Assembly: GCA_017450125.1 (NCBI GenBank)
Contig: JAFSWZ010000019.1
Location: 1-64,000, forward strand
DNA from: Synergistaceae bacterium
GTDB lineage: Bacteria; Synergistota; Synergistia; Synergistales; Aminobacteriaceae
Direction: 5' to 3'
DNA length: 64,000 nucleotides
A program made the translations under genes and the position numbers. Below the pieces are notes generated by a model. That model ran no database searches. It was not told where the DNA came from and worked only from the letters and a program-made list of their open reading frames with translations. Below are positions 1 through 64,000 of this stretch, one piece after another; position 1 is the first letter of the stretch; the number at the start of each line of letters is the position of its first letter.

Positions 1-26
1 AAGCAAGCAAGCAAGCAAGCAAGCAA
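1..26. repeat. (AAGC)6 tetranucleotide tandem repeat
   Basis: Six perfect AAGC units plus AA open the window; the array may continue to the left, outside it. On the minus strand it reads as GCTT repeats directly downstream of a consensus promoter (positions 26-53), so it lies at or just after the predicted transcription start of a gene outside the window. Copy-number change by slippage could alter the leader; this is inference. Confidence 0.85.
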
Positions 27-53
27 TTATACGCTTTGTTCTCAAGTTGTCAA
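26..53 (-). promoter_or_regulatory. consensus sigma-70 promoter reading out of the window
   Basis: On the minus strand a perfect -35 TTGACA (48-53) and a perfect -10 TATAAT (26-31) are separated by 16 bases. This is the closest match to consensus in the window. Transcription would start around position 15-20, inside the GCTT repeat, and run leftward into sequence not shown. Confidence 0.7.
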
Positions 54-90
54 CCTCCTCGCAAGCGGGGAAAATACTCCCGATATTATA

Positions 91-121
91 GCCGGGCATC
101 CCGCCTTTGGGAACACCCGGC
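91..121 (-). terminator. hairpin downstream of the flavoprotein reductase gene
   Basis: Outer arms GCCGGG (91-96) and CCCGGC (116-121) and inner arms TCCC (99-102) and GGGA (109-112) form a two-part stem just after the reductase stop codon. No T-tract follows on the minus strand, so it may be a processing or weak termination structure. Confidence 0.45.
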
Positions 122-138
122 CAAGTGTGAATCTCTCT

Positions 139-2382
139 TTAGAAGTTCGCTGCTTCCTGTCCCGCGATTCTTCCGTACACCACGAAATCACTCACTGCCG
201 TTCCGCCGAGCCTGTTCCCGCCATGAACTCCGCCCGTAACTTCTCCAGCCGCAAACAGTCCCGGAATGACCGTCCCGTCAGCCTTGAGGACTCTCGTGCG
301 CCCGTCGATCTTCAGTCCGCCCATCGTGTGGTGGATTCCGGGCGTAACCTTGATCGCGTAGAACGGTGCCTTATCGAGCGGCTCGATGAAGCTCGTACGT
401 CCGAAGTCAGGGTCTTTGCGCGCCTTCACGTAACCGTTCCAGTCGTTCATTGTCTTGGCGAAAACGTCTGCAGGAATCCCCAGCGTCTTGGCCAAGTCCT
501 CGTACGTGTCGCCCTTGAACGTGTAGCCCTTCGAGATGTAGCCCTGAATAAGCAGCGAGTCATCAACCATCTTCTGGTCAATCACGAGCCACGCAAACGA
601 GTTGGGCTGGTCTATCTCCGCCTTCGACACAACGTCGCGCGTCAGAACTTCGTCGATGAAGCGTTTACCCTCAGTGTTCACGAGGATAGCTCCGTCGCCG
701 CGCAGTCCTTCGGTGATGAGGTTCGAGGAGTCGTACTGCACTGTCGGGTGAATCTGAATCTGCTTCATGTCGACAGTCGCCGCACCGAGCTCCTGAGCCA
801 TCGTTATGCCGTCGCCGTTAATGCCGGGTGCGTTGGTGGTCATGAAGCCTTCAAGCGCTGGGTTAAGGCGGGCAACCATCTTCAGGTTCGCTCCGAAGCC
901 TCCCGTCGCGAGGACTACTGCCTTAGCGTTCACGGTTATCTTCGCGCCCCTGCTCGTCGCCTCAACGCCGGAAATCTTGCCGTCCTTCGTCGTGATTGAT
1001 GTTGCCGTAGTCTCGGTGAGAAGCGTGATGTTGTTTCTCGCTCTTACGGCCTTCTCGAGTCTCGGGACAACGTAGCCTCCGACGGATACAACCTTGCCCT
1101 GTTCGTTCAGAGGACGGTGAATGCGCTTCACCGAAGCTCCGCCCGCAGCTCCTACCGACGTGAGGTCAATGCCGATAGTCTTCAGCCACGCTATAGCCGG
1201 TGCTGTTCCCTTCACGAGGGTTTCGACGAGCTCAGGGTCATTGATGCCGTGCCCGCCTATAATCGTGTCTAACTGCATGAGCTCCACGCAGTCGAAGTAT
1301 CCTTCCGGCTTGGCCTTGTAGGCTTCCCACTTCGCTTTCACTGCCTCAGCAAGCGCAGTAACTGTCGCGTTGCCTGCCCACTTCTCGGCGGCCGTCTTTA
1401 AGGTCTTCTCGACTCCGGCTTCCTCGTTGAACTTGTTTTTGTCCTGCTCGGGAGTATCCGCCGCGTTCATTCCGCCCGAAGCACGCACAGAGTTTCCGCC
1501 GGTCATTGCCTGCTTCTCGATGAGGACGACCTTCTTGCCCGCGTCTGCCGCAACGATTGCCGCGATCATTCCTGCTCCGCCTGCTCCGATGACCGCAACG
1601 TCAGCGTCATACGTCTTGTCCTCTGCGACAACCGCCGAAGCCTTCTTGTAGTCCTCAGGGTTCACGCCAGCGGCCTTGAGAGCTTCTTCTGCGGCCTTGA
1701 GGAGTCCTGTTGAAGTTACGGTAGCTCCGCTCACGCCCTCGACGTTGATGGTGTTGCCTGCAACCATGTCACCTGGCATTCTCGCTACAGCAACAGAACC
1801 GATGCCGTCAGTCTCCTTCGGGCCCTCTGCCTTAACGTCAACAATCTTGCCGTCCTTGAGGGTGATGCTCATTGTGAGTGCTCCCGGACCTCCGAAGCCG
1901 TCTGCGTTTGCTGTGCCGGTAATGCTCCCGTCGGCGGCCTTCTCGGCTTTGGGCTCGGGGGCTGGCTGTGCAGGGGCTGGCTGTGCGGGGGCTGGTGCTG
2001 AGGCCTGAGCTTTGCCTCCTCCGAAGTCTGCCGGGTTGAGGCCTGCGGCGGTTAATGCCCTCTCTGCGGCCTGACGAAGTCCCGTTGAAGTCATCGTAGC
2101 TCCAGTAACTCCGTCAACTGCGATGCTGTTCGCGGCCACCATTGCGCCGGGCATGGCCTCGATGGCTTTCGAGCCTATTCCGTCGGTCTCCTTCGGACCC
2201 TGCGCGGTTACTGCGGTGATTTTACCGTCCTTGACGCTCACCGTAACACTGACTGCATCCTTGCCGCCGAAGCCGTCGCCGGTTCCTGTGCCGGTAAGGG
2301 TACTCTTTGCGTTCTGCTGGGTTATAACCATGATGGCAATAATCACTACAGCAGACACAAGCGCAAATACACGCTTCTTCAT
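139..2382 (-). CDS. exported FMN/FAD-dependent reductase (urocanate/fumarate reductase-like)
   Basis: This is a 747-residue single-chain flavoprotein, likely reducing an unsaturated carboxylate outside the membrane as a terminal electron acceptor. An N-terminal signal/anchor segment is followed by two FMN-binding domains (about residues 30-115 and 150-245), each with the flavinylation motif (TGATMT and SGATVT), split by a Pro/Ala-rich linker. A FAD-binding fumarate-reductase domain (about 255-745) has the dinucleotide motif GAGGAGMIAA, the HHTMGG motif and GGNRLGG near the C terminus. Family knowledge: the second Thr of such motifs carries FMN attached by ApbE; no apbE is in the window. The ATG at 2382 was chosen over an upstream in-frame start because AAGGAGG lies just before it. 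The substrate (urocanate, fumarate or another enoate) cannot be fixed from sequence alone. Confidence 0.88.
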   Translation of the reverse strand: MKKRVFALVSAVVIIAIMVITQQNAKSTLTGTGTGDGFGGKDAVSVTVSVKDGKITAVTAQGPKETDGIGSKAIEAMPGAMVAANSIAVDGVTGATMTSTGLRQAAERALTAAGLNPADFGGGKAQASAPAPAQPAPAQPAPEPKAEKAADGSITGTANADGFGGPGALTMSITLKDGKIVDVKAEGPKETDGIGSVAVARMPGDMVAGNTINVEGVSGATVTSTGLLKAAEEALKAAGVNPEDYKKASAVVAEDKTYDADVAVIGAGGAGMIAAIVAADAGKKVVLIEKQAMTGGNSVRASGGMNAADTPEQDKNKFNEEAGVEKTLKTAAEKWAGNATVTALAEAVKAKWEAYKAKPEGYFDCVELMQLDTIIGGHGINDPELVETLVKGTAPAIAWLKTIGIDLTSVGAAGGASVKRIHRPLNEQGKVVSVGGYVVPRLEKAVRARNNITLLTETTATSITTKDGKISGVEATSRGAKITVNAKAVVLATGGFGANLKMVARLNPALEGFMTTNAPGINGDGITMAQELGAATVDMKQIQIHPTVQYDSSNLITEGLRGDGAILVNTEGKRFIDEVLTRDVVSKAEIDQPNSFAWLVIDQKMVDDSLLIQGYISKGYTFKGDTYEDLAKTLGIPADVFAKTMNDWNGYVKARKDPDFGRTSFIEPLDKAPFYAIKVTPGIHHTMGGLKIDGRTRVLKADGTVIPGLFAAGEVTGGVHGGNRLGGTAVSDFVVYGRIAGQEAANF

Positions 2383-2465
2383 GTTTATAGTGCCTCCTTG
2401 AAATGTTTTGTGGAATGCGTATATTATGACAGAAAATTTTTCGCACACAGGGGGAATTTTTGTTC

Positions 2466-4679
2466 ATGGGCAGAAAATTGATGCTGTCAGTCTTCGTGAT
2501 TGCGTTGCTGGTTGTGCCGTCATTCGGGGCAGAGACGCAGGATCTCACGACGGACTATGTTACGAGGATACAGAGCGAGATAAGCTCTGACATCGGGAAA
2601 CTCAGGGAATCCATCGAGGCAGAGCTTGCCGGGATAAGCCTCAGCAGTTCCGACGTTGCCGCACGAATCGCCGAACTCTCGGAGCTCACAGCGAAGGCTT
2701 CCGACGACATGTCAGCGTGGGGCTACACTCCCGAGCAGAGGGAAACGCACACCCGCATACTCTCGGAACTCTCCGTAGCTTACGCCGCTTACAGTGCTTT
2801 GACGGGAGGAAGCGAGGCTTCTGCTTCGGCTGATGTTGGCGTTGAGAATCTGGGTAATATCGTTTCGCCGGACATCAACGACAGCGACGCACTCAGGCAG
2901 GAGATCAGGAAGGTATCGCGCGGGCTCGACGTTCAGGTGTTCTACATACAGTCGAAGCTCAGCAAGTTACGCTTGGACTTGGCCGAAGCCTCCTTACTCA
3001 GCAAGAGGCTCAAGGAGGCTCAGGAGGGCGGCGAAGCTCTGGAACTTCCGCGTACTCACGTGCTCGAGCTCGAGGCGGCAAGGGTTAATGTCGCTCTTTC
3101 GCGTCTTCAGGTTCGTGCGCAGAAGCGTGCCCTTGACGCAAACGTCTCGGCAATTCAGCGTCTCAGAAGGCGGCTTGAGGACATGCAGAAGGTTATAGCT
3201 TTTCCGCAGTCTGTGCTTGACGAGAACCTCGAGGCACTGCAGGCGCGTCTGACCTCGCTAGCCGAAGAGATGTCCTCCGCACGCAAAGCCCTCGACTCCG
3301 CTAACTCCTCGCTGATACGCGCAAGAGCATCGTTAGGTTCAGGGGACGTGAACTCCCTCACCAACGCCAGCGCAAATTATGCGGCAAGAAGTGCGCGCGT
3401 GAACTACTGGGAGCACATGGTCTCGCTGATTGATGACGAGATCGTCCTTGTCCGCGAGGAACAGCAGGCTTGGCGGGACAGGTATAAGCTCTTCCACGAC
3501 CAGGCCAGCGGCGAAGACATCTGGAAGATACGCGAGAACTCGGAGACAAGAATCGCCGAGCTACAGCGTCAGCTTGAAGGCGTGCGCACTATGGAGAGCA
3601 CGATACTCCGCCAGATCGACACGACGCAGGCTCAGGCAGAAGGTATCAGCGGAACAGTTCAGCAGAACCTGATTCAGGCCGCCGACAACTACCGCAAGAC
3701 GATCGCGGACATCTTCAACAGGTACGAGTCGCTTATTCCGCAGGCAGTGTTCCTTCAGCAGAGGCTCAACGCTGAGGCTAACGACCACCTGAGCGCACTC
3801 CGGCTCGCCGAGAAAGTGAGCTCGTTCAGCAAAGAGACGGTTATGGGCTTCCTGAACACCGAGCTGTGGCAGGGTGAAGGGTATTCCGTAACGGTGAGCA
3901 AGCTGATTATCGCTGTGGCAGTGTTCCTGTCGAGCTTCTTCCTCTCGTCGTGGGGCAGCAAGTGGCTGAAGCGCAGGATGATTAACCGCTTCAAGTCCAG
4001 TGTTACGGCAGCTAACGCAGTCCAGCGCATAACGTTCTACATCTTGTGGGTAGCTTTCGCGCTCATTGCCTTGAACATCGTGAAGATTCCGCTGACGGCA
4101 TTTGCGTTCATGGGCGGTGCTATGGCGGTTGGATTAGGCTTCGGGATGCAGAACATCTTCAACAACCTGATAAGCGGCTTCATCGTGATATTCTCGCGCC
4201 CCTTCAAGGTCAACGACATCGTAGAGGTTGCGGGCACTCAGGGCATCGTCGAGGACATCGGCTCGCGCTCAACGACAATCCGCACGTGGGACGGGCTTGA
4301 CGTTGTGCTGCCGAACAGATATTTTCTGGAAAACAGCGTAACCAACTGGACGGGCTCAGACCTCAAGAAGAGGGAGCTTCTGAAGGTCAGCGTGTCGTAC
4401 GATGCTGACAGCCGCGAGGTGGAACAGTTATTGCTGGACATCGCTAACGGACACTCAAGCGTTCTGAAGAACCCTGCGCCGTTCGTTATCTTTAAGAACT
4501 TCGGTGATGACGGCCTCGAGTTCGAGATATACTACTGGATAGAGCTACGGAAGGCTTCGGGCGCAAAGGTCTCGAGCGACATGCGGCACCACATTGCGGC
4601 TGTGTTCAAGCGGGAGGGTATAAACATCCCGTATCCTCAGAGGGATGTGCACATCATCAAGGAATCAGCCGGAGCATGA
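2466..4679 (+). CDS. large MscS-family mechanosensitive channel
   Basis: About 737 residues: a signal peptide ending near the FGAE site, then a long helical, coiled-coil-rich periplasmic region (to about residue 470), several membrane helices, and a C-terminal MscS domain. The pore helix and beta-domain entry are clear in AVGLGFGMQNIFNNLISGF and the following SRPFKVND. Such channels open on membrane tension to release solutes. The size and domain order resemble MscK/YbiO-type rather than small MscS proteins. An ATG at 2466 (preceded by AGGGGGA about 10 bases away) is preferred over an in-frame TTG at 2460. It is divergent from the reductase gene and 48 bases upstream of the TAXI protein gene; a functional link is not evident. 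Confidence 0.88.
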   Translation: MGRKLMLSVFVIALLVVPSFGAETQDLTTDYVTRIQSEISSDIGKLRESIEAELAGISLSSSDVAARIAELSELTAKASDDMSAWGYTPEQRETHTRILSELSVAYAAYSALTGGSEASASADVGVENLGNIVSPDINDSDALRQEIRKVSRGLDVQVFYIQSKLSKLRLDLAEASLLSKRLKEAQEGGEALELPRTHVLELEAARVNVALSRLQVRAQKRALDANVSAIQRLRRRLEDMQKVIAFPQSVLDENLEALQARLTSLAEEMSSARKALDSANSSLIRARASLGSGDVNSLTNASANYAARSARVNYWEHMVSLIDDEIVLVREEQQAWRDRYKLFHDQASGEDIWKIRENSETRIAELQRQLEGVRTMESTILRQIDTTQAQAEGISGTVQQNLIQAADNYRKTIADIFNRYESLIPQAVFLQQRLNAEANDHLSALRLAEKVSSFSKETVMGFLNTELWQGEGYSVTVSKLIIAVAVFLSSFFLSSWGSKWLKRRMINRFKSSVTAANAVQRITFYILWVAFALIALNIVKIPLTAFAFMGGAMAVGLGFGMQNIFNNLISGFIVIFSRPFKVNDIVEVAGTQGIVEDIGSRSTTIRTWDGLDVVLPNRYFLENSVTNWTGSDLKKRELLKVSVSYDADSREVEQLLLDIANGHSSVLKNPAPFVIFKNFGDDGLEFEIYYWIELRKASGAKVSSDMRHHIAAVFKREGINIPYPQRDVHIIKESAGA

Positions 4680-4727
4680 TAAAATATCGCCATCCAATCT
4701 AAGCAGTTTCAGGAGGCGTTAAGATTC

Positions 4728-5702
4728 ATGAAGAAGGTAATCTTTATTGCGATGCTTCTGGTTTTCGCGGCGGCTTTCGCGGCTTTTGCTGAGCCTATGC
4801 CTGGAGGGACACGGTTAGTCTTCACCACCGGCGGAGCACAGGGAACGTACTACGGGTTCGGCGGAGTCTTGGCCGGAAAAGTCGGCGAGAAGACTTCCAC
4901 GAAGGTAACGGTCATTGCTTCTGGCGGCTCGAAGGCGAACATTGAGGCGATGTCTGACGGCGACGCACAGCTGGGCTTCACGCAGTCCGACGTAGGGGCG
5001 TATGCCTTCAAGGGTACGAGGCTTTTCGAGAACGAGAAAATCTCTGACTTCTCGACTGTCGCAAATCTCTACATGGAGCAGGTGCAGATAGTAACCCTCA
5101 ACCCTGAAATCAAGACAGTAGCCGACCTCAAGGGCAAGAACGTATCAATCGGAGCAGCAGGAAGCGGAGTGTTCTTCAACGCTGTTGACGTGCTGAAGGT
5201 GTACGGCCTTGACGTTGAGAAGGACATCAAGCCGACGTATCAGTCATTCGGTGATTCTGTCGAGGCACTGCAGGACGGGAAGATTGACGCGGCGTTCATC
5301 GTTGCGGGTGCACCTACGACGGCGGTAACTTCTCTCGCGGCCACGAAGAAGGTCTATCTTGTCAGCCTTGACGACGAGCACATAGTGAGCCTTCTTGCGG
5401 AGTCTCCGTACTACAGCAAGAACGTAATCTCCAAGAACACATACGGCACTGAAGATGACGCAATCACCGTAGCGGTCGGTGCAGTAGTTATAGCGCGCGA
5501 TGATGTGTCTGAAGCTGACGTGTATAATTTCCTGTACGGAGTGTTCGAGAACAAGGACGAAATCACGGCGGCACACGCAAAGGGAGCAGAGCTGAAGCTG
5601 GACTTCGCGGCAAGCTACACAGCAGTCCCCTACCATCCCGGCGCAGTGAAGTATTACGCGGAAAAGGGAATGAAGGTATCCGGCAAGATAGTCGGCGACT
5701 AA
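4728..5702 (+). CDS. TAXI-family TRAP transporter solute-binding protein
   Basis: A 324-residue exported binding protein with a signal peptide (cleavage near the AFAEP site) and the family pattern TGGAQGTYYGFGG at the start of the mature chain. TAXI proteins bind carboxylates such as glutamate or 2-oxoglutarate and deliver them to a fused TRAP permease, which is the next gene. AGGAGG precedes the ATG. A 9-bp hairpin in the following gap may keep its transcript more abundant than that of the permease. The ligand is not predictable from the sequence. Confidence 0.93.
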   Translation: MKKVIFIAMLLVFAAAFAAFAEPMPGGTRLVFTTGGAQGTYYGFGGVLAGKVGEKTSTKVTVIASGGSKANIEAMSDGDAQLGFTQSDVGAYAFKGTRLFENEKISDFSTVANLYMEQVQIVTLNPEIKTVADLKGKNVSIGAAGSGVFFNAVDVLKVYGLDVEKDIKPTYQSFGDSVEALQDGKIDAAFIVAGAPTTAVTSLAATKKVYLVSLDDEHIVSLLAESPYYSKNVISKNTYGTEDDAITVAVGAVVIARDDVSEADVYNFLYGVFENKDEITAAHAKGAELKLDFAASYTAVPYHPGAVKYYAEKGMKVSGKIVGD

Positions 5703-5738
5703 GAGTTACCTGACACACAAACATAACGGAATTTGCGG

Positions 5739-5764
5739 GCGGCTGTGATTGACTTCATGGCCGC
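5739..5764 (+). other. intercistronic hairpin between TRAP genes
   Basis: Arms GCGGCTGTG (5739-5747) and CATGGCCGC (5756-5764) pair over nine positions, including two G-T pairs, around an 8-base loop. No T-tract follows, so transcript stabilisation or partial attenuation is more likely than full termination. Confidence 0.6.
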
Positions 5765-5791
5765 TTATGCTTTAAGGAGGAATGATAATTT

Positions 5792-7795
5792 ATGAGTGAT
5801 ACTGACTTGACGAAGGAAGATATTGCGCAAATGGAAGCCAACGTTGACGCGGTAATGAAGAAGTACGACCGCGAATCCAACGTCCGGCACTGGTACGGCA
5901 CTCCGGCAGTGATCGTGCGCTGGTTGTCCGCGCTGTTCTCGGTGTACTGCATTTACGTTACGCTGTTCAGCACTGCGATGCCGGAAGTCAGGCTGAATGT
6001 GTTTCTTGGCCTGATTCTGATTCTGGGTTACCTGCACTACCCGATACGCAAGACGCACCACCGCGTGAACCACATACCGATTTACGACGTGATAATCATG
6101 CTCGCGGGAGTGATACCGTTCTTCTATTTCGCGTACAATGCCGAGAGCATAATCAGGCTGGCACTCCGCGTAACGAGCCCCCGCAACCCCAACTACAGAA
6201 TCATGATAACTATGGCGGTGCTCGCGATACTGTCTGCTATGGAGCTGTGCAGGCGGTGCGTCGGGATTCCGATTCTGTGTGTTGTTGGTGCACTGATGGT
6301 TTACGCGTTCTCGACGGTGAGGTTCGGGAAGGTGATTTACGACCTGTTCTACTCGACGGGCGACGGACTCAGGAGCACGCCTATAGAGGTCTGCGCAAAG
6401 TACATTGTGGTGTTCATAATCTTCGGTGCATTCCTCGAGCGCACGGGAATATCAACGTTCTTCATCAACCTCGCGAACGCCATAGCCGGAGCTTCCGCCG
6501 GAGGGCCAGCGAAAGTCGCGGTAATCTCTTCTGCACTGTGCGGAATGGTCAGCGGTTCGTCCGTCGGGAACACCGTAACGACAGGCAGCGTAACAATCCC
6601 TATGATGAAGCGCACGGGTTACAGGCCGGAGTTTGCCGGTGCAGTAGAGGCGGCGGCATCGACGGGCGGGCAGATTATGCCTCCGATAATGGGAGCGGCG
6701 GCGTTCCTGATGGCGGAATACATGGGCATCCCGTACTCTCAGGTTGCGCTGAAAGCGATTCTCCCTGCTGTGCTCTACTTCACGGGAATATACATTGCTG
6801 TTCACCTCGAGGCCAAGAAGCTGGGCTTGAAGGGAATCCCGAAGGAGGAGCTCCCTCACATTCTGAGCCTGCTGCCGAAAATCTACCTTCTGCTTCCGCT
6901 CGTTGTTCTGGTCTTCATGGTCTCGACCAACATGTACACAATGCAGTTCTCGGCGGCAATAGCAATCGGCATCGCAATTTTCGTGGGGCTGTTCAACTCC
7001 GACGACAGGATAACGTTCAAGAAGGTGATTGACGCTCTCGAGGCCGGAGGTCGCGGGACAATCACGGTAGCTGTTGCGTGTGCGATGGCTGGGCTTGTTG
7101 CCGGGTGCATAACGTCAACGGGACTCGCCAGCGAGATTATCACGATGGTAGTGAACGTCTCGGGAGGGCACGCGTTCATTGCGCTGTTCCTCACGATGCT
7201 GTGCTGTATCGTTCTGGGAATGGGAGTCCCGACGACTGCTAATTATTGCATTATGGCGGCGACCTGCGCACCGATTCTGATGGCTCCGGCAATCGGCATC
7301 GAGAAGATCTGCGCACACTTCTTTGTGTTCTACTTCGGGATAGTTGCGGACATAACACCGCCTGTTGCACTTGCGGCCTATGCGGGAAGCGCAATCGCCA
7401 AAGCTCCGCCGATGAAGACCGCCTTCAACGCGACGAAGCTGGCGATCGGTGCGTTCATTGTGCCGTACATTTTCGCGTTCACGCCTGCGATGCTGTTCGA
7501 GAACGTTCAGCCGATAATCGAGATTGCGAACGCCGGGCCTGTCCTGACGAATATTCTTGTTGCGCTCGAGATTGCGTTAATCTGCGGGACGGCACTGCTG
7601 GGGATATTCGGTGTAGCGGCATCGCTGAACGGGTATCTTTACGGGCCGATGAACTTCCTGATGAGGATAGTGATTTGCGCGGGAGGTTTGAGCATGTTAG
7701 TGCCAGGCATAGTGAGCGACATTGTGGGGCTGGTGCTTGTCGGGTTTGTGGCAAGTATGCAGTACATGAAGAGGAAGCAGAACAATCCTGCGTAA
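5792..7795 (+). CDS. TRAP transporter permease, fused small and large subunits
   Basis: A 667-residue integral membrane protein of the 4TM/12TM fusion type that pairs with TAXI binding proteins. The N-terminal helices correspond to the small DctQ-like subunit and the rest to the DctM-like permease, with the typical GGQIMPPIMGAAAFLMAEY stretch near residue 290 and a second conserved GMGVPTTANY segment near residue 475. It should use an ion gradient for solute uptake. AAGGAGG lies 11 bases before the ATG. It is co-directional with the binding-protein gene 89 bases upstream and ends at a bidirectional terminator. Confidence 0.93.
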   Translation: MSDTDLTKEDIAQMEANVDAVMKKYDRESNVRHWYGTPAVIVRWLSALFSVYCIYVTLFSTAMPEVRLNVFLGLILILGYLHYPIRKTHHRVNHIPIYDVIIMLAGVIPFFYFAYNAESIIRLALRVTSPRNPNYRIMITMAVLAILSAMELCRRCVGIPILCVVGALMVYAFSTVRFGKVIYDLFYSTGDGLRSTPIEVCAKYIVVFIIFGAFLERTGISTFFINLANAIAGASAGGPAKVAVISSALCGMVSGSSVGNTVTTGSVTIPMMKRTGYRPEFAGAVEAAASTGGQIMPPIMGAAAFLMAEYMGIPYSQVALKAILPAVLYFTGIYIAVHLEAKKLGLKGIPKEELPHILSLLPKIYLLLPLVVLVFMVSTNMYTMQFSAAIAIGIAIFVGLFNSDDRITFKKVIDALEAGGRGTITVAVACAMAGLVAGCITSTGLASEIITMVVNVSGGHAFIALFLTMLCCIVLGMGVPTTANYCIMAATCAPILMAPAIGIEKICAHFFVFYFGIVADITPPVALAAYAGSAIAKAPPMKTAFNATKLAIGAFIVPYIFAFTPAMLFENVQPIIEIANAGPVLTNILVALEIALICGTALLGIFGVAASLNGYLYGPMNFLMRIVICAGGLSMLVPGIVSDIVGLVLVGFVASMQYMKRKQNNPA

Positions 7796-7801
7796 GAACA
7801 A

Positions 7802-7824
7802 CCCCCCGCTTCATCAACGGGGGG
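7802..7824. terminator. bidirectional terminator between TRAP permease and prs
   Basis: CCCCCCG (7802-7808) pairs perfectly with CGGGGGG (7818-7824). T-rich tails follow in both directions (CTTCGTTT on plus, TTGTTCTT on minus), which suits two convergent genes. Confidence 0.8.
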
Positions 7825-7836
7825 CTTCGTTTATCC

Positions 7837-8802
7837 TTAGTCGCTCATACTGCTTATCGATATTTCGTTGTGCACCCGCCGAATCGCCTCAGCAAACAGC
7901 GGAGCTATCGACAGCTGCATTATCTTCGCAGAACGTTTGCTTTCGGGTATCGGTATCGTGTCCGAGAAAACCAGCTTCTCTATCGCACAGGCCTCTATCC
8001 TCTCCACCGCCGGATCAGACAGCACCGCGTGAGTCGCACACGCAAACACCCTCGCGCATCCTCTCTCCTTCAGGCCGTCCGCCGCGTGGCAGATCGTCCC
8101 CGCTGTGTCGATGATGTCATCAACCAGAATCGCCGTCCTACCCTTGATGTTCCCGACAATGTCCATCACCTCAGAGACATTCTGCTTCTCGTAGTTGCGC
8201 CTCTTGTCCACTATGGCTATGTCCGTGTTCAGCATCACCGCAAACTTCCGCGCACGCGCAACCCCTCCGACATCCGGCGACACTACAACGACTTCACCCC
8301 TCGACAGCTGGTCGTAGAGTTCCGTCCTGAAATGTTCGGCCAGGAGCTTCATTCCAGTCAGGTGGTCAACAGGAATGTCGAAGAAGCCCTGAATCTGTCC
8401 CGCGTGAAGGTCTGCCGTGATTACCCTGTCAATTCCTCCATGCGTCAGAAGGTTCGCGACAAGTTTCGCCGTGATGGGCTCGCGGGGCTTGGCCTTCCTG
8501 TCCTGCCGGGCATACCCGAAGTACGGGATTACTGCATTCACGTAGCTGGCTGAAGCTCTCCTCATTGAGTCCGCCATAATGAGCAGCTGCATAATGTTTT
8601 CATTGACCGGTGCACATGTAGGCTGGATGATGAAAACATCAGAACCCCTCACGCTCTCGTTCAGCGAGACTCCTATCTCTCCGTCGGCAAACCTGTAGTG
8701 CTTCGCATCCGAAATCGGAACGTTAAGCTCACTGCTGATTCTGTCTGCAAACTCCCTGTGCGCTGTGCCTGTGAATATCTTGAGGCCGTTTCCTCTGGAC
8801 AA
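7837..8802 (-). CDS. prs: ribose-phosphate pyrophosphokinase (PRPP synthetase)
   Basis: A 321-residue cytoplasmic enzyme that makes PRPP from ribose 5-phosphate and ATP for nucleotide, histidine and tryptophan synthesis. The length is normal for bacterial class I Prs. Visible are the ATP/Mg region VNAVIPYFGYARQDRK, the pyrophosphate-loop region and the PRPP-binding signature AILVDDIIDTAGT near residue 215. It lies 21 bases downstream of glmU in the same direction; glmU-prs is a widespread conserved pair, linking UDP-GlcNAc supply and PRPP supply. Confidence 0.97.
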   Translation of the reverse strand: MSRGNGLKIFTGTAHREFADRISSELNVPISDAKHYRFADGEIGVSLNESVRGSDVFIIQPTCAPVNENIMQLLIMADSMRRASASYVNAVIPYFGYARQDRKAKPREPITAKLVANLLTHGGIDRVITADLHAGQIQGFFDIPVDHLTGMKLLAEHFRTELYDQLSRGEVVVVSPDVGGVARARKFAVMLNTDIAIVDKRRNYEKQNVSEVMDIVGNIKGRTAILVDDIIDTAGTICHAADGLKERGCARVFACATHAVLSDPAVERIEACAIEKLVFSDTIPIPESKRSAKIMQLSIAPLFAEAIRRVHNEISISSMSD

Positions 8803-8823
8803 GATTATTACTTCCTTTCGGGT

Positions 8824-10197
8824 TTAGGCTTGATGGTGTTTCCTTGATGACCAGTCCGCAATATTTGTCTGCCGTGCCCTGCCTACTCCTAGTGCGTTTT
8901 CAGGGACTTGCCGGGTTATCACGGACCCCGCCGCTGTAGCTGCACCGTCCTCGATTTCTACGGGTGCTACGAACATTGTGTTAGAGCCGACAAAACAGTT
9001 GTTGCCGATGCGCGTTGGGTGCTTGTGTTCCCCGTCGTAGTTGCAGGTTATGCTTCCCGCTCCGATGTTCACGCCGTGTCCGAGCGTCGCGTCTCCCATG
9101 TACGACAGGTGAGGGACTTTGCTCCTCTCGCCTATCCGTGAGTTCTTGAGCTCGACGAACTTCCCTGCAAACGCGTGAGGTTCTAAGCATGAGCCATCCC
9201 GAATGTAGCAGAAAGGCCCGGCCTTCGAGTCGTCCTGAAGCTCGCTGTCCTCAATAACTGCGTACGCTACAACCTCGACGTTCCGGCCAAGTACAGCATT
9301 CCTCAGGATTGAGCCTGAACCGATATAGCAGCCTTCGCCGATTCTGCTCTTCCCGAGAATCTGGACGTTGGGCATTATCGCGACATCTGGAGACAGTTCC
9401 GCGTCGGCACTGATATACACCGTCGACGGATCAACTATCCTCACGCCTTCCTTCATCCAGCGGGCTAGTATACGTTCGCGCATTACCCTCGTAACTTCCG
9501 CAAGTTCCGCCTGAGTGTTCACGCCCTTCATCTCCTCTTCGGGGAGGGTGAAAGCTCCTGTGTTCATTCCGCGTGCGTTCATGAGGCCGAGCGCGTCAGG
9601 AAGGTAGTACTCGTGCTGAATGTTATCGTTCGTGATGGAGTCTATTACGTTGTCGAGGGATTCTACCCTGAAAGCGTAGCATCCGGCGTTGACCTCCTGA
9701 ATCCTGCGCTGTTCTTCCGTTGCGTCCTTGTACTCCACGATGCTCACGGAATCCTTCAGGCGTATTATCCTGCCGTATTCGTTGTGGTAGTCCGCAATGA
9801 ACGTTATCACCGTGCAGTCGTATTCTTCGCAGCAGGAGGCAAGTTCGCTGAGGCTTTCGGGCTTCAGGAGGGGGACATCACCGTTCAGCACGACCATGTG
9901 CTTATACCTGCCCCACCATTGGCGGGCTGACTTTACGGCGTGGCCTGTGCCGAGCTGCTCCTTCTGCCACAATACATTTACTGTCGGGAAATTCTGTGAG
10001 ATGTGTGCTTCGACTAACTCTCCCCCTGAACCTACAAGCACACCGATGTCTTCGGGAGCTATTCCGGCTCTGAGAGCATTATTGATGACGTAATCGATAA
10101 TGGGACGGTCAAGAATGGGCTGTAACACTTTCGGTATTGCGCTCTTCATTCGCGTGCCTTTTCCTGCGGCCATAATGAGAACGCAAAAGCTATTCAT
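8824..10197 (-). CDS. glmU: bifunctional UDP-GlcNAc pyrophosphorylase / GlcN-1-P acetyltransferase
   Basis: A 457-residue enzyme making UDP-GlcNAc for peptidoglycan: the C-terminal half acetylates glucosamine 1-phosphate and the N-terminal half transfers UMP. The nucleotidyltransferase signature LIMAAGKGTRMKS sits at residues 6-18, and a left-handed beta-helix hexapeptide domain begins at about residue 255. The start at 10197 fits the family's N terminus and follows AGAGGTG; a longer reading frame upstream would run through the tRNA-Gln gene and is rejected. It is cotranscribed with prs and lies just after tRNA-Gln. Confidence 0.96.
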   Translation of the reverse strand: MNSFCVLIMAAGKGTRMKSAIPKVLQPILDRPIIDYVINNALRAGIAPEDIGVLVGSGGELVEAHISQNFPTVNVLWQKEQLGTGHAVKSARQWWGRYKHMVVLNGDVPLLKPESLSELASCCEEYDCTVITFIADYHNEYGRIIRLKDSVSIVEYKDATEEQRRIQEVNAGCYAFRVESLDNVIDSITNDNIQHEYYLPDALGLMNARGMNTGAFTLPEEEMKGVNTQAELAEVTRVMRERILARWMKEGVRIVDPSTVYISADAELSPDVAIMPNVQILGKSRIGEGCYIGSGSILRNAVLGRNVEVVAYAVIEDSELQDDSKAGPFCYIRDGSCLEPHAFAGKFVELKNSRIGERSKVPHLSYMGDATLGHGVNIGAGSITCNYDGEHKHPTRIGNNCFVGSNTMFVAPVEIEDGAATAAGSVITRQVPENALGVGRARQTNIADWSSRKHHQA

Positions 10198-10223
10198 ACC
10201 TGCATCACCTCTGAGTGAACATG

Positions 10224-10297
10224 TGGCTGGGATGGATGGATTCGAACCATCATTACAGGATCCAAAGTCCCGCGTCCTGCCCTTGGACGACATCCCA
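10224..10297 (-). tRNA. tRNA-Gln (anticodon TTG)
   Basis: A full cloverleaf can be drawn: acceptor arm TGGGATG pairing CATCCCA, D-stem GTCC/GGAC, anticodon stem CGGGA/TCCTG around CTTTGGA (anticodon TTG), T-arm GATGG-TTCGAAT-CCATC, and an encoded CCA end. The 74 bases match tRNA-Gln. It sits between ftsH and glmU, on the same strand, 26 bases upstream of the glmU start, so the tRNA must be cut out of a longer transcript if glmU is read from the same promoter. Confidence 0.96.
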
Positions 10298-10329
10298 ACT
10301 GAAATTTTGTTCCACGTGAAAACGCGCTA

Positions 10330-10338
10330 ATTATATCA
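10330..10338 (-). promoter_or_regulatory. extended -10 promoter for tRNA-Gln, built on the ftsH stop codon
   Basis: On the minus strand TGA-TATAAT spans 10338-10330. The TGA is the ftsH stop codon and at the same time supplies the TGn of an extended -10 element. No good -35 is seen, which an extended -10 does not require. The predicted start is about 25 bases before the tRNA 5' end. Confidence 0.6.
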
Positions 10339-12237
10339 CGCCAAAAAATCCCGCCCTGTGTTCGGCAGAATGTCTATCCTAGCGTCAGGAAGTTCCGGCA
10401 AATCGGAATGAGCATCATCGTCCATCAGCTTGGCGAAATCGTCAGCATCCAGCACTTCGCGTTCAAGGAGAGTTGCGGCTATCTTGTCCATGAGTGCCCT
10501 GCGTTCGGTGAGGATTGCACGTGCCTTCTGGTAGCACGCGTCGATGATAGCTTTTACTTCCTGGTCAATCTTGTACGCAACTTCCTCGCTGTAGTTTCTG
10601 TCCTCTGAGATGTCGCGTCCCAAGAAAATCTCTTCGCGCTTGTTCCCGAGCTTCACGAGCCCCAGACTGTCGCTCATTCCCAGCTGTGTAACCATCTGGC
10701 GGGCTGTCTGCGTTGCGCGTTCGAGGTCGTTTGCCGCACCGCTGGTTACGTCGTTGAACACAATCTCTTCGCTCACGCGTCCGCTGAGGAGAACGGCTAT
10801 CCTGTTCATGAGTTCGGACTTCGACATCAAGAACCTGTCCTCTTCCGGGAGCTGCAGTGTGTAGCCCAACGCGGCGTGTCCTCTGGGGATGATGGAGATT
10901 TTGTGCACGGGGTCAGAGCCGGGAAGAACCTTCGCGACGATCGCGTGTCCTGTCTCGTGGTAGGCGATTATGCGCTTCTCCTTGTCGCTGATGAGACGGC
11001 TCTTGCGTTCCGGGCCGGCCATTACGCGCTCAATGCCTTCCTCGAGGTCTTCCATGCCGATTTTGTCCTTGCCATGACGTGCGGCCAAGAGCGCGCCTTC
11101 ATTGACGAGGTTCTCTAGGTCTGCGCCGACGAGTCCGGGTGTCTGCCTCGCTAAAATTCCTACATCAACATCATCCGCAAACTGTTTGTCCTTCATGTGA
11201 ACCCTCAGAATCTCTTCGCGTCCCTTAACGTCCGGGCGGTCAACGGTTATGTGTCTGTCGAACCTTCCCGGCCTCAGCAGTGCGGGGTCGAGAATGTCGG
11301 GTCTGTTCGTCGCCGCAATGAGTATCGTGCTGCTGGTGTCGTCGAAGCCGTCAAGCTCAACAAGAAGCTGGTTAAGTGTCTGCTCGCGTTCGTCATGCCC
11401 GCCGCCGAGTCCCGCTCCTCTGTGCCGTCCGACTGCGTCCATCTCGTCGATGAAGATTATGCACGGCTGGTACTTCTTGGCCTGCTCGAAGAGGTCTCGT
11501 ACTCTCGCCGCACCAACACCTACGAACATTTCAACGAAGTCTGAGCCCGACGCGCTGAAGAACGGAACATCAGCTTCACCGGCCGCCGCGCGCGCAAGAA
11601 GAGTTTTGCCCGTGCCGGGAGGGCCGACGAGGAGGACTCCCTTAGGGACACGCGCACCGAGCTTGCGGAACTTCTCAGGGTCTTTCAGGAAGTGTATAAC
11701 CTCCTGCAGTTCCTCTTTCGACTCATCGCACCCCGCAACATCCGCGAACGTAACTTTAGGTTTGTTGTCGAGAAAGAGTTTTGCTTTGCTCTTGCCGAAA
11801 GACATTATCCTTCCGCCGCCGCCCTGCATGTTATAGAGGAAGTATATCCACACGCCGATGAGCAGCAGCGTCGGGAACAGCGAGGTCATTAGCGATGTCA
11901 GCCACGTGTTCTTCTGTGGAGCCTCGAAGGTTACGGTGATGCCTTTGGCGACAGCTTTTTCCGCAATGCCGGACACGTCGATGCCGTAGGTCAGGAAACG
12001 CTGGCCGCTGACGGTCTCGCCCTGCAACGTCGCAGAACTGGATTCGCCGGGAATGGTGTTGTTGCGTATCTGCAGTATGCGGATGTTCCCGGCTTCGAGG
12101 TCTGAGACGAACTGCGTGTAGCTGATTTCGTCGTACTGTTTCTGGACTTCTTCTGGTGCTAGGAACATGTTGACCATAGACACCACAACAAGAACGAGCA
12201 CAAGATAGAGCCCGAGATTCTTCACGATCTTGTTCAA
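10336..12237 (-). CDS. ftsH: ATP-dependent zinc metalloprotease FtsH
   Basis: A membrane-bound AAA+ protease that degrades damaged membrane proteins and selected cytoplasmic regulators. Near the N terminus are two membrane segments flanking a periplasmic domain, then Walker A GPPGTGKT, Walker [12 protein letters not shown], the second region of homology ([20 protein letters not shown]) and the zinc site HETGH in the M41 peptidase domain. The TTG at 12237 is chosen because GGAGGG lies 10 bases upstream and it gives the usual short N terminus before the first helix; 633 residues. A TTG at 12285 is also in frame but has no ribosome site. Confidence 0.95.
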
Positions 12238-12264
12238 GATAGATAATCCCTCCAACGGGTAAGA

Positions 12265-12293
12265 TATAATTTCATGAGATAGCAAGCATTATA
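12265..12293. promoter_or_regulatory. overlapping divergent -10 elements between ftsH and rlmN
   Basis: TATAAT on plus at 12265-12270 would give an rlmN leader of about 36 bases. TATAAT on minus at 12288-12293 would start ftsH transcription near 12281. The two promoters overlap, so their use is probably mutually exclusive. -35 elements are poor on both strands. Confidence 0.5.
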
Positions 12294-12312
12294 ACAGAGG
12301 GGGAAACCTTAG

Positions 12313-13362
12313 ATGAATGACAATTACTATGACGCGCTTGAACTCCCGCTGAATGACTGGCAGATACTCTTTGCTTCATGGGGAGAGCCTAAGTTCCGGG
12401 CAGGGCAGGTGTGCCAGTGGATATACGCAAAAAAGGTGTTCGGTTACCACGACATGAGCAACCTCTCCAAGCCCCTGCGCCAAAAGCTCACCGAGAACGT
12501 TCTGATGACTCTTCCCATCTTGATACGACAGCAGACTTCGCGGGACGGCACAAAGAAATTCCTGTGGCAGCTGGCGGACGGCTCACGCATAGAGAGCGTA
12601 CTCCTGAATCACGGCGGGCACAAGACAGCCTGCATCTCGAGCCAGGCCGGGTGTCCGCTGGGCTGTACGTTCTGCGAGACGGGAGCTAACGGTTTCACGA
12701 GGAACTTGACGCGCGGCGAGATTCTCGGGCAGTTCCTTGTGATGGAGAAGATGAACGGCTCTGACATCAACAACATTGTCTTCATGGGAATGGGAGAACC
12801 TCTGCTGAATGAAGCGGCGGTGTTCTCTGCTGTACGTTCGCTGAATGACAAAGACATGCGCAATCTCGGTGCACGGCACATCACCATCTCTACCTCAGGG
12901 GTTGTTCCGGGAATCGAGGACTTGGCCGACTTCGAGATACCGTTACGTCTCTCAGTGTCCCTTCACGCGCCAAATGACGCGCTGCGCTCAAAGCTGATGC
13001 CCATCAACAAGCAGTATCCTCTGCAGAAGCTGACCGCCGCACTCAGGAGATACCACGAGCGCACAGGTGAACGCATAACCTTCGAGTACGCGTTAATCGA
13101 TCACGTGAACGACGAGCCGGAACACGCTTACGAGATGGCGGCACTGCTTGACGGCCTTGCTCCGTACATCAACCTGATACCGTTCAACCCGATACCCTCG
13201 AGGCCGGAGCTTGCACGGTCGGATGCTTCAAGGGTAAAGGCGTTCTGTGCGGCACTCTCCGAGCTTAAGATAGAGTTTGAGCTTCGCAAGGAGAGGGGCG
13301 GTGATATTATGGCCGCGTGCGGTCAGCTTGCCGCGTCAGGTAATCTTCGTACGCCATCCTGA
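12313..13362 (+). CDS. rlmN: 23S rRNA (adenine-2503-C2)/tRNA methyltransferase RlmN
   Basis: A 349-residue radical-SAM enzyme that methylates A2503 of 23S rRNA and A37 of some tRNAs. The radical-SAM cysteine triad CPLGCTFC is near residue 115, followed by MGMGEPLLN for SAM binding; the family's methyl-carrying Cys near the C terminus is represented by Cys in MAACGQL. GAGGGGG precedes the ATG. Its last 56 bases overlap the end of fcl on the other strand. Confidence 0.95.
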   Translation: MNDNYYDALELPLNDWQILFASWGEPKFRAGQVCQWIYAKKVFGYHDMSNLSKPLRQKLTENVLMTLPILIRQQTSRDGTKKFLWQLADGSRIESVLLNHGGHKTACISSQAGCPLGCTFCETGANGFTRNLTRGEILGQFLVMEKMNGSDINNIVFMGMGEPLLNEAAVFSAVRSLNDKDMRNLGARHITISTSGVVPGIEDLADFEIPLRLSVSLHAPNDALRSKLMPINKQYPLQKLTAALRRYHERTGERITFEYALIDHVNDEPEHAYEMAALLDGLAPYINLIPFNPIPSRPELARSDASRVKAFCAALSELKIEFELRKERGGDIMAACGQLAASGNLRTPS

Positions 13363-14251
13363 TGCCGTCGCGGAGGTCTGTCTTGGGATGCCAGCCCATA
13401 GCCTGCGCCTTGCTCGTGTCCATGACCTTGCGCGGTGTCCCGTTGGGCTTGCTGGTGTCCCACTCAACCGCTCCCGTGTAACCCACAGCCTCAGCCACAA
13501 GCTCAGTGAGAGCCTTTATCGTAATCTCCCTGCCGCTTCCTGCATTGACGGTCTCGTTCCCTGAGTAGCTGTTCATCAGGAACACGCACAGTTCAGCGAG
13601 GTCGTCGACGTACAGGAACTCACGCAGGGGGCTTCCGTCTCCCCAGCAGATTACCGACGACGCGCCGGAAATTTTCGCTTCGTGGAATCTCCGAATCAGC
13701 GCGGGCAGAACGTGCGAGTGTTCGGGGTGGTAGTTATCGTTCGGGCCGTAAAGGTTGCACGGCATCACAGAAATGTAGTCCGTGCCGTACTGTGTGTTGA
13801 GGAACTCGCAGTACTTCAGGCCGGAAATCTTCGCGATAGCATAGGCCTCATTCGTCTTCTCGAGGTAACCAGAGAGCAGGTACTCTTCCTTGATGGGCTG
13901 GGGGCACATTCGCGGGTAAATGCACGACGAGCCCAGAAACTCCAGCTTCTTACAGTTGTTCGCGAAGGCTGAGTGAATGATATTCATCTCTATCATCATG
14001 TTAAGGTACATGAAGTCCGCAAGTGCCGCAGAGTTCGCGCCTATCCCTCCGACTTTAGCCGCCGCCACAAACACGTACTCCGGCTTCTCGCGTGCAAAGA
14101 ACTCCTCAACTTCACTCTGTCGCGTAAGGTCTAACTCACTGTGCATACGCGTAATTATGTTCGTGTAGCCTTGACGGTTGAGCTCCCTAACGATTGCTGA
14201 GCCGACCATTCCTCGATGTCCGGCTACGTAGATTTTCGCTTCCTTGTTCAT
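13307..14251 (-). CDS. fcl: GDP-L-fucose synthase
   Basis: A 314-residue extended-SDR epimerase/reductase converting GDP-4-keto-6-deoxymannose to GDP-L-fucose for surface glycans. Visible are the Rossmann motif GHRGMVGS, the GSSCIYP serine and the catalytic YAIAK. The start at 14251 is set by AAGGAG seven bases upstream; a longer in-frame ORF is rejected. No GDP-mannose dehydratase (gmd) is in the window, so the substrate must come from elsewhere. The 3' end overlaps rlmN tail to tail by 56 bases. Confidence 0.93.
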   Translation of the reverse strand: MNKEAKIYVAGHRGMVGSAIVRELNRQGYTNIITRMHSELDLTRQSEVEEFFAREKPEYVFVAAAKVGGIGANSAALADFMYLNMMIEMNIIHSAFANNCKKLEFLGSSCIYPRMCPQPIKEEYLLSGYLEKTNEAYAIAKISGLKYCEFLNTQYGTDYISVMPCNLYGPNDNYHPEHSHVLPALIRRFHEAKISGASSVICWGDGSPLREFLYVDDLAELCVFLMNSYSGNETVNAGSGREITIKALTELVAEAVGYTGAVEWDTSKPNGTPRKVMDTSKAQAMGWHPKTDLRDGIRMAYEDYLTRQADRTRP

Positions 14252-14274
14252 GTTATCGCTTCTCCTTAATGACG

Positions 14275-14280
14275 TATAAT
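14275..14280 (+). promoter_or_regulatory. -10 element six bases before the queH start
   Basis: A perfect TATAAT ends six bases before the queH ATG at 14287, and no Shine-Dalgarno sequence lies between. Transcription would begin at or within a base or two of the ATG, giving a leaderless message. The -35 region (around 14252-14257) is weak. Confidence 0.55.
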
Positions 14281-14286
14281 TATCCC

Positions 14287-14817
14287 ATGAAATCAATTCT
14301 CTTACACATTTGCTGTGCACCCGACGGCTCTGTTCCTGTTCCTGACCTTCTGGCTGAAGGCTGGAACGTTACGGGCTTCTTCTACGGCAGCAACATTCAC
14401 CCGCAGGAAGAGTACATCAGACGGCTCGAGGCTGTGAACATCCTCGCACAGCACTGCGGGATTAACTGCGTGTTAGGGTGCTACGAGCCTGAAGAGTGGC
14501 TTGACGGTGTCAGAGGCCTTGAGGCAGAACCCGAAGGCGGCAAGAGATGCGAACGGTGCTTCACGATTCAGCTCGAGGCTTCTGCGCGTGAGGCGGTGAA
14601 GCTGGGCTGCGAGTACCTGTGCACGACCCTCACCATCAGCCCCCACAAGAACGCCTCCCTAATCAACACGCTCGGCCAAGACATAGCCGCATCACACGGG
14701 CTTCAGTGGGAAAATCGTATATGGCGGAAGAAGGACGGTTTCCTCCGCAGTGTCAGGGCATCACGCGAGCTCGGGCTGTACCGGCAGAATTATTGCGGGT
14801 GCACGTTCAGCATATAG
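14287..14817 (+). CDS. queH: epoxyqueuosine reductase QueH
   Basis: A 176-residue cytoplasmic Fe-S enzyme for the last step of queuosine tRNA modification, the non-B12 alternative to QueG. The family's paired cysteines are visible: ICCAPD at residues 8-13, CERCF in the middle and YCGCTFS at the C terminus. The start was placed at the MKSILLHICC methionine because it matches the family. Further upstream in-frame starts cover the promoter and the divergent fcl start and have no ribosome site. Confidence 0.9.
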   Translation: MKSILLHICCAPDGSVPVPDLLAEGWNVTGFFYGSNIHPQEEYIRRLEAVNILAQHCGINCVLGCYEPEEWLDGVRGLEAEPEGGKRCERCFTIQLEASAREAVKLGCEYLCTTLTISPHKNASLINTLGQDIAASHGLQWENRIWRKKDGFLRSVRASRELGLYRQNYCGCTFSI

Positions 14818-14860
14818 GCTATAATTCCTGCATACACCAACAAATCAGGAGGAATAGTTT

Positions 14861-15346
14861 ATGCAGCAGCTTTATGCCACGTGGCGAATGTCCTACATCG
14901 AAGCCCCGAAACATGACGGGTGCATCTTCTGCGATTTTCCGGCAGAGCACAAGGACGACGAACATTTCATTGTTCACAGGGGCAAAACGTGCTTCGTCAT
15001 CATGAACCTTTACCCCTACAATCCCGGGCACATGATGGTGATACCTTTCCGGCACACGAACATCTACGAATCCCTTACCGACGAAGAAGCCCTAGAGCTC
15101 CACAGCCTCACCTCGAAAGCCATCACCGTCCTCAAGAAAGTTATGCGTCCTGACGGCTTCAACATGGGCATCAACTTAGGCCAGACCGCCGGAGCAGGAG
15201 TAGCAGGGCATCTTCACCGGCACATAGTCCCGCGCTGGAACGGCGACAATAACTTCATGCCGGTTCTCTCTGAAACGCGCGTGCTCTCCGATGCAATCGC
15301 CAACTCCTGGCGCAAGATAAAGGATGCCTGGAACGACAGCCTATAG
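14861..15346 (+). CDS. HIT-family nucleotide hydrolase/transferase
   Basis: A 161-residue histidine-triad protein acting on nucleoside phosphates such as dinucleoside tetraphosphates or AMP adducts. The triad HLHRHIVPR is near residue 112. An N-terminal CIFCDF motif is typical of bacterial HIT proteins and may hold zinc. A -10 TATAAT lies at 14820-14825, and AGGAGG precedes the ATG. Its end overlaps the next gene by 23 bases, which suggests translational coupling. Confidence 0.92.
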   Translation: MQQLYATWRMSYIEAPKHDGCIFCDFPAEHKDDEHFIVHRGKTCFVIMNLYPYNPGHMMVIPFRHTNIYESLTDEEALELHSLTSKAITVLKKVMRPDGFNMGINLGQTAGAGVAGHLHRHIVPRWNGDNNFMPVLSETRVLSDAIANSWRKIKDAWNDSL

Positions 15347-15941
15347 TGAGCCCGCAAAACCCGTAACCTTCACGGAGAAGGTCAAACGCTCGGAGTTCAT
15401 CGCGAACGTCTCAGTGTGCCACGACGAGGAAGAGGCACGAGCCTTCATCGCCGCTGTCTCCTCAGAGCACAGGGACGCGACGCACAACTGCCGGGCGTTC
15501 GTTCTCGCTGACGGGACGGAATATTCTTCCGACGACGGCGAACCTTCAGGCACAGCAGGCAAGCCCATCCTCAACGCAATTAAGCACGCAGGAGTCGTTA
15601 ATGCTGCCGTTGTCGTAACGAGGTACTACGGCGGGGTGAAGCTCGGAGTTAGGGGGCTTATCGACGAATACGGCGGGATTGCGGAGAAGGCACTTGCTCT
15701 CGCCGGAAGTGTGGAACGCGTCGTAACAAAGAAGCTCGGTGTGTCGATGGGCTATGAGGCTGTCGGGACTGTTACGCGGCTGCTTGAAGGTGCTGGAGCG
15801 TCGGGCTTGGTGTGGGATTACGGCGAAGGGGTCAGCGTGAAAGCTGATGTGCCGGTGAGCGAATATGAGAGGGTTGCTCGAGAGCTCGAGGAGCTTAGGG
15901 CACGGAAAGTTATTGCAGAATGGGTTATAATACGCAGATGA
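15324..15941 (+). CDS. YigZ/IMPACT family protein
   Basis: A 205-residue protein of the UPF0029 family. The N-terminal IMPACT-like domain (about 8-125) contains DDGEPSGTAGKPIL and VVVTRYYGGVKLG, the family's signature stretches; a small C-terminal ferredoxin-like domain follows. Its role in bacteria is not settled; translation-related or nucleic-acid binding functions have been suggested for the family. The ATG at 15324 lies inside the HIT gene, 23 bases before that gene's end, with only a weak AAAGG upstream, so expression probably depends on the upstream gene. Confidence 0.9.
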   Translation: MPGTTAYSEPAKPVTFTEKVKRSEFIANVSVCHDEEEARAFIAAVSSEHRDATHNCRAFVLADGTEYSSDDGEPSGTAGKPILNAIKHAGVVNAAVVVTRYYGGVKLGVRGLIDEYGGIAEKALALAGSVERVVTKKLGVSMGYEAVGTVTRLLEGAGASGLVWDYGEGVSVKADVPVSEYERVARELEELRARKVIAEWVIIRR

Positions 15942-15980
15942 TTCCGGCTAAAACAATAACATAAATTCAGGAGGGTCGTT

Positions 15981-18893
15981 ATGAGCGATATTGTCTTACC
16001 GTTAGAAGCGGATACAAGAATGCTCATTGACCGAAGCCTTGAGAATCTTGGCTGGAAAGCTGGCGGCAGACAGAAGAATATATATCCTGAATCCCCCCGA
16101 ACTGTACAGGAACGCAGAAAACTGGAGGGGAAACGTCCCGATTATGTCTTGTACTCAAAGACGATTAACAGACCTCTAATCATAATTGAGGCCAAGCGCA
16201 GAGGTTCACGCCTTGACAGCGCGCTCGAACAAGGAATAGCTTATGCCCGCATCCTAGAAGTTCCGTTGGTTTTCGCTACTGACGGCGTATTCTGCAAATC
16301 ATTCCACACATTCGCGAACCGCCCCCCTATCCTGAACGGTGAGGAAATTCATGAACTTATCCGCGAGGCTCTGGCTCTGCGTTATCTGAACACGCACGAG
16401 GTCAACACAGTAAGCCCCAAAGTCCAGTACAGCCGCAAGGAACTCATAAAGGTATTTGACGAAGCCAATAACATACTGCGCGCTGAAGGCTTGAGGGCAG
16501 GCATTGAACGTTTCGGGGAATTTGCGAATATACTTTTCCTGAAGCTGATTGATGAGAACGAACAGGCCAAGCTGGAGAGAGGCGTTGCTTCAACTTTTGA
16601 TCCTGCCTGCAGCTGGGAGGCAGTAAAGGATGTTCCGTCTTCAGCCAGAATAGACTACATTAACAGGACTGTGTACGAGAGGCTGAATGCACTTTACAGG
16701 ACGGATATATTCACTCCGCTGCAGATAAGAGATGTCAGCATACTTGATGACATTATGGACAAGCTGGATTCTCTTACGCTTACAGATGTTGACAGCGATG
16801 TGAAGGGCGATGCATTTGAGTACTTCCTCAGGTCTACGACATCAACGCAGAATGATTTAGGCGAGTATTTCACGCCCCGCCACATCGTGAGGACTATGGT
16901 CAGGCTTGTCAATCCGCGCATAGGCGAGAAAGTTTATGACCCGTTCTGCGGAACAGGAGGCTTCTTGATTGAGGCGTTCCGGCATATCTATAACAACATG
17001 GCTAGGACGGAGTCAAACCTTGCACTTTTGAGGGGGAGCACAATATACGGCAACGAGATAACCAATACAGCGCGCATCACCAAGATGAACATGATTCTTG
17101 CAGGGGACGGGCACAGCAACATTCACATGAAGGACAGCCTCGCAGACCCTGTTGACGGGGAATATGACGTTGTGATTACGAACATGCCGTATTCGCAGAC
17201 GACAAAGCACGGTGCTCTGTACGAACTTCCGGGCAACAACGGGGACAGCATATGTGTTCAGCACTGCATAAGAGCCGTAAACGCTGCTTCTCCTGATGGG
17301 AGGATGGCTATTGTAGTACCTGAGGGATTTCTGTTCCGCAAAGATTTGGCGAGAGTTCGGGAGTATCTTCTGGAGAGATGCGAATTGCGGAGCGTAATTT
17401 CTCTGCCTCAAGGAGTGTTTTTGCCGTACACAGGAGTGAAGACCGACATCATTTATGCAGAAAAGGTGAATCAGGGGCATGGAGCATTCAGCGGACGAAA
17501 ATATTTCTGGTACTTTGATGTGAAGAGCGACGGCTATACGCTGAACAACCAGCGCAGGAAACTTGATGAGCCCGGCGACTTAACAAGATATGAGGAGTAC
17601 CGCAGACTTGATGACGAGCAGCGAGAGGATATGATTCGGGCAGGGTTTGAGGTGATTCCGTTCGACAGGGTGCGGGAGAATGGATTTGTGCTTGTAGGCA
17701 GGATGTACAGGCAGCAAAAGGCTGTACATTCAGGACGCTGTGCCTCAGGAGAATGCAAAGCCTTAGCGGAAATTGCATTATTCAGTCCGTCAAAAGATGA
17801 AGTGAGGCATCTTGCCGGTGATACTGCAGTTTCGTTTGTGCCGATGTCTGACATCAACACTTTTAATGCTTCGTTTGAGGCAAGAGAAGAACGTAGGCTC
17901 GAAGATGTTATTAAAGGGTATTCTTATTTTAGGGATGGAGATGTTCTTCTAGCCAGAATAACACCTTGCTTTGAGAATGGTAAAGCAGGAGTAGCCCGCA
18001 ATCTCAAGAACGGAATAGGCTTTGGGTCTGCGCAACTCCTTATTATGCGTGCGAATAGTGAAATTGTTTATCCTGAGTGGATTTTCTATCACATTAATAC
18101 CCACGAATTTATAGACAGCGGGAAAAATTACATGATAGGTACAGCAGGACAACAGATGCTGACTCTTGACTATGTGAAGCAATACCGCATTCCTGTACCT
18201 CCCCTTGAAGTTCAGAGAAGCATTATTGCAGAGCTTGAAGGCTACCAAAATATAATCTCCGGCGCAAAGAAAGTCATAGCATCATATGTCCCCCATCTTC
18301 CGCCTTACGAAGGAAGGATTGCAGCATTAGGCTCAACAGAATTGTTCGACATACAATCCGGCGGAACCCCAAGCAGCACGGAGCCTCAGTATTGGAACGG
18401 CGGAATCAACTGGATAACGCTCGCTGACCTGCCGCCAGAAGATTACGTTACGGAGATAAAAAGCTCTGAGAGAACAATCACACAAAAAGGCCTGGATAAA
18501 TCCAGTGCGAAATTATTGCCTGTTGGTGCCGTTTGCGTCTCAACAAGAGCTACGATTGGACGAGTAGGCATTGCCCGCGTACCGTTGGCGACAAATCAGG
18601 GCTTCAAGAATGTCATCATCAAGGACACAAGCATTATTATGCCGGAGTTTCTGGCTCTGCTGCTGCGGGCGAAAGCTGATGAGATGAATGATTTAGCTTC
18701 AGGAGCAACGTTCAAAGAGGTATCAAAGTCTAATTTTGCAACCATTACTGTAAACATTCCGCCGCTGGAAGAACAGCAAAGGATACTCGCTGAGATCAAA
18801 CACGAGCAGTCCCTCATAGAGCCGTCAAGACAGCTCATAGAGATTTTCTCCCGCAAGATACAATCACGCATCAATGACCCCTGGGAACAATAA
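15981..18893 (+). CDS. single-chain nuclease-methylase-specificity protein (type I-like/IIG restriction-modification)
   Basis: A 970-residue protein that joins three usually separate activities. Residues 1-145 form an HsdR-N/PD-(D/E)xK-type nuclease domain (PD at 53-54, EAK at 70-72). Residues 150-590 form an N6-adenine methylase, with SAM motif YDPFCGTGG at 319-327 and catalytic NMPY at 401-404 (NPPY/F in most relatives). Residues 590-970 carry two target-recognition domains of the HsdS type with helical spacers (VPPLEVQRSII and IPPLEEQQRIL). There is no helicase motor, so it is not a classical type I R subunit; the order R-M-S in one chain resembles type IIG enzymes. Codon use is AT-richer than the neighbours, consistent with transfer. 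AGGAGGG precedes the ATG. No separate hsdR/M/S gene is nearby. Confidence 0.85.
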   Translation: MSDIVLPLEADTRMLIDRSLENLGWKAGGRQKNIYPESPRTVQERRKLEGKRPDYVLYSKTINRPLIIIEAKRRGSRLDSALEQGIAYARILEVPLVFATDGVFCKSFHTFANRPPILNGEEIHELIREALALRYLNTHEVNTVSPKVQYSRKELIKVFDEANNILRAEGLRAGIERFGEFANILFLKLIDENEQAKLERGVASTFDPACSWEAVKDVPSSARIDYINRTVYERLNALYRTDIFTPLQIRDVSILDDIMDKLDSLTLTDVDSDVKGDAFEYFLRSTTSTQNDLGEYFTPRHIVRTMVRLVNPRIGEKVYDPFCGTGGFLIEAFRHIYNNMARTESNLALLRGSTIYGNEITNTARITKMNMILAGDGHSNIHMKDSLADPVDGEYDVVITNMPYSQTTKHGALYELPGNNGDSICVQHCIRAVNAASPDGRMAIVVPEGFLFRKDLARVREYLLERCELRSVISLPQGVFLPYTGVKTDIIYAEKVNQGHGAFSGRKYFWYFDVKSDGYTLNNQRRKLDEPGDLTRYEEYRRLDDEQREDMIRAGFEVIPFDRVRENGFVLVGRMYRQQKAVHSGRCASGECKALAEIALFSPSKDEVRHLAGDTAVSFVPMSDINTFNASFEAREERRLEDVIKGYSYFRDGDVLLARITPCFENGKAGVARNLKNGIGFGSAQLLIMRANSEIVYPEWIFYHINTHEFIDSGKNYMIGTAGQQMLTLDYVKQYRIPVPPLEVQRSIIAELEGYQNIISGAKKVIASYVPHLPPYEGRIAALGSTELFDIQSGGTPSSTEPQYWNGGINWITLADLPPEDYVTEIKSSERTITQKGLDKSSAKLLPVGAVCVSTRATIGRVGIARVPLATNQGFKNVIIKDTSIIMPEFLALLLRAKADEMNDLASGATFKEVSKSNFATITVNIPPLEEQQRILAEIKHEQSLIEPSRQLIEIFSRKIQSRINDPWEQ

Positions 18894-18897
18894 CATC

Positions 18898-19698
18898 ATG
18901 AATATCACGATGCTCGGAACAGGGAATGCGCTGGTTACGGAATGCTTCAACACCTGCTTCATCCTCAGCAGCGAGGCCGGAAATCTCCTCGTTGATGCAG
19001 GAGGCGGGAATGGGCTGCTTCACCAGCTCAAGCACGCAGGCTTCACCCTGCAGGACATTCACAGCGTGTTTATCACCCACCAGCATATAGATCACCTTCT
19101 CGGCGTTGTCTGGCTCATACGCATAACAGCACAGCTCATGAACAAGGGAACGTATGACAGCGAGCTTCAAATCTACTCTCATGATGAAGTTATCCCCCTC
19201 CTTCATGACCTCTCGCAAAAATTATTGCTTCCGTATCAATCGGCGTTTGTCGGAAAACGCATTCACCTTCACACAGTCAGCGACGCACAGACTCTCCGGC
19301 TGATCGGCCAGGAGTTCACGTTCTTCGACATACATTCAGCCCGTACAAAGCAATACGGCTTCAGGATGCTTTACGGCGGAAAGGTGCTGATCTGCTACGG
19401 CGATGAACCCTGCCACAGAGAGACGGAACATTACGCGGAAGGTGCGGAGTGGGTTCTTCACGAGGCCTTCTGCCTGTACTCTGAGGCCGAAACCTTTAAG
19501 CCCTACGAGAAACATCATTCCACCGTCAAAGATGCCGCTTCACTCGCGCAGAGGCTGGGCGTGAAGAATCTCCTGCTCTACCACACTGAAGACTCAGACC
19601 TCGCGCACAGGAAGGAACGTTACACCTCCGAAGCACGGCAATACTTCTGCGGGAATGTATATGTTCCTGATGATTTGGAGAGTCTCGCGCTTTTGTGA
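18898..19698 (+). CDS. MBL-fold hydrolase, RNase Z-like
   Basis: A 266-residue metallo-beta-lactamase-fold protein. The zinc motif FITHQHIDHLLG is near residue 58, after a GTGNA start strand typical of RNase Z/ElaC-type proteins. It could process tRNA 3' ends or hydrolyse another phosphodiester; the sequence does not decide. The ATG at 18898, four bases after the preceding stop codon, fits the family N terminus better than an overlapping ATG at 18874. It probably shares a transcript with the restriction-modification gene. Confidence 0.82.
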   Translation: MNITMLGTGNALVTECFNTCFILSSEAGNLLVDAGGGNGLLHQLKHAGFTLQDIHSVFITHQHIDHLLGVVWLIRITAQLMNKGTYDSELQIYSHDEVIPLLHDLSQKLLLPYQSAFVGKRIHLHTVSDAQTLRLIGQEFTFFDIHSARTKQYGFRMLYGGKVLICYGDEPCHRETEHYAEGAEWVLHEAFCLYSEAETFKPYEKHHSTVKDAASLAQRLGVKNLLLYHTEDSDLAHRKERYTSEARQYFCGNVYVPDDLESLALL

Positions 19699-19720
19699 GG
19701 GTTGATTTTGCGGCCTTTGC

Positions 19721-19765
19721 GGGTTAATCTTTCACGCGAAATTTTTTCGGAAGTGAGATTAATCC
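19721..19765 (+). promoter_or_regulatory. long imperfect hairpin covering the symporter ribosome site
   Basis: GGGTTAATCT (19721-19730) pairs with AGATTAATCC (19756-19765), with a G-T pair; inner CAC/GTG and CGAA/TTCG pairs extend the stem. The 3' arm lies a few bases before the ATG at 19769 and partly covers the weak ribosome site, so it could act as a translation switch, an operator, or the end of the preceding message. Confidence 0.45.
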
Positions 19766-19768
19766 ATT

Positions 19769-21340
19769 ATGCTCATCAAAATTTTACTGGTAGTTGTATT
19801 TTTCGGGCTGATGCTCGGCATAGGTTTTTACTGCCGCAAGCATTCCACTGACGTTAGCGGCTTCGTTCTCGGCGGGAGGTCTGTCGGGCCGTGGCTCACT
19901 GCTTTTGCCTACGGGACAAGCTACTTCTCGGCGGTCGTGTTCGTGGGTTACGCGGGGCAGTTCGGATGGCGTTACGGCATCGCGGCGACGTGGGCAGGAC
20001 TCGGAAACGCGTTTATCGGTTCGCTGATGGCTTGGGCAGTTCTCGGCCGCCGCACCCGCATAATGAGCCAGTACCTGTCCAGCGCAACAATGCCCGACTT
20101 CTTCGGCAAACGTTTCAACAGTGACGCGCTCAAGATTGTTGCATCACTGATATGTTTCGTGTTCCTCATCCCCTACACAGCTTCTCTCTATAACGGTTTG
20201 AGCCGACTTTTCGGAATGGCTTTCAGTGTAGATTACTCCGTGTGCGTTGTGTTCATGGCAGTGCTCACGGGAATATACGTCGTAGCTGGCGGTTACATGG
20301 CTACGGCAATCAATGACTTCATTCAGGGAATAATAATGCTCGTCGGAATTGTCGCGGTAATCATCGCAGTCCTCGAGAGCAAGGGAGGTTTCACGGCGGC
20401 ACTTGCCGGAATCGCGAAAATCTCTGACCCCAAAGCAGCGAGCGAGCTTGCGCAGTCGCCGGGAGTCTTCGCGTCATTCTTCGGGCCTGACCCCGTGAAC
20501 CTGCTGGGCGTTGTTATCCTTACGTCTCTGGGAACTTGGGGACTGCCGCAGATGGTGCAGAAGTTCTACGCCATCAAGAACGAGGGCGACATCAACAAAG
20601 GCACGGTGATTTCTACGTTCTTTGCGCTGGTTGTTGCGGGAGGATGCTACTTTCTCGGGGGCTTCGGAAGGCTCTTCACCGAACAGCTTAACCCGACGGC
20701 CGCCGGAGTTCCTGCGGGAGGCTATGACTCCGTTATTCCCGTAATGCTCTCAGGACTGCCTGACATTCTGCTGGGTGTCGTCGTGATTCTCGTGCTCTCC
20801 GCGTCAATGTCTACCCTGTCTTCTCTGGTCTTGGCCTCGAGCTCAACATTAACCCTTGACCTCCTGAAGGGACACATCATCAAGGACATGGACGAGAAGC
20901 GTCAGGTGAAGATTATGCGTGTGCTTATCGTGGTGTTCATCGCAATTTCTGTTGTGCTCGCGCTGATACAGTACCGCTCCAACGTAACCTTCATTGCGCA
21001 GTTAATGGGCGTGTCTTGGGGAGCACTGGCGGGGGCATTCCTTGCGCCGTTCATGTATAGCCTCTACTGGAAGGGTGTAACTAAATTATCATGCTGGGTG
21101 AACTTCCTGTTCTCGAGCGTCGTGATGGTCGCAAACATTTTCGTGAGGCCGGACTTCCCTCCGCTCCTGCAGTCTCCGATTAATGCGGGCGCGTTCTGTA
21201 TGCTAGCAGGGTTCTTGATTGTGCCGGTTGTGAGCCTCGTAACTCCCAAGCCCGACAGAAAGTTTGTCGATGATGCGTTCTCCTGCTACACCAAGACCGT
21301 AACAGTCAGGCAGTCCAGCGCGTTGGCTGACGACGAATGA
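19769..21340 (+). CDS. sodium:solute symporter (SSS family)
   Basis: A 523-residue membrane protein with about 13 predicted helices. It belongs to the SSS family by its N-terminal VSGFVLGGRSVGPWLTAFAYGTSYFSA segment (about 29-55) and the conserved middle segment VILTSLGTWGLPQMVQKFYA. Members import proline, pantothenate, sugars or carboxylates with sodium; the substrate here is unknown. The stop codon overlaps the start of the amidohydrolase gene by four bases (ATGA), so the transported compound may be a substrate of that enzyme. Confidence 0.9.
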   Translation: MLIKILLVVVFFGLMLGIGFYCRKHSTDVSGFVLGGRSVGPWLTAFAYGTSYFSAVVFVGYAGQFGWRYGIAATWAGLGNAFIGSLMAWAVLGRRTRIMSQYLSSATMPDFFGKRFNSDALKIVASLICFVFLIPYTASLYNGLSRLFGMAFSVDYSVCVVFMAVLTGIYVVAGGYMATAINDFIQGIIMLVGIVAVIIAVLESKGGFTAALAGIAKISDPKAASELAQSPGVFASFFGPDPVNLLGVVILTSLGTWGLPQMVQKFYAIKNEGDINKGTVISTFFALVVAGGCYFLGGFGRLFTEQLNPTAAGVPAGGYDSVIPVMLSGLPDILLGVVVILVLSASMSTLSSLVLASSSTLTLDLLKGHIIKDMDEKRQVKIMRVLIVVFIAISVVLALIQYRSNVTFIAQLMGVSWGALAGAFLAPFMYSLYWKGVTKLSCWVNFLFSSVVMVANIFVRPDFPPLLQSPINAGAFCMLAGFLIVPVVSLVTPKPDRKFVDDAFSCYTKTVTVRQSSALADDE

Positions 21341-22188
21341 GAGTCATAGACATTCACACCCACACGTTCCCTGAGAAAATCGCGGCACGTGCAATTTCTG
21401 TGCTTCGAGCCAAGAGCCACACCGTGAACTTCTCCGACGGAACGCTAGAGGGTCTTGCGCGCTCAATGTCTGAAGCCGGGATAACGTGCTCGGTCATTCA
21501 GCCTGTGGCAACGAACCCGAAGCAGGTTGTTCACGTGAATGACTCCTCGATTGCCATCAACGAGAGGTTCACGGAGACGGGGATAATGTCATTCGGAGCA
21601 ATGCACCCTGACTTTGAGGGATATGCTGATGAACTGGCGAGGCTTTCGCGGGCTGGCATTAAGGGCATCAAGCTGCACCCTGTGTATCAGGGCGTGAACA
21701 TCGACGATGAACGTTACATCAGAATCCTCCGCCGATGCGGTGAACTTGGCCTGATCGTGCTGATGCATGCTGGATGGGATATAGGTTTTCCCGGCGGTGA
21801 ACAGGCACTCCCTGAGAGGATTGAACGTGCACTGCGTGAGGCAGAAGATGTCCTCGTGATACTCGCTCACATGGGCGGGTGGAAGGCGTGGCGCGAAGCA
21901 GAAGAAGTTTTCGCACGTAGCAATGTGTACATTGACACGGCGTTTTCTCTCGGAGAGTTCACACCGAACGGCGGCGGGTATTACTCTTCACGCGATGAAT
22001 GCCGGATGCTCGGAGCTGAAGAGTTCGTGAAGATGATTCATGCTTTCGGGGCTGAACGCGTGCTGTTCGGGACGGATTCCCCGTGGGCATCGCAAGCTGA
22101 AACACTGCGGGCTGTGTCCGAACTGCTGAACGAGGACGAGAAAGCGCAGATACTTTCCGCAAACGCACAAAGACTACTCAACATATAG
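21337..22188 (+). CDS. amidohydrolase family protein
   Basis: A 283-residue TIM-barrel metal-dependent hydrolase. The metal-binding IDIHTHTFPEK is at residues 4-14, further His residues are in IKLHP and VILAHMGG, and the catalytic Asp is in LFGTDSPW near residue 247. The pattern suits the Amidohydro_2/decarboxylase group. It overlaps the symporter gene by four bases and ends at a terminator, so the two form a transport-and-hydrolysis pair; the substrate is not known. Confidence 0.88.
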   Translation: MRVIDIHTHTFPEKIAARAISVLRAKSHTVNFSDGTLEGLARSMSEAGITCSVIQPVATNPKQVVHVNDSSIAINERFTETGIMSFGAMHPDFEGYADELARLSRAGIKGIKLHPVYQGVNIDDERYIRILRRCGELGLIVLMHAGWDIGFPGGEQALPERIERALREAEDVLVILAHMGGWKAWREAEEVFARSNVYIDTAFSLGEFTPNGGGYYSSRDECRMLGAEEFVKMIHAFGAERVLFGTDSPWASQAETLRAVSELLNEDEKAQILSANAQRLLNI

Positions 22189-22193
22189 TTACT

Positions 22194-22219
22194 GCCTCCC
22201 TTGAACAATCAGGGGGGGC
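22194..22219 (+). terminator. terminator with a nested promoter element
   Basis: GCCTCCCTTGA (22194-22204) pairs with TCAGGGGGGGC (22209-22219) over 11 positions, with two G-T pairs and an ACAA loop; TTCATT follows. It ends the symporter-amidohydrolase unit. Confidence 0.75.
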
Positions 22220-22230
22220 TTCATTATAAT
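22201..22230 (+). promoter_or_regulatory. promoter for the beta-glucoside genes
   Basis: -35 TTGAAC (22201-22206) and -10 TATAAT (22225-22230) are 18 bases apart. The -35 lies inside the stem-loop of the preceding terminator. The leader to the ATG at 22290 is about 53 bases. No clear RAT/antiterminator sequence is seen. Confidence 0.6.
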
Positions 22231-22262
22231 TACCCCTAGTTTCCCAATATTCACACAACTAA

Positions 22263-23738
<1,476 letters not shown>

Positions 23739-23755
23739 CGAAGTGAGGAGTACTA

Positions 23756-24727
23756 ATGCGACGCAGAGAATTTTTATTGCCCTTGCTGGTGAGCTTGGTA
23801 TTTTTTTCAGGGTTATTGTCATTGGCAACATACTCGTATGCTACTCAAAGCGAAGCCTTGAAAAAATATGCAGAGCTTGGGAACGCTGAAGCACAATGTT
23901 ATTTGGGGCTTATGTACGCAGTCGGTGATGGAGTACAGCAAGACTACACAGAAGCTTTCAAGTGGTTTAGTAAGTCTGCAGAACAAGGTCTTGCAGTAGC
24001 AGAAGTCAATCTGGGACATATGTACTATTACGGCTATGGCACAGAAGAGGATGATGCTGAAGCCTTCAAATGGTATAGCAGAGCCGCTAAACAGGGACTT
24101 GCTGAGGCTCAATGTAAGCTAGGCGATATGTACCGTTGGGGGCGTGGGGTGAGTAAAAGTTACTCAGAGGCTGCTAACTTTTATCGTAAAGCGGCAGAAC
24201 AAGGCCTTGCAGAAGCTCAGTACGAGTTAGGGTGTATGTATTACTCAGGCTATGTGGATGGAGACTATTTGCAAGGCAACATCAGGGTGGCAATTGAATG
24301 GTGGACTAAAGCCGCTGAACAGGGACATGTACAAGCCCAACATCGCCTTTGGTTTAATTACGAATATGACATGAGGGTTCAGAACAAATGGAGAGCCTTC
24401 AAGTGGTGTCGCAAATTAGCTGAAAATGGAGATGCTGACGCTCAATACCATTTAGGAGATGTGTACTCTGATGGCGAGATAGTGAGTCAAGACAAATCAG
24501 AGGCTATGAGGTGGTATAGCAGAGCCGCGGAAGGATACCATAAAGAAGCCGCTAGGAAAGACCTCCGGGGAAAATTTTTTGCTCCGATAGCACAATACAA
24601 ATTGGGGAGAATATACGAAAACGGAATCGGAGTCCCGAAAGACCTTAACGAAGCGCGCAAATGGTATGAACAAGCAGCTGCTAATGGGAATGAGGACGCA
24701 GAACAAGCCCTCGAACGCCTGAGGTAA
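23756..24727 (+). CDS. secreted Sel1-repeat protein
   Basis: A 323-residue protein with a signal peptide or anchor (residues 1-28) followed by about seven Sel1-like repeats, each recognisable by the ALGxMYxxGxGVxxDxxEAxKWYxxAAEQG pattern. Such alpha-solenoids bind other proteins, often in envelope or signalling roles. Its DNA is visibly AT-richer than both flanking genes and it splits a glucosidase-PTS pair, which suggests a later insertion. GTGAGGAG lies before the ATG, 17 bases after the glucosidase gene. Function unknown. Confidence 0.85.
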   Translation: MRRREFLLPLLVSLVFFSGLLSLATYSYATQSEALKKYAELGNAEAQCYLGLMYAVGDGVQQDYTEAFKWFSKSAEQGLAVAEVNLGHMYYYGYGTEEDDAEAFKWYSRAAKQGLAEAQCKLGDMYRWGRGVSKSYSEAANFYRKAAEQGLAEAQYELGCMYYSGYVDGDYLQGNIRVAIEWWTKAAEQGHVQAQHRLWFNYEYDMRVQNKWRAFKWCRKLAENGDADAQYHLGDVYSDGEIVSQDKSEAMRWYSRAAEGYHKEAARKDLRGKFFAPIAQYKLGRIYENGIGVPKDLNEARKWYEQAAANGNEDAEQALERLR

Positions 24728-24767
24728 TCTGCGACAAAACAACTAAAATTTCACAGGAGGTAGCACA

Positions 24768-26657
24768 ATGGACTACAAGGAATTAGCCGAAAAACTCATC
24801 GAGCTCGTCGGTGGAAAGTTCAACGTCAAAGGTGTAGTGCACTGCGCAACACGTCTGCGCTTCACCCTCAACGACGACACCAAAGCTAACACTGACGCAA
24901 TCACCAAGCTGAAGGGCATTCTTCAGGTCGTCAACGCCGGAGGACAGTACCAGATTGTCATCGGCCCGGACGTTCCGCAGGTGTATCAGGAAGTCGTAGC
25001 TGCCGGAGGGTTCGAGTCCTCTGCCGCAATCGATGACCCCAACGCCGAGAAAGAGGACAACCGCTCGAAGCTGAGCAAGCTCCTCGAGAGCATCGCAAGC
25101 ATCTTCCAGCCCATCATCCCCGCAATCACCGGCGCAGGACTCTTGAAAGCCTTGATGGCTCTGTTCGTGTGGCTGGGGTGGCTGAAGTCCGGCACTCAGA
25201 CCTACACAATCCTTAACGCGATGGCAGACGCAGCTTTCTACTTCATGCCCATACTCTTGGCCGCGTCTTGTGCCAGAAAGTTCAAGTGCAATCAGGGCAA
25301 CGCATTAGCCCTCGCCGGAGTGCTGGTGTATCCGTCATTCGTGAGCCTACTCGGCGGGAAAGAGGCCGTTACGTTCTTGGGCTTCCTCCCCGTAACCAAA
25401 GCTATTTACGCCTCATCAGTCATACCGATAATTCTCGGCGTGTGGTTCATGTCGGTAGTTGAGCACTGGATACAGAAGGTTTCTCCGCGCTCGATAAAGT
25501 TCTTCTCCGTTCCTCTCGTCAGCCTCGTCGTCGGAGCAACCGTAACGATTACGCTTCTCGGGCCTTTGGGTTCGTGGGCTTCCGGGCTCATCAACTCGCT
25601 GTTCACGTGGATGAACGCCACAATTCCTTGGCTCGTCCCGACAGTCGTAGGCATCTTCTCTCCGCTGCTCGTCATGACTGGCACACATTACGGACTTATC
25701 CCCATCGGCACGAACAACCTCGCCACAGTGAAGTGGGACTCCGTCGTCATCGGAATGCTCCCCTCCAACGTTGCGCAGGGTGCGGCTGGTCTTGCAGTTG
25801 CAGTGCGCTCGAAGAACCCCGACACGAAGCAGCAGGCTTCATCTGCAGGACTTACTGCCGTTCTCGGAATCACTGAGCCGGTGCTCTACGGTGTCAACAT
25901 GCGCTTCACGTTCCCGCTTTATGCCGCGATGATCGGCGGAGGGCTCGGAGGCCTGTACATGGGACTGACGCGCGTTGCGAGGTTCGCGGGCGGTTCTCCG
26001 GGACTCTTGGTTCTGCCGGGCTACATCCCTCACGCTGAGGCTCTGGCGATGGGCTACACAATGACGAACTTCATGCACGCTGTGATAGGCGGCGTAGTGA
26101 TTGCGTTCGTCGGTTCGTGGGTGGCGTGCAACATCATGTTCGACATCTGGAAGAAGCAGGGCAAGCTCGCACCCGAAGAACTCGGCCAAGTTCTGCCCGA
26201 CGTACCTGATGATGCAATCGTCGCTGTGGCTGACGGAAGGTTCATCGGCCCGGACGAGATTAAGGACGAAGCATTTGCGGGACAGTCGATGGGACAGACA
26301 ATCGCGGTTGACCCTGCCGACGGAATAATAGCCGCACCGGCAAACGGCACGATAGAGATGATTTTCCCGACGGCTCACGCTTTCGGCCTCAGGATGAAGG
26401 ACGGTACGGGGCTTCTCGTTCACATCGGAATAGACACCGTGAAGCTCAACGGCAAGGGCTTTACCCTCCTCAAGAAGCAGGGCGACACCGTCAAGGCCGG
26501 AGAACCTGTTGTGCGCGTTGACCTCGATGCGGTTAAGGGAGCTGGTTACAGTCCGCAGACCATCGTGGTAATCACCGAGCCTGTCCGTGAAGACGAGCTG
26601 ATGTCGTTCATCGAGTTCGGAGCTTCCGTGAAGAGGGGCGACAGCTTGATGAAGTAA
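24768..26657 (+). CDS. beta-glucoside PTS transporter EIIBCA
   Basis: A 629-residue phosphotransferase permease that imports and phosphorylates beta-glucosides. The EIIB domain with phosphorylated Cys26 (HCATRLRF) comes first, then a membrane EIIC domain of about ten helices (about 100-460) with the substrate-loop motif GITEPVLYG, and then an EIIA domain with active His552 (LLVHIGIDTVKL). All three domains are intact. CAGGAGG precedes the ATG. It is paired with the GH1 gene; no BglG/LicT antiterminator gene lies in the window. Confidence 0.95.
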   Translation: MDYKELAEKLIELVGGKFNVKGVVHCATRLRFTLNDDTKANTDAITKLKGILQVVNAGGQYQIVIGPDVPQVYQEVVAAGGFESSAAIDDPNAEKEDNRSKLSKLLESIASIFQPIIPAITGAGLLKALMALFVWLGWLKSGTQTYTILNAMADAAFYFMPILLAASCARKFKCNQGNALALAGVLVYPSFVSLLGGKEAVTFLGFLPVTKAIYASSVIPIILGVWFMSVVEHWIQKVSPRSIKFFSVPLVSLVVGATVTITLLGPLGSWASGLINSLFTWMNATIPWLVPTVVGIFSPLLVMTGTHYGLIPIGTNNLATVKWDSVVIGMLPSNVAQGAAGLAVAVRSKNPDTKQQASSAGLTAVLGITEPVLYGVNMRFTFPLYAAMIGGGLGGLYMGLTRVARFAGGSPGLLVLPGYIPHAEALAMGYTMTNFMHAVIGGVVIAFVGSWVACNIMFDIWKKQGKLAPEELGQVLPDVPDDAIVAVADGRFIGPDEIKDEAFAGQSMGQTIAVDPADGIIAAPANGTIEMIFPTAHAFGLRMKDGTGLLVHIGIDTVKLNGKGFTLLKKQGDTVKAGEPVVRVDLDAVKGAGYSPQTIVVITEPVREDELMSFIEFGASVKRGDSLMK

Positions 26658-26664
26658 TGTAGTG

Positions 26665-26694
26665 TATAATTTTTCCCTGCTTTTGACGGCAGGG
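26665..26694 (+). other. -10-like box followed by hairpin
   Basis: TATAAT (26665-26670) is followed by CCCTGC (26675-26680) pairing with GCAGGG (26689-26694). No T-tract follows. It could be a promoter for the next gene, a weak terminator for the PTS gene, or both. Confidence 0.35.
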
Positions 26695-26745
26695 GGCTTG
26701 TGCATAAAAGTGCATTTCCCTATCTTTCAAGGAGGTTTATTAGCA

Positions 26746-27312
26746 ATGAGAAGAGTTTTTTACGCGCTGGTTATCGCTGCATTCGTATGCAGTCCGGTCT
26801 TCGGGGCTTCTAGTACCGAAATGGCTCGTATGGGTACATTCATCAGCAACTTCACTGAGCTGGGCATGTACGACATCGACATTGACACTATTACGTCGGA
26901 AGAGCTTGTGCATTTCGGAGTCTGGCACAACTACATCAACAACCGCAACTCCAGAGTCAAACGCTGCTCAAGGAAAAAATGCCCCTACGGCGAGCTTGTC
27001 ATCGACAAGAAGTATGTTGCTGAGTCCGTCAGGAAATACTTTGACGTTGTGCTTGAGCACGCCAGCACAGAGGATGAGCATTACGACGGCAAAGTCTACC
27101 ACTTCGCTGCTGCGGACGGTGTTCCTGATTACGCGGACGTTCAGGAGGTCTCTCGCAACGGAAACATCATCACCATGCGCGGAGAAGTTTATTCTTCAGG
27201 TGTCGGCGAAGAGAAGGTAGCATCATTCATAGCCCGTGCGAAGCCCTACAAGTTCAAAGGCAAAAATACGTGGGCAATCCTTTCGCTCAAAACACAGTGG
27301 TACAACAGATAG
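26746..27312 (+). CDS. secreted protein of unknown function
   Basis: 188 residues beginning with a clear signal peptide (cleavage near VFGAS). The mature part is soluble, mixed in charge and contains a Cys pair in a basic stretch (KRCSRKKCPYGE) around residue 75. I do not recognise a family. AAGGAGG is 9 bases before the ATG at 26746; an earlier in-frame start at 26662 has none. It is followed after 25 bases by another small secreted protein, with which it probably forms an operon. Confidence 0.75.
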   Translation: MRRVFYALVIAAFVCSPVFGASSTEMARMGTFISNFTELGMYDIDIDTITSEELVHFGVWHNYINNRNSRVKRCSRKKCPYGELVIDKKYVAESVRKYFDVVLEHASTEDEHYDGKVYHFAAADGVPDYADVQEVSRNGNIITMRGEVYSSGVGEEKVASFIARAKPYKFKGKNTWAILSLKTQWYNR

Positions 27313-27337
27313 CTGTTAGTCTTAAGGAGGTAATATC

Positions 27338-28027
27338 ATGAAACGTCTACTCGCTGCACTGACACTGATACTTGCTCTGTGCGTCCCCGCACACGCCCTC
27401 AGTGATGAGGAGTATATCCGCCTCAAGAGATCCCCAGCTTTTGCTGAGGCTGACCGTTCGCTCGCAAGTGCCTACAACGACGCAAAAGATGCTATGAGTT
27501 ACTCGGCCTTCGAGGAACTCAGGGAATCACAGCGCGAATGGATAGACTACGGCCGCGATCAGGAAGCCAGCAGACTCATGCGTCAGGACTATTCCCGCGT
27601 TGAGGCCTACACCGAAGTTACCCGCCGCAGAACCGCCTATATCCGGCAGCAAATTTCGGAATACTCAGCAAGAACTCCGCGCAACAGGCCAAGCACACCG
27701 AGACCTGCCGAACCAAGACGCAACCCGAACAGACCCGATTTTGACATCTTTACCGGGCAATTCAGCAAAGACGACGATGTCTATATGTCCGTCCAGTGGG
27801 TCAACAAGTCCTCAAGGCTTATGGGAGTCCGTCTGCGCTGCGGTGATGAAGAATGGTTCGGGAAGGGTCGCCTTCACGAACGGGAACTTACAGCAGAAGC
27901 CGGAAGCAAATCCGTAACGCTGTACTTCGTCAATGCGAACGCCATACGTATCGAGACCAACGAGGCATTCAACCGTGCAATGGACTTTAACGCTGAGGGC
28001 AGGTATACGCGACTTTATAGCAGGTAA
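27338..28027 (+). CDS. secreted protein with LprI/DUF1311-like domain
   Basis: 229 residues: a signal peptide (1-20), then a helical domain (about 21-110) resembling the LprI N-terminal/DUF1311 type, with the ESQREWIDYGRDQ stretch typical of it. A Pro/Arg-rich linker follows, then a small beta-rich C-terminal domain (about 140-229). LprI in mycobacteria inhibits lysozyme; whether this protein does so is unknown. AAGGAGG precedes the ATG. The last base of its stop codon overlaps the ATG of the decayed response regulator (TAATG). Confidence 0.75.
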   Translation: MKRLLAALTLILALCVPAHALSDEEYIRLKRSPAFAEADRSLASAYNDAKDAMSYSAFEELRESQREWIDYGRDQEASRLMRQDYSRVEAYTEVTRRRTAYIRQQISEYSARTPRNRPSTPRPAEPRRNPNRPDFDIFTGQFSKDDDVYMSVQWVNKSSRLMGVRLRCGDEEWFGKGRLHERELTAEAGSKSVTLYFVNANAIRIETNEAFNRAMDFNAEGRYTRLYSR

Positions 28028-28571
28028 TGAACATCGCAATCGTTGACGATGATCTCTCAGACAGCATGAGACTCCGCAGCTTCATCCGCACGTGGTTTGG
28101 GGCTGAGGAGTCTCTTGATGTTGTGCCTAATATCACTTCGTACCAGAGCGGCGAGGAAATGCTGATAATCTTCCTCACAACCTCGAAGGAATACGCCTTC
28201 GACACGTTTCCGCTTCACCCGTTCGATTACATCATCAAGCCGTGCACGAAAAAGAACGTCAGCAAAGTCCTCGCCGAAGCCGTGAGATTCCTTGATGCTC
28301 AAGACCCGAAAATCAGGCTGAGAGTCCCGCACTCAGACTATGCAGTATGACTTTCCGCGAAGCAGCAGAGGAATTGTCCCGGCACAGTGATTTTCTTCTC
28401 TGCAACAGAGGAATAATCGTGAACATGTCGCAGATTTACGACATGAAGGACGGAACATTCATCATGAAGAACGGTGCTGTGTACCCCATCAAGGTCAACG
28501 GCCGCGCGCAGGTGAAGGCGGCGTTCTCGCAATCATTATCCCCGACGCAGTCTTCATCTTCCTGCCGGTAA
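28027..28571 (+). pseudogene. decayed LytTR-family response regulator
   Basis: The N-terminal piece (28027-28350) starts like a receiver (MNIAIVDDD) and ends like one (IIFLTTSKEYAFD, then FDYIIKPC). About 35 residues between SGEEML and IIFLTTS, including the phospho-accepting Asp, are missing. After a stop codon a second frame (28347-28571) encodes the C-terminal part of a LytTR DNA-binding domain (FLLCNRGIIVNMSQI). The two parts are out of frame and the start of the LytTR domain is lost. Several independent lesions make expression of a working regulator unlikely. Confidence 0.82.
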
Positions 28572-29432
28572 TCCCGGCTCTCGTTGTCAGCGTAACCTTC
28601 CTGTTTCTGGTGTTCTGCCTCTCCGTGAAAGTTTCTCTTGGCCGCAAGCTCTTCTGCTTCTTCAACGCAGTGATGCTCGGTGCGTTCTGTCTGCTCTACT
28701 CAATCGCCTTGATGGTCTCTGCTGAAGCGGTGAATCCTCTTTGGGACTCCGCGCGGCTTCTGAGCCTCGATGAGGGGATTATGTCCCTGAGCCTCTCTGT
28801 CTTGGCCGGGTGCATATTCTTCTCGGAGCAGTGCTTCTGATAGCGTGGATGACTCCCGTGTGGCCGAAATATTTTCTGGTCGGACGCGTTCAGATGTTTA
28901 CGCTCATCCTTCTGCCGTTGATTCCGCTGGTGCTGCTTCTGTTCTACTATCTGCTGTGGCGGACGTCGGCGAAGTTTTCGGAGGGCGCGAGGCAGAGGCA
29001 GGAGAATACTACCTTCAGCAGTGTGCGGACGCTTCGGAGGCAGGCTACACGGGCTACTGCGGGAACATTGCGGCTGATGCTGTGGCTTCGCACTACACGG
29101 CTTACGCTGAGTCGCTGGGAGCAGGCATAGAATGGCACATGAACCTGCCGGCTGAACTCCCGATGAACGAGTCAGAGTACTGCGCTGTTCTCGGCAACTT
29201 GGTCGAGAATGCGTTAAAGGCCGTCAAGAATCTTCCTGAAGAACGGCGTAGGGTTAAGGTGATTTCGTCCCTGCTCTCGGATGCGATAATCGGGCTGTCA
29301 GTCGAGAATCCTTTCTGCGGAAGCGTTGTGCTCGGGCGGAACGGCCTTCCGCGTTCGGACGGCGAAGAGCACGGAATAGGGTTAATGTCTGTGCAGAACA
29401 CCGTGAAGCGTCATCTAAGGGAAATCCCGTGA
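28540..29432 (+). pseudogene. decayed GHKL sensor histidine kinase
   Basis: Three frames must be joined to read one protein. A membrane part is open to 28840, the next membrane helix is in another frame (28810-28980), and a GHKL ATPase part with NLVENALKAV and HGIGLMSVQNTV lies in a third frame, ending at 29432. The start codon is missing at the 5' end and the last ATPase strand is missing at the 3' end. It follows the broken LytTR regulator directly, as such kinases do in intact systems, so the whole two-component pair has decayed together. Confidence 0.8.
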
Positions 29433-29457
29433 AGAAGTGTGCAGTGTCCTTCACGGG
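29426..29457. terminator. hairpin at the end of the decayed kinase, facing the ACT genes
   Basis: CCCGTGAAG (29426-29434) pairs perfectly with CTTCACGGG (29449-29457) around a 14-base loop, between two convergent units. The tail is only weakly T-rich. Confidence 0.5.
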
Positions 29458-29467
29458 GCTGTTTGAG

Positions 29468-29902
29468 TTACAGCGCGGAAAACTCTTCCTGCTCCAGAAT
29501 CTTGATCCCGGCTTCTTTCAGTGCAGCAATTGCCTTAAGGTTGTCGCTGAGCTTGAGTATCATGCAGGTGTTGATTACGTATCTGCCCGTCAGAATCGTG
29601 TACGTGTACTCTATATTTACGTCCGCGTCCCTGATAACCCCAAGAACCTTGTTGAGCCCGCCGGGAGTGTTGGGGACTTCTGCCGCAATAACCTCCTGAA
29701 TCTTCGTGAAGAAGCCTCCGTCTTTCAGTACAGACGAAGCCCACAGGACATTATCCACAATCACCCGCACAACACTGAAATCACTCGTCTCCGTAACAGT
29801 CAGTGCCCTGATGCTTATATTGTTATCCGCAAAGACCTTCGCAATCTCGTACAAGCTGCCCGGCTTGTTGTCCATAAACACAGAAATCTGCTTGACGTTC
29901 AT
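29468..29902 (-). CDS. tandem-ACT-domain protein, copy 1
   Basis: 144 residues made of two ACT domains (about 1-70 and 71-144), the small fold that binds amino acids. It is clearly related to the next gene (same start VKQISVF, same end with EEFSAL or EELSAL). Single ACT proteins commonly accompany iorAB-paaK clusters and probably sense aromatic amino acids or aryl-acids; this is inference. The start at 29902 follows GAGGTGA and matches the paralogue. Confidence 0.88.
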   Translation of the reverse strand: MNVKQISVFMDNKPGSLYEIAKVFADNNISIRALTVTETSDFSVVRVIVDNVLWASSVLKDGGFFTKIQEVIAAEVPNTPGGLNKVLGVIRDADVNIEYTYTILTGRYVINTCMILKLSDNLKAIAALKEAGIKILEQEEFSAL

Positions 29903-29924
29903 ACATATCACCTCAAATAAATAA

Positions 29925-29953
29925 GAGACTGCCGCATTACGAGCAGCAGCCTC
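29925..29953 (-). terminator. terminator between the two ACT genes
   Basis: On the minus strand GAGGCTGCTGC (29953-29943) pairs with GCGGCAGTCTC (29935-29925) over 11 positions including two G-T pairs, followed by TTATTTATTT. It should end most transcripts of the upstream cluster before ACT copy 1. Confidence 0.75.
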
Positions 29954-29983
29954 TGAAATGTTTACGTTTATACGATACTACTG

Positions 29984-30418
29984 CTACAAGGCAGAAAGCT
30001 CCTCCGCCTCCAGAATCTTCACTCCCGCGATGTTCAGCGCGAATGCCGCCTTGTCGTTGTCGCTGACCTTGAAGATCATGTACGCTGTCTGCGATGACTT
30101 GTTCCCGAGAATCGCATACATGTACTCAACGTTGATGCCTGTCCCGCTGAGAATCTCCAGCACCTTGTTCAACCCGCCCGGAACGTTGGGCACCTCAACT
30201 GCCAGAACGTCGCTCATGCTCGCCACAAACCCGGCATCCTTGAGGGTGTTTGTCGTGCCGAGAACGTCATCAACGATTAATCTCACAATTCCGAAATCGC
30301 TCGTCTCAGCAAGGGAGAGTCCTCGCAGGTCTATATTCGCGTCCGCAAGAGCCTTCGTCATCTCGTGAAGGCAGCCCGGCCTGTTCTCCAGAAAAACGGA
30401 AATCTGTTTTACGCTCAT
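29984..30418 (-). CDS. tandem-ACT-domain protein, copy 2
   Basis: A 144-residue paralogue of the neighbouring gene with two ACT domains; about half the residues appear shared by eye. It lies 15 bases after paaK, so it is the promoter-proximal ACT copy of the ior-paaK operon. GAGGTGA lies upstream of its ATG. The likely role is amino-acid or aryl-acid sensing, perhaps as a partner of the ligase; no catalytic residues are seen. Confidence 0.88.
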   Translation of the reverse strand: MSVKQISVFLENRPGCLHEMTKALADANIDLRGLSLAETSDFGIVRLIVDDVLGTTNTLKDAGFVASMSDVLAVEVPNVPGGLNKVLEILSGTGINVEYMYAILGNKSSQTAYMIFKVSDNDKAAFALNIAGVKILEAEELSAL

Positions 30419-30433
30419 TGTTCGTTCACCTCA

Positions 30434-31738
30434 CTAAATCTTCCTGTTGTCGATTACGCGTACAGCCTTGCCCTCACTGCGCACTATGGTTTTCGGCGCA
30501 ACAAGTGTAACCTTCGCCTTCAGGCCGAGCATCGAGCGCAGTCCGTCAACCAGCTCTGCCTGCCTCTTGTTGACCGTACCGAGATTGTCCGTGAACATTT
30601 CGGGGGTCATCTCAACCCTGACATCAAGAGTGTCCGTGTTGTTCACCCTGTCAACGATAATCTGATAGTTCGCAGGATAGCCGCTGTTGATGAGGACTGT
30701 CTCAATCTGGCTCGGGAAGACGTTTACTCCGCGAATAATCAGCATGTCGTCCGTCCTGCCCTTGAGCTTCGTCATGCGCACGTGAGTACGACCGCAAGGG
30801 CATGGCTCATGAGTGAGGGTAGTGATGTCGCGCGTCCTGTACCTGATGAGCGGGAAGGCCTCTTTGTCTAACGTCGTGAACACCAGCTCGCCGAGCGTTC
30901 CTTCAGGCTGAGGTTCGCCGGTCTTCGGGTCAATGATTTCGGGGATGAAGAAATCCTCGTTGATGTGCATTCCGTGCTGATCCTCGCACTCGAACGACAC
31001 GCCGGGCCCGCAAAGTTCCGTGAGGCCGTAAATGTCGTAAGCCTTGATGCCCATCGTTGCCTCTATGTCATGGCGCATTGCCTCGCTCCATGCTTCCGCG
31101 CCGAAAATCCCTGCCTTCAGCGGAATATCCTCAGGCTTCATGCCCATTTCCTTCATGCGTTCGCCGATGAAGGCCGCGTAGCTCGGTGTACAGCACAGAA
31201 TCGTAGCCTGCAGATCCTTGATGAACATTATCTGCCTGTCGGTGTTGCCCGATGATGTAGGAATGGTGAGTGAGCCCAGCTTGTGGCTTCCTCCGTTGAG
31301 GCCGGGCCCGCCGGTGAAGAGACCGTAACCGTACGACACCTGCACAACAGAATCCCTGCTCCCGCCTGCCGCGACGATTGCACGGGCGCACATCGTCTCC
31401 CAGATGTCGAGGTCATGCATCGTGTAGAAGGCTACGACTCTCTGTCCTGTTGTTCCGCTCGTCGACTGAATACGTACGCAGTCATGAAGGGGCTTCCCCA
31501 TCAGGCCGTAAGGATACGCTTTGCGGAGGTCGTCCTTCGTCAGGAACGGGAGCTTGTACAGGTCATCCTGCGACTTGATGTCGTCGGGGGTTAAGCCCTT
31601 CTCCTGCATCTTTGCGCGGTAATACGGTACGTTTTCCCACACATGCCGAACCTGCCTCAAGAGACGTTCATTCTGCAGGTCGCGGATCTTGTCGCGGGGC
31701 ATCGTCTCTATTTCAGGCTGAAAATATCTCTGTTCCAT
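30434..31738 (-). CDS. paaK: phenylacetate-CoA ligase
   Basis: A 434-residue adenylate-forming enzyme that activates phenylacetate or related aryl-acetates to CoA thioesters. The ATP-binding loop STSGTTGQR is near residue 93, the YGLTE motif near residue 230, and RYRTRDI with the C-terminal GRTDDMLIIRGVNVFPSQIE complete the family pattern. With IorAB it links aromatic amino acid oxidation to ATP formation: run in reverse, aryl-acetyl-CoA yields ATP. This use is known for archaeal and syntrophic relatives and is inferred here. Confidence 0.93.
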   Translation of the reverse strand: MEQRYFQPEIETMPRDKIRDLQNERLLRQVRHVWENVPYYRAKMQEKGLTPDDIKSQDDLYKLPFLTKDDLRKAYPYGLMGKPLHDCVRIQSTSGTTGQRVVAFYTMHDLDIWETMCARAIVAAGGSRDSVVQVSYGYGLFTGGPGLNGGSHKLGSLTIPTSSGNTDRQIMFIKDLQATILCCTPSYAAFIGERMKEMGMKPEDIPLKAGIFGAEAWSEAMRHDIEATMGIKAYDIYGLTELCGPGVSFECEDQHGMHINEDFFIPEIIDPKTGEPQPEGTLGELVFTTLDKEAFPLIRYRTRDITTLTHEPCPCGRTHVRMTKLKGRTDDMLIIRGVNVFPSQIETVLINSGYPANYQIIVDRVNNTDTLDVRVEMTPEMFTDNLGTVNKRQAELVDGLRSMLGLKAKVTLVAPKTIVRSEGKAVRVIDNRKI

Positions 31739-31762
31739 TGCTTACATCATCTCCATATAACT

Positions 31763-32338
31763 TTATGCGTTCTTCCCTAACTCGAAGGCTCGTTTGTTGA
31801 GTTCGAGGAATTTCGGTGGAACACATGAATTTATCGCTTCATCCCATGCCTCAGAAGGTATGTCGTCGAAGTAATGCGACAGCCTTCCAAGAAGCACGAG
31901 GTTCACGGCTTTGGTGCTTCCTGCCTGTCCGGCGAGCTTCACGCAGTCGAGAGCGTCAATCTTCACGCCGAGAGCCTTAATCTTGCTTAACAGGTCTTCA
32001 GGGTAAGTCATTGCGCCGATGAGTACGGGCATCGGGTCAATCTGCTGTGTTGAGGTAACTATCTGGCCGCCCCTCTTGAGGTACTCGAGATTTCGCGCGG
32101 CCTCCAGAAGCTCGAAAGACACAATCACATCTGCCTGTCCCTTGTCGATTACGGGAGAATATACTTTGTCGCCGTATCGCACGTAAGTTACGACGCTTCC
32201 TCCGCGCTGGCTCATCCCGTGAACTTCCGAGACCTTCACGTCATAGCCCTGCGTGATTAAGAGATGCCCGAGCAGCTTGCTGGCTAACACGCTTCCCTGT
32301 CCGCCGACTCCTACTATCATGATGCTGCGCGTCTTCAT
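31763..32338 (-). CDS. iorB: indolepyruvate:ferredoxin oxidoreductase beta subunit
   Basis: A 191-residue gamma-domain subunit of the 2-oxoacid:ferredoxin oxidoreductase family. The start VGVGGQGSVLASKLLG (8-23) and the HGMSQRGGSV motif are diagnostic. With IorA it decarboxylates aryl-pyruvates to aryl-acyl-CoA, reducing ferredoxin. It starts two bases after iorA ends, so the pair is tightly coupled, and paaK follows after 24 bases. Confidence 0.95.
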   Translation of the reverse strand: MKTRSIMIVGVGGQGSVLASKLLGHLLITQGYDVKVSEVHGMSQRGGSVVTYVRYGDKVYSPVIDKGQADVIVSFELLEAARNLEYLKRGGQIVTSTQQIDPMPVLIGAMTYPEDLLSKIKALGVKIDALDCVKLAGQAGSTKAVNLVLLGRLSHYFDDIPSEAWDEAINSCVPPKFLELNKRAFELGKNA

Positions 32339-32340
32339 GT

Positions 32341-34101
32341 CTACTCACCCTCCTTCAAGAACGCTCCGAACCTGCACATCTGCGTACACACTCCGCACCC
32401 CACGCATAATGTTTCGTCAACGCGGGCTTTTCCGTCCTTCATCGAGATTGCGGGGCAGCCTATCTTCATGCAGGACTTGCACCCGACGCATTTTGCGGTG
32501 TCGACATGAAGGGGCGGGTTGTGCTTAACGTACTTCAAGAGAGCGCACGGTCTGCGGGAGATTATCACGCTGGATTCACCTGCGGCTAGTTCCTCGCGTA
32601 AGGCATCCTCGCATTCCTTGAGGTTGTAGGGGTCAACGACTCTGACGCGATTGAAGCCCATTGCCCTGCACAGTGCCTCGAGGTCGATTTTCCCCGCCGG
32701 GTCTCCGTGAATGTTCAGGCCTGTCGTGGGGTTCTGCTGGTGGCCGGTCATTCCGGTGATGGAGTTGTCGAGGATTATCACGACGCTCTTGCTCTGGTTG
32801 TAGGCGATGTTTGCGAGGCCGGTCATTCCTGAATGCATGAAGGTTGAATCTCCGATTACGGCTACTGGGGGGTGGGCGGGCGGGTTGCCGTGAACAGAGT
32901 GAGCGGCACTGTTTGCCTTGTTGAAGCCGTGAAGCGCGCTCACAGATGCTCCCATGCATAACGTCATCTCCATTGCGGAGAGCGGAGCAACTGCACCAAG
33001 CGTGTAGCACCCGATGTCCCCCAGAACCGTACACTTCAGCTTGTTGAGGGTGTAGAAGATTCCGCGATGAGGACAGCCCGCGCACATCATCGGCGGACGA
33101 GCTGGCAGAGTTTCCCCGAGCTTCACTCCTTCTCCGTGAGCAAGCCCCAGCTTTTCCGCAATCACGTTGGGGCTCAGTTCTCCGAGAAGTCCGAACAGCG
33201 ATTTTCCCTCGCAAGTCAGGCCAAGTTCCCGGCAGTAACCCTCTATGAAGCCGTCAAGCTCCTCAACGATTACGAGCCTCTTGACGCTCTGCGCAAAACT
33301 CTTCAGCTTCCCGTCGGGCATCGGCCACACCATACCCAGCTTCAGAATCGGGAATGTGTCTCCGCACGCTTCCTTCACGTACTGATAGCAGGTCGAAGAT
33401 GTGATTATCCCGAGTGATGAATCACTGCCTTCTTCCGTGCGGTTGAGGTCTGATGTCTCCGCGAAAGCCTGAAGCCGTAGCATCCTCTCTTCAACGACAG
33501 GATGTCTCTTTATGGCGTTGCCGGGCATCATGACGTACTTCGCGATGTTCTTTGCGTAAGGGTGCTCTGGAGCTTCGGTTCTCTCTCCTGTCTCAACTAC
33601 TGACTGTGAATGCGCAATACGGGTGCACATCTTCACGATTACCGGCGAGTCATATTCTTCCGAGAGAGCATAAGCACTCTTGAAGAACTCTAACGCTTCC
33701 TGCGAGTCCGACGGCTCGAGCATCGGGAGCTTGGCCGCGCGCGCATAATGTCTGCTGTCCTGCTCGTTCTGGCTTGAGTGCATTCCCGCGTCATCGGCGA
33801 CACAGATAATCATTCCCGCGTTAATCCCAGTGTAAGAGACCGTGAACAGCGGGTCAGCCGCAACGTTCAGGCCGACATGCTTCATCCCGCAGAAGCTGCG
33901 TTTTCCCGCGAGGCTCGCACCAAACGCTGCCTCCATCGCTACCTTCTCGTTCGGTGCCCACTCGGAATACACCTCAGCGAACTTCGCGAGCTCTTCTGTG
34001 ATTTCTGTGCTCGGCGTTCCCGGGTAGCTCGACGCAAAGCAGCATCCCGCTTCCCAAAGTCCTCTGGCGGCGGCGGTGTTGCCCTGCATTAACTGTCTCA
34101 T
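32341..34101 (-). CDS. iorA: indolepyruvate:ferredoxin oxidoreductase alpha subunit
   Basis: A 586-residue thiamine-diphosphate enzyme. Residues 1-180 form the pyrimidine-binding domain, about 345-520 the TPP domain (GDIGCYTLG, then GDSTFMHSGM and DNSITGMTGHQQNPTTG), and the C terminus holds two 4Fe-4S motifs (CVGCKSCMKIGC and CVGCGVCTQMC). Length and order match IorA. It leads the minus-strand operon iorA-iorB-paaK-ACT. GAAGGGGG lies just before the ATG. Confidence 0.96.
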   Translation of the reverse strand: MRQLMQGNTAAARGLWEAGCCFASSYPGTPSTEITEELAKFAEVYSEWAPNEKVAMEAAFGASLAGKRSFCGMKHVGLNVAADPLFTVSYTGINAGMIICVADDAGMHSSQNEQDSRHYARAAKLPMLEPSDSQEALEFFKSAYALSEEYDSPVIVKMCTRIAHSQSVVETGERTEAPEHPYAKNIAKYVMMPGNAIKRHPVVEERMLRLQAFAETSDLNRTEEGSDSSLGIITSSTCYQYVKEACGDTFPILKLGMVWPMPDGKLKSFAQSVKRLVIVEELDGFIEGYCRELGLTCEGKSLFGLLGELSPNVIAEKLGLAHGEGVKLGETLPARPPMMCAGCPHRGIFYTLNKLKCTVLGDIGCYTLGAVAPLSAMEMTLCMGASVSALHGFNKANSAAHSVHGNPPAHPPVAVIGDSTFMHSGMTGLANIAYNQSKSVVIILDNSITGMTGHQQNPTTGLNIHGDPAGKIDLEALCRAMGFNRVRVVDPYNLKECEDALREELAAGESSVIISRRPCALLKYVKHNPPLHVDTAKCVGCKSCMKIGCPAISMKDGKARVDETLCVGCGVCTQMCRFGAFLKEGE

Positions 34102-34286
34102 AATTTTTCCCCCTTCTGAATTGCTGTGAATTGTAACACCTGCCCTCCTGTACTTATGCGCTCATTAATAATTCATAACTGCATAAACGCTGGAGAACAG
34201 GAGATTATATTATTGCGCTGTGTGCCAATGTCAAATGTTCCCGCGTGTATTACAATTAACGGACAAAATCTCAGGAGATAATTGCC

Positions 34287-36569
34287 ATGCAGTTTACACA
34301 GAAAAATTTCGGGCTCTTCGGCGAGTTTTACCCGGAGCTTGCTCATTACGGACAGGCCGCCAACAACGCACTTGCTTCTGACAGGAATATATGCCTCCTG
34401 AACTTGGGGAGGATAGCTGAAACAATCGTCAAGCATTTGTGCCAGCACAGCAATATTCCCTACAAGCACAGTCATGACCCTGTGCAGGCCTTAGCTAATG
34501 CCGGGATAATCGGTGAAGATATACGCCTCAAGATAGATACGCTCCTCGAAGTCAGGGATGATGCCCTGCGTGATGATTATGATTCCGACATGGCATGTAT
34601 AAGGATGTTCACGACGGCCTACGAGCTGTGCGAATGGTTCGTGTCCCGCAGAAAGTTCGACTTCCTCAACGGGCTTCTTCCCGCCGGAGCATCTTCCTCG
34701 CCCCTGTCTGAGGCGGCAGGTCTGGGCTCTGAGGCAGAGGAGAGCCTCTACACGTGGACGCGTTACAGCCTTCTGTGCTTGGGGAACATCGGCGAGTTCC
34801 TCTGCGACTTTCTGGGCAAGAAGTACGCGCAAGAGATGGAGGATTATGACCGCCAGAGCTTCAAGCAGGCCGACACCTCAGAGAAAGAAGAAATCCTGAA
34901 GCGCAACGGAATAATCGGCGACGAGCAGAAGGACATCCTCTACAAGCTCCGTGATGCAAGGAACAGGGCGGTTCACCAGCGCGAGTCTTCTTCGGAGAGG
35001 GCAGAGCAGCTCATTGACGAGGCACTGCAGCTGTGTGCGTGGACGTTCAGGAAGATAGCTGAAGCCGGAGACGCGGTGAAGGGCAAGATAGCCGACGTAA
35101 CTTCGGAGGGGGAAATAAGCGTAGACATCGGGCCGTTAGCCGGAGTGGTGAACAGCGACGAGAAGCCGGAAAATACCGAGTGCGAGAGCGGGGACGTGTA
35201 CTCGTTCAGGATTGTGAGCAACCCGAAGGACACAGCAGAGCCGTTATACTTGAGCATGAAGGACGCAGACGCAAAGTCTGAAGGCACGTCCGGCGCGGAA
35301 GAAAGCAGGCCGGTGATTGCTGTTTCGGCGGGAGGAAACGCGGACTTTCTGCGTGTGTGCCAGATCGGCAACGAGAACGAGATTATTCGCGCCCTCGAGG
35401 GCGGAGCAGACCCTAGCTCGAAGACGATGGACGGCACGACAACCCTTATGCTGGCGGCACAGCACGGCAAGGCACGTGTAATCGACGCACTCATAGGACG
35501 CGGAGTTTCGCCGAACGCACGAAACATCAGCAGGCACACTGCTCTGATGTTCGCGGTGCAGAACGACAACATCTACGCGGTCGATGCCCTGCTGAACCAC
35601 AACGCCAACGTTTTCGCACTGGACTGCGACGGCAAGACTGCGATGGATTACGTTGTGTCGGCGGCACCCTACGGCCGGAAAATCGCCAAGAAGCTGAAGC
35701 GCAAAGCCGAGACGCTGTTCCTCGAACTCTGCAAGGGCAACGACGAGAGCAAGATAATCAGTGCGATGAACCACAACGCTAACCCCAACGCCAAGACCTT
35801 GAACGCGAAGACGACGGCACTAATGCTCCTAGTGTCTCATCACAGGGCGGAACTCATCGAGATGCTGCTTCGCAGGGGAGCGCGCGTGAACGACAAGGAC
35901 TCGAAGGGCAAGACTGCGCTGATGTTTGCGGCGGAGAGCAACACGACTGAAGCTGTGAGGACGCTGCTGGATTATGAGGCAGACATTTACGCGGAGGACG
36001 GCAAGGGGCATGATGCGCTGTATTACGCGGAGAAGAATCCGAGAACGTGCCACGACGCGGAACTTTTAGCCCTGCTCGGCAAGAAACAGCCCGCCGTTGA
36101 TGAGCCGGAAGGACCTGTACCAGAAACGCCGGAAGAGCCCGAAGCACTGACGCAGGAGCAGGAGGCGGAAGCCAGCGAGGCACTCAGGATGACACTTCAG
36201 CGCGACATCCTCAAAATCTGCAGGGCAGGAAGCCCCGAAGACCTCACACAAGCACTCGAAGCCGGAGTTTCCATCGACGTAACCAGCAAAGAAAACGCGA
36301 CTCCCTTGATGTTCGCGGCACAGAGCAACACCGCAGAAATCGTCGACATGCTCATCACCGCCGGTGCAGACCTCAACGCTCAGGACAACTCAGGAAGCAC
36401 AGCACTATTCTACGCGGCATACAGGAACACAGAAGACGTTGTAGAAGCACTGCTCGCGGCGGGAGCTGACAAGACCATCACCAACAACGCGGGGCTTTCG
36501 GCACTCGATTACGCACGGAGAAACTACAGGCTCGAGGACACGGAAGCTCTGAGAAAACTTGAAGCATAA
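34287..36569 (+). CDS. HEPN-like (DUF4145) duplication fused to ankyrin repeats
   Basis: 760 residues, no signal peptide, so probably cytoplasmic. Residues 1-125 resemble the DUF4145/HEPN-type domain found at the N terminus of some HsdR proteins. A second copy spans about 155-260 and keeps the Arg-x4-His pattern (RNRAVH, 225-230), whereas the first has Arg where His is expected (VRDDALRDD, 89-97). A short beta-rich linker follows, then about ten ankyrin repeats in two blocks (roughly 345-600 and 635-757) split by a Pro/Glu-rich stretch. HEPN proteins are often RNases of toxin or antiviral systems; whether this one cleaves RNA is inference. CAGGAG precedes the ATG. It stands alone between two metabolic units. 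Confidence 0.78.
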   Translation: MQFTQKNFGLFGEFYPELAHYGQAANNALASDRNICLLNLGRIAETIVKHLCQHSNIPYKHSHDPVQALANAGIIGEDIRLKIDTLLEVRDDALRDDYDSDMACIRMFTTAYELCEWFVSRRKFDFLNGLLPAGASSSPLSEAAGLGSEAEESLYTWTRYSLLCLGNIGEFLCDFLGKKYAQEMEDYDRQSFKQADTSEKEEILKRNGIIGDEQKDILYKLRDARNRAVHQRESSSERAEQLIDEALQLCAWTFRKIAEAGDAVKGKIADVTSEGEISVDIGPLAGVVNSDEKPENTECESGDVYSFRIVSNPKDTAEPLYLSMKDADAKSEGTSGAEESRPVIAVSAGGNADFLRVCQIGNENEIIRALEGGADPSSKTMDGTTTLMLAAQHGKARVIDALIGRGVSPNARNISRHTALMFAVQNDNIYAVDALLNHNANVFALDCDGKTAMDYVVSAAPYGRKIAKKLKRKAETLFLELCKGNDESKIISAMNHNANPNAKTLNAKTTALMLLVSHHRAELIEMLLRRGARVNDKDSKGKTALMFAAESNTTEAVRTLLDYEADIYAEDGKGHDALYYAEKNPRTCHDAELLALLGKKQPAVDEPEGPVPETPEEPEALTQEQEAEASEALRMTLQRDILKICRAGSPEDLTQALEAGVSIDVTSKENATPLMFAAQSNTAEIVDMLITAGADLNAQDNSGSTALFYAAYRNTEDVVEALLAAGADKTITNNAGLSALDYARRNYRLEDTEALRKLEA

Positions 36570-36577
36570 TTGATTTC

Positions 36578-36606
36578 TTGACATAAATTCTCGTTTAGGG
36601 TAATTT
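36578..36606 (+). promoter_or_regulatory. sigma-70 promoter for the acyl-CoA synthetase unit
   Basis: A perfect -35 TTGACA (36578-36583), a 17-base spacer and -10 TAATTT (36601-36606). It begins nine bases after the ankyrin gene stop codon. Confidence 0.65.
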
Positions 36607-36614
36607 TCACGAGT

Positions 36615-36633
36615 CCTGCTGGCATTCTGCAGG
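36615..36633 (+). terminator. terminator-like hairpin in the acyl-CoA synthetase leader
   Basis: CCTGC (36615-36619) pairs with GCAGG (36629-36633), followed by GCTTTATTCTT. It lies after the promoter and before the gene, so it could terminate ankyrin-gene transcripts or attenuate the new transcript. Confidence 0.5.
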
Positions 36634-36669
36634 GCTTTATTCTTAGTGAAAGAGGGAATATTTCTCACA

Positions 36670-38298
36670 ATGCCCATCACTGATTTGCTCGAACGCAACG
36701 CAAAACTTTACGGGGATGAAGTCGCTCTCGTCGAGATTAACCCCGAGCAGGAAGAACCCATACGTATTACATGGAAAGAATACGCGCTGATTCAGCCGAC
36801 ATCCTCAAAACCTTACAGGCGCGACATAACTTGGGAAGTCTTTGACGAGAAAGCTAACCGTGTCGCAAATATGCTACTTTCGCGCGGCATCAAGAAGGGG
36901 CAGAAGGTAGCAATCCTCCTCATGAACTGCCTCGAATGGCTGCCTATATACTTCGGGATTCTCAAGACCGGCGCAATAGCTGTCCCTCTGAACTTCCGCT
37001 ATTCCTCAGAAGAGATAGAGTACTGCGTGAACTTGGCCGATGTTGATGTGCTGTTCTTCGGCCCGGAGTTCATCGGCAGGGTTGAAAACACCGTGCTGGC
37101 TCTCGGGGACAAGTGCCTGCTGTTCTTCGTCGGGGATAACTGCCCGTCGTTCGCGGAGAGCTACAACAACGCTGTGAACAACTGCTCCTCGAGCGCGCCG
37201 AAGATTCTCGTTGAGGACACTGACGAGGCGGCTATATACTTCTCTTCCGGCACAACAGGCTTCCCGAAGGCGATACTCCATAACCACACTGCACTTCTTC
37301 AGTCAGCACGGATGGAGGCCAAGCACCACCTTACGACTCATGATGATGTGTTCCTGTGCATTCCTCCGCTCTACCACACAGGCGCAAAAATGCACTGGTT
37401 CGGCTCTCTCTACACCGGCAGCCGCGCAGTAATCCTCAAAGGCACATCACCGAAGGCGATTCTTGACGTTGTGTCGTGGGAAGGCTGTACGATTGTGTGG
37501 CTGTTAGTTCCGTGGGCACAGGACATACTTACCGCGCTCGACAGAGGAGACATCAAACTTGAGGGGCGGCATCTCTCGCAGTGGCGGTTAATGCACATCG
37601 GTGCTCAGCCTGTACCTCCAGCACTCATCAAGCACTGGCTGGACTACTTCCCTGACCACAAGTACGACACGAATTACGGCCTCTCGGAGTCAACCGGGCC
37701 GGGCTGTGTTCATCTTGGCCTCGAGAACATTCACAAGGTCGGAGCAATCGGCGTGCCGGGCTACGGCTGGGAGCTGAAGATTGTCGACAACAACGGAAAC
37801 CCAGTAAAGCAGGGAGAAACCGGCGAACTCTGCGTGAAGGGGCCGGGCGTAATGCTGTGCTACTACCACAATCCCGGCGCGACGCACGAGAGCATTCGGG
37901 ACGGCTGGCTTTTCACTGGAGATATGGCGATGATGGATTCGGACGGCTTTGTGTGGCTCGTTGACCGCAAGAAGGACGTGGTCATTATGGGCGGAGAGAA
38001 CATTTACCCCGTGCAGATTGAGAACTTCTTGGCGGGACACCCGAAGGTTCATGATGTTGCTGTTATCGGTCTTCCTGAACCGAGACTCGGCGAAATTCCA
38101 GCGGCAATAATTCAGGTGAAGAAGGGCATGAAGTGCACAGCCGAAGAGATAGACAGATTCTGTCTCGGCCTTCCGCGCTACAAGAGGCCGCGCAAAATCA
38201 TTTTCGCTGATGTTCCGCGCAACCCGACCGGCAAAATCGAGAAGCCGAAGCTCCGCGAAATGTACGCGCACGGAAGCAGCTTTCCTGAGGCCGAATAA
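36670..38298 (+). CDS. acyl-CoA synthetase (AMP-forming)
   Basis: About 542 residues of the ANL superfamily. The ATP loop YFSSGTTGFPKAIL is near residue 190, the NYGLSESTGPG motif near residue 335, GDMAMMD and DRKKDVVIMGGENIYP lie in the hinge region, and the C-terminal Lys is in NPTGKIEKPKL. It activates a carboxylic acid with ATP and CoA; the chain type is not clear. The ATG at 36670 was chosen by the family start, with AGAGGGA 12 bases upstream; a GTG at 36646 is possible. It overlaps the next gene by one base (TAATG). Confidence 0.9.
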   Translation: MPITDLLERNAKLYGDEVALVEINPEQEEPIRITWKEYALIQPTSSKPYRRDITWEVFDEKANRVANMLLSRGIKKGQKVAILLMNCLEWLPIYFGILKTGAIAVPLNFRYSSEEIEYCVNLADVDVLFFGPEFIGRVENTVLALGDKCLLFFVGDNCPSFAESYNNAVNNCSSSAPKILVEDTDEAAIYFSSGTTGFPKAILHNHTALLQSARMEAKHHLTTHDDVFLCIPPLYHTGAKMHWFGSLYTGSRAVILKGTSPKAILDVVSWEGCTIVWLLVPWAQDILTALDRGDIKLEGRHLSQWRLMHIGAQPVPPALIKHWLDYFPDHKYDTNYGLSESTGPGCVHLGLENIHKVGAIGVPGYGWELKIVDNNGNPVKQGETGELCVKGPGVMLCYYHNPGATHESIRDGWLFTGDMAMMDSDGFVWLVDRKKDVVIMGGENIYPVQIENFLAGHPKVHDVAVIGLPEPRLGEIPAAIIQVKKGMKCTAEEIDRFCLGLPRYKRPRKIIFADVPRNPTGKIEKPKLREMYAHGSSFPEAE

Positions 38299-39176
38299 TG
38301 TACGAGCTGATTCACGTTAAGGGGCAGAGCTATTACATACAGAGCCCCGCAAAAATCGGGCTCGTGAAGCTGGAAGGTAATAATGTCTGCCTCATCGACA
38401 GCGGGAGCGATAAGGAAGCGGGGAGAAAAGTACGGCAGATTCTCGACGCTAACGGCTGGACTCTGACGGCAATCTACAACACTCACTCGAACGCTGACCA
38501 CATCGGCGGCAACAAGTACCTTCACGCTCAGACGGGGTGCAGGATTTACGCTCCTGATGCTGAGTGCGCGTTCACGCGTCATCCCGTACTTGAGCCGTCG
38601 TTCTTGTACGGTGGCTTCCCGGTGAAGGAACTGCGGCACAAGTTCCTGATGGCTCAGGAGAGTCCCGCCGAGTACCTCACGCCTGAAGTTATGCCCGAAG
38701 GATGGGAGGTTATTCCTCTGCCCGGACACTTCTTCAGTATGGCGGGTTTTCGGACTCCTGATAACGTTGTGTATCTTGCGGACTGCCTGTCGAGTGCCGA
38801 AACGCTGGCCAAGTACCAGATAACTTTCCTCTATGATGTTGAAGCATACATCTCTACGCTGGAGATGGTGAAGACGATGAAGGCTGATGTGTTCGTGCCC
38901 TCACATGCGCCGGTAACAGAGAACATTGCGGAGCTCGCACAGCTCAACATCGACAAGGCTAACGAGGTCGCAGACACGATAGCGGAAATCTGCCGTACTC
39001 CTCTGAACTTTGAGGCGGTGCTTCAGAGGCTGTCTGCTGAGCTGAACCTCACGATGACGTTCGAACAATACGCGCTTGTAGGAAGCACGGTGCGTTCTTA
39101 CCTGTCGTGGATGAAGGAGAGCGGAAGGCTGAGGGCGTATTTTGCGGATAACCTGTTACTGTGGGAGGCAGTGTGA
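38298..39176 (+). CDS. MBL-fold metal-dependent hydrolase
   Basis: 292 residues. The metal motif THSNADHIGG is near residue 60 and further ligands are in LPGHFFSMAGF and YLADCLSS; a helical C-terminal extension (about 215-292) resembles that of other multi-domain MBL hydrolases. Translation is coupled to the acyl-CoA synthetase by the TAATG overlap, so it may be a thioesterase-like or lactone hydrolase in the same pathway; that is inference. A strong terminator follows. Confidence 0.85.
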   Translation: MYELIHVKGQSYYIQSPAKIGLVKLEGNNVCLIDSGSDKEAGRKVRQILDANGWTLTAIYNTHSNADHIGGNKYLHAQTGCRIYAPDAECAFTRHPVLEPSFLYGGFPVKELRHKFLMAQESPAEYLTPEVMPEGWEVIPLPGHFFSMAGFRTPDNVVYLADCLSSAETLAKYQITFLYDVEAYISTLEMVKTMKADVFVPSHAPVTENIAELAQLNIDKANEVADTIAEICRTPLNFEAVLQRLSAELNLTMTFEQYALVGSTVRSYLSWMKESGRLRAYFADNLLLWEAV

Positions 39177-39184
39177 GGAATTTG

Positions 39185-39214
39185 CTCCCTCTGTGTTAAT
39201 GGCATCAGGGGGAG
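39185..39214 (+). terminator. intrinsic terminator after the MBL hydrolase gene
   Basis: CTCCCTCTG (39185-39193) pairs over nine positions with CAGGGGGAG (39206-39214), followed by AAATTTTTA. Confidence 0.8.
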
Positions 39215-39352
39215 AAATTTTTACATTTTACGAGAAAGGAACGTTGACAATGACGGAAAAAATCGTTAAACTGAACCACGAACCCTATCGATTGTCTTCA
39301 TGAAGGCAGAATCGAACATGTAGACATCTTCAGAGCCTTCGGAATCCTGCTT

Positions 39353-41818
39353 ATGGTTATGGGTCATATAGGATTCGGAGGAGAGTTTGACCACTTCATC
39401 CACGCTTTCCACATGCCCATGTTCTTCATCGTGTCGGGAATGTTCTTCGAGCCCTCGTACAAACGTTTCTGCGGCACATCAGCGAATCCCTGTTCTTCCT
39501 TCCTGAAACGCAAAGCACAGACACTGCTTATCCCGTATGTATGCTTCGGAAGCCTTCATTATGCTCTGTGGGCTCTAAGGCACTGGCGAACCGTAAACTA
39601 TCTTTCTCCGCTGCTGCACTTGATGTCCGTCAACACTTACGCACTGCCTTATGCGGGCGCGCTCTGGTTTCTGACCGCCTTATTCCTCACCGAAGCCGCG
39701 TACTGCATAATCTTCCGCTGTGTGCGAAGTGAATACATCAGGCACGCAGTCATCATCCTTCTTACTCTGGCAGGACATGCCGCGTATTACTTCTGCCCCG
39801 TAACTCTGCCTTTTGCCGGAGGAGCTGCCCTAGTCGGTCTCGGACTGTACCACATCGGGGCAATGCTCAGGCAGCACAGCAGACTTTTCACGCTGTCTCT
39901 GGGAAAAACGCTGGCACTGGGAACAGTTACAGGAGCATTAATTTTCCTCAACGGTTACGTGAACGTGAGGATAGGCGTTTACGGATTTGTTCCGCTGTTC
40001 TACGTCAATGTTCTGCTGTCGTGCATTGTCGGGATGAGCCTAGCTGAGATACTGCACAGAACTTTTCAGGGCACATTGATTGACGGCTGCCTTCAGAGCG
40101 TAGGGAAAAACTCCATCGTGTACTTGTGCCTGAATCAGATCGTTATTCTTGCGGCGTTCAAGCTCTCAGGAAGAGTATTCGGGAATGCTGAGGCTCACGG
40201 AAAGCTGATGCTTCTGGCTGAACATTGCGGAGTGCTGGCTGTCTCGATGGTTGCGCTGATGTTCATCAGTGTGATTTTCTCGCGCACTGCGCTGAAGGCG
40301 GCTCTCGGCAAATCATCAAGCCCGCGCTGTCTCAAGTTTGCGGTGTGTTCTGCGCTTGCGGTGCTGCTTCTCACATCTGCAGGAGTGAACTTCGCGGGGC
40401 ATTATCGGTTGAAGGCTTCATATGCGGATGTACACCTGCCGGACTGGAGCAGGATTGACACCTCACCTCTGCAGGATAAAGGTACGCTCAGAGAAATTAT
40501 CGCGCTCAGCACCAAGTACCTTCTTGTTACGCGGTGGAACGAGCCGCACTGGTATGCATTCTCGCAGAACAGCAACACGAGTGCTCCGCTCGGACTGTCA
40601 GCCGCCGCAAGAAGAAATGTTTTGCGGAGCGCAGAGTCCTTCAGGAACTGGCGGGACAACGACTATCTCTATGTTGCCAACACTCTTGAAGAATGCCCGG
40701 ACGTAGTGCCCGGAGAAAGTGCCTTGAGGGGTTGGGCACACACATGCTTTATCCTGTCCTCAGTGCTCAGATTCAACATTTACGAGGAAGGGATTACGGG
40801 AATCCCGAAAGATGACGCTGTGAAGATGGTCTGCAAGCTGACCGCCACTCTCGCACGTAATCACTGCTCTAACTCTCACGGCGGCTGGGGCAGACTCTGG
40901 CAGAGCGCGCTGTGGGCAGAGAACATAGCTTTTGCGGGCTGGCTTATGTGGAATGACCTCTCGGAGCAGGACCGAGCTTTCGTCTTGAACATGCTGGTTT
41001 ACGAGGCAGACAGGTTTATAGGCTATGAAGTTCCGTATTACAGAGACAGTGAAGGCCGCGTGATTTCCCCTGACGACACAAAAGCCGAAGAGAACGCGTG
41101 GAACTCGCGGATACTGGCATTAGCTGCGTGTATGCTGCCGGAGCACGAGCACTGCAGGCTGTGGGAGGCGAAACTTGCTGAGCTCCTGCTGTCCTCGACC
41201 GCCGTCCCTGAAGATACGTCATCAGAAAGAAGCATTGACGGCGTGAAAGTCGGGGATGTCCTGCACGGCTCTAACATAAATTCAGACGGTACTGTAATGA
41301 ATCACGGGCTGTACCACATAGACTACATGACCACTACGATAGAGGGCATGACCGGCACAGCGATAATTTACGCGCTCGCAGGCCGTAAAGTCCCGGAGTC
41401 CGCATTCTTCAACCATGACATTATTTATTCTGCGCTGGTCAATCTCGACTTGGGCACATATGACAGCAGCAAAGCTGGACATCATTTTTACGGCAGGACA
41501 GAGGACGGGATGCCCGCACCTGAACTTGACATGCCCGGCGTTAATGACTGGGGCGGAAAGTGGTTCACGAGCTGTTACCTGGCTGATACTGAGGCAGAAA
41601 TTTTCGGGCTGGACAAAGACTGTCCCGAAGGCCTGAAGGCTTCAGACTGGGCAGATGTTCACCTCAAAGAAGTAATGCTTATGGTCAGCAGAAACACGAC
41701 GGGTAAGATTTTCGGTGAAGGCGAAAATTACTTTGTTTCCGGCGAGACATACGCAATGCAGAACCTGTGCAAGGCGTATCTTCTGCGGGTATATAATCGT
41801 CAGCGCAAGGAGGACTGA
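39353..41818 (+). CDS. membrane acyltransferase fused to a large C-terminal domain; 5' end disturbed
   Basis: Residues 1-320 are an acyltransferase-3 (OafA/WecH-type) membrane domain, about ten helices. The family's first helix, with the conserved catalytic His, reads DIFRAFGILLMVMGH when the frame is followed upstream of the ATG at 39353. That frame is open only back to 39275 and has no ATG/GTG/TTG before 39353. An ATG with a good AAAGGA site at 39250 lies in a different frame and stops after 17 codons, so a one-base frameshift near the 5' end is likely. Residues about 345-821 form a soluble helical domain with Trp/His-rich motifs (NHCSNSHGGWGRLWQSALWAE, VMNHGLYHIDYM) that looks like an alpha/alpha-toroid polysaccharide-active fold; I cannot name the family. 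The lgt ribosome site lies in its last codons. Confidence 0.7.
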   Translation: MVMGHIGFGGEFDHFIHAFHMPMFFIVSGMFFEPSYKRFCGTSANPCSSFLKRKAQTLLIPYVCFGSLHYALWALRHWRTVNYLSPLLHLMSVNTYALPYAGALWFLTALFLTEAAYCIIFRCVRSEYIRHAVIILLTLAGHAAYYFCPVTLPFAGGAALVGLGLYHIGAMLRQHSRLFTLSLGKTLALGTVTGALIFLNGYVNVRIGVYGFVPLFYVNVLLSCIVGMSLAEILHRTFQGTLIDGCLQSVGKNSIVYLCLNQIVILAAFKLSGRVFGNAEAHGKLMLLAEHCGVLAVSMVALMFISVIFSRTALKAALGKSSSPRCLKFAVCSALAVLLLTSAGVNFAGHYRLKASYADVHLPDWSRIDTSPLQDKGTLREIIALSTKYLLVTRWNEPHWYAFSQNSNTSAPLGLSAAARRNVLRSAESFRNWRDNDYLYVANTLEECPDVVPGESALRGWAHTCFILSSVLRFNIYEEGITGIPKDDAVKMVCKLTATLARNHCSNSHGGWGRLWQSALWAENIAFAGWLMWNDLSEQDRAFVLNMLVYEADRFIGYEVPYYRDSEGRVISPDDTKAEENAWNSRILALAACMLPEHEHCRLWEAKLAELLLSSTAVPEDTSSERSIDGVKVGDVLHGSNINSDGTVMNHGLYHIDYMTTTIEGMTGTAIIYALAGRKVPESAFFNHDIIYSALVNLDLGTYDSSKAGHHFYGRTEDGMPAPELDMPGVNDWGGKWFTSCYLADTEAEIFGLDKDCPEGLKASDWADVHLKEVMLMVSRNTTGKIFGEGENYFVSGETYAMQNLCKAYLLRVYNRQRKED

Positions 41819-41825
41819 TAAATTT

Positions 41826-42620
41826 ATGTACCCTACTCTGTTCACCATCGGCAGCGTCCGCATCGACACATACAGCGTAGTGTGGTTCATCGCCCTTAGC
41901 CTCGCGATACTCTGGAGCATCCGCAGGCTCGAACTCTACCGCCTCGACGAGGACGACTCCCGCAGGGTCATGGCTGTGTCGTTCCTGTTCATGCTTCTCG
42001 GCGCAAGGTCATACGAATATATAGCGCACTGGAAGACCTACCTCGAGCACCCTTCGTACTTCCTTGACCTCAACAGAGGAGGGCTTCACGAGTTCGGAGC
42101 AGTCGCCGGAGCGTTCGTGTCCGCGTGGGTGATGTGCCTGCTCTCGCGCGGAAAAATCTCCTTCCTTAAGCTTTGTGATGTAGCTGTAATCCCCGCGTTC
42201 CTCGCTATTGCCGTTGGACGCTGGGGCTGCTTCCTCAACGGCTGCTGTCTCGGACGCGTTACGGACTTCTTCGGGGCTGTGCATTTCCCGAGAGACAGGG
42301 CAGGAGTCTTCCGCCACCCCGTGCAGGTGTACTACTCTGTCATTTCCGCCGCAATAATCGTCGTTCTGCTTCTCGTAGAACGCAGGCTCATGAAGAAGGA
42401 ACGCTACTACTCCGTGATTGCGCCTCTGGGAATGCTCCTCTACTCCCTCATGAGGATAGCCGTAACCTTCGTGCGCGACCCTCAGCCTCTCTCGTGGCTC
42501 GTGAAATATTCGTGGACGTACAGATGGATAGTTACACTGCTTCCGCTGATATGCTTATGGCTCGCGTATAGTTTACTTAGGTTAAACGCAGAAAATTCAC
42601 ATAAGCCAAACAAGCCATGA
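41826..42620 (+). CDS. lgt: prolipoprotein diacylglyceryl transferase family protein
   Basis: A 264-residue membrane enzyme of about seven helices that attaches diacylglycerol to lipoprotein precursors. It has the Lgt signature region in a divergent form: GRWGCFLNGCCLGRVTD near residue 131 and GGLHEFGAVAGAF near residue 88. Standard Lgt has NGE where this has NGC, a variant seen in a subgroup of the family. The ATG at 41826 follows AAGGAGG in the end of the preceding gene; an earlier in-frame start inside that gene is rejected. It may be a specialised relative of the housekeeping enzyme. Confidence 0.82.
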   Translation: MYPTLFTIGSVRIDTYSVVWFIALSLAILWSIRRLELYRLDEDDSRRVMAVSFLFMLLGARSYEYIAHWKTYLEHPSYFLDLNRGGLHEFGAVAGAFVSAWVMCLLSRGKISFLKLCDVAVIPAFLAIAVGRWGCFLNGCCLGRVTDFFGAVHFPRDRAGVFRHPVQVYYSVISAAIIVVLLLVERRLMKKERYYSVIAPLGMLLYSLMRIAVTFVRDPQPLSWLVKYSWTYRWIVTLLPLICLWLAYSLLRLNAENSHKPNKP

Positions 42621-42681
42621 AATAATCACATTTGCCCGCTAAAATTCTTCCCTGAAAAATTTTGATGGAGGTAATCACATT

Positions 42682-44124
42682 TTGAGAAGCAGAAAGTTTT
42701 TAGCGTTATCTCTTGCGCTTGCACTGATACTCTCGCTTTATGGGAGTGCATGGGCGGCGTTCCCAAAGCAGAACAACCCCATAGTTCCCATCGTGAAGAC
42801 TGCATCTGTCGCGGTCGTGAACATCGACGTTGAGAAGACAGCAAAACGTTCGGTGTCGCCTTTCCCGTTCGACGATGATCCGTTCTTCAAGAGATTCTTT
42901 GGGGATGCGTTCAAGGATTTCACGCGTTCAGTCCCCATGAAGGGCAGAGGCTCGGGCTTCATCGTAACGAAGGACGGCCAGATACTCACAAACAACCACG
43001 TAGTTGACGGCGTGGACAAGATAACGGTGTCGCTCCAGCTTGTTGACGGCAGCAAGAAGACTTACCCCGCAAAAATCGTGGGCAGTGATCCGACGTATGA
43101 CCTCGCAGTCATCAAGATTGAGCCGGACGGAGACCTTCCCGTTCTCGAGCTCGGGGACTCCGACGCAACGGAAGTCGGTGAATACGTCGTCGCTATCGGC
43201 AACCCTTACGGCTTTGAGCACTCAATAACTGTGGGAGTGATTTCGGCCAAGAACAGGAGCATTCACGCGCAGGACGTGAACTTCGACGACTTCATCCAGA
43301 CCGACGCGGCAATCAACCCCGGCAACTCCGGCGGTCCGTTAATCGACATGGACGGAAAAGTCATCGGCATCAACACTGCGATTATCCCCTACGCTCAGGG
43401 CTTGGGCTTCGCTGTTCCCGTCAACAAGGCGAAGGAGATCATGGGCGACCTCGTGTCGTACGGCAGGGCACGCCGCGGCTGGCTCGGAGTCAGCGTGAGG
43501 GACATCACCCCGCAGATGGCACGGGCTTACGGCGTTAAGGGCACGAACGGCGCAATGATTAACGACGTGTTCAAGGACGACCCTGCGGACAAGGCGGGCA
43601 TAAAGCGCGGAGACGTTGTTGTGAAGCTGAACGGCGATGACATCAAGGACGCAAGTGCGTTTGTGCAGAAGATCAGGACAATCGCTCCCGGCTCGACGGC
43701 GAAACTGCAGATTGTGCGCAAGGGCAGGACAATGGACTTCAGCGTGAAGCTAGGTGAACGCCCCGCCACTGCGGACGGCAGGCCTGAGCCCGGCGGCGAC
43801 ATAAAAGCCCCCGAGACTTCCGGCAGCGAGGCACTCAAGGACTTCGGGATTGACCGCGTTGTGCCGGTGAATGAAGCACTCCGCAGGCAGTACAAGATTG
43901 ATGCAGGCAGTGAAGGCCTCGTCATCGTTGAGGTGGACAAGGACTCGCCAGCGTACTACGAGGAAGGCGTACGTGAGGGCGACCTCATCGTCGAGCTCAA
44001 CGGCCATGAAGTCAGAACGTCAGAAGACCTCGTGAAGGCAGTCGGCAGTGATGATTCTGTTGTGCTCATGATTGAACGTGAAGGGTCAACGTATTTCCTG
44101 CAGGTCGACAGAACTAAGAAGTAA
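42682..44124 (+). CDS. DegP/HtrA-type periplasmic serine protease
   Basis: A 480-residue exported protease/chaperone for misfolded envelope proteins. Signal peptide 1-28; trypsin-like domain with catalytic His in TNNHVVDG, Asp in YDLAVIKI and Ser in GNSGGPL (about residues 99, 140, 217); then two PDZ domains (about 255-345 and 390-478). The start is a TTG with GGAGG ten bases upstream. It ends at a bidirectional terminator. Confidence 0.95.
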   Translation: MRSRKFLALSLALALILSLYGSAWAAFPKQNNPIVPIVKTASVAVVNIDVEKTAKRSVSPFPFDDDPFFKRFFGDAFKDFTRSVPMKGRGSGFIVTKDGQILTNNHVVDGVDKITVSLQLVDGSKKTYPAKIVGSDPTYDLAVIKIEPDGDLPVLELGDSDATEVGEYVVAIGNPYGFEHSITVGVISAKNRSIHAQDVNFDDFIQTDAAINPGNSGGPLIDMDGKVIGINTAIIPYAQGLGFAVPVNKAKEIMGDLVSYGRARRGWLGVSVRDITPQMARAYGVKGTNGAMINDVFKDDPADKAGIKRGDVVVKLNGDDIKDASAFVQKIRTIAPGSTAKLQIVRKGRTMDFSVKLGERPATADGRPEPGGDIKAPETSGSEALKDFGIDRVVPVNEALRRQYKIDAGSEGLVIVEVDKDSPAYYEEGVREGDLIVELNGHEVRTSEDLVKAVGSDDSVVLMIEREGSTYFLQVDRTKK

Positions 44125-44139
44125 CAGCGTTGAAGAATG

Positions 44140-44171
44140 AAGCGGGACTCTCACAACCGAGAATCCCGCTT
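44140..44171. terminator. bidirectional terminator, GAAGCGGG type
   Basis: AAGCGGGA-C-TCTC (44140-44152) pairs with GAGA-A-TCCCGCTT (44159-44171) around ACAACC, with a T-rich tail on plus. It separates the convergent protease and dehydrogenase genes and resembles the hairpin at 59970-60003. Confidence 0.85.
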
Positions 44172-44174
44172 TTG

Positions 44175-45155
44175 TTATGCCTCGATTCCGTGAGGACGCT
44201 TGCCTGTCCCGAACTCGTAACAGCTCCTGAACACGCCTTCAACCATGTCCCTCACGTCCTCCGAAGTGTAGAACGCAGTGTGCGGACTCAGAATCACGTT
44301 CGGGAATGAACGCAGTATCGCCAGCTTGGGATTAATCATGACTTCGCCCATACGGTTATAGTAGTACAGTCCGTTCTCGTACTCCAGAACGTCAAGTGCC
44401 GCCCCTCCGAGTTTGCCGGACTCTATCCCCTTAATAAGAGCCCCAGAGTCTACGAGCTTTCCGCGCGCTGTGTTGATGATGTGAACTCCGTCCTTCATCA
44501 TGGCGATGCTCTCGCGGCAGATTATGTGGTAGTTGTCTTCGTTGGCGTTCATGTGGAGGGTAATGATGTCCGACTCGCGGAACAATGTCTCACGGTCAAC
44601 GTACTGTGCGAACTTCTTGGCCGTGTCGTTCTCGTGAACGTCATACGCCAGAAGCCTGCACCCGAACCCCGACAAGTGCTGAAGGACAGTCGTGCCGATT
44701 CGTCCCGTGCCCATTACGCCGACAGTGCACGCGGTGAAGTCCCGGCCCAGCTTGTTCTTCAGCGAGTAGTCCTGAAGCTCCGCCCTCTTCAGCGTGTGCG
44801 CGAATCTCCTTATGCTCGCCAGCATCAACAGTATCGCGTAGTCCGCAACTCCCGTCGGCGTGTAGCTCACGGTGTCGACGTTCATTCCGAGCTCACGCGC
44901 CGCCTTCAGGTCGATGTGGTCATAGCCTATCGAGCGCGTAAGAACGTACTTCACTCCGACATCACGGAAAGCGCGAAGCACCTTCTCTGACATGTCGCAG
45001 GGTGTACAGCTCATCCCGTCGCATCCGGCCGCAAGAGAAATGTTGTTCTCGTTCGGGTATTCGGGCGTGTAGATGAAGTCTATTCCGTACTTGGCCTGCA
45101 TCTCAGGGCAGAAGTCCAGCTCGTCGTCCCTGAGCGCGTAAAAGCATATCTTCAT
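44175..45155 (-). CDS. D-2-hydroxyacid dehydrogenase (D-lactate dehydrogenase-like)
   Basis: A 326-residue NAD-dependent dehydrogenase that interconverts a D-2-hydroxyacid and a 2-oxoacid. The NAD motif GVMGTGRIG is near residue 147, followed by VINTARG, and the catalytic Arg/Glu/His set includes LSPHTAFYT near residue 290. The pattern suits fermentative D-lactate dehydrogenases and VanH-like enzymes. It overlaps the alanine symporter gene by four bases (ATGA), so alanine uptake, deamination to pyruvate and reduction to lactate is a plausible but unproved link. Confidence 0.88.
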   Translation of the reverse strand: MKICFYALRDDELDFCPEMQAKYGIDFIYTPEYPNENNISLAAGCDGMSCTPCDMSEKVLRAFRDVGVKYVLTRSIGYDHIDLKAARELGMNVDTVSYTPTGVADYAILLMLASIRRFAHTLKRAELQDYSLKNKLGRDFTACTVGVMGTGRIGTTVLQHLSGFGCRLLAYDVHENDTAKKFAQYVDRETLFRESDIITLHMNANEDNYHIICRESIAMMKDGVHIINTARGKLVDSGALIKGIESGKLGGAALDVLEYENGLYYYNRMGEVMINPKLAILRSFPNVILSPHTAFYTSEDVRDMVEGVFRSCYEFGTGKRPHGIEA

Positions 45156-46570
45156 TTCCAGTAATCCAGCTTCTCTGGGTCAAGCCCAATATCCGCCGCA
45201 TGGAACACAGGATTCTTCCCCGCGCGCCTCTGCTTCTCATAGTCAGCGAGTGCCTTCATCGCAATTCCCCCCGCAACAACAATCACGGGAATATTGATGA
45301 GCGTCATGAATGCCATCGTTATGTCAGCAACTGCCCACGCAGTCGACATCGGCAGTACTGCTCCGAACAGAATCACCAGCGCGCAGATTACCCTGAAGAA
45401 CGACATGAATTTTTCGCCGGGCATCTTCTTGCCGTTGATGTAGGCTAAAGCATTGTCGACGTAGAAGAGATTTCCCAGCAGTGTCGTGAACGCGAACAGA
45501 ACCATTATCGCCGTTACGAACACAGGCCCGAACTCACCGAATACCGCACTCATTGAGGCCTGCACGTACTGAGCTCCTGCAGCTTCCTTCGTTGCGGGAA
45601 CGCCGGACATCAGGCACATGAAGGCTGTTGCGGAACAGATTAGTATCGTGTCGATGTACACCGAGAGCATCTGAATGAGCCCCTGCTTCACGGGGTGAGA
45701 AGTCTGCGCGGCGGCGGCGGCGTTGGGTGCTGAACCTACACCGGCTTCATTCGAGTACAGCCCGCGCTTGATGCCGTACATCAAGCATGAACCTGCTATG
45801 CCGCTCCCGATTGCCTTGAAGTTGAACGCGTCCTCAAAGATTACCTTCAGGACGGCAGGCAGAGCCTCAACGTGCATGAAGATTATCGCTATCGACGTGA
45901 GGACGTACACCACTCCCATGAACGGCACGATTACGCCGCTGACATCGGCTATCCTCTTCGCCCCGCCGAACAAGCACCAGCCGACGGCAAGCGCGATCAC
46001 GAAGCCGATGATTAACGGCGTGGTCTCAGGGTTGTAGAAGCTGTAGACAGAGAACGTTGACTGCAGGTTGTACGACGCAAGAGCGTTGAACCCGAAGGCA
46101 TACGTCGCAATGAGGAACACGGAGAACAGTACAGCGACGAACCTGCTGTGAATCAACGCCTCGATGTAGTACGCCGGGCCTCCGTAGCTGTGGCCGGTCT
46201 TCTCGTCCTTGTGCTTGTAGATCTGCGCTAAGGTGCTCTCGATGAGTGCGCTAGCTCCTCCGAGTATCGCCAGCACCCACATCCAGAACACCGCTCCCGG
46301 CCCTCCCAGACATATTGCCGTCGAGACACCGATAATGTTGCCCGTCCCGACACGCGAGGCCGTCGAGACCATCAGCGCACCGAACGACGAGATAGCGTTT
46401 GTGTCGGACGGACGCTCGCCCGTGATTCTGACACTCTCGAAGCACAGCCGTATCTGCGCGAACTTTGTGCGGAAGGAGAAATACACTCCCGCAACGGTCA
46501 GCACGACAACAAGTACCGGGTAGTAGAGGAAGCTGTCAAGTTGGTCGAGGAAATTGATAAGTTCCTGCAT
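45152..46570 (-). CDS. sodium:alanine symporter (AGCS family)
   Basis: A 472-residue membrane protein with about eleven helices. Family marks are RVGTGNIIGVSTAI near residue 72, GGPAYYIE and the middle segment GLYSNEAGVGSAPNAAAAAQT near residue 277. It imports alanine or glycine with sodium. GGGAGG lies before the ATG. It is the first gene of a two-gene minus-strand unit with the hydroxyacid dehydrogenase. Confidence 0.94.
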   Translation of the reverse strand: MQELINFLDQLDSFLYYPVLVVVLTVAGVYFSFRTKFAQIRLCFESVRITGERPSDTNAISSFGALMVSTASRVGTGNIIGVSTAICLGGPGAVFWMWVLAILGGASALIESTLAQIYKHKDEKTGHSYGGPAYYIEALIHSRFVAVLFSVFLIATYAFGFNALASYNLQSTFSVYSFYNPETTPLIIGFVIALAVGWCLFGGAKRIADVSGVIVPFMGVVYVLTSIAIIFMHVEALPAVLKVIFEDAFNFKAIGSGIAGSCLMYGIKRGLYSNEAGVGSAPNAAAAAQTSHPVKQGLIQMLSVYIDTILICSATAFMCLMSGVPATKEAAGAQYVQASMSAVFGEFGPVFVTAIMVLFAFTTLLGNLFYVDNALAYINGKKMPGEKFMSFFRVICALVILFGAVLPMSTAWAVADITMAFMTLINIPVIVVAGGIAMKALADYEKQRRAGKNPVFHAADIGLDPEKLDYWK

Positions 46571-46655
46571 AAAGCAAAACCTCCCTGTAAGATTAGTGAA
46601 ATGCGGTAATTGTGATATTATACGCGGAATTATTCTTTACAGGAGGAAAATTATT

Positions 46656-47591
46656 ATGTCAACTATAGCTGTGGTAGGTTCGCTGAATATCGATCTGATT
46701 ATGAGAGCTCCGCGCTGTCCCGGCAAGAGCGAGACAGTTATAGGCGGGCCATTCGGGATAACAGGAGGCGGCAAGGGCTCGAATCAGGCTCTGGCAGTCT
46801 CCCGCCTGAACGCAAAATCTTACATGATAGGCTGTGTAGGGAATGACGATTTCGGAAAACGACTCCGCAACGTCCTCACAGAAAACAACGTGGACTGTAC
46901 ACACCTTCATACCAGAAGCCAGGCTTCAACAGGCACGGCAGTCATAACAGTAACGGATGACGGCGAAAGTGCAATAGTTATCTCTCAGGGAGCAAATGCA
47001 TTTCTCACAGAAAGCGACATTCTCGAGGCAAAACAGGTCTTCACGTCGAGCGACGCGGCACTGTTCCAGATGGAGAGCCCGGCAGAGACAGTTACAGCAG
47101 GCCTGAAGATGGCACGGCGGTACGGATGCCGAACGTTCCTCTCAGCTGAACCTCCGTTCTCCCTCCCGTCAGAAGCATGGCAGGACATCGAGTGCATGAT
47201 TCTCAATGAACGTGCACTCAGTTTTTATGCCGATACTACATCCAGAGGATCGATCAGCGACATGGCGCGGGACATCCTCAATCGCGGAGTACGCGAGCTC
47301 GTCGTAACGAGAAGTGCGCGCGGAGGAATGGTCTTCACGAAGACAGGGGACAATTTCGCGTTCGACGCGTTCAACATCCGTTCTGTCGACAACACAGGTG
47401 CGAGGGATGCGTTCTGCGCCGGACTGTGCGTCGGCCTCAGCGAAGGAATGCCCATGCGCCGGGCAGCAAGGTTCGGTGCGGCGTGCGGTGCTCTGGCGTG
47501 TACAAAGATAGGTGCGCATCCGTCCCTCCCGTGGCGGCATCAGGTAGGTGCTCTTCTGGGAGAAGCAGGCGATGATGAATATGAGCTCTAA
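46656..47591 (+). CDS. PfkB-family sugar kinase (ribokinase-like)
   Basis: A 311-residue cytoplasmic kinase that phosphorylates a sugar or nucleoside. The N-terminal GSLNIDLIMRAPRCPGKSE and GGKGSNQALAVSRL are the ribokinase pattern. The C-terminal active-site loop reads DNTGARDAFCAGL, with Arg where nearly all relatives have Gly (GAGD); the catalytic Asp is kept. This change may alter activity. The ATG at 46656 follows AGGAGG; a longer frame begins inside the divergent symporter gene. Confidence 0.88.
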   Translation: MSTIAVVGSLNIDLIMRAPRCPGKSETVIGGPFGITGGGKGSNQALAVSRLNAKSYMIGCVGNDDFGKRLRNVLTENNVDCTHLHTRSQASTGTAVITVTDDGESAIVISQGANAFLTESDILEAKQVFTSSDAALFQMESPAETVTAGLKMARRYGCRTFLSAEPPFSLPSEAWQDIECMILNERALSFYADTTSRGSISDMARDILNRGVRELVVTRSARGGMVFTKTGDNFAFDAFNIRSVDNTGARDAFCAGLCVGLSEGMPMRRAARFGAACGALACTKIGAHPSLPWRHQVGALLGEAGDDEYEL

Positions 47592-47618
47592 AATTTGCCA
47601 ACATAGGGGGTAATATTT

Positions 47619-48929
47619 TTGGAAGATTATACTTACTTGCTGAGCCTTTGCGTGATCATAATGTCCACAAAAATCTTCAGCATACTGTCGCGCAGGGCAC
47701 AGCTCCCGCAAGTCGTAGGGGCATTGATGGCCGGATTGTTCTTCGGCCCGGCGATTCTCGGTGCAATAACCAAGCATTTCTTTGGTGCTGCGTTCTGCCT
47801 TCAGCCTTCGCCCTTGCTCTCCAGGATGGCGGAGCTAGGAGTCATCGTTATCATGTTCACCGCCGGAATGGAGACCAACGTCGACGAGCTCAAGGCATCG
47901 GGCAAGGTCGGATTCCTCGTGGCACTGCTGGGAGTTCTCGCGCCTCTGGGACTTGGTGCGGGCTTGATGTTCTTCTTCGACGACAATGCCACGTTCGCGT
48001 CAGCAATATTCGTCGGAGCAGTCCTCACGGCAACGTCAGTGTCAATCACCGTCGAAGCCCTGAAGGAGCTCGGCAAGATGTCAACGAAGGTCGGCAACAC
48101 GATTCTTGCTGCGGCACTGATAGACGATATTCTGGGCTTAATCTGCCTCACGGTTATCACAGGAATTGCCGGCGGAGACGTGAACATCTGGCTCGTGCTT
48201 GTGAAGATTCTCGGGTTCTTCCTGTTCGTGGGGATTGCCGGGCTGGCGTACTACAACTGGATGGTGTGGTCGGACAGAGTGCAGGAGGAGCGCAACCTCC
48301 GGCGTTATCCTGTTATGGGTTTCGCGTTCTGCCTGTTCATGGCGTGGGCGGCGGAAGTCGTCTTCGGCGTTGCGGACATCATCGGTGCTTTCGCGGCCGG
48401 AATGATTATCGCGATGTCGCCTAAAGGCCAGTACGTTGCGAGCAAGTTCGACACGATAGCGTACCTGCTGCTGACACCGATATTCTTCGCGAACATCGGC
48501 CTTGAAGTTACTCTGCCGGAGTTCTCGTACGACCTGATGACGTTCACGGCGGCACTCCTGATTGTGAGCATAATCTCCAAGCTATGGGGCTGCGGGCTCG
48601 GAGCGTTGATGTGCGGGTTCAGCAAGAGGCAGAGCTACCAGATAGGGCTGGGAATGGTCTGCAGGGGAGAGGTTGCGCTTATCGTTGCGGGCAAGGGAAT
48701 GGCGATGAACCTCATCAGTGAGGATTATCTCGGCCCGATAGTTATCATGATAATCGTGTGTACGATAATCACGCCCATCTTCCTGAAGGATGCCTTCAAG
48801 GGTGCTGACGAGGCAGGAAGCACGGTGTTCGAGGATAACTTCATGGTGAACGAGCAGGCCGACGAGATAGCGGAAGATATGTTCCACCGAAGGAGTCTTC
48901 TGGCACAGCAGACGTACGGCGGCGAATAA
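47619..48929 (+). CDS. cation:proton antiporter (CPA2 family)
   Basis: A 436-residue membrane protein with about twelve helices. Family marks are QLPQVVGALMAGLFFGPAIL near residue 28, ALIDDILGLICL (the paired Asp residues) near residue 168, and GMVCRGEVALIVAGKG near residue 347. It exchanges Na+ or K+ for protons for pH or salt balance. The start is a TTG with AGGGGG eight bases upstream. It lies 27 bases after the kinase gene and ends at a terminator. Confidence 0.92.
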   Translation: MEDYTYLLSLCVIIMSTKIFSILSRRAQLPQVVGALMAGLFFGPAILGAITKHFFGAAFCLQPSPLLSRMAELGVIVIMFTAGMETNVDELKASGKVGFLVALLGVLAPLGLGAGLMFFFDDNATFASAIFVGAVLTATSVSITVEALKELGKMSTKVGNTILAAALIDDILGLICLTVITGIAGGDVNIWLVLVKILGFFLFVGIAGLAYYNWMVWSDRVQEERNLRRYPVMGFAFCLFMAWAAEVVFGVADIIGAFAAGMIIAMSPKGQYVASKFDTIAYLLLTPIFFANIGLEVTLPEFSYDLMTFTAALLIVSIISKLWGCGLGALMCGFSKRQSYQIGLGMVCRGEVALIVAGKGMAMNLISEDYLGPIVIMIIVCTIITPIFLKDAFKGADEAGSTVFEDNFMVNEQADEIAEDMFHRRSLLAQQTYGGE

Positions 48930-48935
48930 CAACAA

Positions 48936-48962
48936 TCCCTCCCTCAGCGTTTGGGGGAGGGA
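48936..48962. terminator. bidirectional terminator after the antiporter
   Basis: TCCCTCCC pairs with GGGAGGGA around a short loop, followed on plus by ATTTTT. It lies between the convergent antiporter and ABC permease genes. Confidence 0.8.
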
Positions 48963-48976
48963 ATTTTTCTGCCCGC

Positions 48977-49942
48977 TTACTTAATCACCTTCAAGGCCTT
49001 CCTGTCTATCGTCAGTGCAACGAACACTAGGAACACAATCCCCTTGATGAGCTGCTGCGTCGCCGACTCAAGCCCCAGCATAACGAGCCCGTTGTTCAGC
49101 ACCGTGTACATTAACGTTCCTACGATAATGTTCGAGAAACGCACCTTCGCACCGCCCGTAATCGGCAGTCCTCCGAGAACAAGCGAGATTAATATCTGTG
49201 TCTCAAGCTGGTTGCCCGCAGTCGCCGTGATCGAACCTACCTTGATGACGTTCACGAACGCCGCTAGCCCCGTCAGTGCCCCCGCCGCAACGAACACCCA
49301 GAACTTCACCCTGTCCGTCCGAACGCCCGAGAACCTTGCCGCAGTCTCGCCGCTCCCGACAGCCTTAACGTCCGCGCCGATACGCGTGAACCTGAACAAG
49401 AACCACGCAACTACAAGCACCGCAACCGTTACGCCTATCTTGAGGTTGTCGCTGTCGAGAGCCTTGATGGCCGCGCTCGCAGGTATGGCCGTCTCAGTCG
49501 TCATGTACGCGCATACTCCCCTGAACAGGTACATTGTGCAGATCGTTACGATGAAGCTCTGGAGCTTGAACTTCACGTGAAAGAAACCGTTGACCGCCCC
49601 GATTAATGCGCCTGTGAGAATCCCTCCGGCTATCGCTAACGGTATGCTGTAGAACGACAGCTCAGAGATTACGATTGAAGCAACACCGAGCGTAGAACCC
49701 TCCGTGAAGTCGATTGAACCCAGCGTCATCACGAAGAACACTCCCGTAGCAACTATCATCGGGTAATACACCTGCGACATCAGAAGCCGCAACCTTCTCG
49801 GCTGCATTATCCTGCCTTCCGTGAGCCAGTACATTACTCCCAGAATCACCACAAGCCCGATGAACGGCAGCAACCCTTTGAACGTGTCGCTAGCCAATAA
49901 CGCAGAGAGTCCCGAAGGCTCATCATTGTTTTTCCGTGCCAT
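48977..49942 (-). CDS. sugar ABC transporter permease (operon 1, second permease)
   Basis: A 321-residue RbsC-type membrane permease with about nine helices. The conserved stretch AVGSGETAARFSGVRTDRVKFW near residue 195 and LGGLPITGGAKV near residue 265 place it in the ribose/galactose branch. It is the last gene of the minus-strand operon binding protein-permease-ATPase-permease and would pair with the other permease as a heterodimer, in contrast to the single permease of operon 2. AGGAGG precedes the ATG. Confidence 0.93.
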   Translation of the reverse strand: MARKNNDEPSGLSALLASDTFKGLLPFIGLVVILGVMYWLTEGRIMQPRRLRLLMSQVYYPMIVATGVFFVMTLGSIDFTEGSTLGVASIVISELSFYSIPLAIAGGILTGALIGAVNGFFHVKFKLQSFIVTICTMYLFRGVCAYMTTETAIPASAAIKALDSDNLKIGVTVAVLVVAWFLFRFTRIGADVKAVGSGETAARFSGVRTDRVKFWVFVAAGALTGLAAFVNVIKVGSITATAGNQLETQILISLVLGGLPITGGAKVRFSNIIVGTLMYTVLNNGLVMLGLESATQQLIKGIVFLVFVALTIDRKALKVIK

Positions 49943-49954
49943 TGTTCCCGCCTC

Positions 49955-51448
49955 CTACACCATTTTTGCGATGAGGTCTTCCTCGCTCAGGCTCTCTGAC
50001 CTCATGAACTCTCCGTTGATACGTCCGTCCTTCATGATAAGTATCCTGTCAGACATTCCCAGCAGTTCGGGTATCTCTTCGGAAATCATGATGATGGATT
50101 TTCCCTGCGCACGCAATTCCGACATCAGCGCGTATATCGCCTGCTTCACCTTCACGTCAATTCCCCTCGTCGGAGAGTCCAGCACGAGAATGTCACTGCC
50201 CTTGCCTATCCAGCGCGCTAGGACTACCTTCTGTTTGTTGCCGCCCGACAGGTCAGAGACGAACTGATTTATTCCCTGCATCTTCGTCTGCATCTGCTCG
50301 GCGTATTTCTGCGCAAAACGGCTCAGCTTTCCGCCCCAGAGTATGTGCTTCTCCGCGAGGTCATCAATCGACGGAAGAACAATGTTGTTCCTGATGCTCT
50401 CGGCCAAGATGACGGACTCGTTGTCCCTGTCCTTGCTGGCGTAGGCTATCGAGTGCTTTATGGCTGTAGGAATATCGTTGATGGCTGTACCGTCCGCGAG
50501 GGTTACCGTGCCTGTCCTGTCCCACGACGCGCCGAAGACCGCTTTACCCGCTTCATGCATTCCGCATTCACTCAGGCCGCCGAAACCGAGAATCTCTCCC
50601 CTGTGGAGCTCGAACGAGATGTCCTCGAGCTGGCCGGGTACAGAGACGTTCTTCACGCTCAGCACAACATCGCTGCTTATCTCTGTGCCGTAGTCCGTCC
50701 TGTAGTACGCTGTGCCGATGTCCCTGCCGACCATCAGCTTCCGTAAGCCGTCCTCGTCGATGTCCTTAGCGTTCACCGTGTCGATGTATTCGCCGTCCCG
50801 CAGGACTGTGATTGTGTCGCTGTGCGAGAGGATTTCGGCCAAGTCGTGAGAAATGAATATCACGCTCCGTCCGTCCGCCCTCACTGCGTCCATAATCTTA
50901 TACAGCTCGAGCCTGCCGTTCTGTGAAAGCGCGGTTGTCGTCTCGTCAACGATTAGGATTTTGGGCTTCATGTAGGTTGCCTTCACAATCTCGACGAGCT
51001 TTCTGTCCTCGAAGTTGTAGCTGTCTATCATTGCACCAGCACGAATCTTCCCGAAGCCGTAATCATCAAGCAGCTTCTGTGCCTCCCGAATCATCGCGCG
51101 CGTGTCCTTGATGCCCCAGTGCATGAAGGGTTCTTCGTGCCCCAGAAAGATATTCTCCGCGACGCTCAAGCCCGACAGCGTGCCCATCTCCTGAACTATG
51201 ATCGAGACTCCCGCGTCGTTTGCCTCTACCTGATTGCGTACGCTCAGTGCCTTGCCGTCAAGGGTGAACGTCCCTCCGCCAATGGTGTAAATCCCGCAAA
51301 GCATCTGGCAGAACGTCGACTTCCCCGAACCGTTCTCCCCGATGAGCGCGCGTATCTCTCCTGCCTCGATGTTCAGGCTAACGTCGTTGACCGCGTGGGT
51401 AATCCCAAACCGTTTGTCTATGTGTTCAGCCTTAAGCAGTGTGCTCAT
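49955..51448 (-). CDS. sugar ABC transporter ATP-binding protein (operon 1)
   Basis: 497 residues with two nucleotide-binding domains. The first has Walker A GENGSGKST (37-45) and Walker B ILIVDETT, but the expected LSGGQ-type signature is replaced by NFEDRKLVEIVKA. The second has a degenerate Walker A and a good signature LSGGNKQKVVLARW. Degenerate second Walker A sites are normal in this family; the weak first signature is less common. It energises import with the two flanking permeases. AAGGAGG precedes the ATG, 12 bases before the next gene's end. Confidence 0.93.
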   Translation of the reverse strand: MSTLLKAEHIDKRFGITHAVNDVSLNIEAGEIRALIGENGSGKSTFCQMLCGIYTIGGGTFTLDGKALSVRNQVEANDAGVSIIVQEMGTLSGLSVAENIFLGHEEPFMHWGIKDTRAMIREAQKLLDDYGFGKIRAGAMIDSYNFEDRKLVEIVKATYMKPKILIVDETTTALSQNGRLELYKIMDAVRADGRSVIFISHDLAEILSHSDTITVLRDGEYIDTVNAKDIDEDGLRKLMVGRDIGTAYYRTDYGTEISSDVVLSVKNVSVPGQLEDISFELHRGEILGFGGLSECGMHEAGKAVFGASWDRTGTVTLADGTAINDIPTAIKHSIAYASKDRDNESVILAESIRNNIVLPSIDDLAEKHILWGGKLSRFAQKYAEQMQTKMQGINQFVSDLSGGNKQKVVLARWIGKGSDILVLDSPTRGIDVKVKQAIYALMSELRAQGKSIIMISEEIPELLGMSDRILIMKDGRINGEFMRSESLSEEDLIAKMV

Positions 51449-51461
51449 TCTTCACGCCTCC

Positions 51462-52400
51462 TTACTTCACGACAGAGCCGCGTTTTCCGCGTGCCGTCAG
51501 GGTTACGATGAGGAGCAGTGCCGCGCCGGTAACAACGTTCTGAATCGTCGTCGGTGCACCCAGAGCAACAAAGCCGTTGAAGATTATCGCAATGATGAAC
51601 TCGCCGATCACTATCGCGCTTATCGGAGTTCCGTACTTCCTGAAGGCAACCCCGAAGAACGTTCCCATTAGGGGCTGGAAGTTGCGGCTCATTGTGCTCA
51701 TGCCGGTAAGGGCGGTCATTGTTGTGCCGTAAGAGACGGTGAGGATTGCCATTACCCCGACGAAGAAATGAAGCAGCGCAAAGCCGATGAGCTTATACTT
51801 CTTCACGTCTATTCCCATGTTCTTGGCCGTGAACTCGTTGCTCCCGATTGCGTTGCAGTATGTGCCTATGCGGGTATAGTTGAGGATGAACCACATCAGC
51901 GCGAACGCCATGAAGGCTAGAATGATGTTGCCCGGAGCTCCCGAGAAGAAGCGCAGGCTCGGGTCTAGGGTCTGCTTCACTCCTCCCGCCGCGAACACGG
52001 CCAAGCTCTCGAACACCAGCATTAACCCTACGGTAACGATCATTGAGGGAACGTTAAGCTGATTGTAGAGGAAGCCGATTAGTATTCCGATTAACGTACC
52101 GCAGCCCAAGCATCCGACGATGAAGCCGAGATAGCCGAAGTTCTTTGAGAGCAGAACGCCGACAATTGACGAGAGGACGATATTAGCACCGACAGCGAAG
52201 TCGAACAGTCCCATAACTACGATGAAGTACAGTCCGCACCCTCCGACGGAGTAGATGATTGACGACTGGAAGTACGAGTACATGTTTGCCGGGCTTCCGA
52301 AGTTCCCGGGCGTGAGGAACTTGAAGACTGAGTAGAAGAACAGCACCATCACTCCCAGAATCATGAAGCCGAAAAATTTACTGTTCCTGAAGTTCTGCAT
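51462..52400 (-). CDS. sugar ABC transporter permease (operon 1, first permease)
   Basis: About 312 residues, nine predicted helices, RbsC family. The conserved segment AIGSNEFTAKNMGIDVKKYK is near residue 175. The ATG at 52400 is preferred over an in-frame GTG at 52427, because the GTG would sit in the tail of the preceding terminator. It differs from the other operon 1 permease, suggesting a heterodimeric channel. Confidence 0.9.
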   Translation of the reverse strand: MQNFRNSKFFGFMILGVMVLFFYSVFKFLTPGNFGSPANMYSYFQSSIIYSVGGCGLYFIVVMGLFDFAVGANIVLSSIVGVLLSKNFGYLGFIVGCLGCGTLIGILIGFLYNQLNVPSMIVTVGLMLVFESLAVFAAGGVKQTLDPSLRFFSGAPGNIILAFMAFALMWFILNYTRIGTYCNAIGSNEFTAKNMGIDVKKYKLIGFALLHFFVGVMAILTVSYGTTMTALTGMSTMSRNFQPLMGTFFGVAFRKYGTPISAIVIGEFIIAIIFNGFVALGAPTTIQNVVTGAALLLIVTLTARGKRGSVVK

Positions 52401-52434
52401 AAACCTTTCACATCCTTTAGTGTGCACAAAAAAT

Positions 52435-52462
52435 GAGGCCGGTAAATCACAGCTCCGACCTC
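52435..52462 (-). terminator. terminator between binding-protein and permease genes (operon 1)
   Basis: On minus, GAGGTCGG (52462-52455) pairs with CCGGCCTC (52442-52435), followed by ATTTTTTG. Partial read-through would give more binding protein than membrane parts. Confidence 0.75.
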
Positions 52463-52478
52463 ACGAACATAACAGCTC

Positions 52479-53600
52479 TTACTTCGAATGACGCTCTACA
52501 ACGTCTTCAACGGACAGCTTCGCGCAAGCCGCCGCAAGGTCATCATAGCCCAGCTCAGCGAGTGCCTTAATCTCATCAGCTGTATAGGGCAGGGCATCTC
52601 CCGTGAAGTACTGCGCATATTTCGCGTAATCCTCCGGGCTCGCAACGTACATATACGGGAACACCATATCATAGAACCCGTCAGTCTTGGCCTCGAATTT
52701 GCCTCTTACCGCGTTATAGACCATCAGGAACGCGAAGAACGGATCTGCGTAGTGCCCGCCGGACTCTGCCGCCATTGCACCGCTCTTCAGCTTCGCGTCA
52801 AGGTCAGGCAGGAAGTCTGTAGACACAACCGCTATCTTTCCTGTAAGTCCTTTGGCCTCGATTGCCGCGATTGCTCCCAGCAACGTATCTCCGCCGCCGC
52901 CAGCAACTATCAGCGCGTCGATGTCAGGGTTCGCGTCGATGATTGCTTCTGCGGTCGCGCGTCCTGTGTCGGTTGTCGTGCGTCCGTACTGCGGGTCAAG
53001 GAGAACTACCTTGTCATCAGGATGCTCTGCGTTCCACGCCTCAACGCCAGCCTTGTAGCCAGCCCAGCGTCCCAAGAACGTTGCGTCGCCAGGCTCCCAG
53101 CCTTCGAGGCCGATCTTGCGGCATCCCTTCTGTCCTGCGAGGATAAGCACGAGGTTCTTGCCGTTGTCAAACTCCGACTCGTGGACTGCTCCGACGTAGT
53201 ACTTTGACGCGGAAGCCTGTGCGTATTCGTCGGGGTTTGCGTCCTTGTCGATTACGCGGAAGAACTGCGCCACGTAGACTTCATTCTCGTCGCAAGTCTT
53301 GATGACGCTTCCCATCTCTGCGCTGGCACTGTTGCAGATGATTATTCCGTCGCATCCCGCAAGGGCGAGGGTCTCTGCGCTCGAGGTTACCTGCTCGGAG
53401 ATGTGAGCCTGGTCAACCCACTGCGTCTCAACACCGAGTGCTTTTGCTGCAGCGTCAATGATTCTCTTGCACTCGCTGCCGAGCGTGTCAGTGCTGCTCC
53501 AGATGGAGATTCCGATTTTGATCGGGGCGGCAAAAACTGCGGGGGCAGTACCGAAGATGAACGATACAGCCATAAGAATAGCAACAAGTCTTCTCTTCAT
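52479..53600 (-). CDS. sugar ABC transporter substrate-binding protein (operon 1)
   Basis: 373 residues: a signal peptide (1-24, cleavage after AVFA) and a type I periplasmic binding fold beginning KIGISIWSSTDTLGSE. It delivers a sugar or related ligand to the downstream permease pair. The ATG at 53600 follows GGAGGT; the longer upstream frame is rejected. Ligand unknown. It is the first gene of the operon, divergent from the SDR gene. Confidence 0.92.
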   Translation of the reverse strand: MKRRLVAILMAVSFIFGTAPAVFAAPIKIGISIWSSTDTLGSECKRIIDAAAKALGVETQWVDQAHISEQVTSSAETLALAGCDGIIICNSASAEMGSVIKTCDENEVYVAQFFRVIDKDANPDEYAQASASKYYVGAVHESEFDNGKNLVLILAGQKGCRKIGLEGWEPGDATFLGRWAGYKAGVEAWNAEHPDDKVVLLDPQYGRTTTDTGRATAEAIIDANPDIDALIVAGGGGDTLLGAIAAIEAKGLTGKIAVVSTDFLPDLDAKLKSGAMAAESGGHYADPFFAFLMVYNAVRGKFEAKTDGFYDMVFPYMYVASPEDYAKYAQYFTGDALPYTADEIKALAELGYDDLAAACAKLSVEDVVERHSK

Positions 53601-53769
53601 GAGAATACCTCCGTGAATAAATTGTAATTGTTTGGGCGCAGATATTATACTCTCTAACACGTAATCCCGCGTTGACAAAATCACTGCAAAACGTTATTTT
53701 TATGCTATTCCAAATTTCCGAACAATTTACATTATCCTATGCTCATTTGAGAAACGGGAGGGGTTACTA

Positions 53770-54546
53770 TTGGGCATTATTGAGAAGATGCGCCTTGACG
53801 GCAAAAAAGGCTTCGTTACAGGCGCGGCCAGAGGTATCGGCAAGTGTACGGCTACGGCATTCGCGGAGGCTGGCGCGGATGTTGCCATTGTCGACTTGGA
53901 CATAGCTGAAGCCGAGAAGACAGCTCAGGAGATCGCACAGGCTACGGGACGCAAAGTCATCGCCATCAAGTGCGATGTAACCAATGAAGCCGATGTTCAG
54001 GCAATGGTTGATAAGGTAGTTGCTGAGCTCGGAGGACTGGACTTCTGCCACGCAAACGCGGGAATCTGCATCAATGCTGCCGCTGACGAGATGACCTACG
54101 CCCAGTGGAAGAAGAACATTGATGTGAACCTCAACAGCGTGTTCCTGACCGACACAATCGCCGGAAAGTACATGCTCGCTCACGGAGGCGGCTCAATCAT
54201 CAACACCGCATCAATGTCCGCGCACATCGTCAACGTCCCTCAGCCTCAGTGCGCCTACAACGCTTCGAAGGCCGGAGTAATCCAGCTCACGAAGTCCCTC
54301 GCCATCGAGTGGGCAAAGCGCGGAGTCCGTGTGAACTCAATCAGTCCCGGCTATATCGGCACAGACCTTACTCTCAGCTCCGAGTTCCTGAAGCCCTTAA
54401 TCGCAAAGTGGAATGAACTTGCACCGATGGGCAGACTCGGAAAACCCGAAGAGTTAGAGTCAATCTGCGTATATCTGGCAGGAGACACCAGCACGTTTAC
54501 TACGGGCGCGGATTTCTGCCTTGACGGAGCATTCACCTGCTTCTAA
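53770..54546 (+). CDS. short-chain dehydrogenase/reductase
   Basis: A 258-residue NAD(P)-dependent oxidoreductase. The nucleotide motif GAARGIG is at about 18-24, NAG at about 97-99, and catalytic Ser and Tyr-x3-Lys in SMSAHI and YNASKAG near residues 145-165. The start is a TTG with GGGAGGGG eight bases upstream. It heads the plus-strand unit SDR-binding protein-ATPase-permease-unknown-alcohol dehydrogenase, so it probably oxidises a sugar or polyol imported by it. Confidence 0.92.
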   Translation: MGIIEKMRLDGKKGFVTGAARGIGKCTATAFAEAGADVAIVDLDIAEAEKTAQEIAQATGRKVIAIKCDVTNEADVQAMVDKVVAELGGLDFCHANAGICINAAADEMTYAQWKKNIDVNLNSVFLTDTIAGKYMLAHGGGSIINTASMSAHIVNVPQPQCAYNASKAGVIQLTKSLAIEWAKRGVRVNSISPGYIGTDLTLSSEFLKPLIAKWNELAPMGRLGKPEELESICVYLAGDTSTFTTGADFCLDGAFTCF

Positions 54547-54577
54547 GCCCTGCGCAACGAAGTTAGGCTTTAGCGTT

Positions 54578-54599
54578 AAACGATAACAGCTTATCGTTT
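54578..54599 (+). promoter_or_regulatory. perfect palindrome upstream of the second binding-protein gene
   Basis: AAACGATAA (54578-54586) and TTATCGTTT (54591-54599) are exact inverted repeats around CAGC. It is 40 bases before the ATG at 54639. It could be a repressor operator or a transcript hairpin; no regulator gene for it is evident nearby. Confidence 0.55.
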
Positions 54600-54638
54600 G
54601 GACGAAGCAAAATATATTCACGCAAAGGAGATACACTC

Positions 54639-55664
54639 ATGAAGAAGTTTGCAGCACTGTTCACCCTCGTAATGATCCTCGCTCTCCCCGTCGTAGCAAT
54701 GGCCGCCGACACCGGCAAGACTGAAGGCGTACAGGCCTCCCCTGAGTTCTACGCAAAGGCTAACTTTGAGACGCTCAAGGGCAAGAAAATCGGCATCACG
54801 ATTCAGTCCCTGCAGAATGCTTACTGGGCAGGCGTTATGACCGCACTCGGAGAAATCCTGCAGGCCGCCGGAGCAGAATATACCATCGTCGGATGCAACG
54901 ACTCCTCCGCAACTCAGATCTCCCAGATCGAGAACTTCGTCTCAGCAGGATGCGACCTCATCATGGTTCACCCGTCAGACGCAAACGCAGTCGAGGATGC
55001 CTGCGCAGAAGCCCGCAACTTCGGCATCAAGGTTATGTGCTGGGATGACCCCATGACCAACACCGACGCTAACTGGGTTCTGAACAATACCTATCTGGGA
55101 ACAGAGATCGGCAAGCTCGCCGGAGCATTCATCAACCAGCATTACAGCGCGGAGAAGAAGGCTGAAGTTACGATTATCGGCTATCCTCAGACAGTAATCC
55201 TTCTTGAGCGTGAGAACGGCATCAAGCAGGGACTCGAAGAGACAGCCGCCGGCAAGTACGAGATCGTAGCCACGACCGCCGCAATCGAGGCGAACCTTGC
55301 ACAGGACGCAGTAGAGACAATCCTTCAGGCACACCCTGACTGCAAAGTCTTCACAGGCATCGGCGCGGGCGCAATGATCGGTGCAGACGAAGCACTGCAG
55401 ATTGCAACGGGCGGAAAGATTCCCGAAGATATGGGCGTGTTCACGACGGACGTAACCAAGCAGCAGCTCGGACAGCTCGCAGACCCGACATATCCCGCGA
55501 AGGGCATTATCGGTTTCGAGGGCTCGGACGAAGACACAGCACGTTCTGCCGCGTCAATGTTCGCACTCATTCTTGAGGACAAAGTAGGCGCAAAGAACGT
55601 GTTCAGGGCAGTTGCACCCATCACCGCCGAGAACGTCGCCGCAATTCAGGCAGGAATGAAGTAG
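54639..55664 (+). CDS. sugar ABC transporter substrate-binding protein (operon 2)
   Basis: 341 residues: signal peptide (1-22), then the type I binding fold with GKKIGITIQSLQNAYWAGV near residue 48 and IMVHPSDANAVEDAC near residue 108. It feeds the RbsA/RbsC-type transporter encoded next. AAGGAG precedes the ATG. A hairpin terminator follows, so this protein is probably made in excess over the membrane parts. Confidence 0.94.
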   Translation: MKKFAALFTLVMILALPVVAMAADTGKTEGVQASPEFYAKANFETLKGKKIGITIQSLQNAYWAGVMTALGEILQAAGAEYTIVGCNDSSATQISQIENFVSAGCDLIMVHPSDANAVEDACAEARNFGIKVMCWDDPMTNTDANWVLNNTYLGTEIGKLAGAFINQHYSAEKKAEVTIIGYPQTVILLERENGIKQGLEETAAGKYEIVATTAAIEANLAQDAVETILQAHPDCKVFTGIGAGAMIGADEALQIATGGKIPEDMGVFTTDVTKQQLGQLADPTYPAKGIIGFEGSDEDTARSAASMFALILEDKVGAKNVFRAVAPITAENVAAIQAGMK

Positions 55665-55681
55665 AGAGGATGAAGAATTTA

Positions 55682-55711
55682 CGGGCTTCCCGGGCAGTAA
55701 CGGGAGGCTCG
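55682..55711 (+). terminator. terminator between binding-protein and ATPase genes (operon 2)
   Basis: CGGGCTTCCCG (55682-55692) pairs with CGGGAGGCTCG (55701-55711) over 11 positions including two G-T pairs, followed by TTTTATG. Confidence 0.75.
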
Positions 55712-55740
55712 TTTTATGATTAAGTACAGGAGGTGTAAGA

Positions 55741-57297
55741 ATGGCAGAAGATTATGTGCTTGAACTCGAACACATACGCAAAGAATATCCCGGTGTCGTG
55801 GCGTTGAAGGACGTAACGTTACAGCTCAGGCGCGGCGAAATTCTGGGACTTATCGGCGAGAACGGAGCAGGCAAGTCTACCCTCATCAAATGCTGTTCAG
55901 GAGCGGTTATCCCGACGAGCGGAAAAATCAAGGTCAAGAAAGACCCCAACGGCGAAGTGAGAGAGTTTGCGAGAATGACTCCCCAGCTGGCAGCTGAGAA
56001 CGGAATAGCGATAATCTATCAGGAGTTCAACAACGTCGGAGAGCTTTCCGCCGCAGAGAACATGTTTCTTGGCCGCCCTATCCTCAAGAAGAACGGCATC
56101 ACGATTGACCGCAAAGCAATGGAGGCTGAGGCCGCGAAGGCGTTTGCACAGCTCGAGATCAACATCAACCCCGCAGAGCTGGTGAAGAATCTCTCCGTCG
56201 GTTATCAGCAGATGGTTGAAATCGCGAAGGCCATCCAGCAGAACGCGCAGGTTCTCATCATGGACGAGCCCAGCGCGCCCCTCACGACTAAGGAAGTCGA
56301 GAGCATGTTCAAGGTTGTGGAGCTTCTGAAGTCGCGCGGAGTGTCGATAATCTACATTTCGCACAGGCTCGAGGAAATCTTCAGGCTGTCTGACAGAATC
56401 GAAGTCATCAGAGACGGCGAATATGTCGACACGCTCATAACCGACAAAGACCCCGCGACGATTCCGCATCAGGTTGACGACCTCATCAAGCTCATGGTCG
56501 GGCGCGAAATGACCCAGAAATACCCTCCGCGCAAACCCTGCGTGCGTGATGATGTCGTCCTCGAACTCCAGCACGTCTACGGAAACGGCGACGAAGATAT
56601 TTCGTTCAAGGTACACGCGGGAGAAGTCTTAGGGCTCGGCGGACTCGTCGGAGCAGGCAGGACGGAAATCGCGCAGGTGATTTTCGGTTCGCGTCCGAAG
56701 GAGTCGGGAAAGATTATCTTCATGGGACAGGAGATTAACCCTCATGCACCCAGAGCCGCAATCGACTACGGAATAGCGTTATTGCCGGAGGACAGAAAGA
56801 GGCACGGCGCGCTCCTCACCAATTCCATCAAGAACAATATCTCGATGCCGATTTATGAGCGCATCTCCAGAGCTACGGTTATTGACGCGAGGACGGAGAA
56901 GGCTACAGCAGAACGTTACCGCGAGGACATACAGATAAAGTGCCCGAGCATTCACCAGCTCGTGAAGAACCTTTCCGGCGGAAACCAGCAGAAGGTTATT
57001 CTGGCGAAGTGGCTTGCGGCTAACTCAAAGCTGATAATCTTCGACGAGCCCACACGCGGAATCGACGTAGGCGCGAAGTTCGAGATCTACAAGCTGATTA
57101 ATGACCTTGTTGAAGACGGAGTAGCAGTGTTAATGATTTCGTCGGAGATGGAGGAACTTATGGGCATGTCCGACAGAATTATAGTTCTCGCGGAAGGCAA
57201 CGCTATGGGAGAACTTCAGAAGGACGAGTTCACCGCAGATACAATCATGTTATACGCATCGGGAGTTGTTCCTGAAAGCAAGAAGGAGGCAGTGTAA
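55741..57297 (+). CDS. sugar ABC transporter ATP-binding protein (operon 2)
   Basis: 518 residues with two nucleotide-binding domains. The first has Walker A GENGAGKST (38-46) and signature-like LSVGYQQMVEIAKA; the second has the family's degenerate Walker A (GLVGAGRTE) and signature LSGGNQQKVILAKW. RbsA/MglA type. AGGAGG precedes the ATG. It is followed three bases later by the permease gene. Confidence 0.95.
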   Translation: MAEDYVLELEHIRKEYPGVVALKDVTLQLRRGEILGLIGENGAGKSTLIKCCSGAVIPTSGKIKVKKDPNGEVREFARMTPQLAAENGIAIIYQEFNNVGELSAAENMFLGRPILKKNGITIDRKAMEAEAAKAFAQLEININPAELVKNLSVGYQQMVEIAKAIQQNAQVLIMDEPSAPLTTKEVESMFKVVELLKSRGVSIIYISHRLEEIFRLSDRIEVIRDGEYVDTLITDKDPATIPHQVDDLIKLMVGREMTQKYPPRKPCVRDDVVLELQHVYGNGDEDISFKVHAGEVLGLGGLVGAGRTEIAQVIFGSRPKESGKIIFMGQEINPHAPRAAIDYGIALLPEDRKRHGALLTNSIKNNISMPIYERISRATVIDARTEKATAERYREDIQIKCPSIHQLVKNLSGGNQQKVILAKWLAANSKLIIFDEPTRGIDVGAKFEIYKLINDLVEDGVAVLMISSEMEELMGMSDRIIVLAEGNAMGELQKDEFTADTIMLYASGVVPESKKEAV

Positions 57298-57300
57298 CTT

Positions 57301-58317
57301 ATGGAGCAGAACAAATTTGCGGCGGCATTCAAGCAGAACGCAATATGGCTTGTGTTCATCATCGAGATAGCAATCTTCGCATACTTCAACCCCAAATTCC
57401 TGAGCATCCCGAACATCGTGAACATCTCCCGTCAGGTGTCGTATTACGGCATCGCGTCAATCGGTATGACGTTCGTGATTCTGATTGCTGGCATTGACCT
57501 GTCCATAGCGTCAATAGTCGTTCTGGTCAACGTCGTGTGCGCGTACCTGATGATGAACATGGGCTGGAACATGTGGCTGGCAATCATCGTCTCAATCGCG
57601 ATGGCAACGCTTATCGGAGTCCTGAACGGCTTTATGGTTGCGACTATAGGCATACCGGCAATCATCGCGACGTTCGCATCACAGACGGTGTTCAGAGGGC
57701 TGGCGTATATTCTGTCGGGCGGGCTTCCGATCCCTGACGTTCTGCGCTATGCACCTGAAGTCGGCCTCAACGGCAACCCTAACCTTGCGTTCTTTGCGCG
57801 CTGGACTCTGAATCACTGGTCAATCTTCCCGCGTACCGGTGTGGGGCTGATTCCTGTGTGCGCAATCATCATGGTAATCTGCTTTGCGGTCGGGAGCTTC
57901 ATACTGAACAAGTCATATTTCGGGCGTTACTTCTACGCGATCGGCGGAAATGAAGAGGCTTCCGAGCTTTCAGGAATCCGCGTCAACAAGATGAAGTACC
58001 TCATCTATGCACTGTCAGGGTTCTTTGCTGGGCTCGCGGGAATTATAGTGCTGTCGCGTACAGGTTCGGCGCAGGCTTCATCGCTGGTCGGGTTTGAGTT
58101 CGAGGTAATAACGTGCGTGGTCTTGGGCGGAGTGTCAGTCGCCGGAGGTATCGGCAGAATGTCCGGGGTAATCGCGGGCGTGCTGATCATCGGTTCGCTG
58201 AAGAGCGGAATGGTCATGATGAACGTCAGCGAGTACACGCAGATGGTTGTGCAGGGCTTGGTCTTGGCCGTAGCTGTCGGTTTCGACTGCTTCTCGAAGA
58301 AACGCCAGGCAAGCTAA
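57301..58317 (+). CDS. sugar ABC transporter permease (operon 2)
   Basis: A 338-residue RbsC-type permease with about nine helices; AIGGNEEASELSGIRVNKMKY near residue 217 and LGGVSVAGGIG near residue 275 are family marks. It probably acts as a homodimer, as this operon has one permease gene. AAGGAGG lies in the end of the ATPase gene. Its stop codon abuts the next start. Confidence 0.95.
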   Translation: MEQNKFAAAFKQNAIWLVFIIEIAIFAYFNPKFLSIPNIVNISRQVSYYGIASIGMTFVILIAGIDLSIASIVVLVNVVCAYLMMNMGWNMWLAIIVSIAMATLIGVLNGFMVATIGIPAIIATFASQTVFRGLAYILSGGLPIPDVLRYAPEVGLNGNPNLAFFARWTLNHWSIFPRTGVGLIPVCAIIMVICFAVGSFILNKSYFGRYFYAIGGNEEASELSGIRVNKMKYLIYALSGFFAGLAGIIVLSRTGSAQASSLVGFEFEVITCVVLGGVSVAGGIGRMSGVIAGVLIIGSLKSGMVMMNVSEYTQMVVQGLVLAVAVGFDCFSKKRQAS

Positions 58318-58884
58318 ATGTACACGGTCAGCCCCTCACTCGCACAGTATTACGCCGAGCTTGACCCCGCGAAACGCCTCGAGCTCCTCAACGCGTCGGA
58401 CGCAGAAGAGTTTGTGCACACGCTCTATCATGAGAGGTATTCCGACCACGAGGGCAAAGGCAGGAAGAATATTGACTGGTGGTTATGGCGGTGCATATGC
58501 CTTCAGCTTCTGTACGGGCGCGGAGGATTCTTTAAGAGATTCCGGGACAGGGAAATCAACACCATACTTGATGAACTGTTCATGAATGACCCTGACGAAT
58601 CACACGTGCCGTATCTCTACCACGAATACAGGAATGTTTGCCGGCGTTACTTGTCGACGTGCCGGAGCGGGAACTACGCGAGCCGGTTTATGGGCTTCAG
58701 GCAGGCCAGCGATGAGGAGAAAGTCCTCAAAGCGTGTTCTGATGTCTGGGAGATGTCGGCAGGAATAGCGCGGATTTTCGGCCAGCACGAGAAGATGCGT
58801 GTGTGGTGCGGGGCTTTCCGTGATGAATTAATGGAGTATGATTCAGTTTGCCGTGAAGAATACGACAGGCTGAACAAGCAATAA
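58318..58884 (+). CDS. unknown protein in the sugar ABC operon
   Basis: 188 residues, no signal peptide or membrane helix, mostly helical and rich in Arg, Tyr and Cys, with Trp-rich NIDWWLWRCICLQLLYGRGG near residue 50. I do not recognise a family with certainty. Its ATG follows the permease stop codon with no gap and the dehydrogenase gene starts 13 bases after it, so it is an integral part of the operon. A role in handling or regulating the imported sugar is a guess from position only. Confidence 0.8.
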   Translation: MYTVSPSLAQYYAELDPAKRLELLNASDAEEFVHTLYHERYSDHEGKGRKNIDWWLWRCICLQLLYGRGGFFKRFRDREINTILDELFMNDPDESHVPYLYHEYRNVCRRYLSTCRSGNYASRFMGFRQASDEEKVLKACSDVWEMSAGIARIFGQHEKMRVWCGAFRDELMEYDSVCREEYDRLNKQ

Positions 58885-58897
58885 AGGAGGATAAACT

Positions 58898-59953
58898 ATG
58901 AGCGAACTTATGACGCAGGAAGTAATGCAGGAACCCAAGCACATAATCTACCGTGAAGTCCCAGTGCCGGAGCCCGGCCCGGATCAGGTGCTCGTGAAGA
59001 TCAAGAAGATAGGCATCTGCGGAAGCGACATTCACGTCTATCACGGAACTCACCCGTACACATCATATCCCATCGTTCAGGGGCACGAGGTCTCTGCGCA
59101 GGTAGTGAAGTGCGGAGAGTACGCCAAGAAGTTCAAGCCCGGCGACCGCGTAGTCCTTGAACCTCAGGTAGTGTGCGGAAGGTGCTACCCCTGCCTTCAC
59201 GGGAAGTACAACCTGTGCGAGAGCCTTAAGGTTTTCGGCTTCCAGACGACAGGAACAGGCAGCGACTATTTCGCCATCGAGGAGAGCAAGGTAACGGCAC
59301 TTCCCGACGAACTGAGCTACTGCGACGGCGCAATGATGGAGCCTCTCGCGGTTACGGTACACGCGGCGAAGAGATTCCCGGGCGTTAAGGGCTGCACGGC
59401 GGTAGTTCTCGGGTGCGGGCCCATCGGAATCCTGCTCATCCAGTCGTTGAAGGCTCTGGGAGCGGCTAAGGTTATGGCGACGGACATTTCTGACGGCAGG
59501 CTTGAGCTCGCAAAGCAGCTCGGTGCTGATGTTGTCGTGAACACCATGAAGGCCGACTACAAGCAGGCGGTGCTTGACACGTTCGGGCCGGACAAGTACG
59601 ACGTAGCCTACGAGTGCGCAGGAAGCGACATCACGATGGATCAGGCGATCCAGAACGCGCGCAAGGGCAGCACGATAATTCTCGTTGCAGTGTTCGGCAA
59701 GAAGGCCAGCATTGACCTCGCGAAGCTCAACGACTCAGAGCTCGACCTCAACACGTCGATGATGTACCGTCATGAAGACTTTGTCGACGCAATAAGGTTC
59801 GTGCAGGAGGGCAAGATTCAGCTGAAGCCGCTGCGCACAGCGCACTTTGCGTTCAGGGACTGGCCGAAGGCGTATGAGTACATCGACACTCACCGTGAAA
59901 CGACGATGAAGGTTATTGTCGACGTTGACCCGGACGAGGCAGAGGAAGCGTAA
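58898..59953 (+). CDS. zinc-dependent alcohol (polyol) dehydrogenase
   Basis: A 351-residue medium-chain dehydrogenase of the sorbitol/threonine dehydrogenase type. Catalytic zinc ligands are in ICGSDIH and GHEVSA, structural-zinc cysteines in CGRCYPCLHGKYNLC (near 91-105), and the cofactor motif is VLGCGPIGILL near residue 172. It probably oxidises a polyol to a ketose. AAGGAGG precedes the ATG. Last gene of the operon 2 unit. Confidence 0.93.
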   Translation: MSELMTQEVMQEPKHIIYREVPVPEPGPDQVLVKIKKIGICGSDIHVYHGTHPYTSYPIVQGHEVSAQVVKCGEYAKKFKPGDRVVLEPQVVCGRCYPCLHGKYNLCESLKVFGFQTTGTGSDYFAIEESKVTALPDELSYCDGAMMEPLAVTVHAAKRFPGVKGCTAVVLGCGPIGILLIQSLKALGAAKVMATDISDGRLELAKQLGADVVVNTMKADYKQAVLDTFGPDKYDVAYECAGSDITMDQAIQNARKGSTIILVAVFGKKASIDLAKLNDSELDLNTSMMYRHEDFVDAIRFVQEGKIQLKPLRTAHFAFRDWPKAYEYIDTHRETTMKVIVDVDPDEAEEA

Positions 59954-59969
59954 GCATCAAGGAACAATG

Positions 59970-60003
59970 AAGCGGGGGGTTTTCGTGAGAGAGCCTCCCG
60001 CTT
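59970..60003. terminator. bidirectional terminator, GAAGCGGG type
   Basis: A 15-position stem, AAGCGGGGGGTTTTC (59970-59984) with GAGAGCCTCCCGCTT (59989-60003), loop GTGA, followed by TTGTTG on plus. It separates the convergent dehydrogenase and MBL genes and resembles the hairpin at 44140-44171. Confidence 0.85.
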
Positions 60004-60015
60004 TTGTTGTGCACG

Positions 60016-60738
60016 TTAGTCCAGCTTCATTATGATTTTGCCCTCAAGGTTCGTTACGCCTTCGGGGGTGTGCGTCGACAGGTACACAGTCGGGTTGTTC
60101 CTGATGAACTCCCTCACGCGGTTAAGGGTTTCGCGTGCGGCGGCCAAGTCCTCGAACACTATAGAGAGCTTGTTTGCGTGAAGTGCCGCATCAACGTACG
60201 TTACATCACCGTGCATCATGTAGTACACTCCATCAGCTTCAACGATAACAATGCTGTTGCCGTTCGTGTGGCCGCGAGCCTTGATGAAGTACACGCCGTC
60301 TGCTACCTTCTGGCTCTCGGGGAAATTGTGGTATGCTCCGTCGCTGTACGTCGCGCGTATGATGTTTTCGCCCGTGAGCTTCAGTGCGTCCGCGTCTTCC
60401 GGCCCGATGTAGATTTTCGCGTTCGGGAAAGCACGGAGCTCGCCCGTGTGGTCAGGGTGCTTGTGGGTTACGAGAATCTTCGTTACCTGTTCAGGCTTGT
60501 AGCCCAGTGCCTCGAGCGCAGGAACGTAGTCGTTAATCTTCGTGTAGCCCTTGAACGGTGTCTCCGACGGAAGCCCGGTGTCAACAAGTATAACCTCACT
60601 GCCCGTGTCAATCAGGAAGTTCTGGAGGCTGCCGGGATATGTTACGTCCTTGCTGCCGTCCGCCTTGTTCTCGCCGCCGAACACGAACTCCTGCGTGAAC
60701 GAGCCGCCCTCGTAGAGCCTCACTGCCTTTATCTGCAT
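60016..60738 (-). CDS. MBL-fold hydrolase, lactonase-like
   Basis: A 240-residue metallo-beta-lactamase-fold protein with the full zinc motif THKHPDHTGE near residue 104, a further His in GHTNGNS and an Asp in MHGDVTY. The layout, including the long N-terminal strand region, is that of the N-acyl-homoserine-lactonase-like family; in a sugar region it might hydrolyse a sugar lactone. GAGGGGG precedes the ATG. It is divergent from an HxlR regulator, which probably controls it. Confidence 0.86.
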   Translation of the reverse strand: MQIKAVRLYEGGSFTQEFVFGGENKADGSKDVTYPGSLQNFLIDTGSEVILVDTGLPSETPFKGYTKINDYVPALEALGYKPEQVTKILVTHKHPDHTGELRAFPNAKIYIGPEDADALKLTGENIIRATYSDGAYHNFPESQKVADGVYFIKARGHTNGNSIVIVEADGVYYMMHGDVTYVDAALHANKLSIVFEDLAAARETLNRVREFIRNNPTVYLSTHTPEGVTNLEGKIIMKLD

Positions 60739-60838
60739 GATGTTACCCCCTCAAAAGTTGGAATGCTAATATTGTACGTTGTGATAAGATTTCGGCAAGT
60801 ACGCAGAAATTTCATACCATGCAGGAGCAATCAACACT

Positions 60839-61189
60839 ATGGATACTATGTGCCCGCTAAAATACCTCACGCGAACTTTCGGAGGCAAATGGAAGCTGCC
60901 GATCATCTGCATTCTCGCTGACCCTGAGCCTAAACGTTACAGCGTCATAAAGCGCAGGCTCGGCGATATAACCAACATGATGCTTGCACAGTCGCTCAAG
61001 GAGTTAGAGGCCGCCGGACTCGTGAACCGCGAACAGTTCAACGAAGTTCCGCCGCACGTTGAGTACTCCCTCACGGAGAAGGGCAGGGGAGTTATCCCGA
61101 TGCTGACCGCCGCCGCACAATGGGCACTTCACGAGATGGAGGGCGAGGAACTCACACCGTACTGCAAAACGTGCAGGACTTCACTATAG
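60839..61189 (+). CDS. HxlR-family transcriptional regulator
   Basis: A 116-residue winged-helix protein with the family start CPLKYLTRTFGGKWKLPIIC, including the N-terminal Cys used as a redox or aldehyde sensor in some members. The recognition helix region is ITNMMLAQSLKELEAAGLV. It lies 100 bases from the divergent MBL gene. AGGAG lies 11 bases before the ATG. Confidence 0.92.
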   Translation: MDTMCPLKYLTRTFGGKWKLPIICILADPEPKRYSVIKRRLGDITNMMLAQSLKELEAAGLVNREQFNEVPPHVEYSLTEKGRGVIPMLTAAAQWALHEMEGEELTPYCKTCRTSL

Positions 61190-61270
61190 ATACTCTTTGC
61201 GCAAATCATTATGTCTGCTACACTTCATTAACTTCAAATTTCTCACACCCAAGAAAGGAATGATTCACAC

Positions 61271-62875
61271 ATGCGCCTGACTTATGAAGGCATCAAAGAC
61301 GTTCAGGCCTGGAACGCAGCAGGAATTGACCTGCCTCCCTACAGCCCCGCAGAACTCGCCGCGAACACCCGCAAATCTCCGCGCTGGGTACATTTCGGCA
61401 TCGGCAACATCTTCCGCATCTTCGTCGGAGGAATCGCGGACAGCCTCATACGCGCCGGACTGATGGACACAGGCATAATCTGCGCAGAAACGTTTGATTT
61501 TGACGTGGTCGACAAGATCTATAAGCCGTTCGACAACCTTGCTCTTGCAGTTACGCTTTACCCGGACGGAAAACAGGATAAGCGCGTACTTGCTTCCCTC
61601 ACCGAAGCCGTGAAAGCTCAGCCCCGTTTCACCGACGACTGGGCACGCCTCAAGGAAGTCTTCACAGCCCCGAGCCTTCAGCTGGTCTCCTTCACGATTA
61701 CGGAGAAGGGTTACGCTCTGCACGGTGCGGACGGAAAATATTTCCCGTTCGTGAATGCTGACATCGAGAACGGCCCGGAGAAGTGCGGCGGAGCTATGGC
61801 TGTCGTTGCGTCAATGCTCTTCGCACGCTTCAAGGCAGGTGCTCAGCCCATCGCCCTCGTCTCGATGGACAACGTCTCCCACAACGGCCAGAAGCTGCGT
61901 GAATCCGTCGTCGACATGGCGGAGAAGTGGTACGAGAGAAATTTTGTGCCCGCAGATTTTGTTGCGTGGGTCAAGGATGAAGGCAAAGTGTCTTTCGCGT
62001 GGACGATGATCGACAAGATTACCCCGCGCCCGTCTGAGGATGTGGCCAAGATGCTCGAAACTTCCGGCGTTGAGGACATGGGGATTGTCGTAACCAGCAA
62101 GAGAACCTACATTGCACCGTTCGTGAACGCAGAGAAGCCCGGCTATCTCGTCATTGAGGACAAATTCCCGAACGGCAGGCCTCCTCTCGAAAAGGCAGAG
62201 CAGGTCTACATGACTGACCGCAACACCGTCAACCTCTCCGAGCGCATGAAGCTCACAACCTGCCTCAACCCGATTCACTCGGCACTGTGCACGTACGACA
62301 GGCTGTTAGGCTACGAGCTTTTTGCTGACGGAATGCATGACCCGGAACTCTCCAAGCTCGCACAGAGAGTCGGCTACGATGACGGCCTTCCTGTAGTTAC
62401 GGATCCGGGCATAATCTCACCGCGCGATTTCCTGAAGGAGTGCCTTGAAGTGAGATTCCCGAACGCGTATTTAGGCGACACCAGCGCACGAATAGCTACG
62501 GACATTTCGCAGGGTCTGGCGTTCAGGTTCGGCGAGACGGTGAAGGCGTATGTTGCGCGCGACGGTTCGGCCAAGAACCTGACGGGTATTCCGCTGGCGA
62601 TTGCGGGGTGGCTCAGGTATCTGCTGGCTGTCGACGACAACGGGGAGAAGTTCGAGCTGTCTCCTGACCCGATGAACGCCGAGATGACCGCACACTTCGC
62701 GGGAGTTACCCCCGATAACGCGGCAGAGAAGCTGAAGCCGATTCTGAGCAACACGCACATTTTCGGGGTTGACCTGTACGAGGCTGGGCTGGGCGGAAAG
62801 ATTGAGGAGATGTTCACGGAGATGCTCAAGGGCAACGGAGCAGTGAGGGCAGTCCTCAAGAAGTACTTAGCATAA
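61271..62875 (+). CDS. mannitol dehydrogenase family protein (mannitol 2-dehydrogenase/fructuronate reductase type)
   Basis: A 534-residue long-chain NAD-dependent polyol dehydrogenase. The N-terminal nucleotide region is HFGIGNIFRIFVGG (about 38-51) and the catalytic Lys-Asn-His set is in KLTTCLNPIHSALC near residue 330. It interconverts a polyol or hexuronate with its keto form. It stands alone after the regulator, with AGAAAGGA upstream of its ATG. Together with the SDR and zinc dehydrogenase it supports a polyol/hexuronate pathway. Confidence 0.92.
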   Translation: MRLTYEGIKDVQAWNAAGIDLPPYSPAELAANTRKSPRWVHFGIGNIFRIFVGGIADSLIRAGLMDTGIICAETFDFDVVDKIYKPFDNLALAVTLYPDGKQDKRVLASLTEAVKAQPRFTDDWARLKEVFTAPSLQLVSFTITEKGYALHGADGKYFPFVNADIENGPEKCGGAMAVVASMLFARFKAGAQPIALVSMDNVSHNGQKLRESVVDMAEKWYERNFVPADFVAWVKDEGKVSFAWTMIDKITPRPSEDVAKMLETSGVEDMGIVVTSKRTYIAPFVNAEKPGYLVIEDKFPNGRPPLEKAEQVYMTDRNTVNLSERMKLTTCLNPIHSALCTYDRLLGYELFADGMHDPELSKLAQRVGYDDGLPVVTDPGIISPRDFLKECLEVRFPNAYLGDTSARIATDISQGLAFRFGETVKAYVARDGSAKNLTGIPLAIAGWLRYLLAVDDNGEKFELSPDPMNAEMTAHFAGVTPDNAAEKLKPILSNTHIFGVDLYEAGLGGKIEEMFTEMLKGNGAVRAVLKKYLA

Positions 62876-62882
62876 CAGAAAG

Positions 62883-62905
62883 CCCGGAGGCTCGGAGCTT
62901 CCGGG
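62883..62905. terminator. hairpin after the mannitol dehydrogenase gene
   Basis: CCCGGA (62883-62888) pairs with TCCGGG (62900-62905). On the minus strand it is followed by CTTTCTGTT, so it may mainly end transcripts of the Fe-S genes. Confidence 0.5.
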
Positions 62906-62956
62906 TCATTCATGCGGTAGTGCCTCCTTTTCAGGTAGAGTATACCGCATGAATGA
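62906..62956. repeat. perfect 14-bp inverted repeat with ribosome site in the loop
   Basis: TCATTCATGCGGTA (62906-62919) and TACCGCATGAATGA (62943-62956) are exact inverted repeats around a 23-base loop. On the minus strand the loop contains AAAAGGAGG about 9 bases before an ATG. It lies between convergent genes and can act as a terminator stem for both; see findings. Confidence 0.8.
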
Positions 62957-63514
62957 TTAGCGTGCTTTGAGCCTGCAGATAATCTGCGTCATTGTACCCA
63001 TCGGGCAGAAGGTGCACCAGGTTCTTGGCCGCCAGAGTGCCATCACACACAAGCCTATAATCTCGCTCGTCAGCATTAGGCTGTAGAGGCCGAAGCTGAA
63101 CTGAGCCGCCCATTCAGGAGAACTCCCCGCAGTATACGCCCACCCGAACGGAACGCGGAACACCCAGAGGAGCTTCACTGTCTCGCTTAACGATGATGCT
63201 CCGCCGAACACCAGCCATGTCTGATAGATTACGTTCATGAACATCACCATGAAGAACGCAAGGAAGCCGTACCTGAACCATTTTGACGACAGCCAGCGCG
63301 GTGCGGGACTGCCCGAACGTTTCAGGAGCGCGAAGAGCTGCCCCCTTCCGCAGAGCCTGTTGCAGAAGAACTTGTTTCCCCACACGACCGCAAACACCAG
63401 CGGAAGCATGAACTCAATCACGCCGAGCCACGCAAAGAGTATGTTGAAGAAGCCCAGCGTGAAATACAGCACCGGCCACAACCACATGTACGAGTACCAG
63501 TGTTCAGCCTTCAC
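62957..63514 (-). CDS. membrane 4Fe-4S protein (NapH/polyferredoxin-like)
   Basis: About 185 residues with four or five membrane helices and two short Cys motifs, CNRLCGRG near residue 50 and CTFCPMG near residue 170, as in the Fer4_5 membrane domain of NapH and CcoG. It probably passes electrons between the membrane and the adjacent ferredoxin. A GTG at 63514 is preferred over a TTG at 63520, because GAGGTGA sits six bases before it. It overlaps the ferredoxin gene by 11 bases. Confidence 0.82.
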   Translation of the reverse strand: MKAEHWYSYMWLWPVLYFTLGFFNILFAWLGVIEFMLPLVFAVVWGNKFFCNRLCGRGQLFALLKRSGSPAPRWLSSKWFRYGFLAFFMVMFMNVIYQTWLVFGGASSLSETVKLLWVFRVPFGWAYTAGSSPEWAAQFSFGLYSLMLTSEIIGLCVMALWRPRTWCTFCPMGTMTQIICRLKAR

Positions 63515-63701
63515 GAGCAATCACCTCGATTACATCGGCGGGGCAAGTCTTAGTGCACAGCCCGCATCCCACGCACAGAGCTTCATTAACGACGGCGTAA
63601 CAGCCCTTGAAGATTGAGATTGCGTCTCTGGGACAGACATTAGTACACGCACCGCATGAGACGCACAAATCTCTGTTGACGCTTGCGAGTCTCTTAGCCA
63701 A
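63504..63701 (-). CDS. 2[4Fe-4S] ferredoxin
   Basis: A 65-residue ferredoxin with two complete cluster motifs, [12 protein letters not shown] (near 13-24) and [12 protein letters not shown] (near 43-54). It is a likely electron donor to the hybrid-cluster protein. The start is a TTG with GAGGG seven bases upstream. It overlaps the end of hcp by eight bases and the membrane protein gene by 11 bases, so the three genes are translated as a coupled unit. Confidence 0.92.
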
Positions 63702-64000
63702 GAATAGCCCTCAAATCTTCATCAGGTGTTGTTGTCGGAGCAATGTTGAAGTTCTCGACGAGGAACTTAAGCACCGCCGGAGACACGAACGCCGGGAGCG
63801 TCGGGCCGAGCCGGATATTCTTTATGCCGAGAGCCAGCAGGGTAAGCAGTACGCAAACCGCTTTCTGTTCGTACCACGATAGCACGATAGACAGCGGGAG
63901 GTCATTAACTCCACACCCAAACGCTTCAGCCAGAGCGGACGCAACCTTAATCGCGCTGTAAGCATCGTTGCACTGTCCCATGTCCATAATGCGCGGGAAA
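63694..64000 (-). CDS. hcp: hybrid-cluster protein (hydroxylamine reductase), C-terminal part
   Basis: The frame runs from the window's right edge to a stop at 63694. The first complete codons read [17 protein letters not shown], the conserved C-terminal cluster-binding segment of Hcp, and the remaining approximately 100 residues match the family's last domain. Hcp acts as an NO reductase/hydroxylamine reductase and protein nitrosylase under anaerobic nitrosative stress. The rest of the gene lies outside the window. Confidence 0.9.

Follow-up and report, generated by a model that had tools for sequence, protein, structure and literature searches.

Many surface glycans carry groups added by AT3 acyltransferases, and how those that lack an SGNH domain find and modify their acceptor is an open question. 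The closest described systems are the AT3-SGNH proteins OafA, OafB, OatA and PglI, in which the ten AT3 helices are followed by an eleventh, which makes the C-terminal domain extracytoplasmic (PMC9558356, PMC9833829). In OafA the Arg and the His of the R-X10-H motif are both essential, and the R14A variant retains 0.07% of the wild-type signal (PMC7448272). An RXXR motif in the loop between helices 2 and 3 is highly, but not absolutely, conserved in the characterised AT3s. Where these papers discuss the fusion partners of AT3, they mention SGNH, alanine racemase and eukaryotic domains of unspecified kind, and no toroid (PMC9558356, PMC7448272, PMC9833829). Moreover, we found no literature report of an AT3-lyase or AT3-hydrolase fusion. 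Among polysaccharide lyases, PL8 and PL23 have a triad of Asn, His and, 8-9 residues further on, Tyr; in PL35, 12, 15, 17, 21 and 39 the His comes much later, at positions of about 400-555, in a beta domain (PMC12088678). Finally, the alpha/alpha toroid is among the depolymerase folds reported by DepoScope (PMC11326577).

We analysed a stretch of 64,000 nucleotides (termed the window), which lies on contig C19 of a 2.16 Mb genome in 43 contigs (G000) from a gut-type member of the Synergistota. It contains a gene whose product has two domains, AT3 followed by a predicted alpha/alpha toroid. An AT3 protein with a carbohydrate-type partner other than SGNH is of interest as a second solution that can be compared with the first. 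The features of the gene are as follows.

39173..41825, + strand: insert of about 2.65 kb relative to sister genomes, delimited by blastn of window positions 38901-42000 against L144 and L145
39275..41815, + strand: AT3-toroid open frame, 847 codons past the last in-frame stop
39320..40231, + strand: AT3 domain (PF01757), including the R-X10-H motif of TMH1; 81.4 bits, cut-off 31
40331..40387, + strand: TMH11, hydrophobic linker between AT3 and toroid, by hydropathy (residues 353-371 of the 847-codon frame)
40388..41815, + strand: alpha/alpha-toroid domain, predicted to be periplasmic; model pLDDT 92.0, pTM 0.93; best structural match 8khw
40886..40903, + strand: W-G-x-x-W-Q, domain residues 168-173 (W168 and W172 100%, Q173 96% conserved)
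41075..41104, + strand: D-T-K-A-E-E-N-A-W-N, putative active-site motif by conservation, domain residues 231-240
41285..41326, + strand: D-G-T-V-x-N-H-x-x-x-H-x-D-Y, putative Asn/His/Tyr catalytic segment, domain residues 301-314

The AT3-toroid fusion is real. The same two-domain gene is intact in an independent genome, the goat duodenum MAG of Synergistaceae bacterium RGIG2313 (genome G045, locus L007), so that misassembly can be ruled out as the origin of the fusion. The two proteins are 52% identical in the AT3 domain and 59% identical in the toroid. Differences per codon position amount to 0.40/0.28/0.59 in the AT3 domain (347 codons) and to 0.32/0.26/0.55 in the toroid (456 codons), and this excess at third positions fits selection on the protein. 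Two of 185 Synergistota genomes carry the toroid, each as an AT3 fusion, so that the combination described in the earlier note on this DNA does occur elsewhere. A fusion scan of 130 loci, several of which are copies of one gene, yielded 129 toroid frames. No further AT3-toroid fusion was found among them, the other loci having at most four hydrophobic segments upstream of the toroid versus 10-11 in the fusions; of the 167 relatives found in the genome collection the best 80 were kept, and the other 87 could still hold one.

The earlier note had placed the gene in a forward-strand frame at 39353-41818 that encodes an 821-residue membrane O-acyltransferase fusion. The 821-residue frame was recovered with these coordinates, but its start is doubtful. 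The last in-frame stop lies at 39272-39274, and TMH1 is encoded in the frame that is open from 39275, upstream of the ATG at 39353. If translation began at 39353, the Arg of the R-X10-H motif (R20 and H31 in the 39275 frame, also present in L007) would be lost. From 39275 on, no ATG, GTG or TTG was found in frame upstream of 39353. An ATG at 39250, preceded by the ribosome-site-like sequence AAAGGA, is in a different frame that stops at 39301-39303. At its 5' end the window copy may therefore use an unusual start codon, have undergone a frameshift recently or be misassembled. That the gene was inactivated not long ago or is misassembled, which would be compatible with any functional reading of the protein, is possible but not probable. 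The missing standard start speaks for it, as does the L007 homologue, which, unlike the window copy, begins with an ordinary ATG eight codons ahead of the corresponding Val-Asp-Ile-Phe-Arg. However, the other 821 codons of the window copy are open and differ from L007 mostly at third positions, and the gene might simply use an unusual start codon.

The acyltransferase assignment itself held. Read from ATG 39353, the N-terminal domain matches PF01757 in Pfam (E 9.8e-18), which identifies it as AT3 and rules out that it is an MBOAT. OpgC/MdoC identity can be ruled out as well (24.6 bits versus a cut-off of 338). Hydropathy analysis of the window frame reveals eleven hydrophobic segments before the toroid, starting at residues 16, 40, 83, 129, 158, 180, 207, 238, 281, 318 and 353 of the 847-codon frame. 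Like OafA, OafB, OatA and PglI, the protein combines an AT3 membrane domain, R-X10-H in TMH1, and an eleventh helix with a C-terminal domain, which in the AT3-SGNH proteins is extracytoplasmic and meets the glycan. By analogy with this layout, the toroid is predicted to be periplasmic. Unlike the AT3-SGNH proteins, it has an alpha/alpha toroid where SGNH sits; the C-terminal part has no Pfam or NCBIfam match to an SGNH domain. It also lacks the AT3-SGNH motif GG-F/Y-XGV-D/P/V ahead of TMH2, where the sequence is GGEFDHFIHAFHMPMFF, and the AT3 motif RXXR in loop 2-3, where KRKAQT is found in the window and RKKART in L007. The FFXISG site reads FFIVSG in the window, with I changed to V, and FFFVSG in L007.

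In the window the gene is flanked by an MBL-fold gene and by lgt. Matches of the window to L144 and L145 end at position 39172 and restart at 41826, with 5-7 bases in between in these sisters. A gap of 5-7 bases is all that separates the MBL-fold gene from lgt in G053 and G045, and it measures 5-12 bases in eight lgt loci of the genus (window region 38298-42620). Across 24 lgt loci of the genus, an AT3-toroid gene was never found upstream of lgt. In G045 the AT3-toroid gene is located elsewhere, where its neighbours are an ABC operon of the sugar type and a gene for a dicarboxylate symporter. This variable location and the absence from lgt loci indicate an accessory gene, whose neighbours in the window are uninformative on its function. 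The acyl-CoA synthetase and the MBL-fold protein are ruled out as partners, since their genes run directly into lgt in the sister loci that lack the fusion. A foreign base composition of the AT3-toroid gene was not seen. The window gene ends 7 bases before lgt, and the insert may bring lgt expression under its control. Further upstream, positions 34287-36569, just before the AMP-binding gene, encode a 760-residue protein with what read as ankyrin-type repeats.

The C-terminal part (residues 345-821, of which about 460-475 form the toroid) has no Pfam or NCBIfam match at E<=10. PDB sequences were not detected at E<=10 either, neither with the single protein nor with a 50-row family profile. An AlphaFold2 model of the 477 C-terminal residues (m16bd0e4f18b5), for which 50 aligned sequences served as the input, is an alpha/alpha toroid with a pLDDT of 92.0 and a pTM of 0.93. 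A full-length model reproduced the toroid; confidence is mostly low in its AT3 half, and the arrangement of the domains cannot be read from it. When the predicted toroid was compared with known structures by VIA-align, the top match was the PL35 lyase GAGase VII (8khw; Z 21.8, 3.2 A over 299 residues), followed by chondroitinase 9o3q (Z 21.0), GH105 (19.5) and PL35 GAGase II (8khv; 19.0). GH88, human dermatan sulfate epimerase 1 (18.6-19.0) and PL38 5noa (18.4) were found at about 18-19.5, and PL15, PL39 and PL17 were listed after them. The fold is also that of squalene-hopene cyclases and drimenyl diphosphate synthase, whose Z of 17-18 is lower than that of the PL35 lyases (19-22). Since squalene cyclases reach such values on the shared fold, the fold alone gives no function. 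Foldseek against the PDB returned 466 matches at E<=10 and none at E<=0.001; a sugar epimerase, a GH76 mannanase and linalool dehydratase-isomerase head the list, and lyases of PL39 and PL8 come lower. A viral fold search with the toroid gave nothing at E<=0.001. Thus, structure prediction and fold search bear out the earlier note, which had seen an unrecognised, toroid-like stretch of about 475 residues resembling polysaccharide lyases or hydrolases: the clear assignment to a non-carbohydrate family that would have spoken against the note was not obtained, the cyclases ranking below PL35 in VIA-align, and the glycan-enzyme fusions and neighbours of the relatives agree with this.

Fold likeness is not family membership. 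PL35 (GAGase II and VII) is the best structural match, but it has no detectable sequence similarity to the window toroid, and its catalytic His comes from a C-terminal beta-sheet domain with Mn2+. The window protein lacks any such later beta domain, as its chain ends at the toroid. PL38 (5noa, BACCELL_00875) is likewise a single-domain toroid without a beta-sheet domain, but it too shows no sequence match. The window protein has the AT3-SGNH layout without being an AT3-SGNH protein, and a toroid-lyase fold without demonstrated membership of a named family.

A genome-collection scan recovered 167 toroid loci, of which the best 80 were kept; they encode mostly separate secreted proteins. Four further loci came from viral contigs (IMG/VR). 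Within single groups, the toroid was found in 2 of 392 genomes of the order of L020, 9 of 393 of the order of L018 and 34 of 393 of the class of L030 (the Jiangella class). A tree of 78 rows includes Bacillota, Bacteroidota, Actinomycetota, Planctomycetota, Verrucomicrobiota, Armatimonadota, Acidobacteriota and others. In this tree the window and L007 form a pair (100/92), which then joins two Clostridia sequences, L008 and L020 (100/99). A Pfam/NCBIfam scan of 50 members assigned no toroid family, PHROGs holds none, and we found no literature report of one. The family is large and spans many phyla, and no Pfam, NCBIfam or PDB representative of it was found.

Where the relatives have informative partners or neighbours, these are glycan-related. 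Ten of the longer proteins were scanned, and the toroid is fused to GH43 (L028), alpha-L-fucosidase (L064), a pectate-lyase/GH28-like domain (L039), NPCBM-associated and F5/8 C domains (L021, L030) or a lectin-like domain (L025); of the remaining four, two are without a match and two have VWA or FecR domains. In 4 of 84 loci (L034, L082, L027, L024) a GH88-like gene, of the unsaturated-glucuronyl-hydrolase type, lies close to the toroid gene, which it directly adjoins in L034, L027 and L024. For L024 (G587) and L027 (G588), it is the sole PF07470 match of the genome. Sulfatase-like genes are found in 5 of the 84 loci and SusC/SusD in L018, and a haloarchaeal plasmid toroid (Halocatena) sits amid sulfatase and xylanase genes. 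A single conserved partner was not detected among the 97 of 469 neighbour ORFs that were scanned.

The family also extends to a prophage. In the K. pneumoniae prophage tail fibre WP_301688482 the toroid is the C-terminus of a 650-residue protein, whose first ~120 residues match tail-fibre-type PHROGs and whose gene directly follows a TipJ-type tail gene. The fibre, a putative depolymerase, may link the window's toroid family to the toroid phage depolymerases, which are tail-borne rather than membrane-fused. No toroid match was found in 50,697 phage records at E<=0.01.

Conservation in the toroid was counted over 84 aligned rows, excluding the truncated frame L010. W172, D231, K233, E235, E236, A238 and W239 are identical in all rows and D277 in 99% of them. 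Among the 83 rows with a residue at the respective position, W168 and N306 are invariant, and Y314 (99%), H307 (96%) and H311 (95%) nearly so. The AT3-fused copies keep every residue that is 100% conserved; the Halocatena toroid, which is outside the 84 rows, has M at the position of K233. At the level of sequence, N306, H307 and Y314 look like the Asn-His-Tyr arrangement of the PL8 and PL23 chondroitin/hyaluronan lyases, in that all candidate residues lie within the toroid. The spacing differs: the His-Tyr gap is 7 residues in the window protein versus 8-9, and the Asn-His gap, with N237 or N240 taken as the partner, would be about 67-70 versus 50-55. PL8, moreover, has beta domains besides its toroid. 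In hhalign the segment DGTVMNH falls on the DGSFxQH segment of PL8, in a comparison that is not significant (E 0.58-0.77).

Taken as a whole, these data suggest to us that the AT3-toroid protein edits a glycan in the periplasm as a lyase-like enzyme tethered to the membrane, and that this editing is coupled to O-acylation, a proposal to which we give about an even chance. The ten-helix AT3 domain would receive an acyl group, which is probably acetyl, from acyl-CoA in the cytoplasm and present it at the periplasmic face. The eleventh helix would tether the toroid in the periplasm, where it may bind an acidic glycan of the uronic-acid type and cleave it, most likely by beta-elimination via the conserved Asn/His/Tyr segment. 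One chain could in this way be cut or released and O-acylated at a single place. The genome has a gene of the UDP-glucose/GDP-mannose dehydrogenase family and no GH88 match, which would make an acidic glycan of the cell's own surface a likelier target than a food polysaccharide. The predicted topology agrees with the idea of the earlier note that one protein might trim and acylate a surface glycan, and this has become our leading hypothesis. The analysis establishes the fusion, the AT3 family, the predicted toroid fold, the eleven-segment topology, the retained conserved residues and the glycan-enzyme context of the toroid family, while acyl donor, periplasmic location, cleavage, lyase chemistry, substrate and coupling are inferred. 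Against the proposal count the non-significant PL8 comparison, the invariant D231, E235 and E236, which would fit a hydrolase, the scores of squalene cyclases on the shared fold, the lack of glycan genes next to the gene and of GH88 in the genome, the uninformative full-length model, the absence of RXXR, and the missing standard start codon of the window copy.

Because of these invariant carboxylates, a glycoside hydrolase that uses E235/E236, D231 and D277 as acid/base on a neutral or acidic glycan beside the acyltransferase is the next reading to consider. We regard it as somewhat unlikely. It can draw on the conservation of these four residues, on the GH76 and epimerase folds in the top Foldseek rows and on the relatives fused to GH43 and fucosidase. 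However, the top VIA-align scores belong to lyases, N306 is invariant and Y314 99% conserved, and the GH88-like genes that adjoin the toroid in several lineages point to lyase products. These neighbours favour lyase chemistry.

Less likely again is a toroid that does not cut, and that instead holds the acceptor glycan for AT3, as the SGNH domain and linker of OafA/OafB do, or edits it like an epimerase. The topology equals that of AT3-SGNH, and the close folds include that of human dermatan sulfate epimerase 1. Nevertheless, the fused copies retain the invariant residues as a catalytic domain would, and cutting is expected of the relatives, which are secreted proteins, PUL-associated proteins or prophage tail fibres. 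A non-carbohydrate enzyme of the terpene-cyclase type is highly improbable, because squalene-hopene cyclase and drimenyl diphosphate synthase, although they do align, score lower than PL35, and because the context of the relatives, where informative, is glycan-related.

Returning to the lyase-like enzyme, a more far-reaching version of it can be put forward tentatively. One protein might couple acyl export to glycan cleavage, with the AT3 pore passing acyl groups to the chain that is being cut by the tethered toroid lyase and acylation setting where or whether the cut is made. The toroid might then represent a new lyase family of bacteria, archaea and prophage fibres. The simple secreted toroids of ~450 residues or the prophage fibre copy could yield a new glycan-cutting enzyme.

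A few individual loci deserve mention. The closest stand-alone relatives of the fused toroids, L008 (2274-5529) and L020 (3326-5703), are both adjoined by genes for a PglD/hexapeptide acyltransferase and an AMP-binding ligase, a second tie of the window's toroid clade to acyl-transfer genes. Polysaccharide deacetylase models (PdaB/PgdA) match one of the 50 toroid members, a further glycan-modifying fusion. In L113 (9094-12902, G344) the toroid gene has no signal peptide and overlaps its neighbour, which we take to be GH116-like; this suggests an intracellular glycan-degrading pair. Many toroids of the Jiangella class (L156-L185) are in frames of 740-900 codons with an uncharacterised N-terminal part of ~350 residues. 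Finally, the 727 kb K. pneumoniae "plasmid" of L005 (NZ_CP129873.1, 702561-719106) carries lepA, lepB, rnc, era, recO and pdxJ beside the prophage, and the record looks like a chromosome, or an integrated or misassembled replicon.
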